Positions 1-64,000 of a stretch of 64,000 bases of DNA are shown here, piece by piece. A model generated the notes under the pieces. It was given only the letters and a program-made list of their open reading frames with translations. It was not told where the DNA came from and did not search any database. Each line of letters starts with the position of its first letter. The first letter of the stretch is position 1. Where the stretch lies: contig NZ_CP037951.1 in the NCBI RefSeq assembly GCF_004358445.1, positions 1,723,501 through 1,787,500 on the forward strand. Direction: 5' to 3'. The position numbers and the translations under genes are program-made. This DNA is from Parashewanella tropica (GTDB lineage Bacteria; Pseudomonadota; Gammaproteobacteria; Enterobacterales; Shewanellaceae).

Positions 1-48
1 GAGGAGCAAAGCCAACGATTTTGCGTCCTGTTGAATGCCTTGTTAGGC
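1..48 (-). repeat. attC site, truncated by window edge
   Basis: This is the right half of an attC palindrome. It contains the same 'gccaacgattttgcgtcc' block as the complete sites at 2045-2143 and 2412-2510 and ends in a GTTAGGC core (42-48). It is the recombination site of the cassette that carries the gene at 66-395. Confidence 0.85.
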
Positions 49-65
49 ATTTGGGGTTTCTGGCT

Positions 66-395
66 TCACCCTTCTGCAAGACCAATCATCATGATGAGGA
101 AAGTGATCGCAAGTGTTACTGTTGAGAATACAGTGCCCAAGATAGCAAATATTTTTTTACGTTCCTTCTGAAAGAGTCCCGCAATTCCTAAACCGAGCGC
201 TACTAGCGCTGTCCCCAAGAAAGCAAATAGAAAAAGGCCAACTATAATGGCTTCTGAGGACTCCTCATTCACACCTCCTGGTGTGGATGCTTCCAGATAT
301 CCAGCGATTGCGATCAGAAGAAAAATAAAAATTCCTGATGCGATACTTATGATGAATGATGCAATTCCAATCCCTGAGTTTTTAAGTTCTTCCAT
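66..395 (-). CDS. Cassette-encoded small membrane protein, 109 aa
   Basis: This is a hydrophobic protein with three predicted membrane segments, at about residues 8-33, 47-72 and 83-106. A short acidic stretch (NEESSE) separates the first two and a basic KERKK stretch precedes the third. The start is supported by GGAG five bases upstream of the ATG. I do not recognise a specific family; small multi-pass proteins of this kind are common integron cargo. It fills its cassette, between core sites at 416-422 and 42-48, and has no promoter of its own that I can see, so expression probably depends on read-through or on a distant cassette promoter. Confidence 0.75.
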   Translation of the reverse strand: MEELKNSGIGIASFIISIASGIFIFLLIAIAGYLEASTPGGVNEESSEAIIVGLFLFAFLGTALVALGLGIAGLFQKERKKIFAILGTVFSTVTLAITFLIMMIGLAEG

Positions 396-415
396 TGTTT
401 CTCCATTTCCTTGGT

Positions 416-514
416 GCCTAACGCCCAGTTAACGGGCAAATGGTGTTTGGCTAAAATTTGGAACGCAGTGACAAAAGCCAAACAGTATTTGTCCTGTTGA
501 ACTGCTTGTTATGT
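416..514 (-). repeat. attC site (about 99 bp)
   Basis: The site runs from a GCCTAAC core (416-422) to GTTATGT (508-514), with the inner arms 'gtttggct' and 'agccaaac' forming the central stem. It is nearly identical to the site at 1565-1664, which shows that the array carries at least two attC subfamilies. Confidence 0.9.
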
Positions 515-826
515 TTGACCATAAGATGCAGAAACAACCACATTTTGAGGGTTGAATTCAATTTCGCAGCTAAGTAAATTCAAATGAAGCCAACTGCTAT
601 GGGTTATTTGCTTACCAGCCCCCAAATTAGCAACCCTATACTGTGATAAATTTATTGTATTTAATTGCCTAGTAACATTTGAAAGCGAGTCACCCTTATC
701 AAAATTACCACACAAATACTTAATTTCTTTTCTAGCTTCGTTCGAAAAAAAACCAAATACAATTAGTGCTACAAAACCTGTTCCTATAAAAACGAATTTC
801 AGATTGCGTGAGATTTTGCTATTCAT
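509..826 (-). CDS. Cassette-encoded membrane-anchored protein, about 105 aa
   Basis: The N-terminus has one hydrophobic segment (about residues 9-27 from this start) followed by a soluble domain of about 75 residues with a single Cys in a CGNFDKG context. I do not recognise a family. An ATG at 850 would extend it by eight residues, but that codon lies inside the neighbouring attC core, so I prefer the ATG at 826. Neither start has a convincing ribosome binding site. The TAA stop (509-511) is formed inside the GTTATGT core of its own attC, so the last codons and the recombination site overlap. Confidence 0.6.
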   Translation of the reverse strand: MNSKISRNLKFVFIGTGFVALIVFGFFSNEARKEIKYLCGNFDKGDSLSNVTRQLNTINLSQYRVANLGAGKQITHSSWLHLNLLSCEIEFNPQNVVVSASYGQT

Positions 827-846
827 ATGATTACAGTCAGTAAGAA

Positions 847-901
847 ACATAACGCCTAAATCAGGTGCGCCGTAGGCGTCACCTGGATTTACTTGTTATA
901 T
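847..901 (-). repeat. attC site, short form (about 55 bp)
   Basis: A compact palindrome runs from ACATAAC (847-853) to GTTATAT (895-901). Its inner arms 'aaatcaggtg' and 'cacctggattt' flank a short loop. It is much shorter than the roughly 99 bp sites elsewhere in the array, so this cassette probably has a different origin. Confidence 0.85.
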
Positions 902-1543
902 TCACGTAAATACGGTATCTATTTCATTTCGATTGTGATCGAGAATCCATTGATTGAACTTCTCGTAGAGTGGTTGAATACTCGATTTTTTAAAAGCTAA
1001 AACATCCATACCTCTATCATCATATATGTCGAGGATAATGTCTCTAGACTTGTTGATGAAGTAACATTCACCTATGTACGTTTCTCCACGGCATGAGAAA
1101 TCCACGTTTATGGAAGCTTGTATTATAGATTTATAATCAACATCTTGAACTTTCAGGCTCGAGTAAGTAACTCTATGCCAATGATGCTTCTTATACTCCA
1201 TTTCATAGATGTCGTGTATTCTCTCACTTTCAGTTGTGTATGAAACTCTAGAAAGAATATGCCTTGAAATGAAATTACTCTTTTTTATCTTCTGCCTTCC
1301 ATCAGAGAACCTTTGAACAATAATCTCAATTTCATCATCTGCTGAGAATACTTCATCGAAAATTTTAGTGGCTCTATGAAAAGCCTGCGTGAAATATTCC
1401 TCATTTAGCATTTCTTTTTCTCTATCTTCCCATAGAGGAATTTCAGATGGGCCAATCTCAAATCGAATGCTTGTTTCCCAGTTGTAAAAGAGTGGTTTTT
1501 GTATTCTTAGCTCAGGGAATCTTTCTGAAAAATACGTGCTCAT
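902..1543 (-). CDS. Cassette-encoded hypothetical protein, 213 aa
   Basis: This is a soluble protein of mixed charge with many aromatic residues and no membrane segment or signal peptide. The C-terminal third contains 'DIILDIYDDRGMDVLAF', and the fold looks alpha/beta. Proteins of this kind (about 200 residues, starting with an aromatic-rich 'YFSERFPEL' stretch) recall the DUF3885 family of bacterial hypotheticals, but I hold that loosely. The stop codon immediately follows the attC core at 895-901. It is the largest gene in the visible cassettes. No toxin or antitoxin motif was recognised. Confidence 0.75.
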   Translation of the reverse strand: MSTYFSERFPELRIQKPLFYNWETSIRFEIGPSEIPLWEDREKEMLNEEYFTQAFHRATKIFDEVFSADDEIEIIVQRFSDGRQKIKKSNFISRHILSRVSYTTESERIHDIYEMEYKKHHWHRVTYSSLKVQDVDYKSIIQASINVDFSCRGETYIGECYFINKSRDIILDIYDDRGMDVLAFKKSSIQPLYEKFNQWILDHNRNEIDTVFT

Positions 1544-1564
1544 AACTCAATGTTGATGTAGTGA

Positions 1565-1664
1565 ATATAACGCCCAGTTAACGGGCAAATAGTGTTTGGC
1601 TATAATTTTGGAACGCAGTGACAAAAGCCAAACAGTATTTGTCCTGTTGAACTGCTTGTTATGC
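1565..1664 (-). repeat. attC site (about 100 bp)
   Basis: The site runs from ATATAAC (1565-1571) to GTTATGC (1658-1664). It differs from the site at 416-514 by only a few bases, so two unrelated cassettes share almost the same attC. Confidence 0.9.
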
Positions 1665-2027
1665 GCCTAACTTCGCATTAATTCGTTCTATATATTGGTC
1701 TGCATCGCTCTTTAATGTGGGCTCTGAATCTGCAATAAATAAAAAATGCTCTCTTGCAAGTTCAAATTGTTCCGTTTTATATAAAGCACGAGCTTTTCTC
1801 CAGTGAAAATTAATTTCATCTGGATAGAGTTCAATGTAATGCTCAACATTTTCTAGGAGAATATTATACTTCCCCAAAGTATCTAGTTTGTCTAATCTGT
1901 TAATTTTCCTATCTATGACACTTTTAAACAAATGTACTTTCATATTAACTAAAGCATTTAACGTGAAAATAATTGTTAAAATTAAAACTAGAAGCAGAAT
2001 GAAATTAACTTTATCTTCAATTGTCAT
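1659..2027 (-). CDS. Cassette-encoded membrane-anchored TPR-like protein, 122 aa
   Basis: An N-terminal membrane segment (about residues 6-28) is followed by an alpha-helical domain. Its 'LENVEHYIELYPDEINFHWRKARALYKTEQFELAREHF' region (in two parts) has the spacing and the W/A/Y residues of a tetratricopeptide repeat. The first ATG of the reading frame (2048) lies inside the attC core at 2045-2051. The ATG at 2027 is preceded by AAGGAG at a 7-base spacing and is the better start. A role in protein-protein contact at the inner membrane is only an inference. The stop lies inside its own attC core at 1658-1664. Confidence 0.7.
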   Translation of the reverse strand: MTIEDKVNFILLLVLILTIIFTLNALVNMKVHLFKSVIDRKINRLDKLDTLGKYNILLENVEHYIELYPDEINFHWRKARALYKTEQFELAREHFLFIADSEPTLKSDADQYIERINAKLGA

Positions 2028-2044
2028 CAACTCACTCCTTGAGC

Positions 2045-2143
2045 GCATAACGCCGCATTAACGGGCGGAAAATTGTTGGCTACAATTTGCGACGCAGGAG
2101 CAAAAGCCAACGATTTTGCGTCCTGTTGAATGCCTTGTTATGC
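2045..2143 (-). repeat. attC site (about 99 bp)
   Basis: The site runs from GCATAAC (2045-2051) to GTTATGC (2137-2143). The central stem is made from 'gttggct' and 'agccaac'. It is nearly identical to the site at 2412-2510 and to the right half of the truncated site at 1-48. Confidence 0.92.
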
Positions 2144-2147
2144 GAAG

Positions 2148-2333
2148 TTACTTTAAACCCAATAGGTTAGGGCACGCAATACCCTTGATTTTTTTTACTG
2201 CCACGACCAAATTCCAGTGACTATTTGAGCCATTTTTTGTAAGCAAACAAGCTAATGGCGCAATTGATAGCAAGATCTTACTTTGCTGTTTGACGCCTAT
2301 TAGCGTAACGATGCTATTAAGGCGAAAACACAA
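2148..2333 (-). CDS. Possible 61-aa cassette protein, intact copy
   Basis: This is a 61-codon frame with a TTG start and no clear ribosome binding site, reading 'SIVTLIGVKQQSKILLSI' in its first half. I do not recognise it. Coding status is uncertain: the start is non-standard and the product has no recognisable domain. In its favour, the other copy (2515-2700) keeps the same frame from end to end apart from one nonsense codon, with most differences being single substitutions. The cassette could equally be non-coding or a carrier of a regulatory element. Confidence 0.35.
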   Translation of the reverse strand: MCFRLNSIVTLIGVKQQSKILLSIAPLACLLTKNGSNSHWNLVVAVKKIKGIACPNLLGLK

Positions 2334-2411
2334 ATAAGCTTTGGCAAACGTTGATTTAAACTGAACCGCTTAAACTTCCAAAATACCCAAACACGAATGA
2401 GTGGCAGCCAC

Positions 2412-2510
2412 GCATAACGCCGCATTAACAGGCGCAAAACGTTGGCTTATAATTTGCGACGCAGGAGCAAAAGCCAACGATTTTGCGTCCTGTTGAATGC
2501 CTTGTTATGC
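2412..2510 (-). repeat. attC site (about 99 bp)
   Basis: The site runs from GCATAAC (2412-2418) to GTTATGC (2504-2510). It is nearly identical to the site at 2045-2143, with small changes in the outer arm (for example 'acaggcg' in place of 'acgggcg'). Confidence 0.92.
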
Positions 2511-2514
2511 GAAG

Positions 2515-2700
2515 TTAATTTAAACCCAATAGGTTAGGGCACGCAATACCCTTAAATATTTTTACTGCCACGACCAAATGGCAGTGACTATTTGAGCCAT
2601 TTTTTGTAAGCAAACAAGCTAATGGCGCAATTGATAGCCAGATCTTACTTTACAGGTTGACGCCTATTAGCGTAACGATGCTATTTAGGCGAAAACACAA
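2515..2700 (-). pseudogene. Duplicate of the 61-codon cassette frame with a nonsense codon
   Basis: The frame aligns codon for codon with the one at 2148-2333, starting at the equivalent TTG (2700) and ending at TAA (2515-2517). Codon 17 is TAA (2650-2652) where the intact copy has CAA. The remaining codons stay in frame, so the break is a single substitution and probably recent. If the frame was never translated, this is simply a base change in a non-coding cassette. Confidence 0.5.
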
Positions 2701-2778
2701 ATGAGCTTTTGTAAACGCTGATTTAAACTGAATTGCTCAAATTTCCCAAATAACCAAACACGAATGAGTGGCAGCCAC

Positions 2779-2972
2779 GCATAACAGCTTATTAGAAGGA
2801 AAAAGTCCTTCTTTCTACAGGCACGCTACCGCCTGTTAATTGTTTTTAACATTCGGTTAAACTATCGATGTTTTTCCACAAAATCAAGTTGTTTAAGCAG
2901 GTTATCTTTAATAACTTTTGAGTGAAAGGAGGAAAAGTTCCTTATTTATTGTCGAAAGAAGGAAAAGTTGTA
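2779..2972 (-). other. attI region between first cassette and integrase promoter
   Basis: The GCATAAC core at 2779-2785 is the junction of the first cassette with the attachment site; sequence to its right no longer resembles a cassette. The region holds a 7-bp inverted repeat AGAAGGA/TCCTTCT (2794-2812) and two near-identical direct repeats, GAAAGGAGGAAAAGTT (2924-2939) and GAAAGAAGGAAAAGTT (2954-2969), 30 bp apart. In other integrons attI carries direct repeats bound by the integrase, so these are candidates, but the exact limits of attI cannot be set by eye. I did not identify the cassette promoter Pc. Confidence 0.6.
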
Positions 2973-2976
2973 TACT
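2949..2976 (+). promoter_or_regulatory. Predicted intI promoter
   Basis: A TTGTCG box (2949-2954) is followed after 16 bp by TATACT (2971-2976). The predicted transcription start near 2983 leaves a short leader with AAGGA at 2998-3002. The -10 element overlaps the LexA box. Confidence 0.55.
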
Positions 2977-2992
2977 GGGTTTAAATACAGTG
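2973..2992 (+). promoter_or_regulatory. LexA (SOS) box upstream of intI
   Basis: The sequence TACTG-N10-CAGTG contains the CTG-N10-CAG core of the gammaproteobacterial LexA box and agrees with the E. coli consensus at nearly all conserved positions. It lies 18 bp upstream of the integrase ATG and overlaps the -10 element. SOS control of integrases through such a box is established for Vibrio cholerae and class 1 integrons; control here is inferred from the match. Confidence 0.82.
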
Positions 2993-3009
2993 CAATCAAG
3001 GATGATTTC

Positions 3010-3975
3010 ATGCCTCGTTCTCCATTTTTAACTCATGTTTCTGAGTTTATGGTTACTCGCCATTTCGCAAAACGAACAGTTGAAGCTTACCTTCAGTGGA
3101 TTAAGACATTTATTCTTTTTCACAATAAACAGCACCCCTCTAAATTAGGTGAAAAAGAAGTCGAAAGGTTTTTGAGTTATCTTGCTAATCAAAAAAATGT
3201 GGCGCCAGCGACACAAAAACAAGCTTTGAATGCATTAAATTTTTTGTATAACGACTTTTTATCTCAGCCATTATCAATGGATTTAGAGTTTAATCGCTCT
3301 AAACGAGAGGCTAAATTACCCGTTGTTTTAACAAAAGAGGAAATAACCAGTTTATTAAAACACGTTCAAGTAAACAGAAGTCTTGTCGCGAAATTGATGT
3401 ATGGCAGTGGTTTGAGGCTGATGGAAGCGGTTAGATTGCGAATTAAAGATATTGATTTTGACTATCACTCCTTGCTTATTTGGAATGGGAAAGGAGGAAG
3501 ACATAGGAGAGTCACATTAGCACCTGAATTAGTAAAACCACTGAAGCAACAAATAGAATTGGCTAAAAGCTTTTATGATATTGATATAGAACTTGAAAAC
3601 TATCAGGGTGTTTGGCTTCCTTATGCATTAGCGCAAAAATATCCAAATGCTGCGGCTAGCTTTAAATGGCACTATTTATTTCCTTCTAGTAGAACAAGTG
3701 TTGATCCTCACTCTGGAAGAATACGTAGGCATCATATTGATGAAACCTCAGTGCGAAAAGCGGTTAAGGCCGCGGCTAAAAAAGCAAAAATCGAGAAAGA
3801 TGTAAACTGTCATACTCTGAGACATTCGTTTGCAACTCATCTTTTACAGCGAGGGGCGGATATTCGAACAGTGCAAGAGCAATTGGGCCATCAAGATGTT
3901 AGGACAACACAAATTTATACTCATGTTATTCAAGCTGGAGCGAGTGGAGTACGTAGTCCGCTAAGTGATTTGTAG
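3010..3975 (+). CDS. intI: Integron integrase IntI (tyrosine recombinase)
   Basis: IntI recombines attI and attC sites and so inserts and excises cassettes. It is a tyrosine recombinase of 321 residues with an N-terminal SAM-like core-binding domain (about 10-85) and a catalytic domain (about 105-315). The catalytic set is complete: R136, K161, H268, R271, H294 and Y303. Between K161 and H268 lies the extra IntI-specific segment (about 215-245, beginning 'ASFKWHYLFPS'), which separates integron integrases from XerC/D. The length and catalytic positions match Vibrio-type chromosomal integrases to within one residue. I chose the ATG at 3010, which has AAGGA seven bases upstream; the upstream ATG-like start at 2968 would place the LexA box inside the gene. 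The enzyme looks intact and is probably functional. Confidence 0.96.
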   Translation: MPRSPFLTHVSEFMVTRHFAKRTVEAYLQWIKTFILFHNKQHPSKLGEKEVERFLSYLANQKNVAPATQKQALNALNFLYNDFLSQPLSMDLEFNRSKREAKLPVVLTKEEITSLLKHVQVNRSLVAKLMYGSGLRLMEAVRLRIKDIDFDYHSLLIWNGKGGRHRRVTLAPELVKPLKQQIELAKSFYDIDIELENYQGVWLPYALAQKYPNAAASFKWHYLFPSSRTSVDPHSGRIRRHHIDETSVRKAVKAAAKKAKIEKDVNCHTLRHSFATHLLQRGADIRTVQEQLGHQDVRTTQIYTHVIQAGASGVRSPLSDL

Positions 3976-3997
3976 TGATTTTTTGATAAGTAGGAAA

Positions 3998-4028
3998 GTC
4001 GCTAAGCTCCTGCTTTCGCAGGAGCGAC
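3998..4028. terminator. Hairpin between convergent intI and scoB
   Basis: A stem GCTCCTGC-TTTC-GCAGGAGC (4006-4025) is extended by GTCGC/GCGAC outside a small bulge. No T-run follows on either strand, so it is a strong hairpin between convergent genes rather than a textbook intrinsic terminator. Confidence 0.55.
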
Positions 4029-4043
4029 AACTAAGCCTATGTT

Positions 4044-4700
4044 TTACAAGTCCATTTCAGGTACATGCTCAGGGATGACTAATTCTCCAGCCGTCATGTT
4101 TTTGATTTCTTCAACTGAAACGCCTGGAGCGCGTTCAATTAGGTGGAAAGCACCGTCTTTGATTTCTAGGTAGGCAAGGTTGGTAACGACACGTTTTATG
4201 CAGCCATAACCAGTGAGTGGCAGTTCACACTGAGGAAGGAGTTTTGAATTTCCATACTTATCAGCGTGCATCATGGTCACAATGATGTTTTCTGCACCAG
4301 CAACTAAGTCCATTGCTCCGCCCATGCCTTTGATGAGTTTACCTGGGATCATCCATGAAGCGATAGAGCCATTTACATCCACTTCAAAAGCACCAAGTAC
4401 GGTTAAATCAACATGACCACCACGGATCATGGCAAAGCTTTCAGCTGATGAGAAAAAAGAAGCGCCATCAACAGCGGTAACCGTTTGTTTACCAGCGTTA
4501 ATCAAATCAGGATCGATAGTTTCTTCAGTCGGAAACTCACCCATACCTAATAAACCATTCTCTGATTGCAACATTACTTGCATACCTTGAGGAATATAGT
4601 TTGCCACAAGGGTAGGGATACCAATACCGAGGTTTACGTAAAAGCCGTCTTGAAGTTCTTTGGCGACGCGTTGAGCCATTTGTTCTCTTGTTAGTGACAT
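4044..4700 (-). CDS. scoB: 3-oxoacid (acetoacetate) CoA-transferase, subunit B
   Basis: This is the beta subunit of a heteromeric class I CoA-transferase that moves CoA between succinyl-CoA or acetyl-CoA and acetoacetate. At 218 residues it has the usual subunit B length. The conserved SENGLLGMG motif (about residue 46) carries the catalytic glutamate that forms the thioester. It is the last gene of the liu operon, 12 bp after scoA. It activates or uses the acetoacetate released by LiuE, closing leucine breakdown. Shewanella liu operons are known to end with this gene pair. Which CoA donor is used cannot be read from the sequence. Confidence 0.92.
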   Translation of the reverse strand: MSLTREQMAQRVAKELQDGFYVNLGIGIPTLVANYIPQGMQVMLQSENGLLGMGEFPTEETIDPDLINAGKQTVTAVDGASFFSSAESFAMIRGGHVDLTVLGAFEVDVNGSIASWMIPGKLIKGMGGAMDLVAGAENIIVTMMHADKYGNSKLLPQCELPLTGYGCIKRVVTNLAYLEIKDGAFHLIERAPGVSVEEIKNMTAGELVIPEHVPEMDL

Positions 4701-4712
4701 GCTGGTTCTCCC

Positions 4713-5411
4713 TTATACTTTAACCGTGCGTTGCTCAATGCGCTTTTCGAATTCACCTTGAATAAGGCGGTCGACATAAATCCCAGGCGTATGGATGTGG
4801 TCTGGGTCCAGTTCACCAGGCTCAACAATGATTTCGGCTTCAACAACAGTGATTTTGCCTGCTGTTGCCATCATTGGGTTAAAGTTGGCAGCAGTTTTCC
4901 GGAAGACAAGGTTACCCATAGTGTCAGCTTTCCATGCTCTTACAAGTGCAAAGTCAGAGGTAAGAGAGTCTTCTAAAACATAGTGACGACCGTTTATTTC
5001 ACGTGTTTCTTTCCCTTCGGCAACTGGAGTGCCATAGCCTGTAGCGGTAAAAAACGCTGGAATACCAGCTCCGCCCGCACGGATTTTTTCGGCTAATGTT
5101 CCTTGTGGAGTTAAAATAACCTCAAGCTCACCAGATAGCATTTGTTTTTCGAAGGTGGCGTTTTCACCAACGTAAGAGGCAATCATGGTAGAAATTTGGT
5201 GGTTTTGAAGTAGTAATCCTAAACCAAAGTCGTCAACGCCAGCGTTGTTCGAAATTGCAGTTAGGCCTTTAATATCCATGTTAGCCATTTGGTGGATCAG
5301 ACCTTCAGGTATACCACAAAGACCAAAGCCTCCGACCATGATGGTCATATCGCTTTTTAGGCCTGCCAGCGCTTCTTCATAGCTACTGACTAACTTATTC
5401 AATCCTGCCAT
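4713..5411 (-). CDS. scoA: 3-oxoacid (acetoacetate) CoA-transferase, subunit A
   Basis: This is the alpha subunit (232 residues) of the same CoA-transferase. The N-terminal '[13 protein letters not shown]' glycine-rich motif (about residues 27-39) and the later '[10 protein letters not shown]' stretch are typical of subunit A and shape the CoA-binding site. It lies 98 bp after liuE, the widest gap in this part of the operon, with no clear promoter in it. It works only as a complex with the neighbouring subunit B. Confidence 0.92.
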
Positions 5412-5509
5412 GTTAGTTCCTTTTTATTTTTTCTTGTTGCTATCTTCATTTGTTCAGGGGTAACAAATGGTAACTTGTATTGTAGGGTTGTGTAGCTCAT
5501 TACTACTCT

Positions 5510-6394
5510 TTAATTGAGTAGTGTGAGCGCCACTTTTGAGCCATTGGTTCGTCCAAGAGCTTTACAGATTTTATCACCAGCTTGAGCAAGACTTTGTATA
5601 TCTATACCTGTTTGTAAGCCCATGCCATGGAGCATGTATACCAAATCTTCTGTAGCAAGGTTACCAGATGCGCCTTTAGCATAAGGACAGCCACCTAAAC
5701 CCGCTACTGATGAGTCAAAGGTTGTAATCCCAGTCTCTAAACACATAGCGATATTAGCCAATGCTTGGCCATAGGTATCGTGGAAGTGGAGAGCGAGCTT
5801 GTTTACAGACACACTTTGGGTCACAGCTTCAAGCATGGCTTTCGCTTTGAATGGAGTACCCACACCGATGGTATCACCTAATGAAATTTCATAGCAACCC
5901 ATGTCATGAAGCAGCTCGGCAACTCTTACCACTTCACTTATTGCGACTTCACCTTCATAAGGACAGCCTAAAACACAAGACACATAACCACGAACAGGTA
6001 GGCCATGTTGCTTAGCTTTTTCCATTACCGGTTTGAAGCGGGCGATGGATTCTTCGATTGAGCAATTAATGTTTTTTTGGCTGAATGCTTCTGAAGCTGA
6101 GCCGAAAATGGCTACCTCATCGACATTTGCAGCGATCGCTGCTTCTAATCCTTTGAGGTTGGGAGTGAGGGCGCTGTATTGTACATTGGGTTTACGCTCA
6201 ATCTGATCCATCACAACGGCAGAGTCGGCCATTTGTGGTACCCATTTGGGTGACACAAAACTAGCGGCTTCAATTCTGCGTACTCCTGAATCAGCCAACT
6301 CGTGTATCAAGCTGACTTTATCTTGAGTGCTTACCGCTTTTTCGTTTTGTAGTCCATCACGAGCACCGACTTCAAAAATGCTAACTTTATCCAT
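5510..6394 (-). CDS. liuE: Hydroxymethylglutaryl-CoA lyase
   Basis: The enzyme cleaves 3-hydroxy-3-methylglutaryl-CoA to acetoacetate and acetyl-CoA, the last carbon-carbon cleavage of leucine breakdown. It has 294 residues and the DRE-TIM/HMGL-like fold: 'GARDGLQNE' near residue 10 binds metal and substrate, and the signature '[14 protein letters not shown]' (about 232-245) carries the catalytic cysteine. Its ATG follows directly on the liuD stop codon, preceded by GGAAGG, so the two are co-translated. Confidence 0.95.
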
Positions 6395-8389
6395 TTATCC
6401 TTCCTCAACATCAAGAAGCAGTGAGCCGTCGCTGACCAAGTCACCCGGATAAAAGTAAAACTCGGAAACCGTTCCATCGTAAGGTGCTTCAATGGTGTAT
6501 TCCATCTTCATGGCTTCCATGACAAGGAGACCTTGACCAGCTGTAACTTGATCGCCCTTTGAAACTAAATGAGTTACAATGGTGCCGTTCATTGGTGCTT
6601 TTAGTTTATCGGCTGCATTATCTTGTTGATCCAGCTCTTGAGCTTGAACGGCTTTGAAGTGGAATTGTTCTGTGTTGCTGAATAAGGTGAAGTCATCACC
6701 AACTTGAGCAACTTGCAGCGTAAACTTATGGTCGTTCAGCTGAGCTTTTAGGATGTTGTCTTCTAATTGACCGTTTAAACTAATAACTTGATCTTCAATA
6801 CTAATTTGATAGCCATTTGCAGTTTCTTTTAGTAGCAGATCAAGCTGTTGATGTTCGTTATCTAGTAATCTAACTGCATGTTGCTTTGAACTATTAATTC
6901 TGAAGCCAGAAAGAGTAGACCAAGGTGAAGTGAAGTCTGAGTGCGTAGCTGATTGCTTTTCTGATTGTTGTTTGCGATATAGAACTTGATAGAACGCAGC
7001 TAAGGCTTGAATATTACTTGTGTCTTTCGATTCTAGCTTGAGTAGTTCATCACCATAACGGTCGATAAAGTCAGTGCTGAAATCTTCATCAGTAAAAGCA
7101 GGGTGCTTGATGATGGCATGCAAAAATCGGATGTTATGCTTTAGACCTGAGATTTTGTAATCTTGTAAAGCATTAGCCATACGCTGTAAGGCTAAGTTTC
7201 TGTCTTCATCCCAAACAATCAGTTTAGCGATCATTGGGTCGTAGAAGTTACTGATCACATCACCTTGGCGAATACCTGAATCGATACGAACATAATCGCT
7301 GGCATCTGGCTCTTGAAGGTAGTCTAACTTTCCACTGGCGGGTAAGAATTCGTTTTGTGGATCTTCTGCATAAATCCGAACTTCAAAAGAGTGGCCTTTA
7401 ACTTCAATTTCGTCTTGATGAAGCGGTAGTCTTTGTCCATCAGCTACTTTAAGTTGCCATTCTACCAAGTCTTGGTTGGTGACATATTCAGTAACAGGGT
7501 GCTCTACTTGAAGTCGAGTATTCATTTCCATGAAGTAGAAGCTGTTATCTGTATCGAATAAAAATTCGACAGTTCCTGCACCAACGTAATCAATGGCTTT
7601 GGCTGCTGCTACAGCGGCTTCACCCATTTGTTTGCGAAGTTCGTCAGATAAACCCGGAGCAGGGGCTTCCTCAACTACTTTTTGATGACGACGCTGCACT
7701 GAGCAATCACGATCAGAAAGATAAACACAGTTGCCATGTTTGTCAGCAAAGACCTGAACTTCAATATGACGAGGTTGGCGTAAATAACGCTCCATTAGCA
7801 GCTTGTCGTTGCCGAATGAAGATGCCGCTTCACGGCGAGCTGAGTCGATGGCATCTTGTAGTTCGTCTTTACTTTCAACGATACGCATGCCTTTACCACC
7901 ACCGCCATAAGCCGCTTTGATAAGCAATGGGAAACCAATTTTGTCTGCTTCTGAATTTAATAAAGCATCTGATTGGTCGTCACCATGATAACCCGGTACC
8001 AAAGGTACGTTGGCTTTGGTCATAATGGCTTTGGCCGCACTTTTACTGCCCATAGCATCAATTGCCGCCGATCCAGGGCCAACAAACTCAATACTTGCTT
8101 GTTCACAGGCTTTAGCAAATTGAGCATTTTCCGATAAAAAGCCATAACCGGGATGAATCGCTTGAGCGCCAGCACGCTTAGCCACTTCGATAATGGCATC
8201 TCCGCGAAGATATGATTCTGCCGGAGCACTTCCTCCTAGGTAAAAGGCTTCATCAGCCATAGCTACGTGACGAGCGTTAGCGTCGGCGTCTGAATAAATC
8301 GCTACCGTCTTTACGCCCATGTTTCTAGCCGTTTCAATAATACGGCAGGCAATTTCACCACGGTTGGCAATAAGTAATTTATTAATCAT
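6395..8389 (-). CDS. liuD: Methylcrotonyl-CoA carboxylase, biotin-containing alpha subunit
   Basis: This subunit carboxylates its biotin with bicarbonate and ATP and hands the carboxyl group to the LiuB carboxyltransferase. It has 664 residues: biotin carboxylase domains with ATP-grasp (about 1-450), a linker domain, and a C-terminal biotinyl domain with the biotinylated lysine in EAMKMEY (about residue 627). The glycine-rich ATP loop 'YGGGGKGM' is present. The reading frame stays open for 44 codons upstream, but MINKLLIANRGE is the family N-terminus, so I start at 8389. That start overlaps the end of liuC by 8 bp, which suggests translational coupling. Confidence 0.95.
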   Translation of the reverse strand: MINKLLIANRGEIACRIIETARNMGVKTVAIYSDADANARHVAMADEAFYLGGSAPAESYLRGDAIIEVAKRAGAQAIHPGYGFLSENAQFAKACEQASIEFVGPGSAAIDAMGSKSAAKAIMTKANVPLVPGYHGDDQSDALLNSEADKIGFPLLIKAAYGGGGKGMRIVESKDELQDAIDSARREAASSFGNDKLLMERYLRQPRHIEVQVFADKHGNCVYLSDRDCSVQRRHQKVVEEAPAPGLSDELRKQMGEAAVAAAKAIDYVGAGTVEFLFDTDNSFYFMEMNTRLQVEHPVTEYVTNQDLVEWQLKVADGQRLPLHQDEIEVKGHSFEVRIYAEDPQNEFLPASGKLDYLQEPDASDYVRIDSGIRQGDVISNFYDPMIAKLIVWDEDRNLALQRMANALQDYKISGLKHNIRFLHAIIKHPAFTDEDFSTDFIDRYGDELLKLESKDTSNIQALAAFYQVLYRKQQSEKQSATHSDFTSPWSTLSGFRINSSKQHAVRLLDNEHQQLDLLLKETANGYQISIEDQVISLNGQLEDNILKAQLNDHKFTLQVAQVGDDFTLFSNTEQFHFKAVQAQELDQQDNAADKLKAPMNGTIVTHLVSKGDQVTAGQGLLVMEAMKMEYTIEAPYDGTVSEFYFYPGDLVSDGSLLLDVEEG

Positions 8390-9197
8390 TGTTGTTATCC
8401 TTATGCCAGTTTGGCTGACGTTTTTCAAAAAAGGCGTTGAGACCTTCTTGGCCTTCTTCAGAAACTCGAATTTTTGAAATTTTGTCGGTTGTGTAGTCAA
8501 TCGTATCTTGATTGATTTCACCGCTTTCCATACGAGTTATTAGCTTTTTACACCAATCCATTCCTTGTGGACTATTAGCCAACAATGACTCGATGATTGG
8601 TTGGCTAGCAGCATCTAAATCGTCAATTACTTCATGAAGCACATTGAGCTCAAGGGCTTTGTCAGCAGTGAATCGTTCAGCGGTAAGCATGTAGCGACGT
8701 GATGCTCTGTTACCCATAGCGCGAACGACGTAAGGGCTGATAACGGCTGGGATCAAACCAAGTTTTACTTCACTTAAACAGAAACTGGATTTTGGTGTTG
8801 CGATAGCGATGTCGCAGCAACAAATTAAACCTAATGCGCCACCAAAAGCCGCACCTTGAACTTGTACTAACGTTGGCTTAGGGAATTTATCTAAGTCATG
8901 CATGAGTTTTGCGAGTTCATTAGCATCAGCAAGGTTTTGCTCAAAGTCCATTTGTGCTTGTTTACGCATCCAGTTCAAGTCAGCACCAGCACTGAAATGT
9001 TTGCCATTAGCTTTTAATATCAGCATTTGGCATTGTGATTCTTCTGCAAATAGTGCTAAGGCTTTAATGATTTCAGCAATCATCACTTCATCAAAGGCAT
9101 TGTGCTTTTCGACACGATTTAAGATCAGTTTACCAATGCCGTTTTCAAGCTCACATAGAATGTGTTGGAATTGTTGATTTTTAAAGACGGTAGTCAT
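8382..9197 (-). CDS. liuC: Methylglutaconyl-CoA hydratase (enoyl-CoA hydratase family)
   Basis: The enzyme hydrates 3-methylglutaconyl-CoA to HMG-CoA. It has 271 residues and the crotonase fold: 'HFSAGADLNWM' (about residue 62) forms part of the oxyanion hole, and 'GAAFGGALGLICCCDIAIA' (about 105-123) is the crotonase signature. The ATG at 9197 has GGAGG at an 8-base spacing; the longer frame start 36 bases upstream lacks this. It lies 16 bp after liuB and overlaps liuD. A general enoyl-CoA hydratase activity is possible, but the position in the operon points to the leucine pathway. Confidence 0.93.
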   Translation of the reverse strand: MTTVFKNQQFQHILCELENGIGKLILNRVEKHNAFDEVMIAEIIKALALFAEESQCQMLILKANGKHFSAGADLNWMRKQAQMDFEQNLADANELAKLMHDLDKFPKPTLVQVQGAAFGGALGLICCCDIAIATPKSSFCLSEVKLGLIPAVISPYVVRAMGNRASRRYMLTAERFTADKALELNVLHEVIDDLDAASQPIIESLLANSPQGMDWCKKLITRMESGEINQDTIDYTTDKISKIRVSEEGQEGLNAFFEKRQPNWHKDNNND

Positions 9198-9213
9198 ATT
9201 TTTAGCCTCCAAA

Positions 9214-10821
9214 TTACATGCGGAACACACCAAACTTGGTGTCTTCTACAGGTGCATTAAAGGCCGCTGAAAGCGCAAGGCCGACAACGTCACGGGTTTG
9301 TGCTGGATCGATAATACCGTCATCCCACAAACGAGCACTGGCATGATAAGGGTGACCCGCTTTATCGTATTGCTCTACAATCGGTGCTTTAAAATCGTCC
9401 TCTTCTTGCTCAGTCCAGCTTTGACCTTTGCGAGCCATACCATCTTTTTTAACAGTAGAAAGTACGCCAGCAGCTTGTTCGCCACCCATTACCGAAATAC
9501 GAGAGTTTGGCCACATCCACATCATGGTTGGATCAAATGCACGACCGCACATGCCGTAGTTACCAGCGCCATAACTACCACCAATCAATACCGTAAATTT
9601 TGGTACAGTGGCACAAGATACGGCGGTAACCATCTTGGCACCATGTTTGGCGATGCCTTCGTGTTCGTACTTTTTACCCACCATAAAGCCAGTGATATTT
9701 TGTAAAAACAGTAGAGGAATTTTGCGCTGACAACATAGCTCGATAAAGTGAGCACCTTTTTGCGCTGATTCAGAGAATAAGATCCCGTTGTTGGCAACAA
9801 TGCCTACTGGATAACCGTGAATTCGTGCAAAACCACACACTAGAGTTGGGCCGTAGTTAGCTTTGAACTCGTCAAAGTCAGAATCGTCAACAATGCGAGC
9901 GATGACTTCTTTCACATCGAATGGTTTTTTTAAGTCTGTACCTACGATGCCGTACAGCTCTTCGATGTCGTATTTTGGCGGTTTTACACTCGCTAATGTG
10001 CTTTCAATTTGCTTGTTGTGGTTTAAACGTGCAATTGAATTACGTGCGATTTCTAAAGCGTGTTCATCATTTTGTGCGAGATGATCGGCAACACCTGAGA
10101 TTTTTGTATGAACTTCTGCGCCACCTAATTCTTCTGCTGAGACTTCTTCACCCGTAGCTGCTTTTACTAAAGGTGGACCAGCAAGGAAGATCGTACCTTG
10201 TTCTTTAACAATGATTGACTCATCGGCCATTGCTGGAACATAAGCACCGCCTGCGGTACATAACCCCATGACTACTGCGACTTGAGGAATACCTTTTGCT
10301 GACATTTTCGCTTGATTAAAGAAGATGCGACCAAAGTGGTCACGATCTGGGAATACTTCATCTTGCAAAGGCAGGTAAGCACCGCCTGAGTCAACAAGAT
10401 AGATACAAGGAAGGTTACAGCGTTCAGCAATTTCTTGAGCGCGAACGTGTTTTTTTACGGTAAGAGGGTAATAAGTACCGCCTTTTACAGTAGCATCGTT
10501 CGCCACGATCATGCACTCGACGCCACTGACACGACCGATACCTGTAATGATACCTGCTGCAGGCACAACATCATCATAGACTTCATAGCCAGCAAACTGT
10601 GAAAGTTCAATAAATGGAGAGCTAGGGTCGAGCAGTTTTTCGATGCGATCTCTTGGTGCTAGTTTACCACGTGAAAGATGGCGCTGCATGGCAACTTCAC
10701 CACCACCTTGTTGAATTTGTTCCAGCTTTTGTTGCAGATCGGCAACAAGCTCTGACATATCGTTATGTTTTGTTTTGAACTCGTCACTACGAGTATTGAT
10801 ACGACTGGTTAATTGCGTCAC
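9214..10821 (-). CDS. liuB: Methylcrotonyl-CoA carboxylase, carboxyltransferase beta subunit
   Basis: This subunit transfers the carboxyl group from biotinylated LiuD to 3-methylcrotonyl-CoA. It has 535 residues, the usual size, with two crotonase-like carboxyltransferase halves. Typical stretches are '[15 protein letters not shown]' and '[18 protein letters not shown]'. The start is a GTG at 10821 preceded by GAGG; the frame is open further upstream, into the liuA-liuB hairpin, but nothing there resembles the family. It lies 75 bp after liuA. Confidence 0.95.
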
Positions 10822-10864
10822 GGTTGATTCCTCAAAAATCGTTGCAGCAGGATTAGAAACGAAA

Positions 10865-10884
10865 ATGCCTGCAAAGGCAGGCAT
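10865..10884 (-). terminator. Hairpin in the liuA-liuB gap
   Basis: A perfect 8-bp stem ATGCCTGC/GCAGGCAT with a 4-base loop is followed on the transcribed (minus) strand by TTTTC. It could partly terminate transcription after liuR-liuA or protect the upstream RNA. The short T-run suggests at most leaky termination. Confidence 0.45.
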
Positions 10885-10896
10885 AATGTTTGATTC

Positions 10897-12066
10897 TTAC
10901 TTAGTTTCGTTGAACAACTCGCGTCCAATCAACATACGACGAATTTCAGAAGTACCTGCGCCGATTTCATAAAGCTTAGCGTCACGAAGTAGACGACCTG
11001 TCGCGTATTCGTTGATGTAACCATTACCGCCTAATAACTGAATGGCATCTAATGCCATTTTGGTGGCTAGCTCTGCGCTATATAAAATGGCGCCAGCGGC
11101 ATCTTTACGAGTGGTTTCACCACGATCACAAGCTTTTGCTACTGCATATACGTATGAACGAGCGGCATTCATTTGAGTGTACATATCTGCAAGCTTGCCT
11201 TGCACCAGTTGGAATTCACCGATTGATTTACCAAACTGTTGACGGTCGTGAATGTAAGGAACAACTATATCCATACAAGCCTGCATGATACCTAGCGGGC
11301 CACCAGCAAGAACAACACGCTCATAATCTAGGCCACTCATTAGGACTTTTACGCCTTCGTTTAGGTTACCTAAGATGTTTTCCTCTGGTACTTCACAGTC
11401 TTCAAATACAAGCTCACAGGTATTTGAACCACGCATACCTAATTTATCGAGCTTTTGCGCGGTAGAGAAGCCTTTAAATCCACGCTCAACGATGAAAGCC
11501 GTAATACCATGAGGGCCTTTTTCTACGTCTGTTTTTGCGTAAATTACATAGGTGTGGGCATCTGGACCATTGGTGATCCACATTTTGTTGCCGTTAAGTA
11601 TGTATTTATCACCTTCTTTACGAGCATGAAGCTTCATAGAAACCACATCAGAACCAGCATTTGGTTCACTCATGGCTAGAGCACCAATGTGTTCGCCAGT
11701 GATTAATTTTGGTAGATATTTAGCTTTTTGCTCGGCATTACCGTTACGGTTAATCTGGTTAACACATAGGTTAGAATGAGCACCATAGCTTAAGCCGATA
11801 GAAGCCGAAGCACGTGAGATTTCTTCCATTGCTACCACATGAGCAAGGTAGCCCATGTTGGCACCACCGAATTCCTCATCGACGGTTACACCAAGTAATC
11901 CCATATCACCTAGTACTGGCCAAAGTTCATTAGGGAAAGCATTTTCTTGGTCGGTTTTTTCTGCGATAGGTGCGATTTCGTTAGCAGCGAATTGCTGTAC
12001 TGCATCACGCAGCATATCCACATCTTCACCTAATCCAAAATTTAAGCTTGAGTATATTGCGCTCAT
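10897..12066 (-). CDS. liuA: Isovaleryl-CoA dehydrogenase
   Basis: This FAD-dependent enzyme oxidises isovaleryl-CoA to 3-methylcrotonyl-CoA and passes electrons to electron-transfer flavoprotein. It has 389 residues and the acyl-CoA dehydrogenase fold, with '[11 protein letters not shown]' near residue 130 and '[17 protein letters not shown]' at the C-terminus. The motif '[13 protein letters not shown]' carries the glutamate equivalent to the catalytic base that marks isovaleryl-CoA dehydrogenases among relatives. AAGGA lies seven bases before the ATG. It is the first enzyme gene of the operon, 50 bp after liuR. Confidence 0.95.
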
Positions 12067-12116
12067 TGTAGGGTCCTTTGCATGATGTTTTTGTGTGCAA
12101 GTTTTTTATTGCACTC

Positions 12117-12518
12117 TTAATTATTAATATTATGTTTTAGGGCGTCTCGGCATTGTTGTTCAGCTGAACTTAGCTCCATCAATACCACTTGGATATCATC
12201 CATTTGCTGTTGGAGAGCAGCTTTTTTATCTGCGATAAGAGTTAGCATGGTATCGAGTTGGCTAGTGCTGGTTTTATCGGCATCGTAAAGTTCAAACAGA
12301 CGTCTGGTTTCTGCTAGAGAGAATCCCAATCTTTTTCCTCGTAAAATCAGCTTTAATCTTACTTTATCTTTAAGGCTATATATTCTTGTTTGGCCACGAC
12401 GAGACGGTTTTAGCAAGCCTTGATCTTCATAAAAACGAATACTGCGGGTAGTGATATCAAACTCTTTGGATAGATCACTGATCGAGTAACTGGTTGGGGA
12501 GTTGCTTTTAATGGTCAT
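12117..12518 (-). CDS. liuR: LiuR, MerR-family regulator of branched-chain amino acid degradation
   Basis: This is a 133-residue MerR-type regulator. The N-terminal winged helix ('YSISDLSKEFDITTRSIRFY', about residues 11-30) is followed by 'EDQGLLKPSRRGQTRIY', the standard MerR DNA-binding wing, and then by a C-terminal dimerisation coiled coil (about 80-130). No cysteine cluster for metal sensing is evident, as expected for a regulator of acyl-CoA metabolism. It heads the liu operon and probably controls its own promoter through the palindrome at 12561-12576. Position and domain fit LiuR, known from comparative regulon studies of proteobacteria. Confidence 0.93.
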   Translation of the reverse strand: MTIKSNSPTSYSISDLSKEFDITTRSIRFYEDQGLLKPSRRGQTRIYSLKDKVRLKLILRGKRLGFSLAETRRLFELYDADKTSTSQLDTMLTLIADKKAALQQQMDDIQVVLMELSSAEQQCRDALKHNINN

Positions 12519-12560
12519 TTTTATACCTGCTAAATCTATTTACGAAAAAGGTACAGGAAG

Positions 12561-12576
12561 TTGACGTAAAGGTAAA
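12561..12576 (-). promoter_or_regulatory. Candidate LiuR operator upstream of liuR
   Basis: The sequence TTGACGTAAAGGTAAA is an imperfect palindrome close to the published LiuR motif (TTNACGTNNACGTNAA type, as I recall it). It lies 43-58 bp upstream of the liuR ATG, where a MerR regulator would sit between -35 and -10 elements. I could not fix the -10 and -35 hexamers with confidence. Confidence 0.6.
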
Positions 12577-12791
12577 GTTTTAAGGCAGGGATAATTTATG
12601 GGGTTTTATTGATAGGTAAAACTTGTTTTATGCTGAATTATTTAAAAATTCTAGTTAAACAACATCTTAGAATAAGTTTTATATTGTTCGAATATAGGAA
12701 TCAACTTTCCCGATTTTACTATATAGTTTTGCATACTCTTAATGGATATAATCGCGCGAATTTTTTATCTAGTTAGTTGGAAAATAATCTC

Positions 12792-14324
12792 ATGCCAGAA
12801 AAAACGCAGCAGATGGATATTGGAGTCATTGGCCTTGGAGTAATGGGGAAAAACCTCGCTCTTAATATGGTCGATAATGGTTTTAATGTTGCAGCGTATG
12901 ATCTTGATGCTCTTAAAGTCAGACAATTTTTAAGTCAATTTGATACCGAAGCTGATTCGCGAAAACACTCAGTCAGAGCATTGGGCTGTGAGAGTTTAAA
13001 TCATCTTATAGAACAATTATCAAGTCCAAAACTTATTGTGCTTTCTGTACCCGCTGGAGCGCCCGTTGATGGTGTTTGCCACGCTTTGATCGAAGCTGGA
13101 ATTGAGTCAGAAGATATTATTGTTGATACAGGCAATAGCTTATGGACTGACACAGTTGAACGTGAAAAGCGATATAAAGGTCAATTCACGTTTTTTAGCT
13201 CGGCTGTTTCTGGTGGCGAAACTGGGGCAAGGTTTGGTCCATGTTTAATGCCAAGTGGTGATGAAAAAGCTTGGCAGCGGGTTGCACCAATTTGGCAGGC
13301 AATATCGGCTAAAGTTGATTCAGAAACGGGATTACCTTTAGAAAGAACGTCTGCGGGTGAAATTGTTGAAACTGGTGATTCTTGCACTACATACATTGGC
13401 GGTGCTGGAGCAGGCCACTATGTGAAAATGGTGCACAATGGCATTGAATACGCAGATATGCAGTTGATTTGCGAGGCTTATCATATTTTATCTAAAGGTT
13501 GTGGTATGAGTGCCACTGAAATAGGTAAAGTTTTTGAAAAGTGGAATCAGGGGCGATTAAACAGTTATTTGGTAGAAATTAGTGCCGACGTGCTTAAACA
13601 AGCTGATCCTGAAACGCAGCGACCTCTGGTTGAGATGATTTTAGATAAAGCTGGGCAGAAAGGAACTGGATTGTGGACAGCGGTCAGTAGTTTGCAATTG
13701 GGCTGTCCGGCGCCAACGATTGCGGAAGCGGTTTCTGCTCGGGCCATTAGTACCCAAAAATCACTTAGAGTGAGTTTGAGTACTAAGTTAGCAGGTCAAG
13801 ACACTACTGAACTTTCTTTGGAATCGAAACAGCAAATTATCAACCAACTTGAAAGCGCGCTTTATTGTGCAAAAATCGCGAGCTACGCTCAAGGTTTCCA
13901 ATTAATGGCAATGGCTGCGAAAGAGCAAGGCTGGCGTTTAGAATTTGCTGAAATTGCTAAAATCTGGCGTGCAGGCTGTATCATTCGTGCCTCATTCTTA
14001 CAATCCATTACAGAGGCTTATCAGCAACAAGGTGACTTAGCACACTTATTTTTAGCGGATAGCTTTGCTAAACAGTTATCTGAATTACAAACAGATTGGC
14101 GACAGGCGACCAGTTTTGCTGTGTTAAATGGCATCCCTACACCATGCATTAGTTCAGCTTTGGCTTATTACGATAGCTTTAGAAGTGAAACTTTACCTGC
14201 AAACTTACTTCAAGGTCAGCGTGATTACTTTGGCGCTCATACTTATGAGCGGATCGATAAAGAGGCGGGTAAGAAGTTTCATTTAGAATGGAGTAGCCAA
14301 AGTAGAGAACAGCTTGAACTATAG
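12792..14324 (+). CDS. gnd: 6-phosphogluconate dehydrogenase, decarboxylating
   Basis: The enzyme converts 6-phosphogluconate to ribulose 5-phosphate and CO2 with NADP+ in the oxidative pentose phosphate pathway. It has 510 residues. The N-terminal Rossmann motif is 'IGVIGLGVMGKNLALNM', and 'GAGHYVKMVHNGIEYADMQ' (about residue 206) holds the catalytic Lys and the conserved His-Asn. It is longer than the E. coli protein (468 residues), as I recall is usual for Shewanella relatives. The open frame begins at a TTG five codons earlier, but ATG 12792 is the natural start. A TATAAT at 12747-12752 may be its -10 element, though no good -35 is at the right distance. It stands alone between liuR and menA, so the pentose phosphate partners must lie elsewhere. 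Confidence 0.95.
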   Translation: MPEKTQQMDIGVIGLGVMGKNLALNMVDNGFNVAAYDLDALKVRQFLSQFDTEADSRKHSVRALGCESLNHLIEQLSSPKLIVLSVPAGAPVDGVCHALIEAGIESEDIIVDTGNSLWTDTVEREKRYKGQFTFFSSAVSGGETGARFGPCLMPSGDEKAWQRVAPIWQAISAKVDSETGLPLERTSAGEIVETGDSCTTYIGGAGAGHYVKMVHNGIEYADMQLICEAYHILSKGCGMSATEIGKVFEKWNQGRLNSYLVEISADVLKQADPETQRPLVEMILDKAGQKGTGLWTAVSSLQLGCPAPTIAEAVSARAISTQKSLRVSLSTKLAGQDTTELSLESKQQIINQLESALYCAKIASYAQGFQLMAMAAKEQGWRLEFAEIAKIWRAGCIIRASFLQSITEAYQQQGDLAHLFLADSFAKQLSELQTDWRQATSFAVLNGIPTPCISSALAYYDSFRSETLPANLLQGQRDYFGAHTYERIDKEAGKKFHLEWSSQSREQLEL

Positions 14325-14340
14325 GGTTTTAAGGTGTGAG

Positions 14341-14366
14341 ATGGGAGCCAATGGCTCCCATTTTTA
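14341..14366. terminator. Bidirectional intrinsic terminator, gnd/menA
   Basis: A perfect 9-bp stem ATGGGAGCC/GGCTCCCAT with a 3-base loop is followed by TTTTTA on the plus strand. It serves gnd. The hairpin also sits at the very end of the convergent menA gene. Confidence 0.85.
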
Positions 14367-15251
14367 TTTAAGTAGAAACTGTTGATAGAGAGTTCCAACA
14401 CTGAATAGTCCACTAAAAATAAAGGTAAGTAAGGCTGTTTTGTTAAGCACTGTGTTGTACTCAGTTCCTTTTGCTACTTCAAATTTCTCGGTTAGTTTTC
14501 TCGCGAATATAAAACTTAAGCCTGTTAATAAAACCGGCAAACCATGCAACTGTCCCATAAAGTAGGCAATCACCATAATGGCAAAAGCTAAGTAAATAAA
14601 TGCTCGATAAACAGGTGAACACATAGGCTCACTCACGCGGACAGCAAGTGTACGTTTTCCGGCTTGCTCATCAGTTACTCTATCTCGGGTGTTGTTTACA
14701 AACATGATTGCTGCATTGAGCAGTCCAACACAGGTTGCCATTATTATGGCGTCAATATGTAAAGTGTGGGTTTGTAGATAATAGCTTCCACAAACGGCAA
14801 TGATCCCAAAAAAGATAAAGACGGTAAGTTCTCCAAGGGCTAAATTGGCGAGTGATTTTGAGCCTAAACTATACGCAAAAGCACAAACGATCGAAGCTAC
14901 GCCAAGATAAAGAAAAGCAACACCTCCATGAAGCACTAAATAAAGCCCTGATAAAATTGAAAGCAGAGTCGTAAGAGCTATTCCAATTTTGATTTGCTTG
15001 TGGCTAATAATTCCTGCTTGGCATGCCCTAAGTGGACCTAGACGCTGGTTATTATCTATGCCTGATTTGGTATCGAAATAATCATTAACAAGGTTTACTG
15101 TAATTTGTAAAAATACAGCGCAAAGCAGACAAGTTATCGCTATAGAGCAGTCAAAAAAAGGTGAAGAGGCCGCGATGGCGTTACCTAAGATGATAGGGCT
15201 TATTGCTGCAAACAGTGTTTTAGGTCGAATCGCGATTATCCAAGCATTCAT
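14364..15251 (-). CDS. menA: 1,4-dihydroxy-2-naphthoate polyprenyltransferase
   Basis: MenA attaches the polyprenyl tail to 1,4-dihydroxy-2-naphthoate in menaquinone synthesis. It is an inner-membrane protein of the UbiA family with about eight to nine hydrophobic segments in 295 residues. The aspartate-rich motif 'NDYFDTKSGID' (about residues 56-66), which binds the prenyl diphosphate through Mg2+, is present, as is a second one, 'NNTRDRVTDEQAGKRTL', near residue 187. The N-terminus 'AWIIAIRPKTL' is typical of MenA rather than UbiA. Menaquinone is central to anaerobic respiration in Shewanella-like bacteria. Confidence 0.94.
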   Translation of the reverse strand: MNAWIIAIRPKTLFAAISPIILGNAIAASSPFFDCSIAITCLLCAVFLQITVNLVNDYFDTKSGIDNNQRLGPLRACQAGIISHKQIKIGIALTTLLSILSGLYLVLHGGVAFLYLGVASIVCAFAYSLGSKSLANLALGELTVFIFFGIIAVCGSYYLQTHTLHIDAIIMATCVGLLNAAIMFVNNTRDRVTDEQAGKRTLAVRVSEPMCSPVYRAFIYLAFAIMVIAYFMGQLHGLPVLLTGLSFIFARKLTEKFEVAKGTEYNTVLNKTALLTFIFSGLFSVGTLYQQFLLK

Positions 15252-15411
15252 GATTTAGTTGATCAGAGTAAGACCGCGATATTCTAGCGTCTCAGATTAT
15301 CTATTTAAAAGGATATTTTCGTGATAATGATTCGTTATCCACAAATTAGTTTATAGTTTCTTTGATGTTTTTAAGATAACCTAGCTAAGTTATAAAAAAA
15401 TGAAGGGCATT

Positions 15412-16281
15412 ATGAGTAACGTCTTAGATTCGCTTTTATCTTTATTATCTCTTGAACAGATTGATGACAATATATTTCGTGGTCAACCTCAGGATATCGG
15501 CTTTGGGCATTTGTTCGGTGGTCATGTTATGGGACAAGCATTGAACGCAGCGAAACAAACCGTCTCAGTCGATCGGACAAGCCATTCTCTACACTCTTAT
15601 TTTTTAAGGGCAGGCGATCCTAACAAGCCGATAATATATCAAGTGGACAATTTGCGAGATGGCGGAAGTTTTAGTGCTCGAAGCGTTCACGCGATACAAA
15701 GTGGTCGGCCAATTTTTATGATGACATGCTCATTTCAGGCTAAAGAGCAAGGGTTAGAACATCAGATAACTATGCCAGCGGTGCCTGGGCCGGAAGGGAT
15801 ATTAAACCACCAAGAATTAGCAAAAGCGTTAGCATCTTCAATTCCTGAAAATATATTATCGATGTTCACTAGGCCAACGCCTATTGAGATGCGGATGATA
15901 AATCCACAGAACCCTCTAGCGCCCAAAAAATCTGAGCCCGTAAAGCACGTTTGGATGCGGGCTAATGGTAAAGTTCCAAGCGATCAAAGGATTCATAAAT
16001 ATTTATTGGCTTATGCTTCTGATTTCAATTTCCTATTAACGGCAGCACAGCCACATGGATTGTCTTTTATGACACCGGGTATGAAAATGGCCACGATTGA
16101 TCATTCAATGTGGTTCCATCATGAGGTGAATATGAATGAATGGCTGTTGTTCAGTATCGAAAGTCCGAGTTCCAGTGGTGGTCGCGGATTTGTAAAAGGT
16201 CACTTTTATAATAAGCAAGGCAAGTTAGTAGCATCGGCTACCCAAGAGGGGTTAATGAGAATGAGTGAGAAACAAAAATGA
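15412..16281 (+). CDS. tesB: Acyl-CoA thioesterase II
   Basis: The enzyme hydrolyses medium- and long-chain acyl-CoA to free fatty acid and CoA. It has 289 residues and two tandem hot-dog folds. The N-terminal half has 'FGHLFGGHVMGQAL' (about residues 27-40) and the C-terminal half 'TIDHSMWFHHEVNMNEWLLF' with the conserved aspartate. I start at ATG 15412, which has GAAGGG just upstream; the ATG four codons earlier has a weaker context. Its stop overlaps the start of the lipoprotein gene by 4 bp. Confidence 0.94.
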   Translation: MSNVLDSLLSLLSLEQIDDNIFRGQPQDIGFGHLFGGHVMGQALNAAKQTVSVDRTSHSLHSYFLRAGDPNKPIIYQVDNLRDGGSFSARSVHAIQSGRPIFMMTCSFQAKEQGLEHQITMPAVPGPEGILNHQELAKALASSIPENILSMFTRPTPIEMRMINPQNPLAPKKSEPVKHVWMRANGKVPSDQRIHKYLLAYASDFNFLLTAAQPHGLSFMTPGMKMATIDHSMWFHHEVNMNEWLLFSIESPSSSGGRGFVKGHFYNKQGKLVASATQEGLMRMSEKQK

Positions 16282-16658
16282 GAAAATTACTAATTCTATT
16301 AATGATAATGAGTTTGTCAGCTTGCGTAACGGTTCAAAAGCCTAAACCAATTATAATCAATGGCGCAGCAGGCTATTTACAAAAAATCTTGTTACCTATG
16401 GATAGCATGTTTACTGTCGCCATTATAGATTTGGATACGCCGGGGGTAATCTTGGCTCAAAAGACGTTTAATGTAGCAACTCAACCAATTGGTTTCAAAT
16501 TCACTATCCCAGCTGAAGCCATTGATAAAAAAGTGAACTATGGCGTCGTTGCTTTGATCAAAAACCAAGACCGAGTTATTTTCCAGACTTATAATCGCTA
16601 TCCAATTATCAACAACGGTAAAACTACTGTTGAAGTGATTATGCAACCCGCAAAGTAA
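16278..16658 (+). CDS. ybaY: YbaY-family outer-membrane lipoprotein
   Basis: This is a 126-residue lipoprotein precursor with a signal peptide and the lipobox LSAC (Cys16). The mature part is beta-rich and matches the YbaY pattern (a domain ending in 'YNRYPIINNGKTTVEVIM'). Function is unknown. Its start ATG overlaps the tesB stop (ATGA), so the two are coupled; ybaY and tesB are also neighbours in E. coli. A MITE-like repeat begins three bases after its stop codon. Confidence 0.88.
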   Translation: MRKLLILLMIMSLSACVTVQKPKPIIINGAAGYLQKILLPMDSMFTVAIIDLDTPGVILAQKTFNVATQPIGFKFTIPAEAIDKKVNYGVVALIKNQDRVIFQTYNRYPIINNGKTTVEVIMQPAK

Positions 16659-16661
16659 GCT

Positions 16662-16959
16662 TAGGGCGTATTGATCTTTCGTGATTGTTTTTGCAGCGAT
16701 AAATTGGTTATCTTATGCAAGGCAGAGTTTGTGCAGTGTGGTTATTACCGACATAAAAAACTGTCGTTACTTCGTTTCCACATAAACAAACGATAACGCA
16801 GCAGAAGTGACCAATTTACGCTGTCTGCGATGCTTTTGAGCACTTTCTGTTCTGTGTTGTGACCAGCTCACTTAGATGACTAAGCTTCACTGCCCACGCC
16901 TTGAACAGAACAGTGCTCAAATAGCACAAAATTTAATCCTGAAAGAGCAACACGCCCTA
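16662..16959. repeat. MITE-like element, family A, copy 1 (298 bp)
   Basis: The ends are inverted repeats (TTAGGGCGTA on the left, CACGCCCTAG on the right, counting one flanking base each). The interior matches the reverse complement of the element at 40223-40488 over almost its whole length; this copy has about 32 extra bases near 16745-16790. No gene was recognised inside. An inner inverted repeat (GAGCACT...AGTGCTC, about 16838-16918) would fold into a long hairpin. It begins three bases after the ybaY stop codon. Confidence 0.88.
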
Positions 16960-17072
16960 GTTTTGCTATAAAGGTTTTCAGTCGTTGACCGATAATAGAT
17001 TCGGTAGTTTTTAATAAAATAAGAGGGTGGCATACCAATTGAGTTCAATTGAAAGCTACTCCAGCTAAGCTT

Positions 17073-20000
17073 ATGTTTACAAAGAAATCTATAGCAGTTG
17101 TCTTTATCTTGATTGCTAGTGTCACTATTTGGTGGCAAGCCACAGACTGGTATGAAAATTATTTATATGATAATTATCATTCTTCCATTTCAAAACAGTT
17201 CGGAGAAAAAGTCGATAAACTTGAGGCGATTATAAGCCGTCATGGTTTGCTTGTTTCCAGTTTAGTTTCAATCGTGGAAAGTGAGGTGCATGAGGATATT
17301 GAACTCAAAACGGCTAACCGCACTCATGTTCAGAATGTTATGCAAGCCATGCTTGAGCTTAATTCTGGAATAAAATCGCTGCAGATTTCAAGCCGTCATG
17401 GCGATGTTCTTACCGTCCCATCTAAAGAAAATACGTTTCCTCTATCGAATGAGTCTATTGCGGCAGACAATAAATTAAGCGTTTCCTCCCCTTTTGACTT
17501 TCAGCTAGGGGGAAAGGGAATTGCGTTAACAAAATCGGTCTATAGAGATGGAATCTACTGGGGCAGTGCCTCAATTATTGTTGATTTAACATCAACAGTA
17601 TTAGCATCAAGGTTGATTGATAGCAATCCAGAGTTGCATATGGCATTCCGCACTGATTCTGGGCAGGTTTTTTTGGGTGATCCAGAGTTATTCAAGCAAA
17701 GTTTTTTTAACTATACAGTAAAGTTACCTTCAGGAAATTGGGAAATTGCGGCCTCTCCGATTATTGATAATTCTGAAGTCAAAAGCAAAGCTGGCTTATT
17801 TCGTCTGTTCCTAGGAACTTTTATGTTCCTTTTACTTGGAACAATGTATATTTTTTATCATCAAGTTTTTCTTGTTTTCACTGAATTTCGTTCAAATAAA
17901 AAGAAGTCGGAGTCGCTATTCTATTCTGGAACTGAGTCTTCGAATTATTTTTTAAGAAAACGAAAGATGAATTGTGTGATGCCATTTATCGCAACCGCAA
18001 CGATTATCCTCTCACTGGCAGCATTGTATTATTTCATAAAAGAACAAGATAGAGATGCGGACAGCCAGCAGTTAAACGCTAAGCTCTCATATTCGATCAG
18101 CGAAATAGAATCGCAATTATCACTGGATGAAAACTTTTTGTCTCTCATTGCTGCCGAAGTTTCAAAGGTCGGTATTGAAGATAAAGAAATTGAGAAGTGT
18201 TTGCGTGACTACATATTGCCTCACTCTAGTTTGCTTTATTTGACGCTAAGTGACAGTAATTTCAATATTGTAAAGCGTATATCTTCAATACAATCAGACA
18301 GTAGCGTTGCTCTAAAGTTGGCATTGTCAGAGCTGAAAAAAGCGGCTCAACTCTCAAAACAGTATGGCACCGTTGTACACACGAAGCCATTTATGCTCGA
18401 GCAAGGAAAACCAGCGTTTGCTGTTTTTGTTCCAGTATTTTTAGAAAACAAGTTTATCGGTAACCTTGGGGCCGTATATTCAATACCTAAACTTGTTGAT
18501 AATTTATTTACTGAACATTTTTCAGAAAATTACCAAATTACCGCAATGGACAATAGACATCACCTTTTGTATCGAAATGGTTCTGACTTTAGTTCATATC
18601 GTATAGCCCATAATGCACCTATACCGAAACTTCACAATTTGCTTTGGTTGAATGTTGCAAGCAAGCCTTCAAGCATAAACGAAGGCATGCAAATATTCGT
18701 GGTTTTATTGTCACTATTTATCGCTGGAGTGGGTTTTAGCCTTTGGTTGCAATTTAAACAAAATAAGTTGGTGTGGAAAAAAGGGCGCTCACTGGCTGAA
18801 TCACAAAATCATTTCCATTCGATTGCTCATTCAGCCCCTATTGCGGTTCTGATAACCGAGCCGAAAACAGGGAAAATTCTATACGCGAATTTAAGAGCAA
18901 AGGAATTACTGACCAGCAGTAATAACTCATTGTCAGGTAGAAATGCTATTGAATTTTATGCTAACCCTAAAGACAGGGAGCTATTTGTCGAGTATCTGAA
19001 TATTCAAAACCGTGTCGATGGTTTTGAGATTCAGATCAAATCTGATTCAGGCAGTTTGCTCTGGGCTTCTTTGTCATCCAAAGTAGTTGAGTATACGGAT
19101 GGAGAAGCGGTAATCACGTCAATTACCGATTTGACTCAACAGCGAACTTATCAAGACCAACTGTATCGCAAAGCCAATTTTGATGAGTTAACCGGTTTAC
19201 CTAATCGAGGAATGACCTTTGAACGACTCACCAGTGCTATCAACGTAGCCAAATTAAATAACACCTCAGTAGTGTTGATGTTGTTAGATTTGGATGATTT
19301 TAAAAAGGTCAATGATAGCTTTGGTCATAACGCTGGTGATGCATTATTAATGCAAATCTCTAAACGTATCGGTGAAATTATTAATCACAATGATACGCTA
19401 GGCCGCCTTGGTGGGGATGAGTTTGTGATTATATTGTCGGATCCTGAATCAGTGGTAAATGCTCAATTTATTGCTGAAGAAGTCAATAAATCCTGTTCAC
19501 AGCCGGTATTGATCCAACATCATGAAGTCGTTGTTGGCTGTAGTATCGGTATTGCTACTTACCCACAAGACGGTAGTGATTATGAAACCTTAACCAAGAA
19601 TGCTGATGCTGCCATGTATGAAAGTAAGATGGCTGGCCGTAATGCCTTGAAGTTTTACTCAAATGCTATGAGTAAAGCCGTTCAATCTCGCCTAGAGATG
19701 GAAAACGAATTAAGGCAAGCTTTAAGACGAGAAGAATTGTACGTTGAGTATCAGCCAATTATTTCTGGCGAGAACGGAGCGGCTATTGGTGTGGAGGCGC
19801 TTCTAAGATGGAATAATGCTAAATTAGGGCAAGTTCCACCAAGTGAGTTTATCCCTTTAGCGGAATCACTAGGTTTGATCAGTACAATTGGCGAATGGGT
19901 GTTAGAGCAATCGTGTGCGCAAATTAAGCAATGGCGGCAGTACGAACATGGCCCTCGCTACGTATCTGTGAATGTTTCTAGCAGACAGCTTCGAAATAAT

Positions 20001-20507
20001 GTGATCATTGATGATGTCCAGTTAGCCTTGGCATTGCATGATATACCAGCGTCTGCTTTAGAGCTAGAATTGACTGAATCAGCCTTGATTGAAAACTCAG
20101 AAGAAAATCAAAGGATCTTTAATCAGCTTCATAAGCTTGGTGTCCATTTAGCCGTAGACGATTTTGGGATAGGTTACTCTTCTCTTAGCTATTTACGTCG
20201 ATTCTCTTTTGATACTTTGAAGATTGATCGATCATTTATTAAAGATGTTCCACATGAGCAAGATGCTATTCAATTAGTAGATGCCATTTTATCGATGGCG
20301 AATAGTTTGGGAATGAAAATTGTTGCAGAGGGTGTAGAAACTAAGGAACAACTGGACTTCTTACAACAAATGGGATGCTCTGCCATACAAGGTTTTTATA
20401 TCTCGCGGCCATTACACGTTGATAAAGTGCTTTCATTCTGTGAAAAGCAAAATTCTGCCATTCTTTCTCAAGCTTCTACGCAAGGGGAGGAGGTTATTGA
20501 TGGTTGA
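17073..20507 (+). CDS. Tandem-sensor PAS-GGDEF-EAL protein (c-di-GMP metabolism)
   Basis: This is a large inner-membrane protein (about 1144 residues) with two sensory modules in a row: TM (about 5-22), periplasmic CHASE-like domain, TM (about 245-270), short cytoplasmic loop, TM (about 302-322), second periplasmic domain, TM (about 539-560). A PAS domain (about 585-690), GGDEF (about 700-860) and EAL (about 880-1125) follow. The active-site motif GGDEF is intact (near residue 780), as are EALLRW, DDFGIGYSS and KIDRSF, so both synthesis and hydrolysis of c-di-GMP are possible. The inhibitory I-site is NHND in place of RxxD, so product inhibition is probably lost. The frame opens at a TTG (17049), but I prefer the ATG at 17073; neither has a good ribosome binding site. 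It is coupled to the next gene. Confidence 0.9.
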   Translation: MFTKKSIAVVFILIASVTIWWQATDWYENYLYDNYHSSISKQFGEKVDKLEAIISRHGLLVSSLVSIVESEVHEDIELKTANRTHVQNVMQAMLELNSGIKSLQISSRHGDVLTVPSKENTFPLSNESIAADNKLSVSSPFDFQLGGKGIALTKSVYRDGIYWGSASIIVDLTSTVLASRLIDSNPELHMAFRTDSGQVFLGDPELFKQSFFNYTVKLPSGNWEIAASPIIDNSEVKSKAGLFRLFLGTFMFLLLGTMYIFYHQVFLVFTEFRSNKKKSESLFYSGTESSNYFLRKRKMNCVMPFIATATIILSLAALYYFIKEQDRDADSQQLNAKLSYSISEIESQLSLDENFLSLIAAEVSKVGIEDKEIEKCLRDYILPHSSLLYLTLSDSNFNIVKRISSIQSDSSVALKLALSELKKAAQLSKQYGTVVHTKPFMLEQGKPAFAVFVPVFLENKFIGNLGAVYSIPKLVDNLFTEHFSENYQITAMDNRHHLLYRNGSDFSSYRIAHNAPIPKLHNLLWLNVASKPSSINEGMQIFVVLLSLFIAGVGFSLWLQFKQNKLVWKKGRSLAESQNHFHSIAHSAPIAVLITEPKTGKILYANLRAKELLTSSNNSLSGRNAIEFYANPKDRELFVEYLNIQNRVDGFEIQIKSDSGSLLWASLSSKVVEYTDGEAVITSITDLTQQRTYQDQLYRKANFDELTGLPNRGMTFERLTSAINVAKLNNTSVVLMLLDLDDFKKVNDSFGHNAGDALLMQISKRIGEIINHNDTLGRLGGDEFVIILSDPESVVNAQFIAEEVNKSCSQPVLIQHHEVVVGCSIGIATYPQDGSDYETLTKNADAAMYESKMAGRNALKFYSNAMSKAVQSRLEMENELRQALRREELYVEYQPIISGENGAAIGVEALLRWNNAKLGQVPPSEFIPLAESLGLISTIGEWVLEQSCAQIKQWRQYEHGPRYVSVNVSSRQLRNNVIIDDVQLALALHDIPASALELELTESALIENSEENQRIFNQLHKLGVHLAVDDFGIGYSSLSYLRRFSFDTLKIDRSFIKDVPHEQDAIQLVDAILSMANSLGMKIVAEGVETKEQLDFLQQMGCSAIQGFYISRPLHVDKVLSFCEKQNSAILSQASTQGEEVIDG

Positions 20508-21060
20508 GCATCATCATAAAATTGTTGAATGGATACAAAATGATCCTGTTCGAATACAGGCTTTAAAAATAGTTGAATTTGTTTTTAATCAAGAAGGTAT
20601 TAAGGAATATTTATTAGCCGCGGGTTTTGTTAGAAATTTGGTTTGGGATCGGCTCCATGATTTTGAGCAACTATCACCTTTATTTGATATTGATGTCATT
20701 TTTTATGATACACATGAGCCATCAGAACTGAGAGATCAAAACCTAGAAACATTATTAAAAAACGAGTTGTCACTACCTTGGTCAGTTAAGAATCAAGCAA
20801 GGATGCATGTGCGCAATGGAGACAGGCCTTATCAGTCAGTTAATGATGCAATGTCATATTGGCCTGAAAAGGAAACGGCTATAGGTGTAAGGCTTGAAAA
20901 GAATGAGATTGTTGTTCAATCAGCATTTGGCCTAGACTCACTGTTTGCGCTCGAAGTCACCCATAACCCGAAAAGAAGCTTAGACATTTTTTATCAAAGA
21001 GTAAAAGACAAGAACTGGCTAAGCCTCTATCCTAAACTCAAGCAAATCACTTCAAAATAA
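20500..21060 (+). CDS. Nucleotidyltransferase-fold protein (NTP_transf_6 / DUF925-like)
   Basis: This 186-residue protein has 'YLLAAGFVRNLVWD' (about residues 38-51) followed by 'DIDVIFYD', the G...N..WD...D-x-D pattern of the NTP_transf_6 (former DUF925) family. The two aspartates would bind metal. The substrate is unknown. The start at 20500 has AGGAGG seven bases upstream and lies inside the last codons of the GGDEF-EAL gene (8-bp overlap), so translation is coupled. Longer frame starts upstream lie wholly within that gene. Confidence 0.82.
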   Translation: MVEHHHKIVEWIQNDPVRIQALKIVEFVFNQEGIKEYLLAAGFVRNLVWDRLHDFEQLSPLFDIDVIFYDTHEPSELRDQNLETLLKNELSLPWSVKNQARMHVRNGDRPYQSVNDAMSYWPEKETAIGVRLEKNEIVVQSAFGLDSLFALEVTHNPKRSLDIFYQRVKDKNWLSLYPKLKQITSK

Positions 21061-21092
21061 CAATCCTATGTTGTTATTTTGACGCTATTTTA

Positions 21093-21104
21093 TGATCGAG
21101 ATCA
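21093..21104. promoter_or_regulatory. FNR/CRP-like palindrome, distal ompW site
   Basis: TGAT-CGAG-ATCA (21093-21104) is a perfect inverted repeat with FNR spacing but lacks the outer TT/AA of the consensus. Its centre lies 50 bp upstream of the stronger site at 21142-21155. Confidence 0.45.
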
Positions 21105-21141
21105 TGTATTGAAACGATGTTCTAATTGTGACAATTCTCGC

Positions 21142-21155
21142 TTGATATAGATCAA
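21142..21155. promoter_or_regulatory. FNR (EtrA)-type box upstream of ompW
   Basis: TTGAT-ATAG-ATCAA is a full match to the FNR consensus TTGAT-N4-ATCAA. Its centre (21148.5) is about 134 bp upstream of the ompW start. A class II activation position would predict transcription near 21190. FNR control of ompW is documented in E. coli; control here is inferred. Confidence 0.75.
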
Positions 21156-21282
21156 TATTTATCTCCGCTTCATCTGGCAAATTAGCACCTAAATGTGATG
21201 CAACACATAAAACTACCAGTCGACATTGAAAGTTAATAATTCAAAGCGATTGGTAATACTACATCTTAAATGGAGATAGATG

Positions 21283-21954
21283 ATGAATAAGCGTTTTGTA
21301 AAAGGTCTAGTTGCTGCTGGTTTAATTGCTGCTGGTTTTGGCGCTCAAGCACACCAAGCGGGTGATATTATTGTACGTGTTGGTGCTGTAACAGTTGCTC
21401 CAAATGAGTCAAGCCCAAGCATTTCTATTCCCAAAACACCAGGCAACGCTGAGATGTTGAAGCTAGGTGAGTTTGGTGTGGATAACAACACTCAATTGGG
21501 GTTGAACTTTGGTTACATGGTAACTGATAATTTTGGTGTTGAGCTGCTAGCTGCTACTCCATTTAGTCATGATGTTTCTTTAGGCCCACTAGGAAAAATT
21601 GCTGAAACTAAGCACCTTCCACCAACCTTAGTTGCACAATATTACTTCGGTGACGCGCAATCTAAAGTTCGCCCATATGTTGGTGCTGGTATTAATTTTA
21701 CTAACTTCTTTGATAATAAGTTCACCAATACTGCAGGTGGTCGCTTATCTGACCTTAGCATGAGCAACTCTCTTGGTTTCGCTGCTCAAGTTGGTCTGGA
21801 TTATCAAGTTAATAAAAATTGGTTAGTTAACGCTTCAGTTTGGTACGCAGATATTTCTACTGACGTTAAATTCAAGTTAGACGGCAATGCAGTTAAAATT
21901 AAGACTGACATTAACCCAATGGTTTACATGGTTTCAGTAGGTTATAAGTTCTAA
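21283..21954 (+). CDS. ompW: OmpW-family outer membrane protein
   Basis: This is an eight-stranded outer-membrane beta barrel of about 223 residues with a cleavable signal peptide ending near 'GAQAHQAGDIIVRVG'. Alternating strands, 'YYFGDAQSKVRPYVGAGINF' and the C-terminal 'YMVSVGYKF' ending in phenylalanine are family features. OmpW forms a narrow hydrophobic channel linked to stress and anaerobic growth. Two adjacent ATGs (21280 and 21283) follow GGAG; the second has the better spacing. Two FNR-type palindromes lie upstream and a clear terminator follows. Confidence 0.94.
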   Translation: MNKRFVKGLVAAGLIAAGFGAQAHQAGDIIVRVGAVTVAPNESSPSISIPKTPGNAEMLKLGEFGVDNNTQLGLNFGYMVTDNFGVELLAATPFSHDVSLGPLGKIAETKHLPPTLVAQYYFGDAQSKVRPYVGAGINFTNFFDNKFTNTAGGRLSDLSMSNSLGFAAQVGLDYQVNKNWLVNASVWYADISTDVKFKLDGNAVKIKTDINPMVYMVSVGYKF

Positions 21955-21973
21955 TTAAACTGAAATCCAACAA

Positions 21974-22003
21974 AAATGCCGCTATTGATTAGCGGCATTT
22001 TTT
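21974..22003. terminator. Intrinsic terminator after ompW
   Basis: A stem AATGCCGCT/AGCGGCATT with a 7-base loop is flanked by A-rich and T-rich runs. It would terminate ompW on the plus strand and may also serve the convergent gene at 22041-22829. Confidence 0.88.
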
Positions 22004-22040
22004 ATGGAAATTATATTTGTTTGAAAGAATAGTTTTGTTA

Positions 22041-22829
22041 TCACCACTTCTTTTTAGGTTGGAATAACATATCAATATCATCTTCACCGTTAGCGGCCTT
22101 GGCTGTTGGAGTTATTTCCTTGGCTTTTTGTTGCTGCGAGTTATCAATGCTATCGCTAATAGACTTGGCAACATTCAGTTTAGATTGAACGAAATTATCA
22201 TCAGGGTTGTTTAATTTAATCGCATTCAAGGTTGCAATTGCCTTGTTGAGCATTTGTTTTGCAGAGCCATATTGCTTGATATCTTTAGCATTTTGGGCAC
22301 GAGAAAGCATTGCATCTACATTGATCCTCAGCTGCATACTGTTAATGCGATTATCTTCCTCAGTGAATACATTAGGGTCGATTTTTCCTTTATTGTGCTC
22401 GGTTCGTAAAATAGCTTTAAGCTTCTTTAGTGTTTGCACCATAAGCACAAGCTGTTTGTCATCATTTGGGATCTGGATTGAATCTAAAGAAGGCGATGAT
22501 GAAGGAGATGATTCAAGCTGGTTCACTTGAGCTCTAAAGTCAAGTAATTGTTTTTCATAATCTTTTTGATGAGACTTAGGTGCAACACTAGCCGCTGATG
22601 TCATTTCATCAACCAGTCGCTTATAAAGCACTAGCATAATTTGGTTCGAACAAGGAAATAATCCGATATGTTCAAGCACTCGAGCCGTTTCATCGATTTT
22701 AGAGCGCTGTTGCTGATGTACAATACGTCGATCAGCTTCTTGCTTTTCTTTATGTTGCTGAAAAAGGTTTATCCCAATGATAAGTAGCAATAACGCACTG
22801 ATCACGATAAGTGAAATTGTAAAAATCAT
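22041..22829 (-). CDS. Membrane-anchored coiled-coil protein of unknown function
   Basis: This 262-residue protein has an N-terminal membrane segment (about residues 3-22), a charged Q/K/E/R-rich helix (24-50) and two long helical regions separated by a Ser/Pro-rich linker (about 108-118, 'SSPSSSPS'). The second region (about 165-210) contains 'AKDIKQYGSAKQMLNKAIATL', a TPR-like pair. The C-terminus is acidic then basic ('DDIDMLFQPKKKW'). I believe similar proteins sit beside cysB in Shewanella, but I cannot name a family. The bulk of the protein faces the cytoplasm. Confidence 0.75.
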   Translation of the reverse strand: MIFTISLIVISALLLLIIGINLFQQHKEKQEADRRIVHQQQRSKIDETARVLEHIGLFPCSNQIMLVLYKRLVDEMTSAASVAPKSHQKDYEKQLLDFRAQVNQLESSPSSSPSLDSIQIPNDDKQLVLMVQTLKKLKAILRTEHNKGKIDPNVFTEEDNRINSMQLRINVDAMLSRAQNAKDIKQYGSAKQMLNKAIATLNAIKLNNPDDNFVQSKLNVAKSISDSIDNSQQQKAKEITPTAKAANGEDDIDMLFQPKKKW

Positions 22830-24129
<1,300 letters not shown>

Positions 24130-24151
24130 GGAGCTAGAAGGCGACTTAGAT

Positions 24152-24177
24152 TTGATGAGCGCATAAGCGCTCATCAA
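24152..24177. terminator. Perfect hairpin between convergent cysB and sdaA
   Basis: TTGATGAGCGC-ATAA-GCGCTCATCAA is a perfect 11-bp stem with a 4-base loop. No T-run follows on either strand, so it may act as an RNA-stabilising 3' end or a factor-assisted bidirectional terminator. Confidence 0.6.
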
Positions 24178-24186
24178 GCGTGAGTT

Positions 24187-25563
24187 TTAACACTCAACAA
24201 TATTTACCGCTAAACCGCCTTGTGCGGTTTCTTTGTATTTACTTCTCATATCCATGCCAGTGTCCATCATGGTTTTAATCACTTTATCTAACGATACTTT
24301 ATGGTTACCGTCACCACGAAGTGCCATACGAGAAGCATTGATGGCTTTCATTGCACCCATTGCGTTCCGTTCAATACATGGAACTTGAACTAGACCGCCT
24401 ACAGGATCACAAGTTAGCCCGAGGTTGTGTTCCATGCCTATTTCAGCGGCATTTTCTACATGCTCAATGGTACCGCCCATTATTTCGGTTAATGCGCCTG
24501 CCGCCATAGAGCAGGCAACGCCCACTTCACCTTGGCAGCCAACTTCTGCACCAGAAATAGAAGCATTCTTTTTATATAAAATACCGATAGCGGCAGCAGT
24601 GAGTAAAAATCGAGAGGCAACCTCAACATCAACCGTTTCAACATATGTATCGTAGTAACACAATACGGCTGGAATGATACCTGCGGCACCATTGGTTGGA
24701 GCGGTTACAACTCTGTCACCAGCAGCATTTTGCTCATTGACTGACAGCGCGAACAAGTCGACCCAATCCACTGCTTTTAATGGATCATTACAGGTTTTAC
24801 TTTCTGCCTTTAATTGACGGTAAAGTGCAGGAGCGCGACGACGTAATTTTAAACCACCCGGCAATAATCCTTCTTTTTGATAACCTCGCTCAATACAGGT
24901 TTTCATGGTTTGCCAGATTTGCCATAAGCCGTCTTTGATCTGCTTTTCATTTGCTAAGCACTTTTCATTCTCCATCATTAATGAAGATACAGATAAACCG
25001 TTTTTGCGGCACAGTTCCAATAACTCATTTGCACTATGGAAATCATAAGGCGCAGAAACGATGGGAGAGGCAAGAGAAGCATCTTGTTGAGCGATTTCAT
25101 CTTCATCAAGAATAAAACCACCGCCTACTGAATAATAGGTTCGCTTATAAACACATTTGCCTTTGGTGTAGGCATACAGTGTCATTGCATTTGCGTGAGC
25201 TTCTAGGTTGATAAGACGGTTATAAACAATCCCGTGTTCACGGGTAAAGTCGACGACTTTACCATTGGCGAGTTTTAAGGTTTCAGAATCAGATACGTGC
25301 TTTAAAATGCCGTCAATTGCATCAGTATCAACGGTTTCAGGATCTTCTCCCATTAACCCTAAAATTACGGCCTTGCCTGTGCCATGTCCTTGACCTGTTT
25401 GCGCAAGAGAACCAAATAAATCGGCACGCAGCTCATCAACTTCTTCAAGAAGCTCTTTAGCTGAAACTTGGTCAATAAAAATTTTGCCCGCTTTCATCGG
25501 ACCAACGGTATGGGAACTGGATGGCCCGATACCTATTTTAAACATGTCAAACACACTGATCAT
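24187..25563 (-). CDS. sdaA: L-serine ammonia-lyase, iron-sulfur dependent, single chain
   Basis: The enzyme deaminates L-serine to pyruvate and ammonia using a [4Fe-4S] cluster. It has 458 residues, the single-chain length of the E. coli enzymes, with an N-terminal beta domain ('[16 protein letters not shown]') and a C-terminal alpha domain containing '[16 protein letters not shown]' and '[19 protein letters not shown]' with the cluster cysteines. A perfect 23-bp palindrome lies 78-100 bp upstream of its start. Confidence 0.95.
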
Positions 25564-25640
25564 TTTACAAGAGCCTTGTTATGAGGAATGATTCCTTCTT
25601 TTTAATATGAGCGTAAGTATCACACATAATTATCGTTTCC

Positions 25641-25663
25641 ATACATTAGAATTTCTAATGTAT
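25641..25663. promoter_or_regulatory. Perfect 23-bp palindrome between sdaA and nagZ
   Basis: The arms ATACATTAGA and TCTAATGTAT are perfectly inverted around a 3-base centre (ATT). It lies in the divergent region between sdaA and nagZ and has the size of a dimeric regulator site. I cannot name the protein. AT-rich palindromes of this kind could also be a cruciform, but the length and perfection favour an operator. Confidence 0.6.
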
Positions 25664-25772
25664 TGGCTTCGAATAAAATCAGCTTACCGATAACATTCCT
25701 TACTCTGATTGAATTTACCTATGGTTTATGACTTAATTGGAACAGTTTTTATATCTATAAAAAGGGCTTTCA

Positions 25773-26786
25773 GTGAGTTATTTAATGATGGATTTGGCGG
25801 GAACAGAAGTTACCGAGCATGAGAAGAAATTGTTGGCTCATCCAATGGTTGGTGGATTAATTTTATTTACCCGTAATTATCAAAATAAAACTCAACTGAT
25901 GGCTCTGGTAAGGGAAATTCGCGCTTCTAATCCAAATATTCTCATTGCTGTTGACCATGAAGGAGGTCGAGTTCAGCGTTTTCGTGGTGAATTTACAGAT
26001 ATTCCTGCGATGGGGAAAATATTGTCAGCAGCTGAAGGTGATCTTTCACAGGCTAAAACTTGGGCTAGAGAACTCGGTTTTTTAATGGCAATTGAATTAT
26101 TGGCTTGCGATATTGATTTAAGCTTTGCTCCAGTCTTAGATGTTGATGGGATCAGTGAAGTGATAGGCGAACGCAGTTTTAGTGAAGAGCCAGAACACAT
26201 TGTTATCCTAGCAAATGCATTCAGCTCTGGTATGAAACAAGCTGGGATGGCGGCTGTTGGAAAGCATTTTCCCGGACATGGTAGTGTACAAGCAGACTCA
26301 CATATTGCTTTACCCGTTGATGTACGCTCAAAAGCAGAAATATTTGCTCATGATTTGCTTCCGTTTAAGCAGCTAATAAGTGACGAGCAAGTTCAAGGGA
26401 TCATGCCCGCCCATGTCATTTATTCGAATGTCGATGAACATCCGGCTGGTTTTTCAAATTATTGGCTACAAACAGTTCTAAGGGGCGAATTGGGGTTTAA
26501 AGGCGTTATTTTTTCGGATGATCTAGGTATGGAAGGCGCTAGTGTCGCTGGTGGATTTAAAGAAAGAGCAACAGCTGCGGTTGCCGCTGGTTGTGACATG
26601 ATTCTGGTATGTAATAACCCTGATGCAGTTAATACACTACTCATTGATTTTCAATGGCCAGATGTTGCTCCTAAGTATCCAGCAAGGCTATTAAAACCAG
26701 ATTTTGCCAATGTGATGCAATCTTTAGAAAACGAAGCTCGATGGCAAAAGGCTAAAGAGATAGCTAATCAAATCAATCGATATTAA
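25773..26786 (+). CDS. nagZ: Beta-N-acetylhexosaminidase NagZ
   Basis: NagZ removes N-acetylglucosamine from anhydromuropeptides in cytoplasmic peptidoglycan recycling. It has 337 residues and is a glycoside hydrolase family 3 TIM barrel. 'VGGLILFTRNY', 'DHEGGRVQRFR' and 'KHFPGHGSVQADSH' (about residues 163-176) are the family signatures, and 'FSDDLGMEGA' carries the catalytic aspartate. The start is GTG at 25773 preceded by AAGGG; the next ATGs are too far in. In E. coli nagZ is followed by ycfP, but here three minus-strand genes separate them. Its last 14 bp overlap the convergent glycosyltransferase gene. Confidence 0.95.
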   Translation: MSYLMMDLAGTEVTEHEKKLLAHPMVGGLILFTRNYQNKTQLMALVREIRASNPNILIAVDHEGGRVQRFRGEFTDIPAMGKILSAAEGDLSQAKTWARELGFLMAIELLACDIDLSFAPVLDVDGISEVIGERSFSEEPEHIVILANAFSSGMKQAGMAAVGKHFPGHGSVQADSHIALPVDVRSKAEIFAHDLLPFKQLISDEQVQGIMPAHVIYSNVDEHPAGFSNYWLQTVLRGELGFKGVIFSDDLGMEGASVAGGFKERATAAVAAGCDMILVCNNPDAVNTLLIDFQWPDVAPKYPARLLKPDFANVMQSLENEARWQKAKEIANQINRY

Positions 26787-27825
26787 GACTAAGCCAGCTT
26801 TGTAACTTCAAAGCATATTGTTCAATCGAAAATCGCTGCTGAGCTGAATCTCGGCAGTGATACCTAGATAGCTTTAAAGCGTCAGCAACTCTATTTGCCA
26901 TATCTTCATTGTTTTCAACCAAATAACCTGTAACGCCTGAAATTACTGTTTCTGTAGGTCCACCTTTATTGTAAGCTATTACTGGAACACCGCAGGCATT
27001 GGCTTCCACTACATTGTTACCAAAGGCTTCTATCCATGAAGGCGTCATTAACATCAATGCCGATTGGCTCATTTCTTTAAGTAACTGTTGTTGTGGTACA
27101 AAGCCTCGCCAGTGAATATCAACTTCTGGAAATTTTTCTACGAGTTGTTGCTGATATGATTCTGACTGTACTTTCCCCCAAATATGAAGAGGGAGATTAA
27201 CTTTATTGGCAACTTCTAGTGCATTTTCTAAGCCTTTCTCTGGCGATATACGACCAACCCAAGCCAGTTGTTGTTTTGGGCTTTTACAAAAAGGAAAATT
27301 GGTAAATTCAAAGCCATTAGCAATAATAGTTACAGGGTTCTCAAGTTGAAATGTGTTAGCCGATGCATGGGAATGAAAAGCTATCCGTTGCGGCATCATT
27401 CTATTCAGTTCTTCTATTGCGTCAGCAACTGTTTGGTTCTCATTACTCATTGAAACCAGATGATGTATGGGAGTTGTAAAAAACGTTGTTAACCAAATTG
27501 GCAACCAGTCATAAGCCATATTGAGAATGACATCAAACTGGTCCTGATGAGTTTGAGCGTATCTACACATTGAGACAATGGTACTGTCGTGACTCATAGT
27601 GGCAGGTGTTGATGCTGACTCTGTTTGAACACTGGTTTGGAGCCGACCTGAAATTTCAATCAAGGTTGCATCGGCAGATAGCTTTGAACCTGTCGGCGCT
27701 AATACCGTAAATTGGTGACCTAACGGTGATAGCGCATTAATGATATTAAGTAAAGTAATATCTATTCCGCCGCCTTCACCTTGTCCAATCGCTTGAACTG
27801 GTGTTGAAATAATTAAGATTTTCAT
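26773..27825 (-). CDS. Glycosyltransferase, pterin (BGluT)-like, GT4 fold
   Basis: This is a GT-B glycosyltransferase of 350 residues with no signal peptide. The N-terminus 'ISTPVQAIGQGEGGGIDITL' strongly recalls UDP-glucose:tetrahydrobiopterin glucosyltransferase (BGluT) of cyanobacteria, which has a similar STPVG-GxGGGVELTL stretch. The C-terminal half has 'WVGRISPEKGLENALEVA' (about residue 189) and 'PSWIEAFGNNVVEANACGVP' with the donor-binding acidic residues. It is the last gene of a unit with an SDR and a PTPS-like gene; its ATG overlaps the SDR stop (TAATG). Together they suggest a pterin glycoside product. The acceptor is inferred from resemblance and neighbours. Confidence 0.78.
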   Translation of the reverse strand: MKILIISTPVQAIGQGEGGGIDITLLNIINALSPLGHQFTVLAPTGSKLSADATLIEISGRLQTSVQTESASTPATMSHDSTIVSMCRYAQTHQDQFDVILNMAYDWLPIWLTTFFTTPIHHLVSMSNENQTVADAIEELNRMMPQRIAFHSHASANTFQLENPVTIIANGFEFTNFPFCKSPKQQLAWVGRISPEKGLENALEVANKVNLPLHIWGKVQSESYQQQLVEKFPEVDIHWRGFVPQQQLLKEMSQSALMLMTPSWIEAFGNNVVEANACGVPVIAYNKGGPTETVISGVTGYLVENNEDMANRVADALKLSRYHCRDSAQQRFSIEQYALKLQSWLSLNID

Positions 27826-28529
27826 TAACGCTCAATTTGCCCCAAGTTAGCATGAATCACAGAACCGTTTATTGCTGGAGTATTAGCAGCAAAGAACACA
27901 GTTTGAGCTATTTCTTCAGGTGTGATTAAGCGACCGAAAGTAACCATTTCTGAAATGGACTTTTCCGCTTCGGGCTCGTAACCAATATGTTCCCTAAGCA
28001 TTTCGGTATCTGTAAAGCCTGGGCAAATGCAAGCCGTGTGAATGCCTTTACCTGTAAGATCTTGGCAGACTGAGCGCATCATGCCAATAACGGCGTGTTT
28101 GCTGGTAACATAGGAATAACAGCCGGGAACGGCTTTTTCACTTAAGGTCGAACCAATAAATACGACCGATGAACTTTGAGGCATGTGTGGTAGCAACATT
28201 TGATTTAGCAGAGTGGGGCTTACAATATTGATGGCTAAATCTTTGTTTAAGGTCTCTGTATTAGCTGTCAGAACAGTATCGCTAGAATGTCCGGCTGCAC
28301 AGTGAACAATAACGGCTTGCGTTGCGCCTTCCAATTCTTGAATCAAACATGTTTGATGTTCTTTAAGGCTTGTTGGCGATGCCAAATCTGTTTCTAGATT
28401 TAGAGTATCTTCGATGTTATTAGGTGAGCGAGATAAATTAACAACCTTAAAGTTGGCTTGTTTAAAATGTTGGCTGATGGCATAACCAATACCACGGCTA
28501 CCGCCGGTAATAATCATAACTTTTTTCAT
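27825..28529 (-). CDS. Short-chain dehydrogenase, sepiapterin-reductase-like
   Basis: This is an NAD(P)-dependent oxidoreductase of 234 residues with a Rossmann fold: 'TGGSRGIGYAI' cofactor loop (about residues 8-18), catalytic Ser in 'FIGSTLS' and the YxxxK pair in 'YSYVTSKHA' (about residue 151). The length and the 'CICPGFTDTEML' loop fit sepiapterin-reductase-like members. Between a PTPS-like gene and a BGluT-like gene, reduction of the pterin side chain is the likely job. The start ATG overlaps the upstream stop (TAATG) and is preceded by GAGGG. General SDR roles cannot be excluded. Confidence 0.82.
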   Translation of the reverse strand: MKKVMIITGGSRGIGYAISQHFKQANFKVVNLSRSPNNIEDTLNLETDLASPTSLKEHQTCLIQELEGATQAVIVHCAAGHSSDTVLTANTETLNKDLAINIVSPTLLNQMLLPHMPQSSSVVFIGSTLSEKAVPGCYSYVTSKHAVIGMMRSVCQDLTGKGIHTACICPGFTDTEMLREHIGYEPEAEKSISEMVTFGRLITPEEIAQTVFFAANTPAINGSVIHANLGQIER

Positions 28530-29035
28530 TATTGACCCTCTTGTTTCCAAGAACTTGAACCCGATTGACCTGCACCAGAAGAAACTGAAACAGTGATATG
28601 TTCTATACCGTACTCAGTAGGTGGAAGGGCTTTCATGATCTGTTCAAGCAGATAAAAGGAAAATTCCTCAACACTGGTATTTCTAATGGGGAGTAGTAAC
28701 GTATCTGAGATAGGGAAATGTAAAATTTCATCATGGAATTTTACATGATACTCATTTTCAAGCTGCTCAATGTGCAGAAAAGGGGACAAGTGGGGTAATA
28801 AGCAGTATTCATCTAACGTCTCACAAAGCGCTTTGGCTTTATCTTTGAAAAGCCGATAGCTATGGGATAAGCCATCATCGCCAACAGGTAAGATTAACTC
28901 CAGTGACATTTGGAAATTATGACCATGAAGGCGTTCACGTTCAGTGGCGGAAAATATCGTGAAATGTGCGGCTGAGAATTTCATATATTCTTTTGCCAGC
29001 ACCAAATGTGTTAATCGTTGATTGCTCTGTGTCAT
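28529..29035 (-). CDS. 6-pyruvoyl-tetrahydropterin synthase / QueD-like protein lacking the usual cysteine
   Basis: This is a 168-residue member of the PTPS/QueD fold, which acts on dihydroneopterin triphosphate. The zinc ligands are present: His in 'FSAAHF' (about residue 24) and both His of HGHN (about 38-40). In QueD a catalytic cysteine lies four residues before HGH, but here the stretch reads 'SATERERLHGHNF', with no Cys. Glutamates sit nearby, as in PTPS-III enzymes where Glu replaces Cys. The C-terminus is 'VSVSSGAGQSGSSSW'. I start at ATG 29035 (AAGG upstream). It is the first gene of the three-gene unit. It may make a 6-substituted pterin rather than the queuosine precursor. Confidence 0.85.
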   Translation of the reverse strand: MTQSNQRLTHLVLAKEYMKFSAAHFTIFSATERERLHGHNFQMSLELILPVGDDGLSHSYRLFKDKAKALCETLDEYCLLPHLSPFLHIEQLENEYHVKFHDEILHFPISDTLLLPIRNTSVEEFSFYLLEQIMKALPPTEYGIEHITVSVSSGAGQSGSSSWKQEGQ

Positions 29036-29162
29036 CGTTACCTTTTTAGTGGGCAAGCCCACTTTATCCAGTTTGCTGTATTTTGACTCACCTCAAACTG
29101 CGAGGAACGGTTTTTTGCTATCTTGACAGTAATTATTGACAATTCAAAGTGGTAACTGACTA

Positions 29163-29702
29163 ATGATTTTATATTTTCATGGATTTGATTCCACCAGCCC
29201 GGGCAATCATGAAAAGATTCGTCAATTACAATTTATTGATAAAGATGTTCGCTTAATTAGTTATAGCACTGAACATCCAAAACATGACATGCAACACTTA
29301 TTAAATGAAGTGGCAAAGCAAAATTCTATGACTGATGATCCTTCTCCTTTACTTATTGGAGTTGGTCTTGGAGGTTATTGGGTTGAGCGTATTGGATTCT
29401 TGGCTGGGATAAAATCGATAATGATTAATCCAAACTTAAGTCCAGAAATCACCATGCTAGGTCGAATTGATCGCCCAGAAGAGTATGCGGATATAGCCAA
29501 TAAATGCGTTTCAGAATTTAGAAGAAAGAATGCTCAACAGTCACTTTGTATTTTGTCTAAAAACGATGAGATATTGAATAGTGGCGCGACTCATTCAGTT
29601 CTTTCAGACTATTACAACATCATTTGGGATGAAGAGCAGGGGCACAAATTTCCTTCACTTAGTGCTCACTTAAATGCGATTAAAGCTTTTAAATTGTCTT
29701 GA
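29163..29702 (+). CDS. ycfP: YcfP/UPF0227 esterase-like protein
   Basis: This is an alpha/beta-hydrolase-fold protein of 179 residues of the UPF0227 (YcfP/YqiA) family. '[19 protein letters not shown]' is the family N-terminus, and '[13 protein letters not shown]' is the nucleophile-elbow region; the usual serine position is not obvious (GVGLGGYW), which suggests that activity may be lost or different. Its true role is unknown. It is divergent from the pterin unit with about 130 bp between starts. Confidence 0.88.
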
Positions 29703-29708
29703 TTCTTC

Positions 29709-29894
29709 CTAAAGATATTCTTCAAAAAAAATCTTAAAAGATGTTGCCATTGCGATGTAAACAGCCATGGCAATACCTACCATTATCGACCCCAAAATAT
29801 TCACCACGTTTGGAAAAGTAATAGCAATCGCTGCAATTACCAGAATGATTACAATGACGGTTAAACTGTGAGAAAAATGACCATTATTATCCAT
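29709..29894 (-). CDS. Small two-segment membrane protein, 61 aa
   Basis: This small hydrophobic protein has two predicted membrane segments (about residues 11-30 and 35-52), separated by Asn-Gly residues, and a charged end 'FKIFFEEYL'. GAGAAAG lies just upstream of the ATG. It lies convergent to ycfP with 6 bp between them. No family was recognised. The composition and start signal make a real gene more likely than a chance frame, but this is not certain. Confidence 0.5.
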   Translation of the reverse strand: MDNNGHFSHSLTVIVIILVIAAIAITFPNVVNILGSIMVGIAMAVYIAMATSFKIFFEEYL

Positions 29895-30202
29895 AGCTTT
29901 CTCGAAGATTCAGTTGTAAGTAGGCGATTTACTCGTTGTAAATCTACTTAACCTGAGCTCTGTATAAAGAAATCAATAAAGTTCTGTTTTTATAAATAAA
30001 AATTAAATTCAATCTACAGTGCTGCTAATTTTGTGTAGTTCAAGGCAGAACAGTCCACAATAGCGAGCCTATTTTGGGCTGTTCTAACGCAGAAATACGC
30101 ATAAGTAGCTGTGCTGTAGTGATTATATCGAAAGTTAACTAAAGGTTGCGACAAGGTAAAGGGGAAAGCAGTGTTCCATAAAATGAAACACTGATTGAGA
30201 GG
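29895..30202. other. Intergenic region with a long imperfect hairpin
   Basis: No gene was seen. The main feature is an imperfect inverted repeat of 17-bp arms at 30047-30085. The rest is AT-rich spacer. Confidence 0.5.
30047..30085. repeat. Imperfect inverted repeat (17-bp arms)
   Basis: The arms AGAACAGTCCACAATAG and CTATTTTGGGCTGTTCT differ at three positions and flank a 5-base loop. The flanking sequence ('caaggcagaacag...ctaacgcag') resembles interspersed REP-like elements of marine gammaproteobacteria. It could serve as the 3' end of csiV RNA, which ends about 120 bp away. Confidence 0.55.
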
Positions 30203-31291
30203 TTATTGGTTCAATTGTTGCTCTGCATTATCCTCGTTAAGGATTTCTAGAGGCTTTTCTTCAGGTGCTGGCATCTTTCTGATTTGAATTATCATCCCCA
30301 TTTTAGGGTGATCAAAATAATGGATTTCAGTGCTTCTTACTCTGCGGTTTTGGATCATCGGGATAGAAAATAAAAACTCTTGAGGCTGTTGAGGCTCTAT
30401 GTCTGCTTCAGAACTATCAGCAAGAAGGTTAGACGCAATTTCATCAGACTCAGGTTTGGGTTTAGCAAGCAACATTTCTGGATCGCGTAGCCTTAAATCC
30501 GTTTCTATATACAGGTAATGCTGTAAATAGATATTGAGTTTACCGTCTAGCTCCCAAATTGGAGTTGCTGGCTTAGTCGTGGCTTGTTCTGTCGGAGTAG
30601 AAGCTAGCTCTGCCGTTGAATCAATTGTAGGCGTGTTTTGCTGAAGAAGATTGTTAATAGTGTCAGAGCTTAATGGACTTACATCATCACTACTTCCTAA
30701 TAGTTCAGGCTCAGAAGGTTTTATCGCAAAACCATCCGCTTGGAACTCTTTACTAAAGTCTTTTCCGCCGTATAAATGTAACGCTTTCGATCTACGTTTA
30801 GGCAACATAGCTTGTTGCCATGTGAGGTGCAATAGGCTCGTTACTCCACGTTGGCGACGAATTTTATTGATGATATCTGTAAATTGATTTTGCTCGTATG
30901 ACAATAATGTCGCAGGGTCACCTTGGTAAACTTGGGGTGTCTCATCGGCACTGATGTTTACAGGTGTAACTTCAGGAAAAGTAACTTCAGTAATGGCATC
31001 TTGTGGTACACAGTCATCCATTAAAGAACGAGTAAAGTCCTCACCGATGACTGGAAAAGCAGGTTCGCAGTCCACAGCTGGTTTGATCACGTGTTCTGTG
31101 TGAACAATGGGTGTTATTAAATCGACGTTGCCTCTCAACTTAACGGGAGGAACTGTTTCTGACCAATGCTCAGTTGTCGCGGAATCACGCTTAAAAATAT
31201 ACACTTCGACCTCAAACCAACGCTCAGGTGCAGCATAAGCACTGGTTGAAATGATTAATGATAACAGTGCAAGTTTAGCGGTGCGTAACAC
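30203..31291 (-). CDS. csiV: CsiV family periplasmic protein
   Basis: This is a periplasmic protein of 362 residues with a signal peptide cleaved near 'TSAYAAPERWFEVEVYIF'. The conserved N-terminal block 'APERWFEVEVYIFKRDS' and the C-terminal 'IHYFDHPKMGMIIQIRKM' pattern fit CsiV (former DUF). In Vibrio CsiV takes part in the lag-phase response to D-amino acids and in cell shape through peptidoglycan binding. The middle (about 200-300) is acidic and low in complexity. It lies 3 bp after mfd, as in Vibrio, so the two are probably co-transcribed. Confidence 0.85.
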   Translation of the reverse strand: MLRTAKLALLSLIISTSAYAAPERWFEVEVYIFKRDSATTEHWSETVPPVKLRGNVDLITPIVHTEHVIKPAVDCEPAFPVIGEDFTRSLMDDCVPQDAITEVTFPEVTPVNISADETPQVYQGDPATLLSYEQNQFTDIINKIRRQRGVTSLLHLTWQQAMLPKRRSKALHLYGGKDFSKEFQADGFAIKPSEPELLGSSDDVSPLSSDTINNLLQQNTPTIDSTAELASTPTEQATTKPATPIWELDGKLNIYLQHYLYIETDLRLRDPEMLLAKPKPESDEIASNLLADSSEADIEPQQPQEFLFSIPMIQNRRVRSTEIHYFDHPKMGMIIQIRKMPAPEEKPLEILNEDNAEQQLNQ

Positions 31292-31294
31292 AGA

Positions 31295-34200
31295 TTACTC
31301 TCCCTGACGGTGTTGAGAAAATTGGTCTAACATCAGTTTTGCTAGTTTTATTCTGTCTTTACTCTCAGCTGCTGGCAAGACAAACTTTAATTTATTTGGT
31401 CCTTCCATTCGATAAACTTGTGGCTGAGTTTGTAATAGGCTGATGATAAATCCGGGATCAACACTGTGATGCTCTGCGAATTCAATACTGCCACCTTTCG
31501 CGTGAATATCGATTTTACTGGCACCAATTCTGGCGGCTTGATGCTTTAATAACGTCAAATCCATTAAGTTTCTTGTCGCATCTGGCAATAAGCCAAAACG
31601 ATCGATAAGTTCTACTTTCATTTCGTCGAGCTTAGCTTCTGTCTTGCAACTGGCTATACGCTTGTACAGTGATAAACGCATGTTTACATCAGGTACGTAA
31701 TCTTCTGGCAGCAGAGCAGGAATTCGAAGTTCAATTTCACTGTGCTCTTTGTTGAGTTGTTCTAATGACGGCTCTTTGCCTTGCTTTAATGACTCAACCG
31801 CAGATTCCAATAACTCGGTGTATAAGGTAAAGCCAACTTTAGAAATGTGACCGCTTTGTTCTTCACCGAGTAATTCACCAGCACCGCGAATTTCTAGATC
31901 TTGAGTCGCGAGCATAAAACCTGCGCCAAGATCTTCCAATGCGTCAATGGCTTCTAACCGTTTTTTGGCATCTTTAGTCATACGCTTAGGGTGAGGTGTC
32001 ATCAAGTAGGCATAAGCTTGATGGTGAGAGCGACCAACACGTCCACGTAATTGGTGTAATTGAGCCAAACCAAAGTGATCGGCACGTTCCATGATAATGG
32101 TGTTAGCACTCGGGACATCAATACCGGTTTCAATGATGGTAGTACACACTAAGACGTTGAACTTTTGGTGATAGAAGTCGAACATGACACGCTCAAGTTC
32201 TCGTTCACGCATTTGACCATGAGCAATTACAACTCGAGATTCTGGCACTAACTCACGGATCATTTCGGCACACGTTTCGATAGTGGCGACGTCATTGTGT
32301 AAAAAGTACACCTGACCACCACGTAAAATTTCACGCAGTATGGCTTCTTTAATGGTTGCTTTGTCGTATTCACGCACAAAGGTTTTCACGGCTAAACGCT
32401 TGGCTGGTGGAGTAGCGATAATCGATAAGTCTCGCATACCGGACATTGCCATATTCAAGGTACGAGGAATCGGTGTTGCCGTTAAGGTGAGGATATCGAC
32501 ATTGGCTCGAAGTGCTTTGATTTTTTCTTTTTGACGAACACCAAAACGGTGTTCTTCATCAATCACCAAAAGTCCTAACTGTTCAAATTTAGCTTCAGCA
32601 TTGAGGAGTTTGTGAGTCCCGATCACCACATCGACTTTACCTGCTTCTAAGTCATCTAAAATTTGTTGCTGTTGTTTTGCTGTTTTGAATCGAGAAAGTA
32701 CTTCAATACGAAATGGCCAGTCAGCAAAACGGTCTTTAAAGTTCTCATAATGCTGCTGTGCGAGTAGGGTAGTTGGGACAAGTACTACAACTTGCTTTCC
32801 TGCATTTACAGCTACAAATACTGCTCGCATCGCAACTTCGGTTTTACCAAAGCCAACATCACCGCAAACTAGTCGATCCATCGATATTTTGGCAGTCATA
32901 TCCGTAACAACCGCATCAATGGCGTTTTGTTGATCTAAGGTTTCTTCAAATGGAAAGCCCTGAGAGAATTGTGCGTATTCTTGTTGGTCGAGCTCACAAG
33001 CTTCGCCAGTTCGAGCTTGGCGTCTAGCATAAACATCAAGTAACTCAGCGGCGACATCGCGAATACGTTCAATGGCTTTTTTCTTAGCCTTAGCCCACGT
33101 TTCATTGCCTAGTTTATTAAGTGGTGGCGTTGCTTCACCAGAGCCTGAGTAGCGACTGATCAAATGTAATGAGCTCACAGGAACATACAGTTTATCGCCA
33201 GAGGCGTATTCCAGTTTTAGATATTCACTGTCCATACCGCCTGTATTTAAGACTTCAAGACCTTGATATAGACCTACACCATGATCAAGGTGGACAACTG
33301 GCTGACCGACTTTGAGTTCGGCAAGGTTTTTGATTAGTGCATCGCTGCTGATCTGACGTTGTTTGTCTTGGCGACGTTGTTGACTAATGCGTTGACCAAA
33401 CAGTTCTGTTTCACAGATGATGTTCAGTGTCTTGCCATTGTGCTCAAAACTCATGCCTTGAGTTAAGGGGCTGACACAAACCGCAAAGTTATTGGGCTGC
33501 TCTATAAATTCAGATAGGTGTTCGATCTTACTTGGTTTGATGTCAATTCGGCTGAGAAGGTCGATTAAAGCTTCTCGTCTTCCTTCTGATTCTACGATAA
33601 ACAAGAAGCATTGTTTGGTATTCGCTTCAATGAATTTCGCCAACGAAGATAGTGGTTGCTTAAGCTTGTGGTTAGCACTGATGTCCGGCAATGGCTTGGC
33701 ATCAACTTGAACAAACTTGTTTTGTTTTTCACTGGTAGATAATTGATATCTTGGTTGAGATTTAAAAGCAGAAAACAACTGATCTTGTAATAGATATAGG
33801 TCTTTTGGTGGCAGTAAAGGTCGTTGTGGATCGATATTATGATTTTCAAACCTTTGCTCAATTTCCGCTAAATATTTACTTGCAGATGCTTCAATATCGC
33901 CGACAGTGATCAGTTGAGTATCATCAGGTAAGTAATCGAATAAGGTCGCAGTTTCGTTAAAAAACAAAGGTAAATAGTTTTCGATACCAGAAGGAAACAG
34001 CTTTTTGCTGACTTGTTGATAAACCGACTCTGCAGCATTCGAAACTTTCTCGAAAGCTTGGCGATAATTTTGACGGAAAACTTCTATCGCGGCATCGTCA
34101 GTTGGAAACTCTTTAGCGGGTAACAAGCTAATGTTATCTATTGGGCTATCTGAGCGTTGCGTTTCAGCATCAAAATAACGAATTGACTCAACTTCATTGT

Positions 34201-34771
34201 CAAATAACTCAATTCGCAATGGCTGCTTAGTCCCTGTTGGGAAGATATCGATGATAGAGCCACGAACAGCAAACTCACCATGTTCATAAACTTGTTCTAC
34301 CATGTGATAGCCAGAGTCGATTAACTGCTTTTTGACCGAATCTAAATGATAGTTAGCGCCCTTTTCTAGCTCGAATACATGATTAGTAATAAATGATTTG
34401 GGCGGTAGCTTAACCATTAAGGTATTTACCGGAACAATCACTACTCGCTGTTTAGCTTCAGCAAGCTGAGAAAGGGCCGTAAGGCGTTGTGAGATCAAAT
34501 CTTGATGTGGCGAGAAATTATCGTACGGTAGTGTTTCTCTATCAGGAAACAAGCAAACATCAATATCGGATTGTGCCAATAAATATTTGAGTTCTGCTTC
34601 TAATGTCAGTGCCGTAGGTGTGTCAGAAGTCACCAATAAAGTCGTGCTTCGATGCTGGTTAGCGACATACTGCAAAGTCAAAGCTTGCGAAACACCACCG
34701 AAAGTAGACAGATACTGAACGAAAGACGGTTTATGATTGACGGGAGGCGTAAAAACTGAAAAAACGGACAT
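31295..34771 (-). CDS. mfd: Transcription-repair coupling factor Mfd
   Basis: Mfd removes RNA polymerase stalled at DNA lesions and recruits UvrA. It is full length at 1158 residues: UvrB-like N-terminal module, RNA-polymerase-interacting domain, superfamily 2 translocase domains and a C-terminal TRCF domain. The motor has 'GDVGFGKTEVAMRA' (Walker A), DEEH (motif II) and 'TATPIPRTLNMA' (motif III). The start ATG at 34771 begins 'MSVFSVFTPP'. It appears to be the first gene of the mfd-csiV unit. Confidence 0.97.
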   Translation of the reverse strand: MSVFSVFTPPVNHKPSFVQYLSTFGGVSQALTLQYVANQHRSTTLLVTSDTPTALTLEAELKYLLAQSDIDVCLFPDRETLPYDNFSPHQDLISQRLTALSQLAEAKQRVVIVPVNTLMVKLPPKSFITNHVFELEKGANYHLDSVKKQLIDSGYHMVEQVYEHGEFAVRGSIIDIFPTGTKQPLRIELFDNEVESIRYFDAETQRSDSPIDNISLLPAKEFPTDDAAIEVFRQNYRQAFEKVSNAAESVYQQVSKKLFPSGIENYLPLFFNETATLFDYLPDDTQLITVGDIEASASKYLAEIEQRFENHNIDPQRPLLPPKDLYLLQDQLFSAFKSQPRYQLSTSEKQNKFVQVDAKPLPDISANHKLKQPLSSLAKFIEANTKQCFLFIVESEGRREALIDLLSRIDIKPSKIEHLSEFIEQPNNFAVCVSPLTQGMSFEHNGKTLNIICETELFGQRISQQRRQDKQRQISSDALIKNLAELKVGQPVVHLDHGVGLYQGLEVLNTGGMDSEYLKLEYASGDKLYVPVSSLHLISRYSGSGEATPPLNKLGNETWAKAKKKAIERIRDVAAELLDVYARRQARTGEACELDQQEYAQFSQGFPFEETLDQQNAIDAVVTDMTAKISMDRLVCGDVGFGKTEVAMRAVFVAVNAGKQVVVLVPTTLLAQQHYENFKDRFADWPFRIEVLSRFKTAKQQQQILDDLEAGKVDVVIGTHKLLNAEAKFEQLGLLVIDEEHRFGVRQKEKIKALRANVDILTLTATPIPRTLNMAMSGMRDLSIIATPPAKRLAVKTFVREYDKATIKEAILREILRGGQVYFLHNDVATIETCAEMIRELVPESRVVIAHGQMRERELERVMFDFYHQKFNVLVCTTIIETGIDVPSANTIIMERADHFGLAQLHQLRGRVGRSHHQAYAYLMTPHPKRMTKDAKKRLEAIDALEDLGAGFMLATQDLEIRGAGELLGEEQSGHISKVGFTLYTELLESAVESLKQGKEPSLEQLNKEHSEIELRIPALLPEDYVPDVNMRLSLYKRIASCKTEAKLDEMKVELIDRFGLLPDATRNLMDLTLLKHQAARIGASKIDIHAKGGSIEFAEHHSVDPGFIISLLQTQPQVYRMEGPNKLKFVLPAAESKDRIKLAKLMLDQFSQHRQGE

Positions 34772-34891
34772 TAGTTACTAATTCAACTGATAAAACGCAA
34801 AAATTACGTCATTGTATACCTATGCTTACTGAACATAAACGATTAAAAAGTGCAATTAGCTCATTTGGTTTACGATTCATAGGAGATTTTT

Positions 34892-35335
34892 ATGGCTGCA
34901 CCTCAAATTAATTCTATTAATTTATGCTTGCATTCTGGGGCAAATAGCTCAATTGAAGGCTTTGTACCATCCCAAATTGCCCCAGACCGTTCAATACCTT
35001 TTTGGATAGAAGGTAAATTTTTTAGAGTGAATTGTTCGCTAGTTGATAAAAGTGGCAGAAGCATTTCGAGTACAACTGAATCATTTATGACACGACTTGA
35101 TGTTTATGAAAGTAGCGAAGACGGAGAGGTTAGTGCGAAATTTGAAGTCGTAGTTCCATCAGACTCAAGCTCAGATACAGATGAGCAACTTACATTCGAA
35201 GTGGTAACCACTTATTTGTGTGTCATCACAACAGCGAGAACAGAATCACATAGTAAGAAGCAAATAGCCAACAAGCTAACCCACATTTTAAACGAGTACA
35301 TATTAGAAGGTGATGTTTATGAACTTGCTAGATAA
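34892..35335 (+). CDS. Hypothetical protein, 147 aa
   Basis: I do not recognise this gene. It encodes a soluble, beta-rich protein with a Ser/Asp-rich loop in the middle ('SSEDGEVSAKFEVVVP', then 'SDSSSDTDEQ') and a helical end ('KKQIANKLTHILNEYILEG'). There is no signal peptide or membrane segment. AGGAGA six bases before the ATG makes translation likely. It sits divergent from mfd and convergent with the PilZ gene. The alternation of long beta strands and a closing helix loosely recalls SecB-like folds, but I do not claim it. Confidence 0.7.
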   Translation: MAAPQINSINLCLHSGANSSIEGFVPSQIAPDRSIPFWIEGKFFRVNCSLVDKSGRSISSTTESFMTRLDVYESSEDGEVSAKFEVVVPSDSSSDTDEQLTFEVVTTYLCVITTARTESHSKKQIANKLTHILNEYILEGDVYELAR

Positions 35336-35343
35336 CTAAGTTG

Positions 35344-35916
35344 CTATTGCCTGTTGTTTCTCGCTTTCAGAAGTTTTTGCTGCACACTTAAGCTTGCTTG
35401 GATCAATAGCTCCACATCAGTTTCTAATATCTGGCTGAAATTCAGTTTAAGTATGTAACGATTAGGGTGTTTAGGATGCTTTTGGCAAGCCATAATTTCG
35501 CATATTGCTAAAATGGCAATAAGCTCATCTCTAATAAAAAGCGTAGTTTTAAATTGTTCACCGATTTCAGCTGAAAATCCAGCGATGACTTCTATACCGT
35601 CACCACCAAACTTAAAACCTGCAACTTGTTTACCTGCTTGATGCTCATTCTCAAGAACATATTGCAATATAAGGTCGATTTTTTTTGATTGCAGTTTAAG
35701 GTAGTCAACGACTGCTTTACTATCACCTTCGAGTTTACGAAGTTGCAGCAGGCAAGATGATTCTACGCCTTTAACTTCGCTAAGTAGCTTAAGGCCAATT
35801 GACTGCAAACCTTCAAGTTCATGTTCAGATGGGATAGCTTGATCTTTAGGCCATTCTTCGAGATAGGCTTTAAATGAGTGAGGCACCATAAAGTATGAAT
35901 TTGAATCTTCTAGCAT
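35344..35916 (-). CDS. PilZ-domain protein (c-di-GMP binding candidate)
   Basis: This protein of 190 residues has an N-terminal helical part (about 20-95) and a C-terminal beta-rich domain resembling PilZ ('GFKFGGDGIEVIAGFSAEIGEQFKTTLF' in two parts). The classical RxxxR and D/NxSxxG c-di-GMP residues are not clear to me, so binding is uncertain. I start at ATG 35916, which has AAAGGGG five bases upstream; an upstream extension of the frame has no start signal. PilZ genes at this position beside lolC are, as I recall, usual in Shewanella. Confidence 0.7.
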   Translation of the reverse strand: MLEDSNSYFMVPHSFKAYLEEWPKDQAIPSEHELEGLQSIGLKLLSEVKGVESSCLLQLRKLEGDSKAVVDYLKLQSKKIDLILQYVLENEHQAGKQVAGFKFGGDGIEVIAGFSAEIGEQFKTTLFIRDELIAILAICEIMACQKHPKHPNRYILKLNFSQILETDVELLIQASLSVQQKLLKARNNRQ

Positions 35917-35997
35917 TGTTGCCCCTTTATTTATAGTTCTGAACCGCCTATTATCGTGCCTATCTTTATGATTTAGCAAGCACTTAAGATCTCATTT

Positions 35998-37224
35998 ATG
36001 AATTTAGATATTGCCTTTTTTATAGGCTATCGGTATTGGCGAGTTAAAAAATCGAATGGTTTTGCTTCGTTTATTACTTTTTTTGCCGCTTCAGGTATTT
36101 TTTTAGGAGTGACGGCTTTAATTCTTATTAGCTCCGTGATGAATGGTTTAGAGAGCAATTTAAAGAATAAACTATTGGGTACCATTCCTAATGTTACTGT
36201 GAATACAGAAAAACCAATGGAGAATTGGCAGCAAAAGCGTCAGGCAATCAATCAACTTGAAGGTGTTGAAGCCGTTATTCCCAGTGCTTCTATAAAGGGA
36301 ATGCTTCAATCCAACGCAGACTTAAAAGCCGTTCAAATCTATGGGATATATCCAGAAGATGGCAAGTATATTCCAACTGTCGACAACAATATTTATCCCG
36401 GTTCTTTTTCGGACTTAATTTCAGGTAAATACCAAATTATCTTAGGACAAGAATTAGCCAGAAAACTAAAAGTAAGAATAGGGCAGCGTATTCGCCTAGT
36501 AAGCAGTAAAGGGGTGATTTATTCCCCTATGGGACCAATGCCAAGTCAGCGTAAATTTACAGTGGCAGGTGTATTTGAAACGGGATCTCAAGTAGATGCT
36601 AATGTCGCTTACATTCATTATAAAGATGCGCGAAGAATGATGCGATTAGCGCCATCAAAAGTCAGTGAATTAAGATTGTTTATGGATGATCCATTTAATG
36701 CCCCAAATATAGAAGGCGCACTGAAAAATATTTTTCCAAATCAGACTGTTCAAGTGAATGATTGGCGACAGACTTACGGCAGCTTTTTTGGTGCTGTTAG
36801 GATGGAAAATAACATGATGTCATTAATGTTAAGCCTGATCATTTTAGTTGCGGCTTTTAATATCATTTCGGCATTAGTGATGATGGTAACGGACAAAACG
36901 ACTGACGTTGCCGTGCTGAAAACCCAAGGTTTATCAATGGCAAATGTGATGGCCGTTTTTATGGTGCAAGGCACATTTAATGCGATTATTGGTTTGTTCG
37001 GCGGCTTACTTGTCGGTGTGGTTTTGAGCTTGAATCTCAATACCATACTAACAACCTTAGGCTTATCTATTTTAGGTCCTGGAATGGCACTACCGGTTGA
37101 GCTTGAATGGTCGCGTGTTCTAGTGATTGCCATTGGAACACTTCTTCTTAGCTTTGCCGCGACCCTTTATCCGTCTTTACAAGCCGCAAAAATTGAACCT
37201 GCAAATGCGCTGCGATATGAGTAA
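35998..37224 (+). CDS. lolC: Lipoprotein-releasing system permease LolC
   Basis: This is a permease of the LolCDE ABC transporter, which extracts outer-membrane lipoproteins from the inner membrane and passes them to LolA. It has 408 residues: an N-terminal TM (about 24-46), a large periplasmic domain (about 50-265), and three C-terminal TM segments forming the FtsX-like domain. 'SGIFLGVTALILISSVMNG' and the end 'AAKIEPANALRYE' are typical. It is the first of three lol genes. The start has only a weak ribosome binding site. Confidence 0.95.
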   Translation: MNLDIAFFIGYRYWRVKKSNGFASFITFFAASGIFLGVTALILISSVMNGLESNLKNKLLGTIPNVTVNTEKPMENWQQKRQAINQLEGVEAVIPSASIKGMLQSNADLKAVQIYGIYPEDGKYIPTVDNNIYPGSFSDLISGKYQIILGQELARKLKVRIGQRIRLVSSKGVIYSPMGPMPSQRKFTVAGVFETGSQVDANVAYIHYKDARRMMRLAPSKVSELRLFMDDPFNAPNIEGALKNIFPNQTVQVNDWRQTYGSFFGAVRMENNMMSLMLSLIILVAAFNIISALVMMVTDKTTDVAVLKTQGLSMANVMAVFMVQGTFNAIIGLFGGLLVGVVLSLNLNTILTTLGLSILGPGMALPVELEWSRVLVIAIGTLLLSFAATLYPSLQAAKIEPANALRYE

Positions 37225-37239
37225 TGAGATACAAACACC

Positions 37240-37938
37240 ATGAAACAAAAATTATTATTAAATGTTGAAAATCTAAGTAAAGTCTTTAATGACGGTGAAG
37301 TAGAAACTCAGGTATTGCATCAAGTCAACTTACAAGTGTTTTCAGGTGAGCAGTTAGCTATTGTTGGTAGCTCCGGTTCAGGTAAAAGTACTTTGCTGCA
37401 TATATTAGGGACTTTAGATCAACCAAGCAGCGGCAAGGTGACCATTGATGGAGAAGATATTTATCAAATGTCTGGTCGGCAACAAAGTCGCTTAAGAAAC
37501 CAAGATATTGGTTTTATTTATCAATTCCATCATTTGTTACCTGAATTTTCTGCGTTGGAAAATGTCGCTATGCCTGCACTTATTCAAGGGACAAACAAAA
37601 AGCAAGCCATTGAGCGAGCAAAAAAACTGCTAGAAAGAGTTGGGCTAGCGCATCGCTTATCACATACACCAGCTGAGTTATCTGGTGGAGAAAGGCAAAG
37701 AGTTGCTATAGCGAGATCCCTAATTAATGAACCTAAATTAGTATTGGCTGATGAGCCTACAGGTAACTTAGACTCAAACAGTGGCGAAGTGGTTTATCAG
37801 TTGATCCAAGAATTGGCAAAACAACTCGGAACGGCTTTTGTTGTGGTAACTCATGATAAAAATTTGGCGAACCGAATGGATAGACAAGTTACTATGGTTA
37901 ATGGTTGCTTAAGTGACGTTGATGGAAGTGCAGCATGA
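37240..37938 (+). CDS. lolD: Lipoprotein-releasing system ATP-binding protein LolD
   Basis: This is the ATPase of LolCDE (232 residues). Walker A is GSSGSGKST (about residues 43-51), the ABC signature is [15 protein letters not shown] (about 145), Walker B is [12 protein letters not shown], and the His loop is VVTHD. The Q-loop '[18 protein letters not shown]' is characteristic of LolD. It lies 15 bp after lolC and overlaps lolE by 4 bp. Confidence 0.97.
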
Positions 37939-39179
37939 GCCTAGCGTTAAAAATCGGTTGGCGCTTTTATCGCGCCAGGCAGTCTAATCGTTTTATTAGC
38001 TTTATCTCTTTTGCATCTACAGCAGGGATAGCGCTTGGTGTGGCGGTATTAATTATTTTACTCTCTGCCATGAACGGATTTGAAAGGGAACTTGAAAATC
38101 GATTACTGAGTGTGATCCCTCAAGCTGAAATAGGCGGTATCAATCAACCTCTTCATCAATGGCAACCAATATTAGAACAAGCGAAGCAACTTAATGGCGT
38201 GACGGCAGCGGCTCCTTTCGTAAAGGTTCATGGTTTAGTACAACAAAAAGATGGTTTTCAAGGGTTGGAAGTTGTTGGAATTGATACCCTTCAAGAGCCA
38301 AAAGTTTCAGCTATTCCCAAGTTTATGTCTGCCGAAAGTTGGGCGTCCTTGGCAAACAATGGGACAAACAACATCGTCGTTGGTCAAAGCTTGCTTAATA
38401 AGCTGAACTTAAAAGTGGGTGATACTATCGCTTTGTTTGTTATGGATAATACCGCAGATAAAACGCAACTGTCTTCGGCGAAAAGTATACGATTTACGAT
38501 ATCTGGCTCATACAAACTTGGCGGTGACATCGAAGAAGTCACCGCTTATGTTCAGATGGGTTATTTACAACAAGCACTTAATTACCATTCAGATATTTCG
38601 GGTATTCGATTAAAAGTGGCTGATATTTTCAGAGCCAATCAAATTTCTCGCGAATTGGGCTTCATGCAACAGCAGCCTGTTTATATGACCGACTGGACAC
38701 GTACTCAAGGGCATGTTTATAACGATATTCAGTTGGTAAGAATGGTCATGTACTTAGCCTTAACTTTGGTGATAGCCGTAGCTTGTTTTAACGTTGTCTC
38801 GACTTTAGTTATGTCTGTTCGTGATAAGCAATCAGAAATTGCTATTTTGCTTACAATGGGCTTAAAGAAGCCTCAAATAATGCAAGTATTCATGGTACAA
38901 GGGATCTTAAATGGTGTAATTGGTTGCTTGATAGGTGTTGTTATTGGTGTGCTAGTGGCACTAAATCTTTCGGAGATAGCATCTGGCTTAGAACATTTAT
39001 TTGGATTTAAGATTTTAGCTAATGGTGTGTACTTTATTGATTTCCTACCTTCAGAACTAAATTTACACGACGTCTACTTATCCGTATTTTTAGCTATACT
39101 GTTAAGTCTGGTGTCGACAATCTACCCAGCTTGGATGGCAAGTAAAGTCCACCCAGCAAGAGCGTTAAGTATGGGGTAG
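37935..39179 (+). CDS. lolE: Lipoprotein-releasing system permease LolE
   Basis: This is the second permease of LolCDE, 414 residues, with the same layout as LolC (N-terminal TM, large periplasmic domain, three C-terminal TMs). '[33 protein letters not shown]' contains the conserved permease stretch, and the C-terminus is '[13 protein letters not shown]'. Its ATG overlaps the lolD stop (ATGA). It is paralogous to LolC at the sequence level; assignment as LolE rests on gene order. Confidence 0.95.
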
Positions 39180-39230
39180 CTTTGTTATAAAACAGAAATA
39201 GAGATTTTATGCAGTTGCCAAGGAGGGCAT

Positions 39231-39710
39231 ATGAAATCGTTGATTTTATCAATAGCTTTATTGTTCTGCCCATCACTTTGGGCGACAACCCTTTCTATCA
39301 AATTACAAGAAGATGACTCGAACAGGCCATACTACTTTGTCATCGATTTTCATAATTTTGCCACTGAGAAACGTAGAGTCAAAACAGGCAATCTTCTTGA
39401 TGATCAAATGAATGCCCCTTTGGAAATTAGGGATGGCTTTCTCTATCATGGAGAATGGAAAGTGGCCCCTGCCCATGTCATTTTGTTCAATCGAATGCTA
39501 GAAAATAACAACTTTGTGATAGTTCGAGAGCTTGGTTACAGCTTTGATAACCCACAAAAGCTGTTGTCTGCTTTAACCGGACATCCAGTAGAGTTTTCAA
39601 GTATTTATGCATTAAAACTAAAACATGGTAAGTTATTAAAAAAACGTCTTTTACTTAAAAAAGACAGCAGTGAAGACTGGGACGTTTGGGTAAAAGATCT
39701 TGATAAATAG
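39231..39710 (+). CDS. Putative periplasmic protein, 159 aa
   Basis: This is a secreted or periplasmic protein with a signal peptide (about residues 1-19, 'FCPSLWA' before the cut). The mature part is beta-rich then basic ('KLKHGKLLKKRLLLKK'). A perfect AAGGAGG lies before the ATG. I cannot name a family. It contains no catalytic motif. The stretch from here to 42965 lies between lolE and the DUF2062-comEC pair, which I believe adjoin each other in some Shewanella genomes. Confidence 0.7.
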   Translation: MKSLILSIALLFCPSLWATTLSIKLQEDDSNRPYYFVIDFHNFATEKRRVKTGNLLDDQMNAPLEIRDGFLYHGEWKVAPAHVILFNRMLENNNFVIVRELGYSFDNPQKLLSALTGHPVEFSSIYALKLKHGKLLKKRLLLKKDSSEDWDVWVKDLDK

Positions 39711-39737
39711 TCCCTAATATGGAATATAACAATAAAA

Positions 39738-40220
39738 ATGCGCTATACAATTAGACCAATCGCAGCTAAAGATGATCCTTGCATTCAATCAATCATTAAG
39801 AAAGTCGGTGCCGAATTTGGTGCCATCGGAGATGGTTTTGGTCCTTCTGACGATGAAGTTAAGGCCATGAGTCGTCATTATAAAGTGGTTAACAACAGCC
39901 AATATTTCATTGCGGAACTCGATGGAAAGGTCATCGGTGGTAGCGGTATTTCACCCTTCAATCAAAGTGGCAACACCTGTGAGCTCAAAAAACTATTTAT
40001 TTTACCTGATGTAAGAGGGTTAGGTGTTGGTAAAGCATTGACAGAAGCCTGCCTTAAATTTGCCAAAGATTGTGGATTCAACGAGTGTTATTTAGATACC
40101 TTATCAAATATGAACTCAGCTATATCTTTATATAAAAAAATGGGCTTTATTCAATTGGAGCAGCCCCATAATGATTCGATTCATAATAGTTGTGATGTGT
40201 GGATGATAAAGCACTTATAA
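39738..40220 (+). CDS. GNAT-family N-acetyltransferase
   Basis: This is a 160-residue acetyltransferase. The acetyl-CoA-binding motif is 'VRGLGVGKALTEACLKFA' (about residues 94-111), with the typical 'ISLYKKMGFIQLEQP' end. The N-terminal arm is 'RYTIRPIAAKDDPCIQSII'. Substrate unknown. A MITE-like repeat begins three bases after the last base of its stop codon. Confidence 0.88.
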   Translation: MRYTIRPIAAKDDPCIQSIIKKVGAEFGAIGDGFGPSDDEVKAMSRHYKVVNNSQYFIAELDGKVIGGSGISPFNQSGNTCELKKLFILPDVRGLGVGKALTEACLKFAKDCGFNECYLDTLSNMNSAISLYKKMGFIQLEQPHNDSIHNSCDVWMIKHL

Positions 40221-40222
40221 TC

Positions 40223-40488
40223 TAGGGCGTGTGGCTTTTTCAGGATTAAAATTTGTGCTGTTTGAGCACCTTTCTGTTTAAGGCGTGAGCAGTGAAGCTT
40301 AGTCACCTAAGTAAGCTGGTCATAACACAGCACAGGAAGGGCTCAAAAGCATCGAAGACAGCGTAAATTTGTCACTTCTGCTGCGTTATCACTTGCTTAT
40401 GTGGTTCACCACGCCGCACAAACTCTGCCTTGCATAAGATAACCAATTTATCGCTGCAAAAATAATCACGAAAGATCATCACGCCCTA
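40223..40488. repeat. MITE-like element, family A, copy 2 (266 bp, inverted)
   Basis: The ends with one flanking base each are a perfect 10-bp inverted repeat, CTAGGGCGTG and CACGCCCTAG. The body is the reverse complement of 16662-16959 apart from point changes and a 32-base difference in length. No transposase was recognised. It follows the GNAT gene's stop codon directly and could supply a transcript end. Confidence 0.88.
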
Positions 40489-40674
40489 GTTATCTTTAAA
40501 ATGTGGAATGAGATGAATAAGTTAATTCATTTGACGTTATTTGATGATCTAGCATCGAATGAAATACTTAAACTGAACCAATCCTGAACCATTTTCTAAC
40601 TCATTAATTATCTCTTGCCGATTAAATTACACCCTGTTATCAGTTGACCTCTACCGTAATAAAACTGTTCACCT

Positions 40675-42141
40675 ATGGCATCAAGATTAGAGTCAGCGTC
40701 CCTGCTATCTCACACTGTAAAGCGTGAATGTCAATTTCAGTATCGAGAGGTTGAACAAAGTGGGGCTGTTGAAAAAAAGCCCGTTATTTCTGCTGTTTAT
40801 ACTGTTGATGGTGAACGTAGTTACTGCGTTTATTTTACAATGGATTCGCTTGTAAATATTAAATTTACTAAATTTATGCTCGATTCTGATAAAAAGGGAT
40901 TTACATTGGCTGAACCCGAAGCTAAGAGCCCTTGCGAAGATCAAGATCGCGAAAAAATATGGGTACATTTGAAATCAGGTTTACTTAAAAGGATAAAATG
41001 CATTACAGCAGAGACTGTCGAGTTGGAAAACCTGAAGTCATCTGATACGCATAAAAAAAATAATAAACGCACAGGGGATAGCAAGCCTAGTTCAACTACT
41101 GGACAACTGAAACAGGTAGCAGCTGATAGGCCTTCACATTACCCCTCAGCAACAACCCGCCGACGACATAGAGAGTATAGAGGACAAGAGAATAAGAGGG
41201 GAAGCTGGGCTGGAGGAGAAGCAGGTGCCGCAGCTATTGGAGTTATCCAAAAAGAACAGCAACTAGAAGCTCAAATCAAAAAGTTTAATCAACATGTAGA
41301 GCAAAATAGAGCTTTCTTCTCAAAGCAAGAAAAGGAACTAGAGCAAAGCAAAAAACAATTGGAACAAGAACGAGAGAGCATTCAACAAGAAGTTGAGAAA
41401 AAAGCACAGCAATTATATGACGAGCGAGTTGCAGGACTTAAAGAAACTGAAAGCTCAATTAGGCAAAGAGAATTAAAAATTGTTAGGCGCGAAGAGGCTT
41501 GTGCGGAAAGGGAGGGAGGCCTATCACAAAGAGATACTGAGGTTAGTCAGCTTAAAGAAAAGCAAGGGAAGTTAAAGCGTAAGCTTCAAGAAAGAGAGAG
41601 TTCACAAACCAAGCAGGAAGCGGAATTAGATAAAAGGTCAGAGGAGTTACAACAACAAATAGAGCAACTTACTCAAGTACAGGCTAATCAACAACAAAAG
41701 GAGAAAGAAATAGCTAGTAAAACTGAAGAGTTAGTTAAAGACCAAGAAAGTTTAGAATCGAATATCAGAGAACTAACCAAATCAAAAGAATTATTGGCGG
41801 AGAAGCGTTCTGAATTTGAAAAGAAATGTTCTATGTTCGAACAGCAGCAATCTGAATTTGCGCAAATGCGTTCAGAGTATGAACAGCGAAAATCAGAGCT
41901 TGATGAGGAACGTTCTGGATTCGAACAGCAGCAATCTGAATTTGCACAAATACGTTCAGAGTATGAACGACAGTGTTTAGCAAACGAAGAACAGCATCGA
42001 GATATTTTAGATAGAGCACAGCAACTTGTGGAGTTAGCAACACAGTCATTGCAATCCCATTTAGCTAGTGACACTACTCCTAACGAATTAAGGCAGGCAT
42101 TGGAGAAATTAAAAACCGCATTGGATAGTTCAACAATATAA
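40675..42141 (+). CDS. Coiled-coil protein with N-terminal beta domain, 488 aa
   Basis: I do not recognise a family. The N-terminal part (about 15-115) is beta-rich and similar to the same region of the next gene. A basic, Ser/Thr-rich linker (about 120-175) follows. Then comes a long coiled coil (about 185-485) full of Gln, Glu, Lys and Arg, with heptad spacing. Within it a 28-residue period repeats ('FEQQQSEFAQMRSEYE' and 'FEQQQSEFAQIRSEYE'), encoded by an 84-bp DNA period (41836-41884 and 41920-41968). There is no signal peptide or membrane segment. Bacterial coiled coils of this kind occur in structural, secreted effector or chromosome proteins. The start has no strong ribosome binding site. 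Confidence 0.78.
   Translation: MASRLESASLLSHTVKRECQFQYREVEQSGAVEKKPVISAVYTVDGERSYCVYFTMDSLVNIKFTKFMLDSDKKGFTLAEPEAKSPCEDQDREKIWVHLKSGLLKRIKCITAETVELENLKSSDTHKKNNKRTGDSKPSSTTGQLKQVAADRPSHYPSATTRRRHREYRGQENKRGSWAGGEAGAAAIGVIQKEQQLEAQIKKFNQHVEQNRAFFSKQEKELEQSKKQLEQERESIQQEVEKKAQQLYDERVAGLKETESSIRQRELKIVRREEACAEREGGLSQRDTEVSQLKEKQGKLKRKLQERESSQTKQEAELDKRSEELQQQIEQLTQVQANQQQKEKEIASKTEELVKDQESLESNIRELTKSKELLAEKRSEFEKKCSMFEQQQSEFAQMRSEYEQRKSELDEERSGFEQQQSEFAQIRSEYERQCLANEEQHRDILDRAQQLVELATQSLQSHLASDTTPNELRQALEKLKTALDSSTI
41836..41968 (+). repeat. 84-bp-period tandem repeat inside the coiled-coil gene
   Basis: Two 49-bp blocks (41836-41884 and 41920-41968) differ at only two bases and start 84 bp apart, which is 28 codons or four heptads. 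This is a recent internal duplication that keeps coiled-coil phase. Confidence 0.85.
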
Positions 42142-42194
42142 ATCTACATGGTGTGTGAAGAGTAAATAGTTAATTTTTAATCTTGGGGCAAGGC

Positions 42195-42965
42195 ATGTTG
42201 CAATTGTATTCTTCAGGTTCTGGTTCTGGTTCTGAGCCAATTTTTTTTGATTGCATTGAACAAAAAGCACCGTTAAATCAATCTGGAAGACCGACAGGAG
42301 ATTCCGTATTAATTGCATCATATTGTTACCAAGGAAAATTATATGCCTGTACATTCAATAAGCAGGGCATTATAAGGTTAACTACTTTCCATCGCGTTAT
42401 TACAGCATCAAAAGAGTTTGTAGGATTTAAAAGAACGGAATGTGAAGTAACGGACTCGAGTATAATTAGTGTTTTTAATGCTACCGTGAATTGTTCAATA
42501 CTTGCTAAGTTCTTTTATGATAATGCAACAAGTTTACACAGAAAACCAAGGGCACTTTCACCGAGCACTCCATCTTTGCAACGTCAAGACTCGATAAGGG
42601 TAGCAACTGAAAGGTTGAAGGTGAAGCAAGGAGGAAAGTTAGATCTTCAACAAGAGAGGAGTACAGGAATAATGCTAACTCCTCAGGTAACACTTCGCCA
42701 AAGTTTCAGGCGGCGACCAGCGACAGCATCTACAGAGATACTTTCAGGTCAATCATCCCTTTCAACAGGGGAGCAAACATATTTAGCGGCTAATGAATTA
42801 CAGGCTGAGAAACAAAGATTCAGTCAATATCAAATGCTAGAACAAGAAAAACTAAAAGCTGGCTTCGGTAAATTAAAAGCATTTGAGCGTGAGTTAAAAG
42901 ATAAGCAGGCAGAGTTGGAAAGAAGAGAGCTTGCTTTAACGAAAGCTCAAGGTGATTTCGTTTAG
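42195..42965 (+). CDS. Coiled-coil paralogue with N-terminal beta domain, 256 aa
   Basis: The N-terminal domain (about 12-110) aligns by eye with that of the previous gene: 'IASYCYQGKLYACTF' matches 'SAVYTVDGERSYCVYF', followed in both by a similar beta pattern. A basic Ser-rich linker follows, and then a short coiled coil (about 200-253) that ends abruptly. This looks like a shortened form of the neighbour. I start at ATG 42195 with GGGG six bases upstream; the frame opens at TTG 42183. It lies 53 bp after the first gene on the same strand. Confidence 0.75.
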   Translation: MLQLYSSGSGSGSEPIFFDCIEQKAPLNQSGRPTGDSVLIASYCYQGKLYACTFNKQGIIRLTTFHRVITASKEFVGFKRTECEVTDSSIISVFNATVNCSILAKFFYDNATSLHRKPRALSPSTPSLQRQDSIRVATERLKVKQGGKLDLQQERSTGIMLTPQVTLRQSFRRRPATASTEILSGQSSLSTGEQTYLAANELQAEKQRFSQYQMLEQEKLKAGFGKLKAFERELKDKQAELERRELALTKAQGDFV

Positions 42966-43043
42966 ATATAATCTGCTGTTTACCTCAATAAAGGGGGAAA
43001 CAACCCCCATACTTGACCCGCATTATAGATTACAATATGAGTT

Positions 43044-43550
43044 TTAGGCTCTTCGTTTCTTCCAACGCTTTTTGATTGAGCTGAACCACAATTGTCTAAT
43101 GGTGAAATAACCCACAATTGAGAAAGTTACACCAATAACAAAGCAACCAAGTAAGAATGGAGGGCCAATTGTCGCAAGCGAACTTTCTAACCAATGCCAA
43201 GTGAGTTCAAATTTAAAATCATGGGTTGGCGTATTTAATAATTTTGTGCCTAACCAGTACGCAGCATAAAAGAAAACGGGCATGGTTATTGGGTTGGTAA
43301 TCCAAACTAACGCCACTGAAATAGGAATATTGACATTAAAAAGGATTGCTAAGCCTGCGGCTAAGACCATCTGAAAGGGAATGGGCACCCAAGCGCAAAA
43401 CAGACCCACTGCAAAAGCACCTGGCGCGGATTTTCTATTTAATAACCATAAATTAGGCTTATTTAAAAGGTTTCCAAATATCTTTAGATGCTTATGCTCT
43501 CTAATCGTATCTGGATCTGGCATATATTTTTTAATTAATTTCTTTGGCAT
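43044..43550 (-). CDS. DUF2062 inner-membrane protein
   Basis: This is a 168-residue membrane protein of the DUF2062 family with 'SAPGAFAVGLFCAWVPIPFQM' (in two parts) and 'ITNPITMPVFFYAAYWLG'. It has three to four hydrophobic segments and a basic C-terminus. Function unknown. It is divergent from comEC with about 28 bp between starts. Confidence 0.9.
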   Translation of the reverse strand: MPKKLIKKYMPDPDTIREHKHLKIFGNLLNKPNLWLLNRKSAPGAFAVGLFCAWVPIPFQMVLAAGLAILFNVNIPISVALVWITNPITMPVFFYAAYWLGTKLLNTPTHDFKFELTWHWLESSLATIGPPFLLGCFVIGVTFSIVGYFTIRQLWFSSIKKRWKKRRA

Positions 43551-43578
43551 AGACTGAAATACTGGTTAACTTATAGCT

Positions 43579-45855
43579 ATGAATCGGTTTATGTCTGGCT
43601 ATTGTGCCACGTCATTATCAGCGATTTTCTGGCCATCACTACTGCCGTATGAGTTCCTGATCCCAGGAGTGGTAATTGCTTTAATTACATTGTATCTCCG
43701 CAATTACATATTGCTCGGTGCTATTTGTGCTGCTCTTTGGTTGTCATGTTTTACTGAGCTATTACTTAATTATCAATATGATCCTAAAAGTAAGCGCATT
43801 AGCACAAGGGCGGAAATCATATCATTAGTTTCCCAAAACAGCGACTTTCTTTCTGCGGATATAAGGCTTATTAAACCAAGTTTAATTTCATATCCACAAC
43901 AATATCTTCGAGTTTATTGGCGTACAGATCAAAAAATTGAAGTAGGCGAACAGTACATATTTAATTTAAAACCGAAAAGTGTCACGAGTGTTGCAAATGA
44001 AGGAGGGTTTAATCAGCAGAAGAATTTGCTCAGTAAGCATATTATTGGCAAAGCCAATGTGGTTGAAGCCAAGCTACTAAAAAATACTAACAGCCTAAGA
44101 GCTAGCTTGCTCAGTCGGTTAACAAAACAAACTGAATCATTATCAAATCGAGATTTGTTACTGGCTTTATTAGTGGGTGAACGAAAAGATTTCTCAGAGC
44201 AACGTTGGCAGGCATTAAGATCGAGTGGAACAGGGCATTTAGTGGCTATTTCAGGTTTACATTTGTCAGTGATTAGCGTCTGGTGTTTCCTGCTGTGTAT
44301 GATTGTATTAAGTTGGCTGACTCCTTCGCAAGGGTTACGCAATTTGAGAGTAGCCATTGTGGTCACTTGCGTTTGTGCTTCGTTTTATGCGTATTTAGCT
44401 GGATTTGCAATAGCGACACAAAGGGCTTTGCTTATGCTGCTGGTTGTGATGGCGTTGACGAGTTGGCATAAAGTTTCGTCTCCATGGGAGCGGTTATTAA
44501 TTGCCTTATTTGTAGTATTAGTGATTGACCCTCTCGCTATTTTAGGTGCAGGTTTGTGGCTTTCATTTGGTGCTTTGTCGATTATTTTATTATGCATTAG
44601 TCGCTTCAAAATGGTCGATGAACTGCATGATTTAAAAGGTGTTATCTCTAAATTAAGAATGTTCGTGGTAATACAACTTGGGTTATCACTAGGTCTTGGA
44701 ATGATCGGGAGTCTATTTTTTGGCGGATTCAGCATTCACAGTATTTGGGTAAATTTAATCGCCGTCCCTTGGTTTAGTATTGTCGTCATTCCCTGTGCTT
44801 TTTTATCTTTCATTGTTTGGTGGATAGGTGAGTCGTTAGGATACGATTTTGGGTTTGGTTTACAGCTCACTAATTGGTTTTTACAGCCATTTTCCGTAAT
44901 GGCTGATCAGGTTGTTTATTTACCGTTAAGTTGGGTAAACATCTCTCCCACATTGGTGAGAACCAGTGTTTATCTTGTTTTTGCTATTGCTCTTTTTTAC
45001 CTAGTTGCACCAAGAAGAAAATATTTTTGGTCAGTCATTTTATCTTTGCCTTTTGTGTTACAGATATTCAGTATGAGTTGGAAAAATCATGCTGAATGGA
45101 AAATGCATGTGCTCGATGTTGGACAAGGTCTTGCTATCGTTATAGAAAAACAGGGAAGAGCACTTATATATGATACTGGTGCAAAGTATGGCCAAAACTT
45201 TAGTTATGCGAAGACCGTTATATTGCCATTTTTAGACGCAAAGGGATTAACACAAATTGATTATATTATTGTGAGTCATGGTGATAATGATCATGCGGGT
45301 GGCTTAAATGTGGTTCAAAAAAATTATCCTGCTGCGAAATTAATGGGCAATGTGGAGGGAACTGATAGCCCCTGTAATATTAAAGACATAACTTGGCAGC
45401 AGCTTTCTATCGAGGTTTTATGGCCTTTAAAACCTGAAAAGGGTAACAATGGCTCTTGTGTTGTGCGGATCAGTGATAGCAATAGTAATCTTTTGCTTGC
45501 TGGAGATATTGAAAAGGCAGCTGAATATTCATTAGTGAATATGAAAGTGCTGACCAAATCTGAAGTTTTGGTGGTTCCACATCATGGAAGTCGTACTTCT
45601 TCAACTCATGAGTTTATTCATCAGGTTCATCCACAGTTAGCCATTTTTGCTGCTGGCTTTCGAAATCGCTATGGTTTTCCAAAGCAAGAGGTCGTGAAGC
45701 GTTACGAGCATGTTGGTGCAGACATGCTGCAAACTGGCATCGAAGGGCAAATTACTGTTGTTTTTTCAGCAAACGATATAAAAACACGCACATATCGGCA
45801 AACAATTGCACCGTATTGGTATAACCAGCTGTTTAACTTTGGTGAGTTTAGGTAA
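43579..45855 (+). CDS. comEC: ComEC/Rec2 DNA-uptake channel
   Basis: ComEC is the inner-membrane channel for single-stranded DNA in natural transformation. It has 758 residues, with an N-terminal OB-like periplasmic domain, a competence domain with many TM segments (about 185-480, 'SGTGHLVAISGLHLSVIS') and a C-terminal metallo-beta-lactamase-like domain (about 510-745) with 'VSHGDNDHAGG' and 'LVVPHHGSRTSS' metal motifs. It looks intact, so transformation may be possible. Confidence 0.95.
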   Translation: MNRFMSGYCATSLSAIFWPSLLPYEFLIPGVVIALITLYLRNYILLGAICAALWLSCFTELLLNYQYDPKSKRISTRAEIISLVSQNSDFLSADIRLIKPSLISYPQQYLRVYWRTDQKIEVGEQYIFNLKPKSVTSVANEGGFNQQKNLLSKHIIGKANVVEAKLLKNTNSLRASLLSRLTKQTESLSNRDLLLALLVGERKDFSEQRWQALRSSGTGHLVAISGLHLSVISVWCFLLCMIVLSWLTPSQGLRNLRVAIVVTCVCASFYAYLAGFAIATQRALLMLLVVMALTSWHKVSSPWERLLIALFVVLVIDPLAILGAGLWLSFGALSIILLCISRFKMVDELHDLKGVISKLRMFVVIQLGLSLGLGMIGSLFFGGFSIHSIWVNLIAVPWFSIVVIPCAFLSFIVWWIGESLGYDFGFGLQLTNWFLQPFSVMADQVVYLPLSWVNISPTLVRTSVYLVFAIALFYLVAPRRKYFWSVILSLPFVLQIFSMSWKNHAEWKMHVLDVGQGLAIVIEKQGRALIYDTGAKYGQNFSYAKTVILPFLDAKGLTQIDYIIVSHGDNDHAGGLNVVQKNYPAAKLMGNVEGTDSPCNIKDITWQQLSIEVLWPLKPEKGNNGSCVVRISDSNSNLLLAGDIEKAAEYSLVNMKVLTKSEVLVVPHHGSRTSSTHEFIHQVHPQLAIFAAGFRNRYGFPKQEVVKRYEHVGADMLQTGIEGQITVVFSANDIKTRTYRQTIAPYWYNQLFNFGEFR

Positions 45856-45891
45856 AATAACAGGCTTTTATGGTATGTGTTGACGTTTAAG

Positions 45892-45922
45892 TTGAGGCTA
45901 ACCAGCCGCTTTTTAGTATACT
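45892..45922 (+). promoter_or_regulatory. Candidate msbA promoter
   Basis: TTGAGG (45892-45897) and TATACT (45917-45922) are separated by 19 bp, a little wide. They lie about 50-80 bp upstream of msbA in the comEC-msbA gap. Confidence 0.4.
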
Positions 45923-45970
45923 TTGACGCAACTATGTCATGTCTGCGTTTATCGCGATTAGGATTATTTA

Positions 45971-47779
45971 ATGACAACATCTTCTGAATATTCAGTTGGA
46001 GCCGTTTTTAAACGTTTGCTTACCTATCTAGCGCCAATGAAAGCTATGTTTGCAATGGCTGTTTTAGGCCTAATTACCTATGGTATTGTTGATGTTAGCT
46101 TTATCTACTTCATCAAACCATTTATTGACGAAGGCTTTACGCAGTCGTCCATGGTTTCTGGCGTAGCTGGAGATATTCTTCCTTCTTCAAAAGGCTTTCA
46201 TAGCGATAATGATATGCTGATGGTAGCGCCATTATTTGTTATCGGTATGTTTACCCTTCGTGGTATTGCCAATTTCGTCTCGACTTACAGCGTATCTTAT
46301 ATGAGTGCTCAGTTAATCATGAAGATGCGCCAGCAGGTTTTTGACCATTATTTAAACCTTCCAGTTAGCTATATTGATCGCGAGAGTACAGGTAACCTGA
46401 TTTCGAGAGTAACGTTCGATACTGAGCAAATTGCGCGAGCTTCAGGTAGTGCATTAATTACCATAGTACGTGATAGCGTGACGATTTTAGGGATGCTCGG
46501 ATTGATGTTTTATTATTCTTGGCAGCTATCCCTTTGTATTCTTATCATTGGGCCTCTAATTGGGGTCGTGGTTTCCATTGTAAGTAAGCGATTCCGTAAA
46601 GTATCAAAGCAAATTCAGGCCGCAATGGGTGGAGTGACTGCTGCAACGGAGCAAATGCTAAAAGGGCATAAGAATGTTCTTGCGTTTGGTGGGCAAGAAA
46701 CTGAGAAGGCTCGTTTTCAAAAGATAAATAATGCCAACAGACAGCAAAATATGAAGTTATCTGTTGCTCAAGCTATCAGTCAACCGGTCATTATGATTAT
46801 TGGCTCTTTTGCTCTGGCATTCGTATTGTTTGCTGCGAGTTTTGATGTCCTTAAAACCGATTTAACTGCGGGAACCTTTACTGCTGTTATCGGTGCCATG
46901 CTGTCTATGTTGCAGCCCATAAAAAATCTATCTCGTGTTAACGCTGAATTTCAACGAGGCATTGCTGCTTGTAGTACTGTGTTCGATTTATTGGACACGG
47001 CACCAGAAAAAGATGAAGGTACACACGAAACAGAAAGAGCAATAGGGGATATAAAATTTGACCATGTTAACTTTCGTTACCCTGAACAGCAAAGTTTAGC
47101 CTTATCAGATGTGAATTTTACTGTGCCTTCAGGTAAGACGTTAGCTTTGGTTGGTCGCTCTGGTTCTGGAAAGTCAACCATAGCAAGCCTGATGACTCGT
47201 TTTTATGGTGGGCTAGAGCAAGGTGAAATTTCATTAGATGGTGTAAATGTTGAAGATTACACACTTAAATCATTGCGAAATCAAATTGCCTTAGTTTCTC
47301 AGCAAGTAACTTTGTTCAACGATACCATTGCCAACAATATCGCTTATGCCTATCCCGGTGATGTAACCAGAGAACAAATTATCAAGGCTGCGGAACTGGC
47401 TTTTGCCATGGAGTTTATTGGAAAACTACCTGAAGGATTAGATACCGTTGTTGGTGATAACGGCGTGTTGTTGTCTGGCGGGCAGCGTCAGAGAATCGCC
47501 ATTGCTAGAGCCATGCTTCGTGATGCACCTGTACTAATTTTGGACGAGGCAACATCTGCACTGGATACTGAATCAGAAAAAGCGATCCAAAAAGGATTAG
47601 ATAATTTACGTCATAATCGTACTTCTATCGTTATTGCTCATCGATTATCGACGATTGAAAATGCTGATGAAATATTAGTTGTCGAACGCGGTGAAGTTAT
47701 AGAGCGCGGAAACCATCATTCATTATTAGAAGCTGATGGACATTATGCAAAGCTTTATTCAATGCAGTTTAGTGGCTAG
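45971..47779 (+). CDS. msbA: Lipid A flippase MsbA
   Basis: MsbA flips lipid A-core across the inner membrane. It is an ABC half-transporter of 602 residues: six TM segments (about 20-320) and an ATPase domain (about 350-600). Walker A is GRSGSGKST, the signature is LSGGQRQRIAIARAML, and Walker B is VLILDEATSALD. It is followed by lpxK 13 bp later, the usual partner. Confidence 0.97.
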   Translation: MTTSSEYSVGAVFKRLLTYLAPMKAMFAMAVLGLITYGIVDVSFIYFIKPFIDEGFTQSSMVSGVAGDILPSSKGFHSDNDMLMVAPLFVIGMFTLRGIANFVSTYSVSYMSAQLIMKMRQQVFDHYLNLPVSYIDRESTGNLISRVTFDTEQIARASGSALITIVRDSVTILGMLGLMFYYSWQLSLCILIIGPLIGVVVSIVSKRFRKVSKQIQAAMGGVTAATEQMLKGHKNVLAFGGQETEKARFQKINNANRQQNMKLSVAQAISQPVIMIIGSFALAFVLFAASFDVLKTDLTAGTFTAVIGAMLSMLQPIKNLSRVNAEFQRGIAACSTVFDLLDTAPEKDEGTHETERAIGDIKFDHVNFRYPEQQSLALSDVNFTVPSGKTLALVGRSGSGKSTIASLMTRFYGGLEQGEISLDGVNVEDYTLKSLRNQIALVSQQVTLFNDTIANNIAYAYPGDVTREQIIKAAELAFAMEFIGKLPEGLDTVVGDNGVLLSGGQRQRIAIARAMLRDAPVLILDEATSALDTESEKAIQKGLDNLRHNRTSIVIAHRLSTIENADEILVVERGEVIERGNHHSLLEADGHYAKLYSMQFSG

Positions 47780-47792
47780 TTAGGGCGAACTT

Positions 47793-48779
47793 GTGCATTC
47801 AACCATCAATAAAATTTGGTATCAAAACCACTGGCTTAAATGGATATTGTTTCCATTGAGTTGTTTGTTTTGGCTGCTATCCAATATTCGTAAAACTCTG
47901 TTTACGATTGGATTAAAAAAACAACATAAGCTCCCTGTGCCTGTCATAGTAGTGGGGAATATTACTGCTGGTGGTAGCGGTAAAACTCCGATGGTAATTC
48001 ATCTCATAGAGTTGCTAAAGAATCACGGGTATCAACCAGGAGTTATCAGTCGTGGATATGGTGCTAATGTCGATGGAGTTCGAACTGTTAGTCTCAAGCA
48101 TACACCAGAACAGGTGGGTGATGAGCCAGCAATGATCAAAGCTCGAACGCAAGTACCTATGGTGGTCGGCTCTAAACGCGTCCAGGCAGCTAAGCAATTA
48201 CTCGATGAGCATGATGTTGATATCATTATCAGTGATGATGGTCTACAGCATTATGCGTTAAATCGAGATATTGAAATTGCGATTATTGATGGTGAAAGAC
48301 GTTTAGGGAATGGCTTGATGATCCCTGCTGGGCCACTGAGAGAATTAAGCAGCCGTTTAAAATCTGTTGATTTTACTGTCGTAAATGGTATTAAGCAGAA
48401 AAATAGTGAGTTTGAAATGCTGCTTAAACCAAGCCTACCCGTTTTGGTTAATGGTAAAGAGCAATCGTTTGAAAGAGACCAGCCTGTTATCGCTATGGCG
48501 GGTATTGGTAATCCACAACGCTTTTTCAATACACTTAAAAAATTAAATTATAAGATCGATAAGCAAGTTGAATTTGCTGATCACCAAGTATTCTCTGACC
48601 AAGAATTAACAAAGCTCAGTACAGAATTGCCACTAATGATGACTGAAAAAGATGCGATAAAATGCCGCTCTTTTTCTCAAGATAATTGGTGGTATTTACC
48701 TGTGACGGCTCAACTAGATAACGCATTTAATAAAAAATTGCTGGAAAAAATCCAGCTTGCTACCTCAAAAGGACACTGA
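47793..48779 (+). CDS. lpxK: Tetraacyldisaccharide 4'-kinase
   Basis: LpxK phosphorylates the 4' position of the lipid A disaccharide precursor. It has 328 residues and an N-terminal membrane-associated helix. The ATP loop is '[15 protein letters not shown]' (about residues 54-68), and 'DDGLQHYAL' is the catalytic/metal region. It starts at a GTG or nearby codon in 'ttgtgcattca'. It is linked to msbA and ycaR. Confidence 0.95.
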
Positions 48780-48780
48780 T

Positions 48781-48954
48781 ATGTCACTCGATATTAAACT
48801 ATTGGAAATCGTGGCTTGCCCAGTATGTAAAGGTAAGTTGGATTACGATAAAGAAAACCAAAAGCTGATTTGTAAAGCGGATAAATTGGCATATCCGATT
48901 ACTGAAGGTATTCCTGTTTTACTTGCCGATCGTGCTGAGCATTGGCAAGAGTAA
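48781..48954 (+). CDS. ycaR: YcaR/Trm112-family small zinc-binding-like protein
   Basis: This 57-residue protein of the Trm112 family has '[14 protein letters not shown]' (CxxC) and the conserved end '[11 protein letters not shown]'. I start at ATG 48781, just after the lpxK stop, with AAGGA upstream. Longer frames overlap lpxK. In many gammaproteobacteria kdsB follows, but it is absent here. Confidence 0.9.
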
Positions 48955-49118
48955 CTCGATTGCGGACTTTTCCTAAACTTGCTATCTAAGGATGTAACGT
49001 CCTAGACTGGGCAGCTTATTCATTACAAGCCTATTGTTTTATATACTGCTCAGCTTTCACTTGAAATACCAAGAGTACAAACAAACCTGAATAAAACCCT
49101 AAAACTATTAAGTAAAAA

Positions 49119-50369
49119 TTGAAACTTAAATCTCATCATGATATTGATTTATCGTTAGTTTTAAGAGGTTTTATTGTAGTGAGTACAACTTGTATAGCAG
49201 TTTCTGAGCATCAACATTCAAATGTTCAAACCAGTAATGATGAAAGCACCACCTCTTTACTAAAGCTAGAACTTAGAAATGGTTTCATTGGTTACTATCA
49301 TGTTGAGGCTCATCCTGATTTTTCTCTAGATGAAATTGCTTGTTGTAGAGCTTGGTATAGTTTTTATGCGAATAATGGCAGTTTACCTTTAACTCCTCAA
49401 CTCAATGCCTTTGAATGTAAAATTGATTTTTCAAGCTCTGATATTGAACCCAAAAACTCAATTTTTAAGGTTGAAATTCGTTGTCAAGCGTATTTCGATA
49501 CAGCGGTAATACGTTTTCTTAACCATGACGCCAGTCGGGTTGAACGGGTTTTATCTCTAGATTTTTCTACCACTTCTGTAGGTCTATTGCATTTAAAAGA
49601 TTCCTATCAGCTGCTGAATGAGCTTCCAGAGTTTCCGCTGTTACCTAAGCCAAGGTTAAGCTTGAGCTTTGATCGAAATTATCAATGCCATACCCAATTT
49701 GTTACTTTAGGGCCTGAAGAAGAGCAAAGGCTCGACTTTCTAGGCTTATTTAAATCTAGACACACTGTTTCTAGTGTGATGCTTAATAGTCCTGAGTATC
49801 CGCTCAATAATACTTGGCTAGTTGAGTTTTTAAAACAGGTTTGCGCAGGCTTAGAAATGTTTTGTGCAAAAGGTTATGAATTAAACCAATTACTTCCGTC
49901 TGACTTTGGCTATGATACTCAAAGTAAAAAGTCATGTCTTTTAGCATGGCGAAAACTGTCACCGATAAATAGCCAAATGGTTAGGAAACATTTGGAACCA
50001 ATAAAATCGAAACAGAATGCAGTTGTGGTTTTAGCGCAGTTAGTTTTTATTCTCTCTGGGAAATTTTCGAAGACAGTAGAAAAACATATGGCAAGAACTC
50101 AATGGACCCAATTGGAATTAAGTTGTACTAAGTTACAAGCTGAAGTACTTAAATACATGAAAAAGTCATCTTCAGATTGGAAAAAACATACTAAAACTAA
50201 TGAAAATACATCCCTATCTGCTGATATAAAAGTGTCACATGAGATTAGTGCAATTGATAGTATGCTTCTTATGGTGGTCTATATCCTTCACCAAGATTTT
50301 CTCCATTCACCAGAACTATCGCTTATAAAAGGCCACTTACAAAAAATAAGAGAAAAATACTGGTATTAA
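49119..50369 (+). CDS. Hypothetical protein, 416 aa
   Basis: I do not recognise this protein. It has no clear signal peptide. The N-terminal half is beta-rich ('CRAWYSFYANNGSLPL', 'FKVEIRCQAYFDTAVIRF'), and the C-terminal half is helical. A stretch at about residues 240-280 ('VCAGLEMFCAKGYELNQLLP' followed by 'SDFGYD') faintly resembles the HRD-DFG region of a protein kinase, but the HRD residues are missing and I treat this as weak. The start is a TTG (49119) with no good ribosome binding site; a GTG near 49179, after GAGG, is an alternative. It lies just after ycaR. Confidence 0.65.
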   Translation: MKLKSHHDIDLSLVLRGFIVVSTTCIAVSEHQHSNVQTSNDESTTSLLKLELRNGFIGYYHVEAHPDFSLDEIACCRAWYSFYANNGSLPLTPQLNAFECKIDFSSSDIEPKNSIFKVEIRCQAYFDTAVIRFLNHDASRVERVLSLDFSTTSVGLLHLKDSYQLLNELPEFPLLPKPRLSLSFDRNYQCHTQFVTLGPEEEQRLDFLGLFKSRHTVSSVMLNSPEYPLNNTWLVEFLKQVCAGLEMFCAKGYELNQLLPSDFGYDTQSKKSCLLAWRKLSPINSQMVRKHLEPIKSKQNAVVVLAQLVFILSGKFSKTVEKHMARTQWTQLELSCTKLQAEVLKYMKKSSSDWKKHTKTNENTSLSADIKVSHEISAIDSMLLMVVYILHQDFLHSPELSLIKGHLQKIREKYWY

Positions 50370-50371
50370 CT

Positions 50372-50968
50372 TTATGATTCTAACTTAGCAATCATGGTCT
50401 TAGCGAGTTCTTTGACTTGTCTATTTGGTACGTTTAGAAATGCAGTTAATAGCTTGTGCATGAGACCAGGGTCATTTGTTATTCTTGTTTGAAAGGCTAG
50501 CATAAACTGCTGGGAAATCGATTGGTCAAACAGTGGAATTTGATTATTTGTATCACGACGAGTAAGCGCTGTGGATATACTTGAGGTCAGAACTCCATGT
50601 TTCAGCATTTGTTGCATTAAGGTTGTCGCTTGAGTTGTTGTTAACGTTGCAAAAGCAGGATCGACTTTACTGGTTACATCCATAAAGGCATCACAACTGT
50701 TATTGCCAAAACTACCAGACCTTGTTTTAGAAAAAATCACATCTGTATTTTTTGGGTGTTTAGCCAAAAACTCTGATATCACTTGATCTAACTCTTTACA
50801 CTTTTCATCAACGGTTTCAACACTAGGAGTTCGATGACTAACTAAGTATACATGCCCAATGTTACATATTGTACAAGCGTAGATGTCTTTACCTTCACGC
50901 TCTTCAAGGGTGAAAAGGCATCTATGTGGGGCTGGTTGTGCTGGAACGGCTTGAGCTTGAGTTGTCAT
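50372..50968 (-). CDS. Cys-motif protein, 198 aa (paralogue of 51076-51402)
   Basis: I do not recognise a family. Near the N-terminus is H15-x-C17-x14-C32-x2-C35-x21-C57, with 'ACTIC' and 'DEKCKELD'. The same ligand spacing is found in the neighbour at 51076-51402. This suggests a zinc-binding module. The C-terminal part (about 95-198) is helical ('TTTQATTLMQQMLKHG'). A Pro/Ala/Gln N-terminus precedes the motif. It lies convergent to 49119-50369 with two bases between. Confidence 0.72.
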   Translation of the reverse strand: MTTQAQAVPAQPAPHRCLFTLEEREGKDIYACTICNIGHVYLVSHRTPSVETVDEKCKELDQVISEFLAKHPKNTDVIFSKTRSGSFGNNSCDAFMDVTSKVDPAFATLTTTQATTLMQQMLKHGVLTSSISTALTRRDTNNQIPLFDQSISQQFMLAFQTRITNDPGLMHKLLTAFLNVPNRQVKELAKTMIAKLES

Positions 50969-51075
50969 AGCTAATCAAAATAAAGTTTTGTGTTACGGTG
51001 AGCTTATTAAAATATAAGAAAATAAGTAAGTTAATGTTTGTTAATCGCGAGGGAGTCAGTATTTTTCGTAGTCTA

Positions 51076-51402
51076 TTATTCACACACTTTACAAATTGCT
51101 AAAAGAACAAATAGCCTATCACCATTGCTACAGCTCCAAGTGTTTGGTTTGACAGTGATATGAGCTGGGCCTGAAGACTTGTTTTGTTCATGTAGAAAGG
51201 CTCCGGTTATTTCATCTAACCTCGGGCACTTTTCATCTGTTGAATCCACAGTGTTCAGTCTATCTTTAACGGAAAATACATATTCTTTACGGCAATATTT
51301 ACATTTGAAGGTGTCACTGTTATCTATGACTTCATGTACATAAGAACAGGGATGCCCAATAGATTTTAGAATATGGAATATATTGTCTGATTGTATTGCC
51401 AT
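51076..51402 (-). CDS. Cys-motif protein, 108 aa (paralogue of 50372-50968)
   Basis: This shorter relative of the preceding gene has H17-x-C19-x14-C34-x2-C37-x21-C59, with 'KCKYC' and 'DEKCPRLD'. It lacks the long helical C-terminus and ends in 'LLAICKVCE'. I start at ATG 51402; a TTG at 51456 would add 18 residues but has no start signal. It could be a truncated duplicate or a functional small form. Confidence 0.68.
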   Translation of the reverse strand: MAIQSDNIFHILKSIGHPCSYVHEVIDNSDTFKCKYCRKEYVFSVKDRLNTVDSTDEKCPRLDEITGAFLHEQNKSSGPAHITVKPNTWSCSNGDRLFVLLAICKVCE

Positions 51403-51544
51403 AGTACATTGAGTGTATAAGTGATGGTTTTTAATCAGAGTAATCAAATCCCACAATTAGGATAAGTTAATTTTTTTTCATACTTAACTTGTCACCATAA
51501 ATCTTTGATATAACTGCCAAGGTGATAATTTCCACTGAAAGTCT

Positions 51545-51565
51545 GTTCTCAATGATAATGAGAAC
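51545..51565 (+). promoter_or_regulatory. Fur-like palindrome upstream of the 819-aa gene
   Basis: The arms GTTCTCA and TGAGAAC are perfectly inverted around a 7-base centre (ATGATAA). The inner 'AATGATAATGAGAA' resembles Fur boxes built from NATWAT repeats. It lies 22 bp before the ATG, so binding would block expression. The match is moderate. Confidence 0.45.
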
Positions 51566-51586
51566 GTTCATGGGTAAGGGGGATTT

Positions 51587-54046
51587 ATGTCTGGTGAAAA
51601 CGTTTCATATGACGGGAACTTACATTCTAGAAGTCAGCATTCTTATTCGGTTCACCAAGGAATGAGGACTGACGCAGTAAATCCACATTCGCAAGATTCG
51701 GTGCAATCCCGTGGACCATATCCTCAACCATCACAGCCACTAGGGGCAGGGGGGCAAGAATGGGATGTGAATCAGCCTGAAGGACAAGATCATTTACAGC
51801 CAAGTTTTCATCAACAACCTTTTGTACCAGCAGCAACACCACATAATTCAGTCACAAGTCAGTATACGGCTTCAAGTTTATTAAGTACTAATACAGGTAC
51901 TGGAACAAGTGCTTCAAGTGTAACGACGCAATTAAGAGAGACTTCAATTGCAGATAGAAAACCAGCAAACGGAAATAACCCGGGTAATCATCCACCTTAT
52001 AATTATTATCATCCACAAGACCCTGCATGCTATGCTAGACCTCCTCAGCATCCGAATTCAACTTATTTTCAGCAATCACCGCGATCCGATATGCTGTATC
52101 AAGGTCATCAGTACCCATCTTCGCCATTGGTTGTTCAAGTCCCGGTTGTAATCCAGCCCGTGTACGTTCAACAGCCGGGAAGCATCAGCGGCGTTGTTGC
52201 ATCAGTCCAAGTTGTTGGTGAAGGACATACTAGATTGATGCGAGAGAAAAAAGTTATTGATACTTGGCTAAAATACCCTCAAGCACGATTGAATACCGAA
52301 CAAACTAACTGTGTTAATTTTGTCATTGGGGGGACAAATTCAGATACGCCATTTGATTATGCGCATGCTTGTTGTCTGGAGCAGAGAAAAACAGTTGTAA
52401 TAGTGAATTTTAACCACACACTAACGTTTCTAGGAGTTATGCCTCGAGAACCGGAGCGTTTTCAAATGAAAAACTTGACAGCCAGCGTTAGTGCTCAAAT
52501 TAAAGTCATGCCAGCTAAGTTACTACTCGCAAGTAGTAGAGATGCACTAACAAGAATATTAAGAGATCTTAATAACTCTAAATACCAAGGTCATTATCAA
52601 CTACTTCTTGCGCAAAGCCCATTAATCAGAGATGAAAACGGCTCTATAACACGAGCCCATGGCAGTTATTTTTTTGCTTGTATTGAGCCATCCACAGCGA
52701 TACAAGTCACTACTCTTAATAGCCCTGAGCGATATGAAAATGCATTTGATGCGATTTCTGAAGTTTGTTGCTTGCTCTGTTATTTTAGTGCTAACCATCC
52801 AGATGAAGCCTTATTAAAGCAGAATCAGTTATATCAAATGGCGTTACGCATATATAACGCATACCATACAGGTGGTATAAATGCCGATAAATTTAAAACG
52901 GCCTGGAAAACTACTTTAACAAGAAATGTTACAGATGATGTAAATAAGCAAACACCTTACCTCAAACTTGGTTGTGCACCTTTAGTTGAAGACTTAGGGA
53001 ATTATTTGGGTTTTCCTTTTGCAGTATCTGATCTTTTGAGTGCATTACGTACAGATTTAGCTAATGAAACAATAAAGGAACAACAAGCAAAACAAGCAGA
53101 ATTGCAGGTTAAATACCCTGTAGCATGGGGAAAAACCAAAATAGATAGATGTTTATTAGAAAAAGCAATAATGGATGTTCCGGAACTGAAGCTTCTGCTA
53201 GCGCTTGCACCGGATGCTAAATATTTTTATTTGTTTGATATTGTGGCTTTTTTGGAATTGATACAAATGGATGCCGATACAATAGGTCAGTTACCCATTG
53301 CGTATAATACCTCTGAATTGTTTTCGTGTAGGTTACTTTTACTAAATAAAGAGGCATTCCAGGAAGCAAAGCAGCTTAGAGTGCAAACATTGAAAGATGA
53401 GCCAGAATTTCCAAAATATGATCTTAGCAAGACTCTTGCAGAGCATTCTAAGCATATTAAAAAATTACAAGAGTTGGATATAGAACCTAGATTATTAAGA
53501 GAATATCTCGATAGTGCAGAAGAAGGCTTGCCACAAAAGAGAAAGCTTAAAGGTGATACGACTGTAGGTGCGATGTGGTTAGATTTTGAATTAGTCCATA
53601 AATCAAAGTCGGATGATTGCACGAGTGTATACCAAAGAGCATTAATTGATACTCTACACATCAAGCCGAATCAAACTGAAAATCCAGAAGATCAATGGGA
53701 ATTTACGATATCTAGAGGGGGTAAAGATTCTCGGTTTAGAGCCATAGGTATAGGAATGTTAGGCCCAAGATACTACAGGCATGCAGAGAGCGTTGCAAAG
53801 ACAAAGGGATGGGACAACTTTGAAAAAACCGCTCAGGGGACATGTGATATTTGCAAAAATAAAGATACTGGAAGGTTTAGGTTAAATTATGATTTAGACG
53901 ATCCATTTAGATGGCCTGATAGAATCTCTAATAAACCATGGTATCACTGTGATGAAACGAATGAAGATTGCTGCTACGAGTGCGCTAAAAATGAAGCACC
54001 AACACAAAATCCATCTGGTAAAAGTGATAAAGGAACAATGGTATAA
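51587..54046 (+). CDS. Large protein with disordered N-terminus and C-terminal Cys/His cluster, 819 aa
   Basis: I do not recognise a family. Residues 1-205 are Pro, Gln, His, Ser and Tyr rich and probably disordered ('YPQPSQPLGAGGQ', 'PPYNYYHPQDP'). The middle (about 210-740) is a folded, mostly helical region with no known catalytic motif. The C-terminus has C753-x2-C756, H787, C788, C795, C796 and C799, with 'TCDIC' and 'WYHCDETNEDCCYECA'. This recalls ZZ-type zinc fingers of eukaryotic proteins. No signal peptide. AAGGGGG precedes the ATG. A Fur-like palindrome lies upstream. An effector or surface-associated role is a guess. Confidence 0.78.
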   Translation: MSGENVSYDGNLHSRSQHSYSVHQGMRTDAVNPHSQDSVQSRGPYPQPSQPLGAGGQEWDVNQPEGQDHLQPSFHQQPFVPAATPHNSVTSQYTASSLLSTNTGTGTSASSVTTQLRETSIADRKPANGNNPGNHPPYNYYHPQDPACYARPPQHPNSTYFQQSPRSDMLYQGHQYPSSPLVVQVPVVIQPVYVQQPGSISGVVASVQVVGEGHTRLMREKKVIDTWLKYPQARLNTEQTNCVNFVIGGTNSDTPFDYAHACCLEQRKTVVIVNFNHTLTFLGVMPREPERFQMKNLTASVSAQIKVMPAKLLLASSRDALTRILRDLNNSKYQGHYQLLLAQSPLIRDENGSITRAHGSYFFACIEPSTAIQVTTLNSPERYENAFDAISEVCCLLCYFSANHPDEALLKQNQLYQMALRIYNAYHTGGINADKFKTAWKTTLTRNVTDDVNKQTPYLKLGCAPLVEDLGNYLGFPFAVSDLLSALRTDLANETIKEQQAKQAELQVKYPVAWGKTKIDRCLLEKAIMDVPELKLLLALAPDAKYFYLFDIVAFLELIQMDADTIGQLPIAYNTSELFSCRLLLLNKEAFQEAKQLRVQTLKDEPEFPKYDLSKTLAEHSKHIKKLQELDIEPRLLREYLDSAEEGLPQKRKLKGDTTVGAMWLDFELVHKSKSDDCTSVYQRALIDTLHIKPNQTENPEDQWEFTISRGGKDSRFRAIGIGMLGPRYYRHAESVAKTKGWDNFEKTAQGTCDICKNKDTGRFRLNYDLDDPFRWPDRISNKPWYHCDETNEDCCYECAKNEAPTQNPSGKSDKGTMV

Positions 54047-54085
54047 CCCAACTCAAAGTTGAGTAAGGTTATACCATCTAAGAAA

Positions 54086-56806
54086 TTAAAGCTTAGCTTT
54101 AGACATATCACCCGCTTGAATTAAGGTAAAGTTTTCAAGTTTGATGTGCTTTTTGAAGGTAGAGTTAAGCTCTTTTAAAGTCAGAGATTTAATCGCTTTC
54201 TCAAAATCTTTATCAAAGCTCATATCACGTCCTAAGCGAACGTTGAACGCAAGTTCTCCCACAAGCTCATTGTCTTGTGAGCGACTTACTCTATAGCTTT
54301 GTAATAAACCCGATTTAGCGGCATCTAATTCTTCTTGCGTAAAGCCAGATTTAAGTACTTTAGCCACTTCTTCTTTAAAGCCAATTTCAACTTTAGCAAG
54401 ATTTTGTGGGGCACAGATGGCATAAGCACCTAGAGAACCACGCTTATCAAGTTGGCTAAGGTTTAGGAATGAACCTGCACCATAACTCAAACCATCTTTT
54501 TGACGTAAACGAGTGGCTAAACGAGAGTTCAAGAAGCCTCCACCAAGAATGTAGTTGCCTACAGTCAAAGCTGGTGCATCGGCATTTTCCATTCCAACAG
54601 CAAGACCTAGTGATGCAACAAAAGTCGCATTTTCTTTATCAGGAGTGTTGAAGGTTAATGTATCAACTTTCAGTTGCTTGTATGGACGTTCGACACGTTC
54701 ATAAGCTACAGAGCTATGCCAGTCTTTAGTGAGGCTTTCTAATTGCTTTATCACTTTCTTTTTTTCAAAGTCACCAATTACTGCAATTTGCATGTTGTCG
54801 GCACCATAGAAAGTGTTATAGAAATTCTTAACGTCTTTCAAAGAAAGGTTATTTAGCTCAGTGAGTGCTTCTTCAAATGTTGACACATATGCAGGGTGAC
54901 CTTTTGTATAAGGACTTTGATGGCGTCGATATGCATTGAAGGCTAGCGCTTGTGGATCTTGTAGCTGCTGCTCAATTCCAACTTTTTGTTGACCTTTATA
55001 TAGGTCAAACTCTTTTTGAGAAAAAGCTGGCTGCTGATATACCTCTGCCACTAATTTTAGTGTCGGAGCTAAATTCGTTTTGGTTGTTTCTACTCTTGCG
55101 AACGTTCCTTCACTAGAACCGCCAATTCGAACGGAAGCTTCAAGCTTATCGAATGCTTGTTTCAGTTGCTCACGAGATAGCTTAGTGGTTCCACGCATTA
55201 GCATGTCACCCGTTGCATCACCAATGGTGTTCTTACCCTGTAGTTTACCTAATTTACCCATTTGACCATTGATACGCAGAACAACAGACTCACCACGAGT
55301 TTTCTTATGAAGTAAGGCAACTTTAACGCCAGAACTTAAAGTAACAACTTCAGTACGCTTATCAATATTGTCCTGTGATGGATCAAAGGCTTCACCTTGA
55401 GAAACTACAGCACGCCCTTTGTAGCCTTTAAGCATGTCTTTTACATTAGCGACTTGTGGAATGTCTACACGTTCAGGTTTTTCGGAAGGAATAAATCGGC
55501 CCAAGGTACGATTATTACGGGTTAAATACTTTTCAGCCACTCGCTGAACGTCTGCAGTCGTAACTTTTTCCATACGGTCACGGTTTAAGAAAAGTAAACG
55601 CCAGTCGCCCATGCCAATCCATTCACTCAAATCAAGCGCAATGTCTTCCGATGAGTTAAAGGCAAGTTTGATATCTTTCAAGATAGAACGTTTGGCTGCT
55701 TGTACTTCTTTGTCAGAAATGGGGTGTGATTGGATGGATTCTAATGTTGATAGCATCGTCTTCTGAGCTTTGTCTAAATCAGCAGACTTATCGAGCTCCG
55801 CCATGAAAATCGCGACACCTGGTTCTTCCCACTGGAAGTTAAAACCAAAGGCTTGTGAGGCTTTTTTACTTTTTACGAGTTCTTTATAAAGACGACCATC
55901 AGGTGTAGAGCCTAACACTTCACTTAATACATTTAATGCTGCAAAATCTTTATGTGAACCAGCAGGAACATGGTACATAGTGCCTAGCAACTGAACATCA
56001 CCTACACGACGAACGGTAATTAAACGTTCTCCATCTTGTGCTGGATCTTGAGTGTAAAGTTCTTCAAGTTGACGAGTTGGTTTAGGAATAGGACCAAAGT
56101 AATCTTCAACTTTGTCGATCATGCTTTTAGGATCAAACTTACCTGCCACAATTAGAGTGGCATTGTCAGGTTGGTAATATTTCTTATAAAAGTTTTTTAA
56201 ACGGTCGATAGAGACATTTTCTAAGTCAGAACGAGCACCAATAGTAGATTTACCGTAGTTGTGCCAAGTAAATGCACCAGCCATCATCTGTTGAAGTGTA
56301 ATGCGGAATGGGCTGTTTTCACCACGTTCGAACTCATTGCGTACAACGGTCATTTCGCTGTCTAAGTCTTTTTTAGCAATAAAAGAATTAACCATTCGGT
56401 CAGATTCCATGCTTAAAGCCCAGTTTACGTTCTCTTCAGTCGCCGTAAAGGTTTCAAAATAGTTGGTACGGTCAGTCCATGTAGTACCGTTTGGACGTGC
56501 ACCGTGACTACTTAATTCAGCAGGAATATCTTTATGCTTAGGTGTACCTTTAAAAACAAGGTGCTCAAGCAAGTGAGCCATACCCGTTTCGCCGTAATTC
56601 TCGTGTTTAGAACCCACGTGGTAAGTTACGTTTACGGTCACGGTTTCTTTGGTTGGATCTGGAAACAGTAAAACCTGCAACCCATTATCTAGTTTATATT
56701 CTTGAATGCCTTCCACTTCAGTCACTTTAGTGGCTGACCAAGCAGGAAGAGCCAGCATACTGGTTGACAGTACAGCAGCTAGTAATGATATTTTTGTTTT
56801 TATCAT
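54086..56806 (-). CDS. M16-family zinc protease, two-domain, periplasmic
   Basis: This is a secreted or periplasmic zinc peptidase of 906 residues with a signal peptide ('LALPAWSATKV'). The first half has the inverted zinc motif HLLEH (about residue 85) with a downstream Glu in 'NEFERGENSP', and the second half is an inactive M16 domain ('LGGGFLNSRLATRLRQKDGLSY'). This is the usual layout of M16 proteases of marine gammaproteobacteria. Substrates are unknown. The start ATG at 56806 follows 'AAAGGAACTATTCCA', so AAGGA supports it. Confidence 0.92.
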   Translation of the reverse strand: MIKTKISLLAAVLSTSMLALPAWSATKVTEVEGIQEYKLDNGLQVLLFPDPTKETVTVNVTYHVGSKHENYGETGMAHLLEHLVFKGTPKHKDIPAELSSHGARPNGTTWTDRTNYFETFTATEENVNWALSMESDRMVNSFIAKKDLDSEMTVVRNEFERGENSPFRITLQQMMAGAFTWHNYGKSTIGARSDLENVSIDRLKNFYKKYYQPDNATLIVAGKFDPKSMIDKVEDYFGPIPKPTRQLEELYTQDPAQDGERLITVRRVGDVQLLGTMYHVPAGSHKDFAALNVLSEVLGSTPDGRLYKELVKSKKASQAFGFNFQWEEPGVAIFMAELDKSADLDKAQKTMLSTLESIQSHPISDKEVQAAKRSILKDIKLAFNSSEDIALDLSEWIGMGDWRLLFLNRDRMEKVTTADVQRVAEKYLTRNNRTLGRFIPSEKPERVDIPQVANVKDMLKGYKGRAVVSQGEAFDPSQDNIDKRTEVVTLSSGVKVALLHKKTRGESVVLRINGQMGKLGKLQGKNTIGDATGDMLMRGTTKLSREQLKQAFDKLEASVRIGGSSEGTFARVETTKTNLAPTLKLVAEVYQQPAFSQKEFDLYKGQQKVGIEQQLQDPQALAFNAYRRHQSPYTKGHPAYVSTFEEALTELNNLSLKDVKNFYNTFYGADNMQIAVIGDFEKKKVIKQLESLTKDWHSSVAYERVERPYKQLKVDTLTFNTPDKENATFVASLGLAVGMENADAPALTVGNYILGGGFLNSRLATRLRQKDGLSYGAGSFLNLSQLDKRGSLGAYAICAPQNLAKVEIGFKEEVAKVLKSGFTQEELDAAKSGLLQSYRVSRSQDNELVGELAFNVRLGRDMSFDKDFEKAIKSLTLKELNSTFKKHIKLENFTLIQAGDMSKAKL

Positions 56807-56837
56807 TGGAATAGTTCCTTTACCCTTTTGTTAAGTT

Positions 56838-57102
56838 ATACCAATCCCCATTCAAGTGTGAGCTACTCAGAACTCTATCAGCGGTCAAAATACAAGTGTA
56901 ATTGGTGAAGGCATAGTTATTCTACGTCGAGCCAATTAGGCGAAGTAGTTTGACCGCTGATAAGCTCCCGAAGGGCAAGACTAAAGGCTTCCATTACTGT
57001 GTTGCAACTTCTTAAATTATCCTGATAGTACTGCGAATTTGCGCCTTGTACTGAAAGCCTTTAGCTCTTGCTGAGCGGTCACACTTGAGTGCGGATTGGT
57101 AT
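56838..57102. repeat. MITE-like element, family B (about 265 bp)
   Basis: The left end ATACCAATCCCCATTCAAGT and the inverted right end (ATACCAATCCGCACTCAAGT on the other strand) are imperfect 20-bp terminal inverted repeats, continuing into GTGA. Inside, 'ATCAGCGGTCAAA' and 'TTTGACCGCTGAT' form a second inverted pair. No open gene was seen. It lies 32 bp upstream of the M16 gene's start, so it may carry or separate its promoter. Confidence 0.85.
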
Positions 57103-57189
57103 TAATGAGGGTATCAGGAAAGAATTAGAGATAGAACAGAAGCAATAAACACTTGTTGAAAAAATGTAAAATAATTTGTAACAAAGCAT

Positions 57190-57216
57190 AAAAAAACCCG
57201 CGAAAGCGGGTTTTTA
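57190..57216. terminator. Intrinsic terminator after gltA
   Basis: A strong stem AAACCCGC-GAAA-GCGGGTTT is flanked by an A-run and a T-run, so on the minus strand it ends in a clear U-tract. It ends the gltA transcript. Confidence 0.93.
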
Positions 57217-57235
57217 AATCAGATAAAATAATAAA

Positions 57236-58522
57236 TTATCTATCGTTTAACTTTACAAAGTCACGTGCTTTTTCACCAGTGTATAGCTGACGAGGACGGC
57301 TGATCTTGTGACCCGGCATGTCTAGCATTTCTTTCCAGTGAGCAATCCAACCAACTGTACGCGCTAGGGCGAACATTACGGTGAACATGCTTGTTGGAAT
57401 ACCAATAGCCTTCATGATGATACCTGAGTAGAAGTCTACGTTCGGGTAAAGCTTCTTAGATACGAAGTATTCATCTTCAAGAGCGATGCGCTCAAGTTCC
57501 ATTGCAACGTCTAGTAGTGGATCTTGAATGTTTAGCTCTTTAAGAACTTCATGACAAGTTTCACGCATTACTTTAGCGCGAGGGTCGAAGTTCTTATAAA
57601 CACGGTGACCGAAGCCCATCAGACGGAATGGATCATTCTTGTCTTTTGCCTTAGCAATGAACTCAGGAATACGGTCAACAGAACCGATTTCTTCTAGCAT
57701 CTTCAAGCATGCTTCGTTAGCACCACCGTGAGCAGGACCCCAAAGTGAAGCGATACCCGCTGCAATACATGCAAATGGGTTAGCGCCTGAAGAACCAGCA
57801 AGACGTACTGTAGAAGTAGAAGCGTTTTGCTCGTGATCAGCATGAAGGATGAAGATACGATCCATTGCACGCTCGATTACTGGGTTAACTTTGTACTCTT
57901 CACAAGGTACAGCAAACATCATGCTTAGGAAATTACCCGCATAGCTCAGGTCATTCTTTGGATAAACGAAAGGTTGACCCATTGAATACTTGTAACACAT
58001 TGCCGCTAGAGTAGGCATTTTGGAAACTAAGCGATACGCTGCAATTTCACGGTGTCTTTCATTGTTTACATCAAGAGAGTCTTGATAGAAAGCAGCAAGC
58101 GCACCTGTAACACCGCAAAGCATTGCCATTGGGTGTGCATCACGACGGAACCCTTTAAAGAAGGTTGCCAATTGTTCGTTAACCATAGTGTGTTTAGTTA
58201 CGGTTTCAACAAAGTTATCGTGCTGTGCTTTATTTGGTAATTCACCATTTAGCAGTAAGTAACAAACATCTAAGTAGTTTGAATCTACAGCCAATTGCTC
58301 GATTGGGTAGCCGCGATGAAGCAAAATGCCTTGCGCACCGTCGATGTATGTTATTGCTGATTCACACGACGCTGTTGCAAGAAAGCCTGGGTCAAACGTA
58401 AAGTAGCCTTTACTGCCCAACTTGCTGATGTCGATTACATCGAAACCTTCAGTTCCTTGTTTGATTGGTAAATCGATAGAATCGTTTTCCGGTAAGTTTA
58501 AAGTGGCTTTTAATTCAGCCAT
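57236..58522 (-). CDS. gltA: Citrate synthase, type II
   Basis: GltA condenses acetyl-CoA with oxaloacetate. It is of the large hexameric type with 428 residues. Active-site motifs are '[17 protein letters not shown]', '[15 protein letters not shown]' and 'NVDFYSGI', holding the two His and the Asp. It is divergent from sdhC, as in E. coli. The upstream region holds a CRP-like site. Confidence 0.97.
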
Positions 58523-58688
58523 ACCGCGTTCTCCTTACTTCAATCTTCATATGAGAGTGGTATGTATATTCATGTTTGTGCATAAAGATGCAACAGTGAA
58601 TATATAAAAGGTGCAATACTTTAACCGCATTTAGGGGACGGTTGCAATTCAAATGGGTGTTTTATTCAAAATTGTTAATTTTTTTAAC

Positions 58689-58704
58689 AGTGATCTGGGT
58701 CACA
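58689..58704. promoter_or_regulatory. CRP-like site in the gltA-sdhC region
   Basis: AGTGA-TCTGGG-TCACA matches the CRP core TGTGA-N6-TCACA at nine of ten positions. It lies about 167 bp upstream of gltA and 266 bp upstream of sdhC. Confidence 0.7.
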
Positions 58705-58769
58705 ATGCTCGTTACTTATACAGGTGAACGCTAATTTTAGGAAAATTGATATTTTACGTTATGTGATGT

Positions 58770-58798
58770 TTGTATTTGACTTTTCCCGCGAGTATACT
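58770..58798 (+). promoter_or_regulatory. Candidate sdhC promoter
   Basis: TTGTAT (58770-58775), 17 bp, TATACT (58793-58798). Transcription would start near 58805, leaving a leader of about 165 bases before sdhC. Confidence 0.5.
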
Positions 58799-58969
58799 CT
58801 TTTCGGCTTTTGAAAGAGTTTCAAAAGTGAAAATAATAAGATTGATCTCTATTTGTAAAATTAGTGGCTTCAGAGAGAATATACTTTCAATAACGATTTT
58901 TGCCAGAGTATCGGTTGTTAGAAAAAAGATCGGAATTTTGGCAAGCATCGTATAATTAAATAAAACTCA

Positions 58970-59365
58970 ATGAGGCTGAGTGAGCAGAACGTGAAAAAGC
59001 AAAGACCTGTCCATTTAGATCTACAACAAATCCGCTTTCCTGCAACAGCGATTGCGTCCATTCTTCACCGTATCTCCGGTGTGATTATGATTTTTGCCAC
59101 AGGCATCTTGCTGTGGATGTTACATTCGTCATTAGCATCAGCAGAAAGTTTCGCCGAATTGCAAAATTTATTTGCCAACCCTTTAGCTAAGTTCGTTGTT
59201 TGGGGCATCTTGACCGCCTTGGCTTATCACTTGATTGGTGGCGTACGTCACTTGATCATGGATACAGGACGTTGGGAAGAATTGAACTCAGGTGCAACAT
59301 CGGCAAAAGTCTCTTTTGCGTTAACGATTGTTGTTTCTATCGTAGCGGGGATTTGGGTATGGTAA
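58970..59365 (+). CDS. sdhC: Succinate dehydrogenase cytochrome b556 subunit
   Basis: This is one of the two membrane anchors of succinate dehydrogenase; with SdhD it binds haem b and ubiquinone. It has 131 residues and three TM segments. 'NVKKQRPVHLDLQQIRFPAT' and 'SILHRISGV' are conserved; the quinone-site Ser and Arg are in the latter. I keep ATG 58970; a GTG at 58991 is possible but would remove residues matching the E. coli start region. Confidence 0.93.
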   Translation: MRLSEQNVKKQRPVHLDLQQIRFPATAIASILHRISGVIMIFATGILLWMLHSSLASAESFAELQNLFANPLAKFVVWGILTALAYHLIGGVRHLIMDTGRWEELNSGATSAKVSFALTIVVSIVAGIWVW

Positions 59366-59706
59366 CCAATGCAGCAAGTTTTGGACGCAGCGGTGTTCAT
59401 GACTTCATTTTTATTCGTGCAAGCGGAATCATCCTAGCTTGTTACACACTCTTTTTAGTTGGCTTTTTTGCCTGCAATGCGCCGATGACTTATGAGGCGT
59501 GGTCTGGTTTATACAGCACCATAGGAATGAAAGTATTTACTTTGATTGCCTTGATTGCATTACTGATCCACGCTTGGATTGGTACTTGGCAGGTTCTGAC
59601 TGACTATATTAAGTGCACAAAACTTCGTGGCTTATTGCAGTTTATTTTTGTTATCACCGCTTTTGCTTATCTAGCGGTTGGCACAATTACAGTGTGGGGT
59701 GTGTAA
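59359..59706 (+). CDS. sdhD: Succinate dehydrogenase membrane anchor subunit
   Basis: This is the second anchor (115 residues, three TM segments). 'VTNAASFGRSGVHDFIFIRA' is the family N-terminus, and His in 'LLIHAWIGTWQVLTDY' lies near the haem/quinone site. Its ATG overlaps the sdhC end by 7 bp. Frames opening further upstream in sdhC are not part of it. Confidence 0.93.
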   Translation: MVTNAASFGRSGVHDFIFIRASGIILACYTLFLVGFFACNAPMTYEAWSGLYSTIGMKVFTLIALIALLIHAWIGTWQVLTDYIKCTKLRGLLQFIFVITAFAYLAVGTITVWGV

Positions 59707-61473
59707 GTGAGTATTCCAGTTCGCGAATTTGATGCCGTAGTAATCGGTGCTGGCGGTGCAGGTATGCGCGCCGCATTGCAAATTTCTAAAGAAGGTAAGA
59801 GCTGTGCGCTTTTATCTAAAGTATTCCCAACTCGTTCACATACTGTATCTGCACAAGGCGGTATTACAGTTGCGCTAGGTAATGCGCACGAAGATAACTG
59901 GGAATACCACATGTATGACACCGTTAAAGGTTCAGACTTTATCGGTGACCAAGATGCAATCGAATACATGTGTCAAACTGGCCCAGAAGCGATCATTGAG
60001 CTTGAGCACATGGGTCTACCTTTCTCACGTTTTGAGAACGGAAAAATTTACCAGCGCCCATTCGGTGGTCAGTCTAAAAACTTTGGTGGCGAGCAAGCAG
60101 CTCGAACTGCGGCGGCAGCTGACCGTACTGGTCACGCATTGCTTCACTGCTTGTATCAACAAAACGTTAAAAACAAGACTGAAGTTTTCTCTGAGTGGTA
60201 TGCACTAGACCTTGTTAAAAACGAAGACGGTGCAATCGTAGGTTGTACTGCACTAGACATTGAAACCGGTGAAGTGGTTTACTTTAAGTCTAAAGCTACC
60301 GTTTTAGCCACTGGTGGTGCAGGTCGTATCTTCGCATCTACGACTAACGCTCATATCAATACTGGTGATGGTGTTGGTATGGCAGCTCGTGCTGGTGTTC
60401 AACTACAAGACATGGAAATGTGGCAGTTCCACCCAACGGGTATTGCTGGCGCAGGTGTACTTGTGACTGAGGGTTGTCGTGGTGAAGGTGGTTACCTTCT
60501 AAATAAAGACGGCGAGCGCTTCATGGAGCGTTATGCACCAAATGCAAAAGACCTTGCGTCTCGTGACGTTGTAGCACGTTCTATGATGACCGAAATCCGT
60601 GAAGGTCGTGGTGTAGATAGCCCATACGGCCCCCACATCTACTTGAAGCTTGATCACTTAGGTAAAGAAACGCTTGAAGAGCGTCTACCGGGTGTATGTG
60701 AATTGTCTCGTACGTTCGCACACATTGATCCAGCTGACGGTCCAATCCCAGTAATTCCAACTTGTCACTACATGATGGGTGGTTTGCCAGCTAAGGTTTC
60801 TGGTCAAGTTATTCACCAGAACGAAGATGGCACAGAGCAAGACATTCCTGGTCTATTTGCAGTAGGTGAAATTGCTTGTGTATCAGTACACGGTGCCAAC
60901 CGCTTAGGTGGTAACTCACTACTTGACCTTGTAGTATTTGGTCGTGCAGCAGGTCAGCACTTAGGTAAAGCGTTAGATGAAACGCCAAATCCTAAAGAGG
61001 CGACTGAAGCGCAAATCGATGCAAGTCTTGCGCGTCTAAACCGTTGGGAAAACAACAAAGACGGTGAAGACCCAGTACAAATTAAGAAAGATCTACAGCA
61101 ATGTATGCAGTTAAACTTCTCGGTATTCCGTAGCGGTGACTCAATGGCTGAAGGTCTAGAAGAGCTTAAAGCGATTCGTAAGCGTCTAGAAAACGCTAAA
61201 CTATCTGATAACTCAAAAGAGTTTAACACTCAGCGTATTGAGTGCTTAGAATTAGATAACTTAATGGCAACGGCACTGGCTACTGCATATGCAGCTAACT
61301 TCCGTACCGAAAGCCGTGGTGCGCACTCACGTGAAGATTTCCTTGAGCGTGATGATGAAAACTGGTTATGTCACTCGATCTTCGATCCGAATACAGAAGC
61401 CATGAACAAGCGTGATGTAAACATGGAGCCTAAGTTCCGTGAAGCATTCCCGCCTAAGAAGCGTACCTACTAA
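59707..61473 (+). CDS. sdhA: Succinate dehydrogenase flavoprotein subunit
   Basis: SdhA oxidises succinate to fumarate with covalent FAD. It has 588 residues. '[13 protein letters not shown]' is the FAD loop, and His in '[11 protein letters not shown]' carries the FAD link; '[11 protein letters not shown]' and 'THY/CHYMMGG' (here CHYMMGG) are substrate-site motifs. GTG start directly after the sdhD stop, with GGGG upstream. Confidence 0.97.
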
Positions 61474-61485
61474 GGAGTTGCCAAG

Positions 61486-62193
61486 ATGAAATTGAATTTT
61501 TCAGTTTATCGTTATAATCCTGATGTAGACACTAAGCCTTACATGAAGGATTACACGCTAGAAGTGAAAGAAGGCTCCGATATGATGGTATTGGACGCAC
61601 TTATCCTTCTTAAAGAACAAGACTCAACACTTGCATTCCGTCGTTCATGTCGTGAAGGTGTATGTGGTTCTGACGGTATCAACATGAATGGTAAAAACGG
61701 TCTAGCGTGTATCACGCCTGTTTCTACCTTCAAAGGTAAGAAGATTGAAATCCGTCCATTGCCAGGTATGCCAGTGGTTCGTGACTTGATTGTAGATTTA
61801 ACTCAATTCTACAAGCAGTACGAAAAGATCAAGCCTTATTTGATCAACGACGAAAGAACGCCTGCTCGTGAGCACTTACAGTCAATTGAAGATCGTGCTC
61901 ATTTAGATGGTCTCTATGAATGTATTATGTGTGCATGTTGTTCTACAGCGTGTCCATCATTCTGGTGGAACCCAGACAAGTTCGTAGGTCCAAGTGGTCT
62001 TCTGCATGCTTATCGCTTCCTTATTGATAGTCGTGATACAGCAACGGAAGAGCGTCTTGCAGAACTTGATGATGCTTACAGCGTATTCCGTTGTCACGGT
62101 ATCATGAACTGTGTTGATGTTTGTCCTAAAGGATTGAACCCAACCAAAGCGATTGGTCATATTAAGTCAATGCTATTGAAGCGAGCTGTATAG
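61486..62193 (+). CDS. sdhB: Succinate dehydrogenase iron-sulfur subunit
   Basis: SdhB carries electrons through three iron-sulfur clusters. It has 235 residues. 'SCREGVCGSDGINMNG' with a later Cys binds 2Fe-2S; 'CIMCACCSTACPSFWWN' and 'CHGIMNCVDVCPKGLNP' bind the 4Fe-4S and 3Fe-4S clusters. AAGGAG lies before the ATG. Twelve bases after sdhA. Confidence 0.97.
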   Translation: MKLNFSVYRYNPDVDTKPYMKDYTLEVKEGSDMMVLDALILLKEQDSTLAFRRSCREGVCGSDGINMNGKNGLACITPVSTFKGKKIEIRPLPGMPVVRDLIVDLTQFYKQYEKIKPYLINDERTPAREHLQSIEDRAHLDGLYECIMCACCSTACPSFWWNPDKFVGPSGLLHAYRFLIDSRDTATEERLAELDDAYSVFRCHGIMNCVDVCPKGLNPTKAIGHIKSMLLKRAV

Positions 62194-62233
62194 ATGGACC
62201 ATTGCCAGTTGTTTATAACGGTGTAAAAAATAG

Positions 62234-62265
62234 AAAGCTGCCTCTATCTATAGAGGTGGCTTTTT
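62234..62265 (+). terminator. Hairpin with T-run between sdhB and sucA
   Basis: A stem AGCTGCCTCTAT/ATAGAGGTGGCT (with two imperfect pairs) and a T-run (62261-62265) form a likely intrinsic terminator or attenuator between sdhB and sucA. Partial read-through would allow different levels of the two parts of the TCA cluster. Confidence 0.7.
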
Positions 62266-62373
62266 CTATCTGTAAAAAGTACTTTTAGAAAAGCAAAACT
62301 GTACATTAAGAAAACGCGCTTTCCCACCTACAGTATCTGCCACTAATTGATATAAAGTTTGAAAGGAATGGAA

Positions 62374-64000
62374 ATGCACCAAGGCACTATGAAAGCCTGG
62401 CTCGAATCCTCTCACTTGTATGGCTCTAACGCCACTTACATTGAGGAGATGTACGAGGCCTATCAAGAAGATCCGCAGTCAGTTTCCGAAGATTGGAAAA
62501 CTGTCTTTGATAACCTTCCTTCCGTAAATGGTGAAGCATTCGGTACCCCAGAAGTTGCACACTCTAAAGTTCGAGACTACTTCCGTAGTTTGGCACTTGA
62601 AAGTCGTGGCGGCACTGCAGCAAGAGCCGCTGATCCTGAGCTTGATGCAAAACAAGTTAAAGTTCTCCAACTTATCAATGCTCACCGTTTCCGTGGACAC
62701 CAAAATGCTAACTTAGATCCACTGGAATTATGGAAGCGTGAAGCAGTAGCTGAATTAAACCCTGCATTTCATGGGTTAACGGCTGAAGATATGAACAGTG
62801 AGTTTAACACTGGTTCATTTGCCTTCGGTGGCGAAACCATGAAGCTTTCTGAATTAGTTAGCGCGCTTAAAACAACCTATTGTGGCTCTATCGGTGCTGA
62901 GTACATGCACATCACCGATACTGACGAAAAGCGTTGGATCCAACAACGTATTGAGCCATCATTAGGGAACGGCAACTATGGAAAAGACGTTCAGACTCGT
63001 ATTCTTGAAGGTCTAAACGCAGCTGAAGGTATGGAAAAATACCTTGGTGCGAAATTCCCAGGTGCAAAACGTTTCTCACTAGAAGGTGGTGATTCGTTAG
63101 TTCCTATGCTGCGTGAAATTATTTATCGTGCGGGTGAATCTTCGACTAAAGAAGTGGTTATCGGCATGGCGCACCGTGGTCGTTTGAACGTTTTGGTTAA
63201 CGTTTTAGGTAAACGCCCAGGTGAACTATTTGATGAGTTTGCGGGTAAGCACGCTGCAAATGGTGGCTCTGGTGACGTTAAATATCACCAAGGTTTCTCT
63301 TCTGATTTTGAAACGCCAGCGGGCTTAGTTCACCTAGCACTTGCGTTTAACCCATCGCACCTTGAAATCGTAAACCCTGTAGTTATGGGCTCTGTACGTG
63401 CTCGTCAAGATCGTCGTGGATGTGCAGATGGTAGTCAAGTCCTACCAATCACTATCCATGGTGACTCTGCAATTGCAGGGCAGGGTGTTGTTCAAGAAAC
63501 CTTTAACATGTCTCAAACACATGGATTCAAGGTTGGTGGTAGTATTCGTGTTGTCGTAAATAACCAAGTTGGTTTCACGACTTCTAAACAAGAAGATACG
63601 CGTTCTACTGAGTACTGTACTGACATCGCTAAGATGGTACAGGCGCCAATCTTCCACGTTAATGCTGATGACCCTGAAGCGGTTGCATTTGTTGCACAGC
63701 TTGCTGTTGATTACCGTAATGAGTTTAAACGTGATGTTGTGATTGATTTGGTTTGTTACCGTCGTCATGGTCACAATGAAGCTGATGAGCCTAGTGCAAC
63801 TCAGCCGTTGATGTATGCGAAAATCAAAAAGCATCCAACGCCACGTAAGATCTACGCAGACAAGCTTATCGCTGATCAAGTGATTGCTTCAGATGAAGCG
63901 GTTGCCATGGTAAACAATTACCGTGATGGTCTAGATGCTGGTGAGTGTGTGGTTAAAGAATGGCGTCAAATGGAAAAGTATGCCGTTGATTGGAGCCCAT
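62374..64000 (+). CDS. sucA: 2-oxoglutarate dehydrogenase E1 component, 5' part (cut by window)
   Basis: SucA is the thiamine-diphosphate E1 enzyme of the 2-oxoglutarate dehydrogenase complex. The first 542 codons lie in the window and run off the right edge. The N-terminus 'MKAWLESSHLYGSNATYIEE' and 'INAHRFRGHQNANLDPL' match the family. 'GMAHRGRLNVLVNVLGK' and 'CYRRHGHNEADEP' are present. The ATG at 62374 has AAAGGA upstream. It lies 180 bp after sdhB, as in the E. coli sdh-suc cluster. Confidence 0.96.
   Translation, partial: MHQGTMKAWLESSHLYGSNATYIEEMYEAYQEDPQSVSEDWKTVFDNLPSVNGEAFGTPEVAHSKVRDYFRSLALESRGGTAARAADPELDAKQVKVLQLINAHRFRGHQNANLDPLELWKREAVAELNPAFHGLTAEDMNSEFNTGSFAFGGETMKLSELVSALKTTYCGSIGAEYMHITDTDEKRWIQQRIEPSLGNGNYGKDVQTRILEGLNAAEGMEKYLGAKFPGAKRFSLEGGDSLVPMLREIIYRAGESSTKEVVIGMAHRGRLNVLVNVLGKRPGELFDEFAGKHAANGGSGDVKYHQGFSSDFETPAGLVHLALAFNPSHLEIVNPVVMGSVRARQDRRGCADGSQVLPITIHGDSAIAGQGVVQETFNMSQTHGFKVGGSIRVVVNNQVGFTTSKQEDTRSTEYCTDIAKMVQAPIFHVNADDPEAVAFVAQLAVDYRNEFKRDVVIDLVCYRRHGHNEADEPSATQPLMYAKIKKHPTPRKIYADKLIADQVIASDEAVAMVNNYRDGLDAGECVVKEWRQMEKYAVDWSP

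What the first reader, a model, noticed from the sequence alone, without database searches (positions are those of the whole stretch)
26773..29035. Possible pterin-glycoside biosynthesis operon inserted between nagZ and ycfP
Three genes are coupled by TAATG overlaps: a PTPS/QueD-fold protein, a sepiapterin-reductase-like SDR and a glycosyltransferase with the STPV-GxGGG-TL N-terminus of cyanobacterial BGluT. Together they could turn dihydroneopterin triphosphate into a reduced, glycosylated pterin. Such glycosides are known from cyanobacteria and green sulfur bacteria but, to my knowledge, not well described in Shewanella relatives. NagZ and YcfP genes adjoin in E. coli, so the unit looks inserted.
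Basis: partly seen in the sequence, partly recalled or inferred. Interest (0 to 1): 0.72.

Follow-up and report, generated by a model that had tools for sequence, protein, structure and literature searches.

The report
Pterin-sugar operon in Parashewanella
A marine Shewanella relative carries, slipped between two ordinary genes, three genes that together look able to make a sugar-tagged pterin of a kind known mainly from cyanobacteria, which if confirmed would extend that chemistry to a non-photosynthetic bacterium.

Summary
In detail: three minus-strand genes joined by TAATG overlaps lie between nagZ and ycfP. The genome is Parashewanella-like; P. curva has the same three genes in the same place. 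The glycosyltransferase (GT) is a clear relative of cyanobacterial tetrahydrobiopterin glucosyltransferase (BGluT): 41% identity, and the first seven fold matches are BGluT chains. Two details change. The PTPS carries the ExxHGH motif of PTPS-III, not the CxxxxxHGH of biopterin-making PTPS-II, so the predicted pterin is 6-hydroxymethyl-(di/tetra)hydropterin, the core of cyanopterin. The SDR is not recognisably a sepiapterin reductase; its relatives often stand beside PTPS-III genes in other gammaproteobacteria, where other genomes have a FolM-type pteridine reductase (one has both). The PTPS is widespread and in many genomes paired with the SDR; the GT is the rare part (2 of 5 genus genomes, one distant gammaproteobacterium; 77 of the best 80 scan hits are cyanobacteria) and groups with picocyanobacterial enzymes. 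Every step from sequence to product is inferred; no chemistry is shown, and the product's role (UV screen, redox store, signal, cofactor form) is unknown. New variant of a known kind.

The parts
28529..29035 (-). PTPS-fold enzyme, 168 aa, motif RERLHGHN (ExxHGH, PTPS-III type); predicted 7,8-dihydroneopterin triphosphate -> 6-hydroxymethyl-7,8-dihydropterin
   Evidence: Pfam PTPS PF01242 36.2 bits, cut-off 22.4; best PDB matches are Plasmodium PTPS, E 4e-20, profile 1e-31; motif rule from PMC5041015 (passages)
27825..28529 (-). Classic SDR, 234 aa, TGGSRGIG and YVTSK; predicted pterin reductase
   Evidence: Pfam adh_short 106 bits; S127, Y140, K144 invariant in the 12 rows of A2, 11 of which have a PTPS-III gene nearby (L113 has none)
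26773..27825 (-). Glycosyltransferase (Pfam Glycos_transf_1), 350 aa, BGluT/PgtA-like; predicted transfer of a sugar from a UDP-sugar to the pterin side chain
28527..28531 (-). TAATG stop-start overlap, PTPS to SDR
   Evidence: read directly
27823..27827 (-). TAATG stop-start overlap, SDR to GT
   Evidence: read directly
29036..29044 (-). AAGGTAACG in front of the PTPS start codon, a Shine-Dalgarno-like site
   Evidence: read directly; inference only
25773..26786 (+). nagZ, left flank (not part of the unit)
   Evidence: NF003740, 487 bits
29163..29702 (+). ycfP, right flank (not part of the unit)
   Evidence: NF003431, 309.8 bits

Best explanation
The unit is a dedicated three-enzyme branch off the GTP cyclohydrolase product 7,8-dihydroneopterin triphosphate. 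(1) The PTPS-III-type enzyme cuts the side chain to give 6-hydroxymethyl-7,8-dihydropterin. (2) The SDR reduces the pterin, most simply to the tetrahydro form. (3) The BGluT-like enzyme transfers a sugar, probably glucose from UDP-glucose, to the side-chain hydroxyl. The product would be a glycosylated 6-hydroxymethyl-tetrahydropterin, like the core of cyanopterin. Shown by computation: gene order and coupling, family of each protein, the ExxHGH motif, recurrence in P. curva, and PTPS-SDR pairs without the GT elsewhere. Inferred: each reaction, the sugar, the redox state, and the role of the product.
For: GT: closest PDB sequences are BGluT (1e-88, 2e-85; next 7e-27); 41% identity to both over nearly the whole length; AlphaFold model pLDDT 90.3; Foldseek ranks 1-7 all BGluT, TM to query 0.82-0.95, the other 43 listed chains at 0.78 or less; 64 of 82 columns at least 95% conserved in 78 cyanobacterial rows are kept, 27 of the 64 absent from three remote GTs. 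PTPS: ExxHGH in the 26 of 26 genomes outside the genus with a P0003-type PTPS and in Plasmodium PTPS; this motif marks PTPS-III (PMC5041015, passages). PgtA of Synechocystis 6803, a BGluT homologue, makes cyanopterin, a 6-hydroxymethylpterin glycoside that is tetrahydro in vivo (PMC3546692, passages). SDR: homologues (43-50%) stand near the PTPS-III gene in 8 of 20 loci, a FolM-type pteridine reductase in 7 of 20 (6 over the NCBIfam cut-off, one at 286.9 against 288), both in 1 (L149), neither in 6. G000 keeps FolB, so the PTPS is not needed for folate. The unit is under purifying selection.
Against: Genomes with related GTs elsewhere use PTPS-II: CxxxxxHGH was read in 19 of 20 cyanobacterial genomes checked and in the BD1-7 genome, and ExxHGH in none of the matches read there (a few weaker or unlisted matches were not read). 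So the usual acceptor of the GT family is probably biopterin. 18 of 82 conserved GT columns differ in P0001, which could mean a changed acceptor. No NCBIfam model reaches its cut-off on the GT; the best (57 bits against 800) is an adhesin glycosyltransferase. The SDR has no close characterised relative and lacks the Arg of TGX3RXG; one locus holds both it and a FolM-type gene, so it may not simply stand in for FolM. The PTPS-SDR pair stands without the GT in two congeners. No product is shown.
Confidence: 0.55

Rival explanations
1. Biopterin version: the PTPS, in spite of its Glu, makes 6-pyruvoyl-tetrahydropterin, the SDR acts as sepiapterin reductase, and the GT makes tetrahydrobiopterin glucoside as in Synechococcus 7942.
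For: The GT's closest characterised relatives use tetrahydrobiopterin; 19 of 20 cyanobacterial GT-bearing genomes checked and BD1-7 carry the PTPS-II motif, and BD1-7 has folE, an SDR and PTPS-II in a row. A reductase in the operon fits this route.
Against: No Cys at the PTPS-II or PTPS-I position in P0003; 26 of 26 relatives outside the genus have RExxHGH; the SDR is not close to sepiapterin reductase in the lists seen.
Confidence: 0.2
2. The PTPS-SDR pair serves another purpose (cofactor for phenylalanine hydroxylase, or folate supply), and the GT, acquired later, acts on whatever pterin is present, such as monapterin or neopterin.
For: PTPS-SDR stands alone in two congeners. P0003-type PTPS co-occurs with Biopterin_H (17 of 27 against 39 of 342 genomes; Fisher p 3e-9; 13 of 27 and p 9e-6 if four weak split matches are dropped; kinship not corrected for). 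phhA with a PCD-like gene is in the window's genome.
Against: The GT is coupled to the SDR by a TAATG overlap in both genomes that have it. All five genus genomes and the 5 family members checked outside the genus have the hydroxylase, with or without the unit. Lack of FolB is not linked to the PTPS in the wider sample (5 of 27 against 37 of 342, p 0.21).
Confidence: 0.17
3. The GT acts on a non-pterin acceptor (a sugar or lipid) and its place in the operon is incidental.
For: 18 of 82 conserved columns are changed; related GTs with other acceptors exist.
Against: About 58 orders of magnitude in E-value lie between BGluT and the next group; the first seven fold matches are BGluT; linkage to two genes of pterin type.
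Confidence: 0.08

Closest known systems
BGluT, UDP-glucose:tetrahydrobiopterin glucosyltransferase (Synechococcus 7942, PDB 5ze7/5zer/5zes; Pseudanabaena, PDB 9v0l/9v0w)
   Same: Homology over nearly the whole length at 41%, same fold (TM to query up to 0.95), most family-conserved residues
   Different: Host is a non-photosynthetic gammaproteobacterium; gene sits in an operon with PTPS-III and SDR; partner PTPS is not PTPS-II; acceptor untested
PgtA and cyanopterin of Synechocystis 6803
   Same: BGluT-like GT; predicted 6-hydroxymethyl-tetrahydropterin core
   Different: Cyanopterin carries a two-sugar chain (PMC3546692, passages); the window unit has one GT; the PgtA sequence was not compared here
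PTPS-III of Plasmodium and folate-making bacteria
   Same: ExxHGH motif; Plasmodium PTPS is the nearest solved relative
   Different: FolB is present in the window's genome; linked to SDR and GT
Pteridine glycosyltransferase of Chlorobium tepidum (CtPGT)
   Same: Bacterial pterin glycosyltransferase (PMC5683033, part 1 of 2 read)
   Different: Uses UDP-GlcNAc and threo-tetrahydrobiopterin; sequence not compared here
FolM/PruA pteridine reductases
   Same: SDRs that reduce dihydropterins; FolM-type genes stand near other PTPS-III genes in 7 of 20 loci
   Different: P0002 lacks the TGX3RXG arginine, and no FolM model is among its best 25 of 207 NCBIfam matches

Membership tests
BGluT/PgtA pterin glycosyltransferase | Closest characterised relatives are BGluT, over nearly the whole length | tested here: met
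BGluT/PgtA pterin glycosyltransferase | Most family-conserved residues kept | tested here: met
   64 of 82 conserved columns kept, 18 changed; 27 of the kept ones absent from 3 remote GTs
BGluT/PgtA pterin glycosyltransferase | Transfers a sugar from a UDP-sugar to a pterin | not testable with these tools
   needs enzyme assay
PTPS-III | ExxHGH motif without the PTPS-II or PTPS-I cysteine | tested here: met
   TERERLHGHN
PTPS-III | Replaces FolB in folate synthesis (a usual role, not the chemistry) | tested here: inconclusive
   FolB present in all five genus genomes, so not needed there; in the class 5 of 27 PTPS-bearing genomes lack FolB against 37 of 342 others, p 0.21
PTPS-III | Forms 6-hydroxymethyl-dihydropterin | not testable with these tools
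   needs enzyme assay
PTPS-II (biopterin route) | CxxxxxHGH motif | tested here: not met
Sepiapterin reductase | Closest relatives are sepiapterin reductases | tested here: not met
   none named so among the best 60 of 479 or of 443 PDB matches; the rest were not listed
Classic SDR | TGxxxGxG and YxxxK | tested here: met
   T8 G9 G13 G15, Y140 K144 invariant in 12 rows
FolM/PTR1/PruA pteridine reductase | TGX3RXG arginine (PMC13259868, part 2 of 6 read) | tested here: not met
   P0002 reads TGGSRGIG

The most novel reading that the evidence does not exclude
A widespread gammaproteobacterial pathway that we did not find described, PTPS-III plus a P0002-type SDR (or FolM), makes 6-hydroxymethyl-tetrahydropterin as a working cofactor or redox signal, for instance for phenylalanine hydroxylase. 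In Parashewanella a cyanobacterial-type GT was added, so that a heterotroph stores, exports or screens light with its glycoside, perhaps after gene exchange with sponge picocyanobacteria.
Probability: 0.25. Interest if true: 0.72.

Novelty: new variant of a known kind. Interest (0 to 1): 0.56.

Why it matters
In the papers found (open-licence library; mostly titles and abstract openings seen, a few opened), pterin glycosides of prokaryotes are tied to cyanobacteria, green sulfur bacteria and Sulfolobus, and their role is still open. None of what was seen describes them in a Shewanella relative. A compact operon in a heterotroph, with near relatives that lack the GT, offers a simple genetic test of what the sugar on a pterin does without photosynthesis in the way. 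The PTPS-III/SDR pair also predicts a tetrahydropterin route that is neither biopterin nor monapterin.

Tried and rejected
Sepiapterin reductase identity for the SDR: rejected for lack of sequence support. The AlphaFold model of the SDR (2 rows) had pLDDT 53.6 and was not used.

SDR and FolM as strict alternatives: I first counted no locus with both. On checking, L149 has both, 4.3 kb apart, so the pattern is a tendency (8 with the SDR, 7 with FolM, 1 with both, 6 with neither, of 20), not a rule.

PTPS as a FolB substitute: not needed in this genome. A hand-picked comparison (FolB absent in 5 of 26 PTPS-bearing genomes outside the genus, 0 of 21 controls) looked suggestive but vanished in the 369-genome sample (p 0.21).

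PTPS-SDR as a replacement for FolX: within the family G000, G394, G395 and G397 have one FolB-family gene, G396 (no PTPS) two and five family members outside the genus two or three. In the class sample 17 genomes have two or more (read), none with the PTPS and only 2 with the hydroxylase, so this is not a general rule.

Hydroxylase link: 4 of the 17 PTPS-bearing genomes with Biopterin_H (G521, G547, G659, G754) have only weak split matches, three of them in frames of about 580 aa. Without them it is 13 of 27 (p 9e-6).

Direction of GT transfer: the grouping with five picocyanobacterial rows is well supported (100/97; 99/99), but a tree with all 36 cyanobacterial rows as one clade is not rejected (p-AU 0.077). 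Transfer from cyanobacteria rests mainly on distribution.

Rows dropped: 75 of 369 genomes match P0003 at E 0.001; only the 27 (own included) under 1e-20 count as P0003-type; 20 of the 26 others were fetched at length. L042 was too short for the tree. In one search L074, three gammaproteobacterial rows and three remote GTs were left out of the 78 (76 loci, 2 PDB rows). One search used 41 of 85 rows. tallies 3 of 5 genus genomes; the third (G395) is a partial 33% match to another GT and was not counted.
Full report
Observation. The three ORFs, their order, strand and coordinates are as reported. Both junctions are TAATG, one-base stop/start overlaps. nagZ and ycfP flank the unit on the opposite strand. 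In an E. coli plasmid record these two genes are 22 bases apart, and in two Proteus records the matching stretch is 526 bases instead of 2.9 kb, so the unit is additional DNA. The window lies in a one-contig 4.2 Mb genome. The nearest named locus found is Parashewanella curva (L005), with the same three genes in the same place. There the SDR-GT overlap is kept, while PTPS and SDR are 2 bases apart.

Glycosyltransferase. P0001 matches BGluT of Pseudanabaena and Synechococcus 7942 in the PDB at 1e-88 and 2e-85; the next sequence is at 7e-27. Identity to both is 41%. A model from 28 rows has pLDDT 90.3. Foldseek ranks BGluT chains 1 to 7, among them the complex with dihydrobiopterin (TM to query 0.82-0.95); the 43 other chains listed have TM 0.78 or less. 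No NCBIfam model reaches its cut-off; the best is an adhesin glycosyltransferase at 57 bits against 800. Of 82 columns conserved in at least 95% of 78 cyanobacterial rows, P0001 keeps 64; 18 differ, several of them (such as 11, 22, 128, 134, 155, 245) changed in P. curva and BD1-7 too. The family assignment is firm; the exact acceptor is not.

Distribution and origin. Of the best 80, 77 are titled as cyanobacteria; the others are P. curva (76%), a BD1-7 clade gammaproteobacterium (49%) and one Acidimicrobiia MAG. In 394 genomes of the order, the three matches at E below 1e-20 besides the window's own have 25-28% identity. In the tree, Parashewanella and BD1-7 form a clade (100/99) next to five picocyanobacterial rows, among them Candidatus Synechococcus spongiarum, a sponge symbiont (recalled); joint support is 100/97 and 99/99 in a thinned tree. 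A single cyanobacterial clade is not rejected (p-AU 0.077), so the direction of transfer is likely, not proven.

PTPS. P0003 reads TERERLHGHN. By the published rule (PMC5041015, passages) ExxHGH marks PTPS-III, which makes 6-hydroxymethyl-dihydropterin and bypasses FolB, while CxxxxxHGH marks biopterin-making PTPS-II. The closest solved proteins are Plasmodium PTPS. Relatives at E below 1e-20 occur in 27 of 369 gammaproteobacterial genomes, own included; all 26 others carry RExxHGH. By contrast, 19 of 20 cyanobacterial GT-bearing genomes carry a PTPS with CxxxxxHGH; the twentieth showed only another PTPS-like type, HGY. ExxHGH was not among the matches read there; a few weaker or unlisted ones were not read. 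The BD1-7 genome carries QueD and a PTPS-II in a row with an SDR and folE. In the window's genome no PTPS-II was found; its second PTPS-family match is a 304-aa frame with none of the three motifs. Parashewanella thus pairs a BGluT-like GT with PTPS-III. This is less odd than it seems: Synechocystis 6803 uses a BGluT homologue, PgtA, to make cyanopterin, a 6-hydroxymethylpterin glycoside found in the tetrahydro form (PMC3546692, passages).

SDR. P0002 is a classic SDR with the catalytic residues but no close characterised relative: FabG-like and sugar dehydrogenases lead the lists, with no sepiapterin or pteridine reductase named among the best 60 shown. Its context is informative. Of 20 fetched PTPS-III loci, 8 hold a homologue at 43-50%, 7 a FolM-type pteridine reductase (6 over cut-off, one just under), 1 of them both (L149, the two 4-5 kb apart), and 6 neither, some of these on short contigs. 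This suggests, without proving it, that the SDR belongs to pterin reduction. A MidA-like methyltransferase is present in 10 of 20 (Pfam Methyltransf_28 confirmed on three).

Build-up of the unit. In the genus a close SDR is found in 5 of 5 genomes, the PTPS in 4 of 5 (in G394 in two pieces around unknown bases), the GT in 2 of 5, at the same nagZ-ycfP place. PTPS-SDR seems the older pair and the GT an addition, or else the GT was lost; there was no species tree to decide. In BD1-7 no homologue of the PTPS or SDR lies in the 13 kb around the GT. The three genes have ordinary base composition for the window (GC 0.40-0.42 against 0.40) and are under purifying selection between the window and P. 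curva.

Pterin-using enzymes. The genome has phenylalanine hydroxylase, with a PCD-like gene after it (recognised by eye), and FolB. Across 369 genomes the P0003-type PTPS goes with Biopterin_H in 17 of 27 against 39 of 342 (Fisher p 3e-9), or 13 of 27 if four weak split matches are dropped (p 9e-6). The tests ignore kinship; ten family codes hold both, two of them only through weak matches. The hydroxylase is also in genus and family members without the unit. This is a lead for the PTPS-SDR pair, not for the GT.

Mechanism and verdict. Most likely: dihydroneopterin triphosphate -> 6-hydroxymethyl-dihydropterin -> tetrahydro form -> glycoside. Family assignments and the motif are shown; reactions, donor sugar and purpose are inferred. 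In cyanobacteria pterin glycosides are linked to UV-A protection and phototaxis signalling (PMC3546692, passages). No such operon in Parashewanella or Shewanella was seen in the searches (open-licence library). Most papers were seen as listings only; the two that hold all words were opened by passage and concern other matters. This is a limited search.

Noticed in passing
L144, L152, L153, L158, L160, L161 and L145, L147-L149, L155, L156, L159, L163: Gammaproteobacterial PTPS-III genes often sit near a FolM-type pteridine reductase (7 of 20) or a P0002-type SDR (8 of 20; both in L149), and in 10 of 20 near a MidA-like methyltransferase.
   Followed up: partly
class sample: P0003-type PTPS co-occurs with Biopterin_H (17 of 27 against 39 of 342 genomes; 13 of 27 without weak matches).
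   Followed up: partly
L210:4692-6457: The BD1-7 genome has folE, an SDR and an animal-like PTPS-II in a row, near genes that look like F420 biosynthesis (cofC, cofD and cofG/H recognised from memory).
   Followed up: partly
L156:6662-7432: A queuosine-precursor transporter gene lies between the PTPS-III and SDR genes; the spacing in L132 suggests the same there, not scanned.
   Followed up: no
L074:2789-3838: A MAG labelled Acidimicrobiia carries a cyanobacterial-type pterin GT; contamination or transfer not decided.
   Followed up: no
Parashewanella genomes with the PTPS have one FolB-family gene; the congener without PTPS has two and five family members outside the genus two or three.
   Followed up: partly
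window 40675-42965 and 49119-54046: Several low-complexity or coiled-coil proteins of unknown family, two neighbours with look-alike N-terminal parts (by eye).
   Followed up: no
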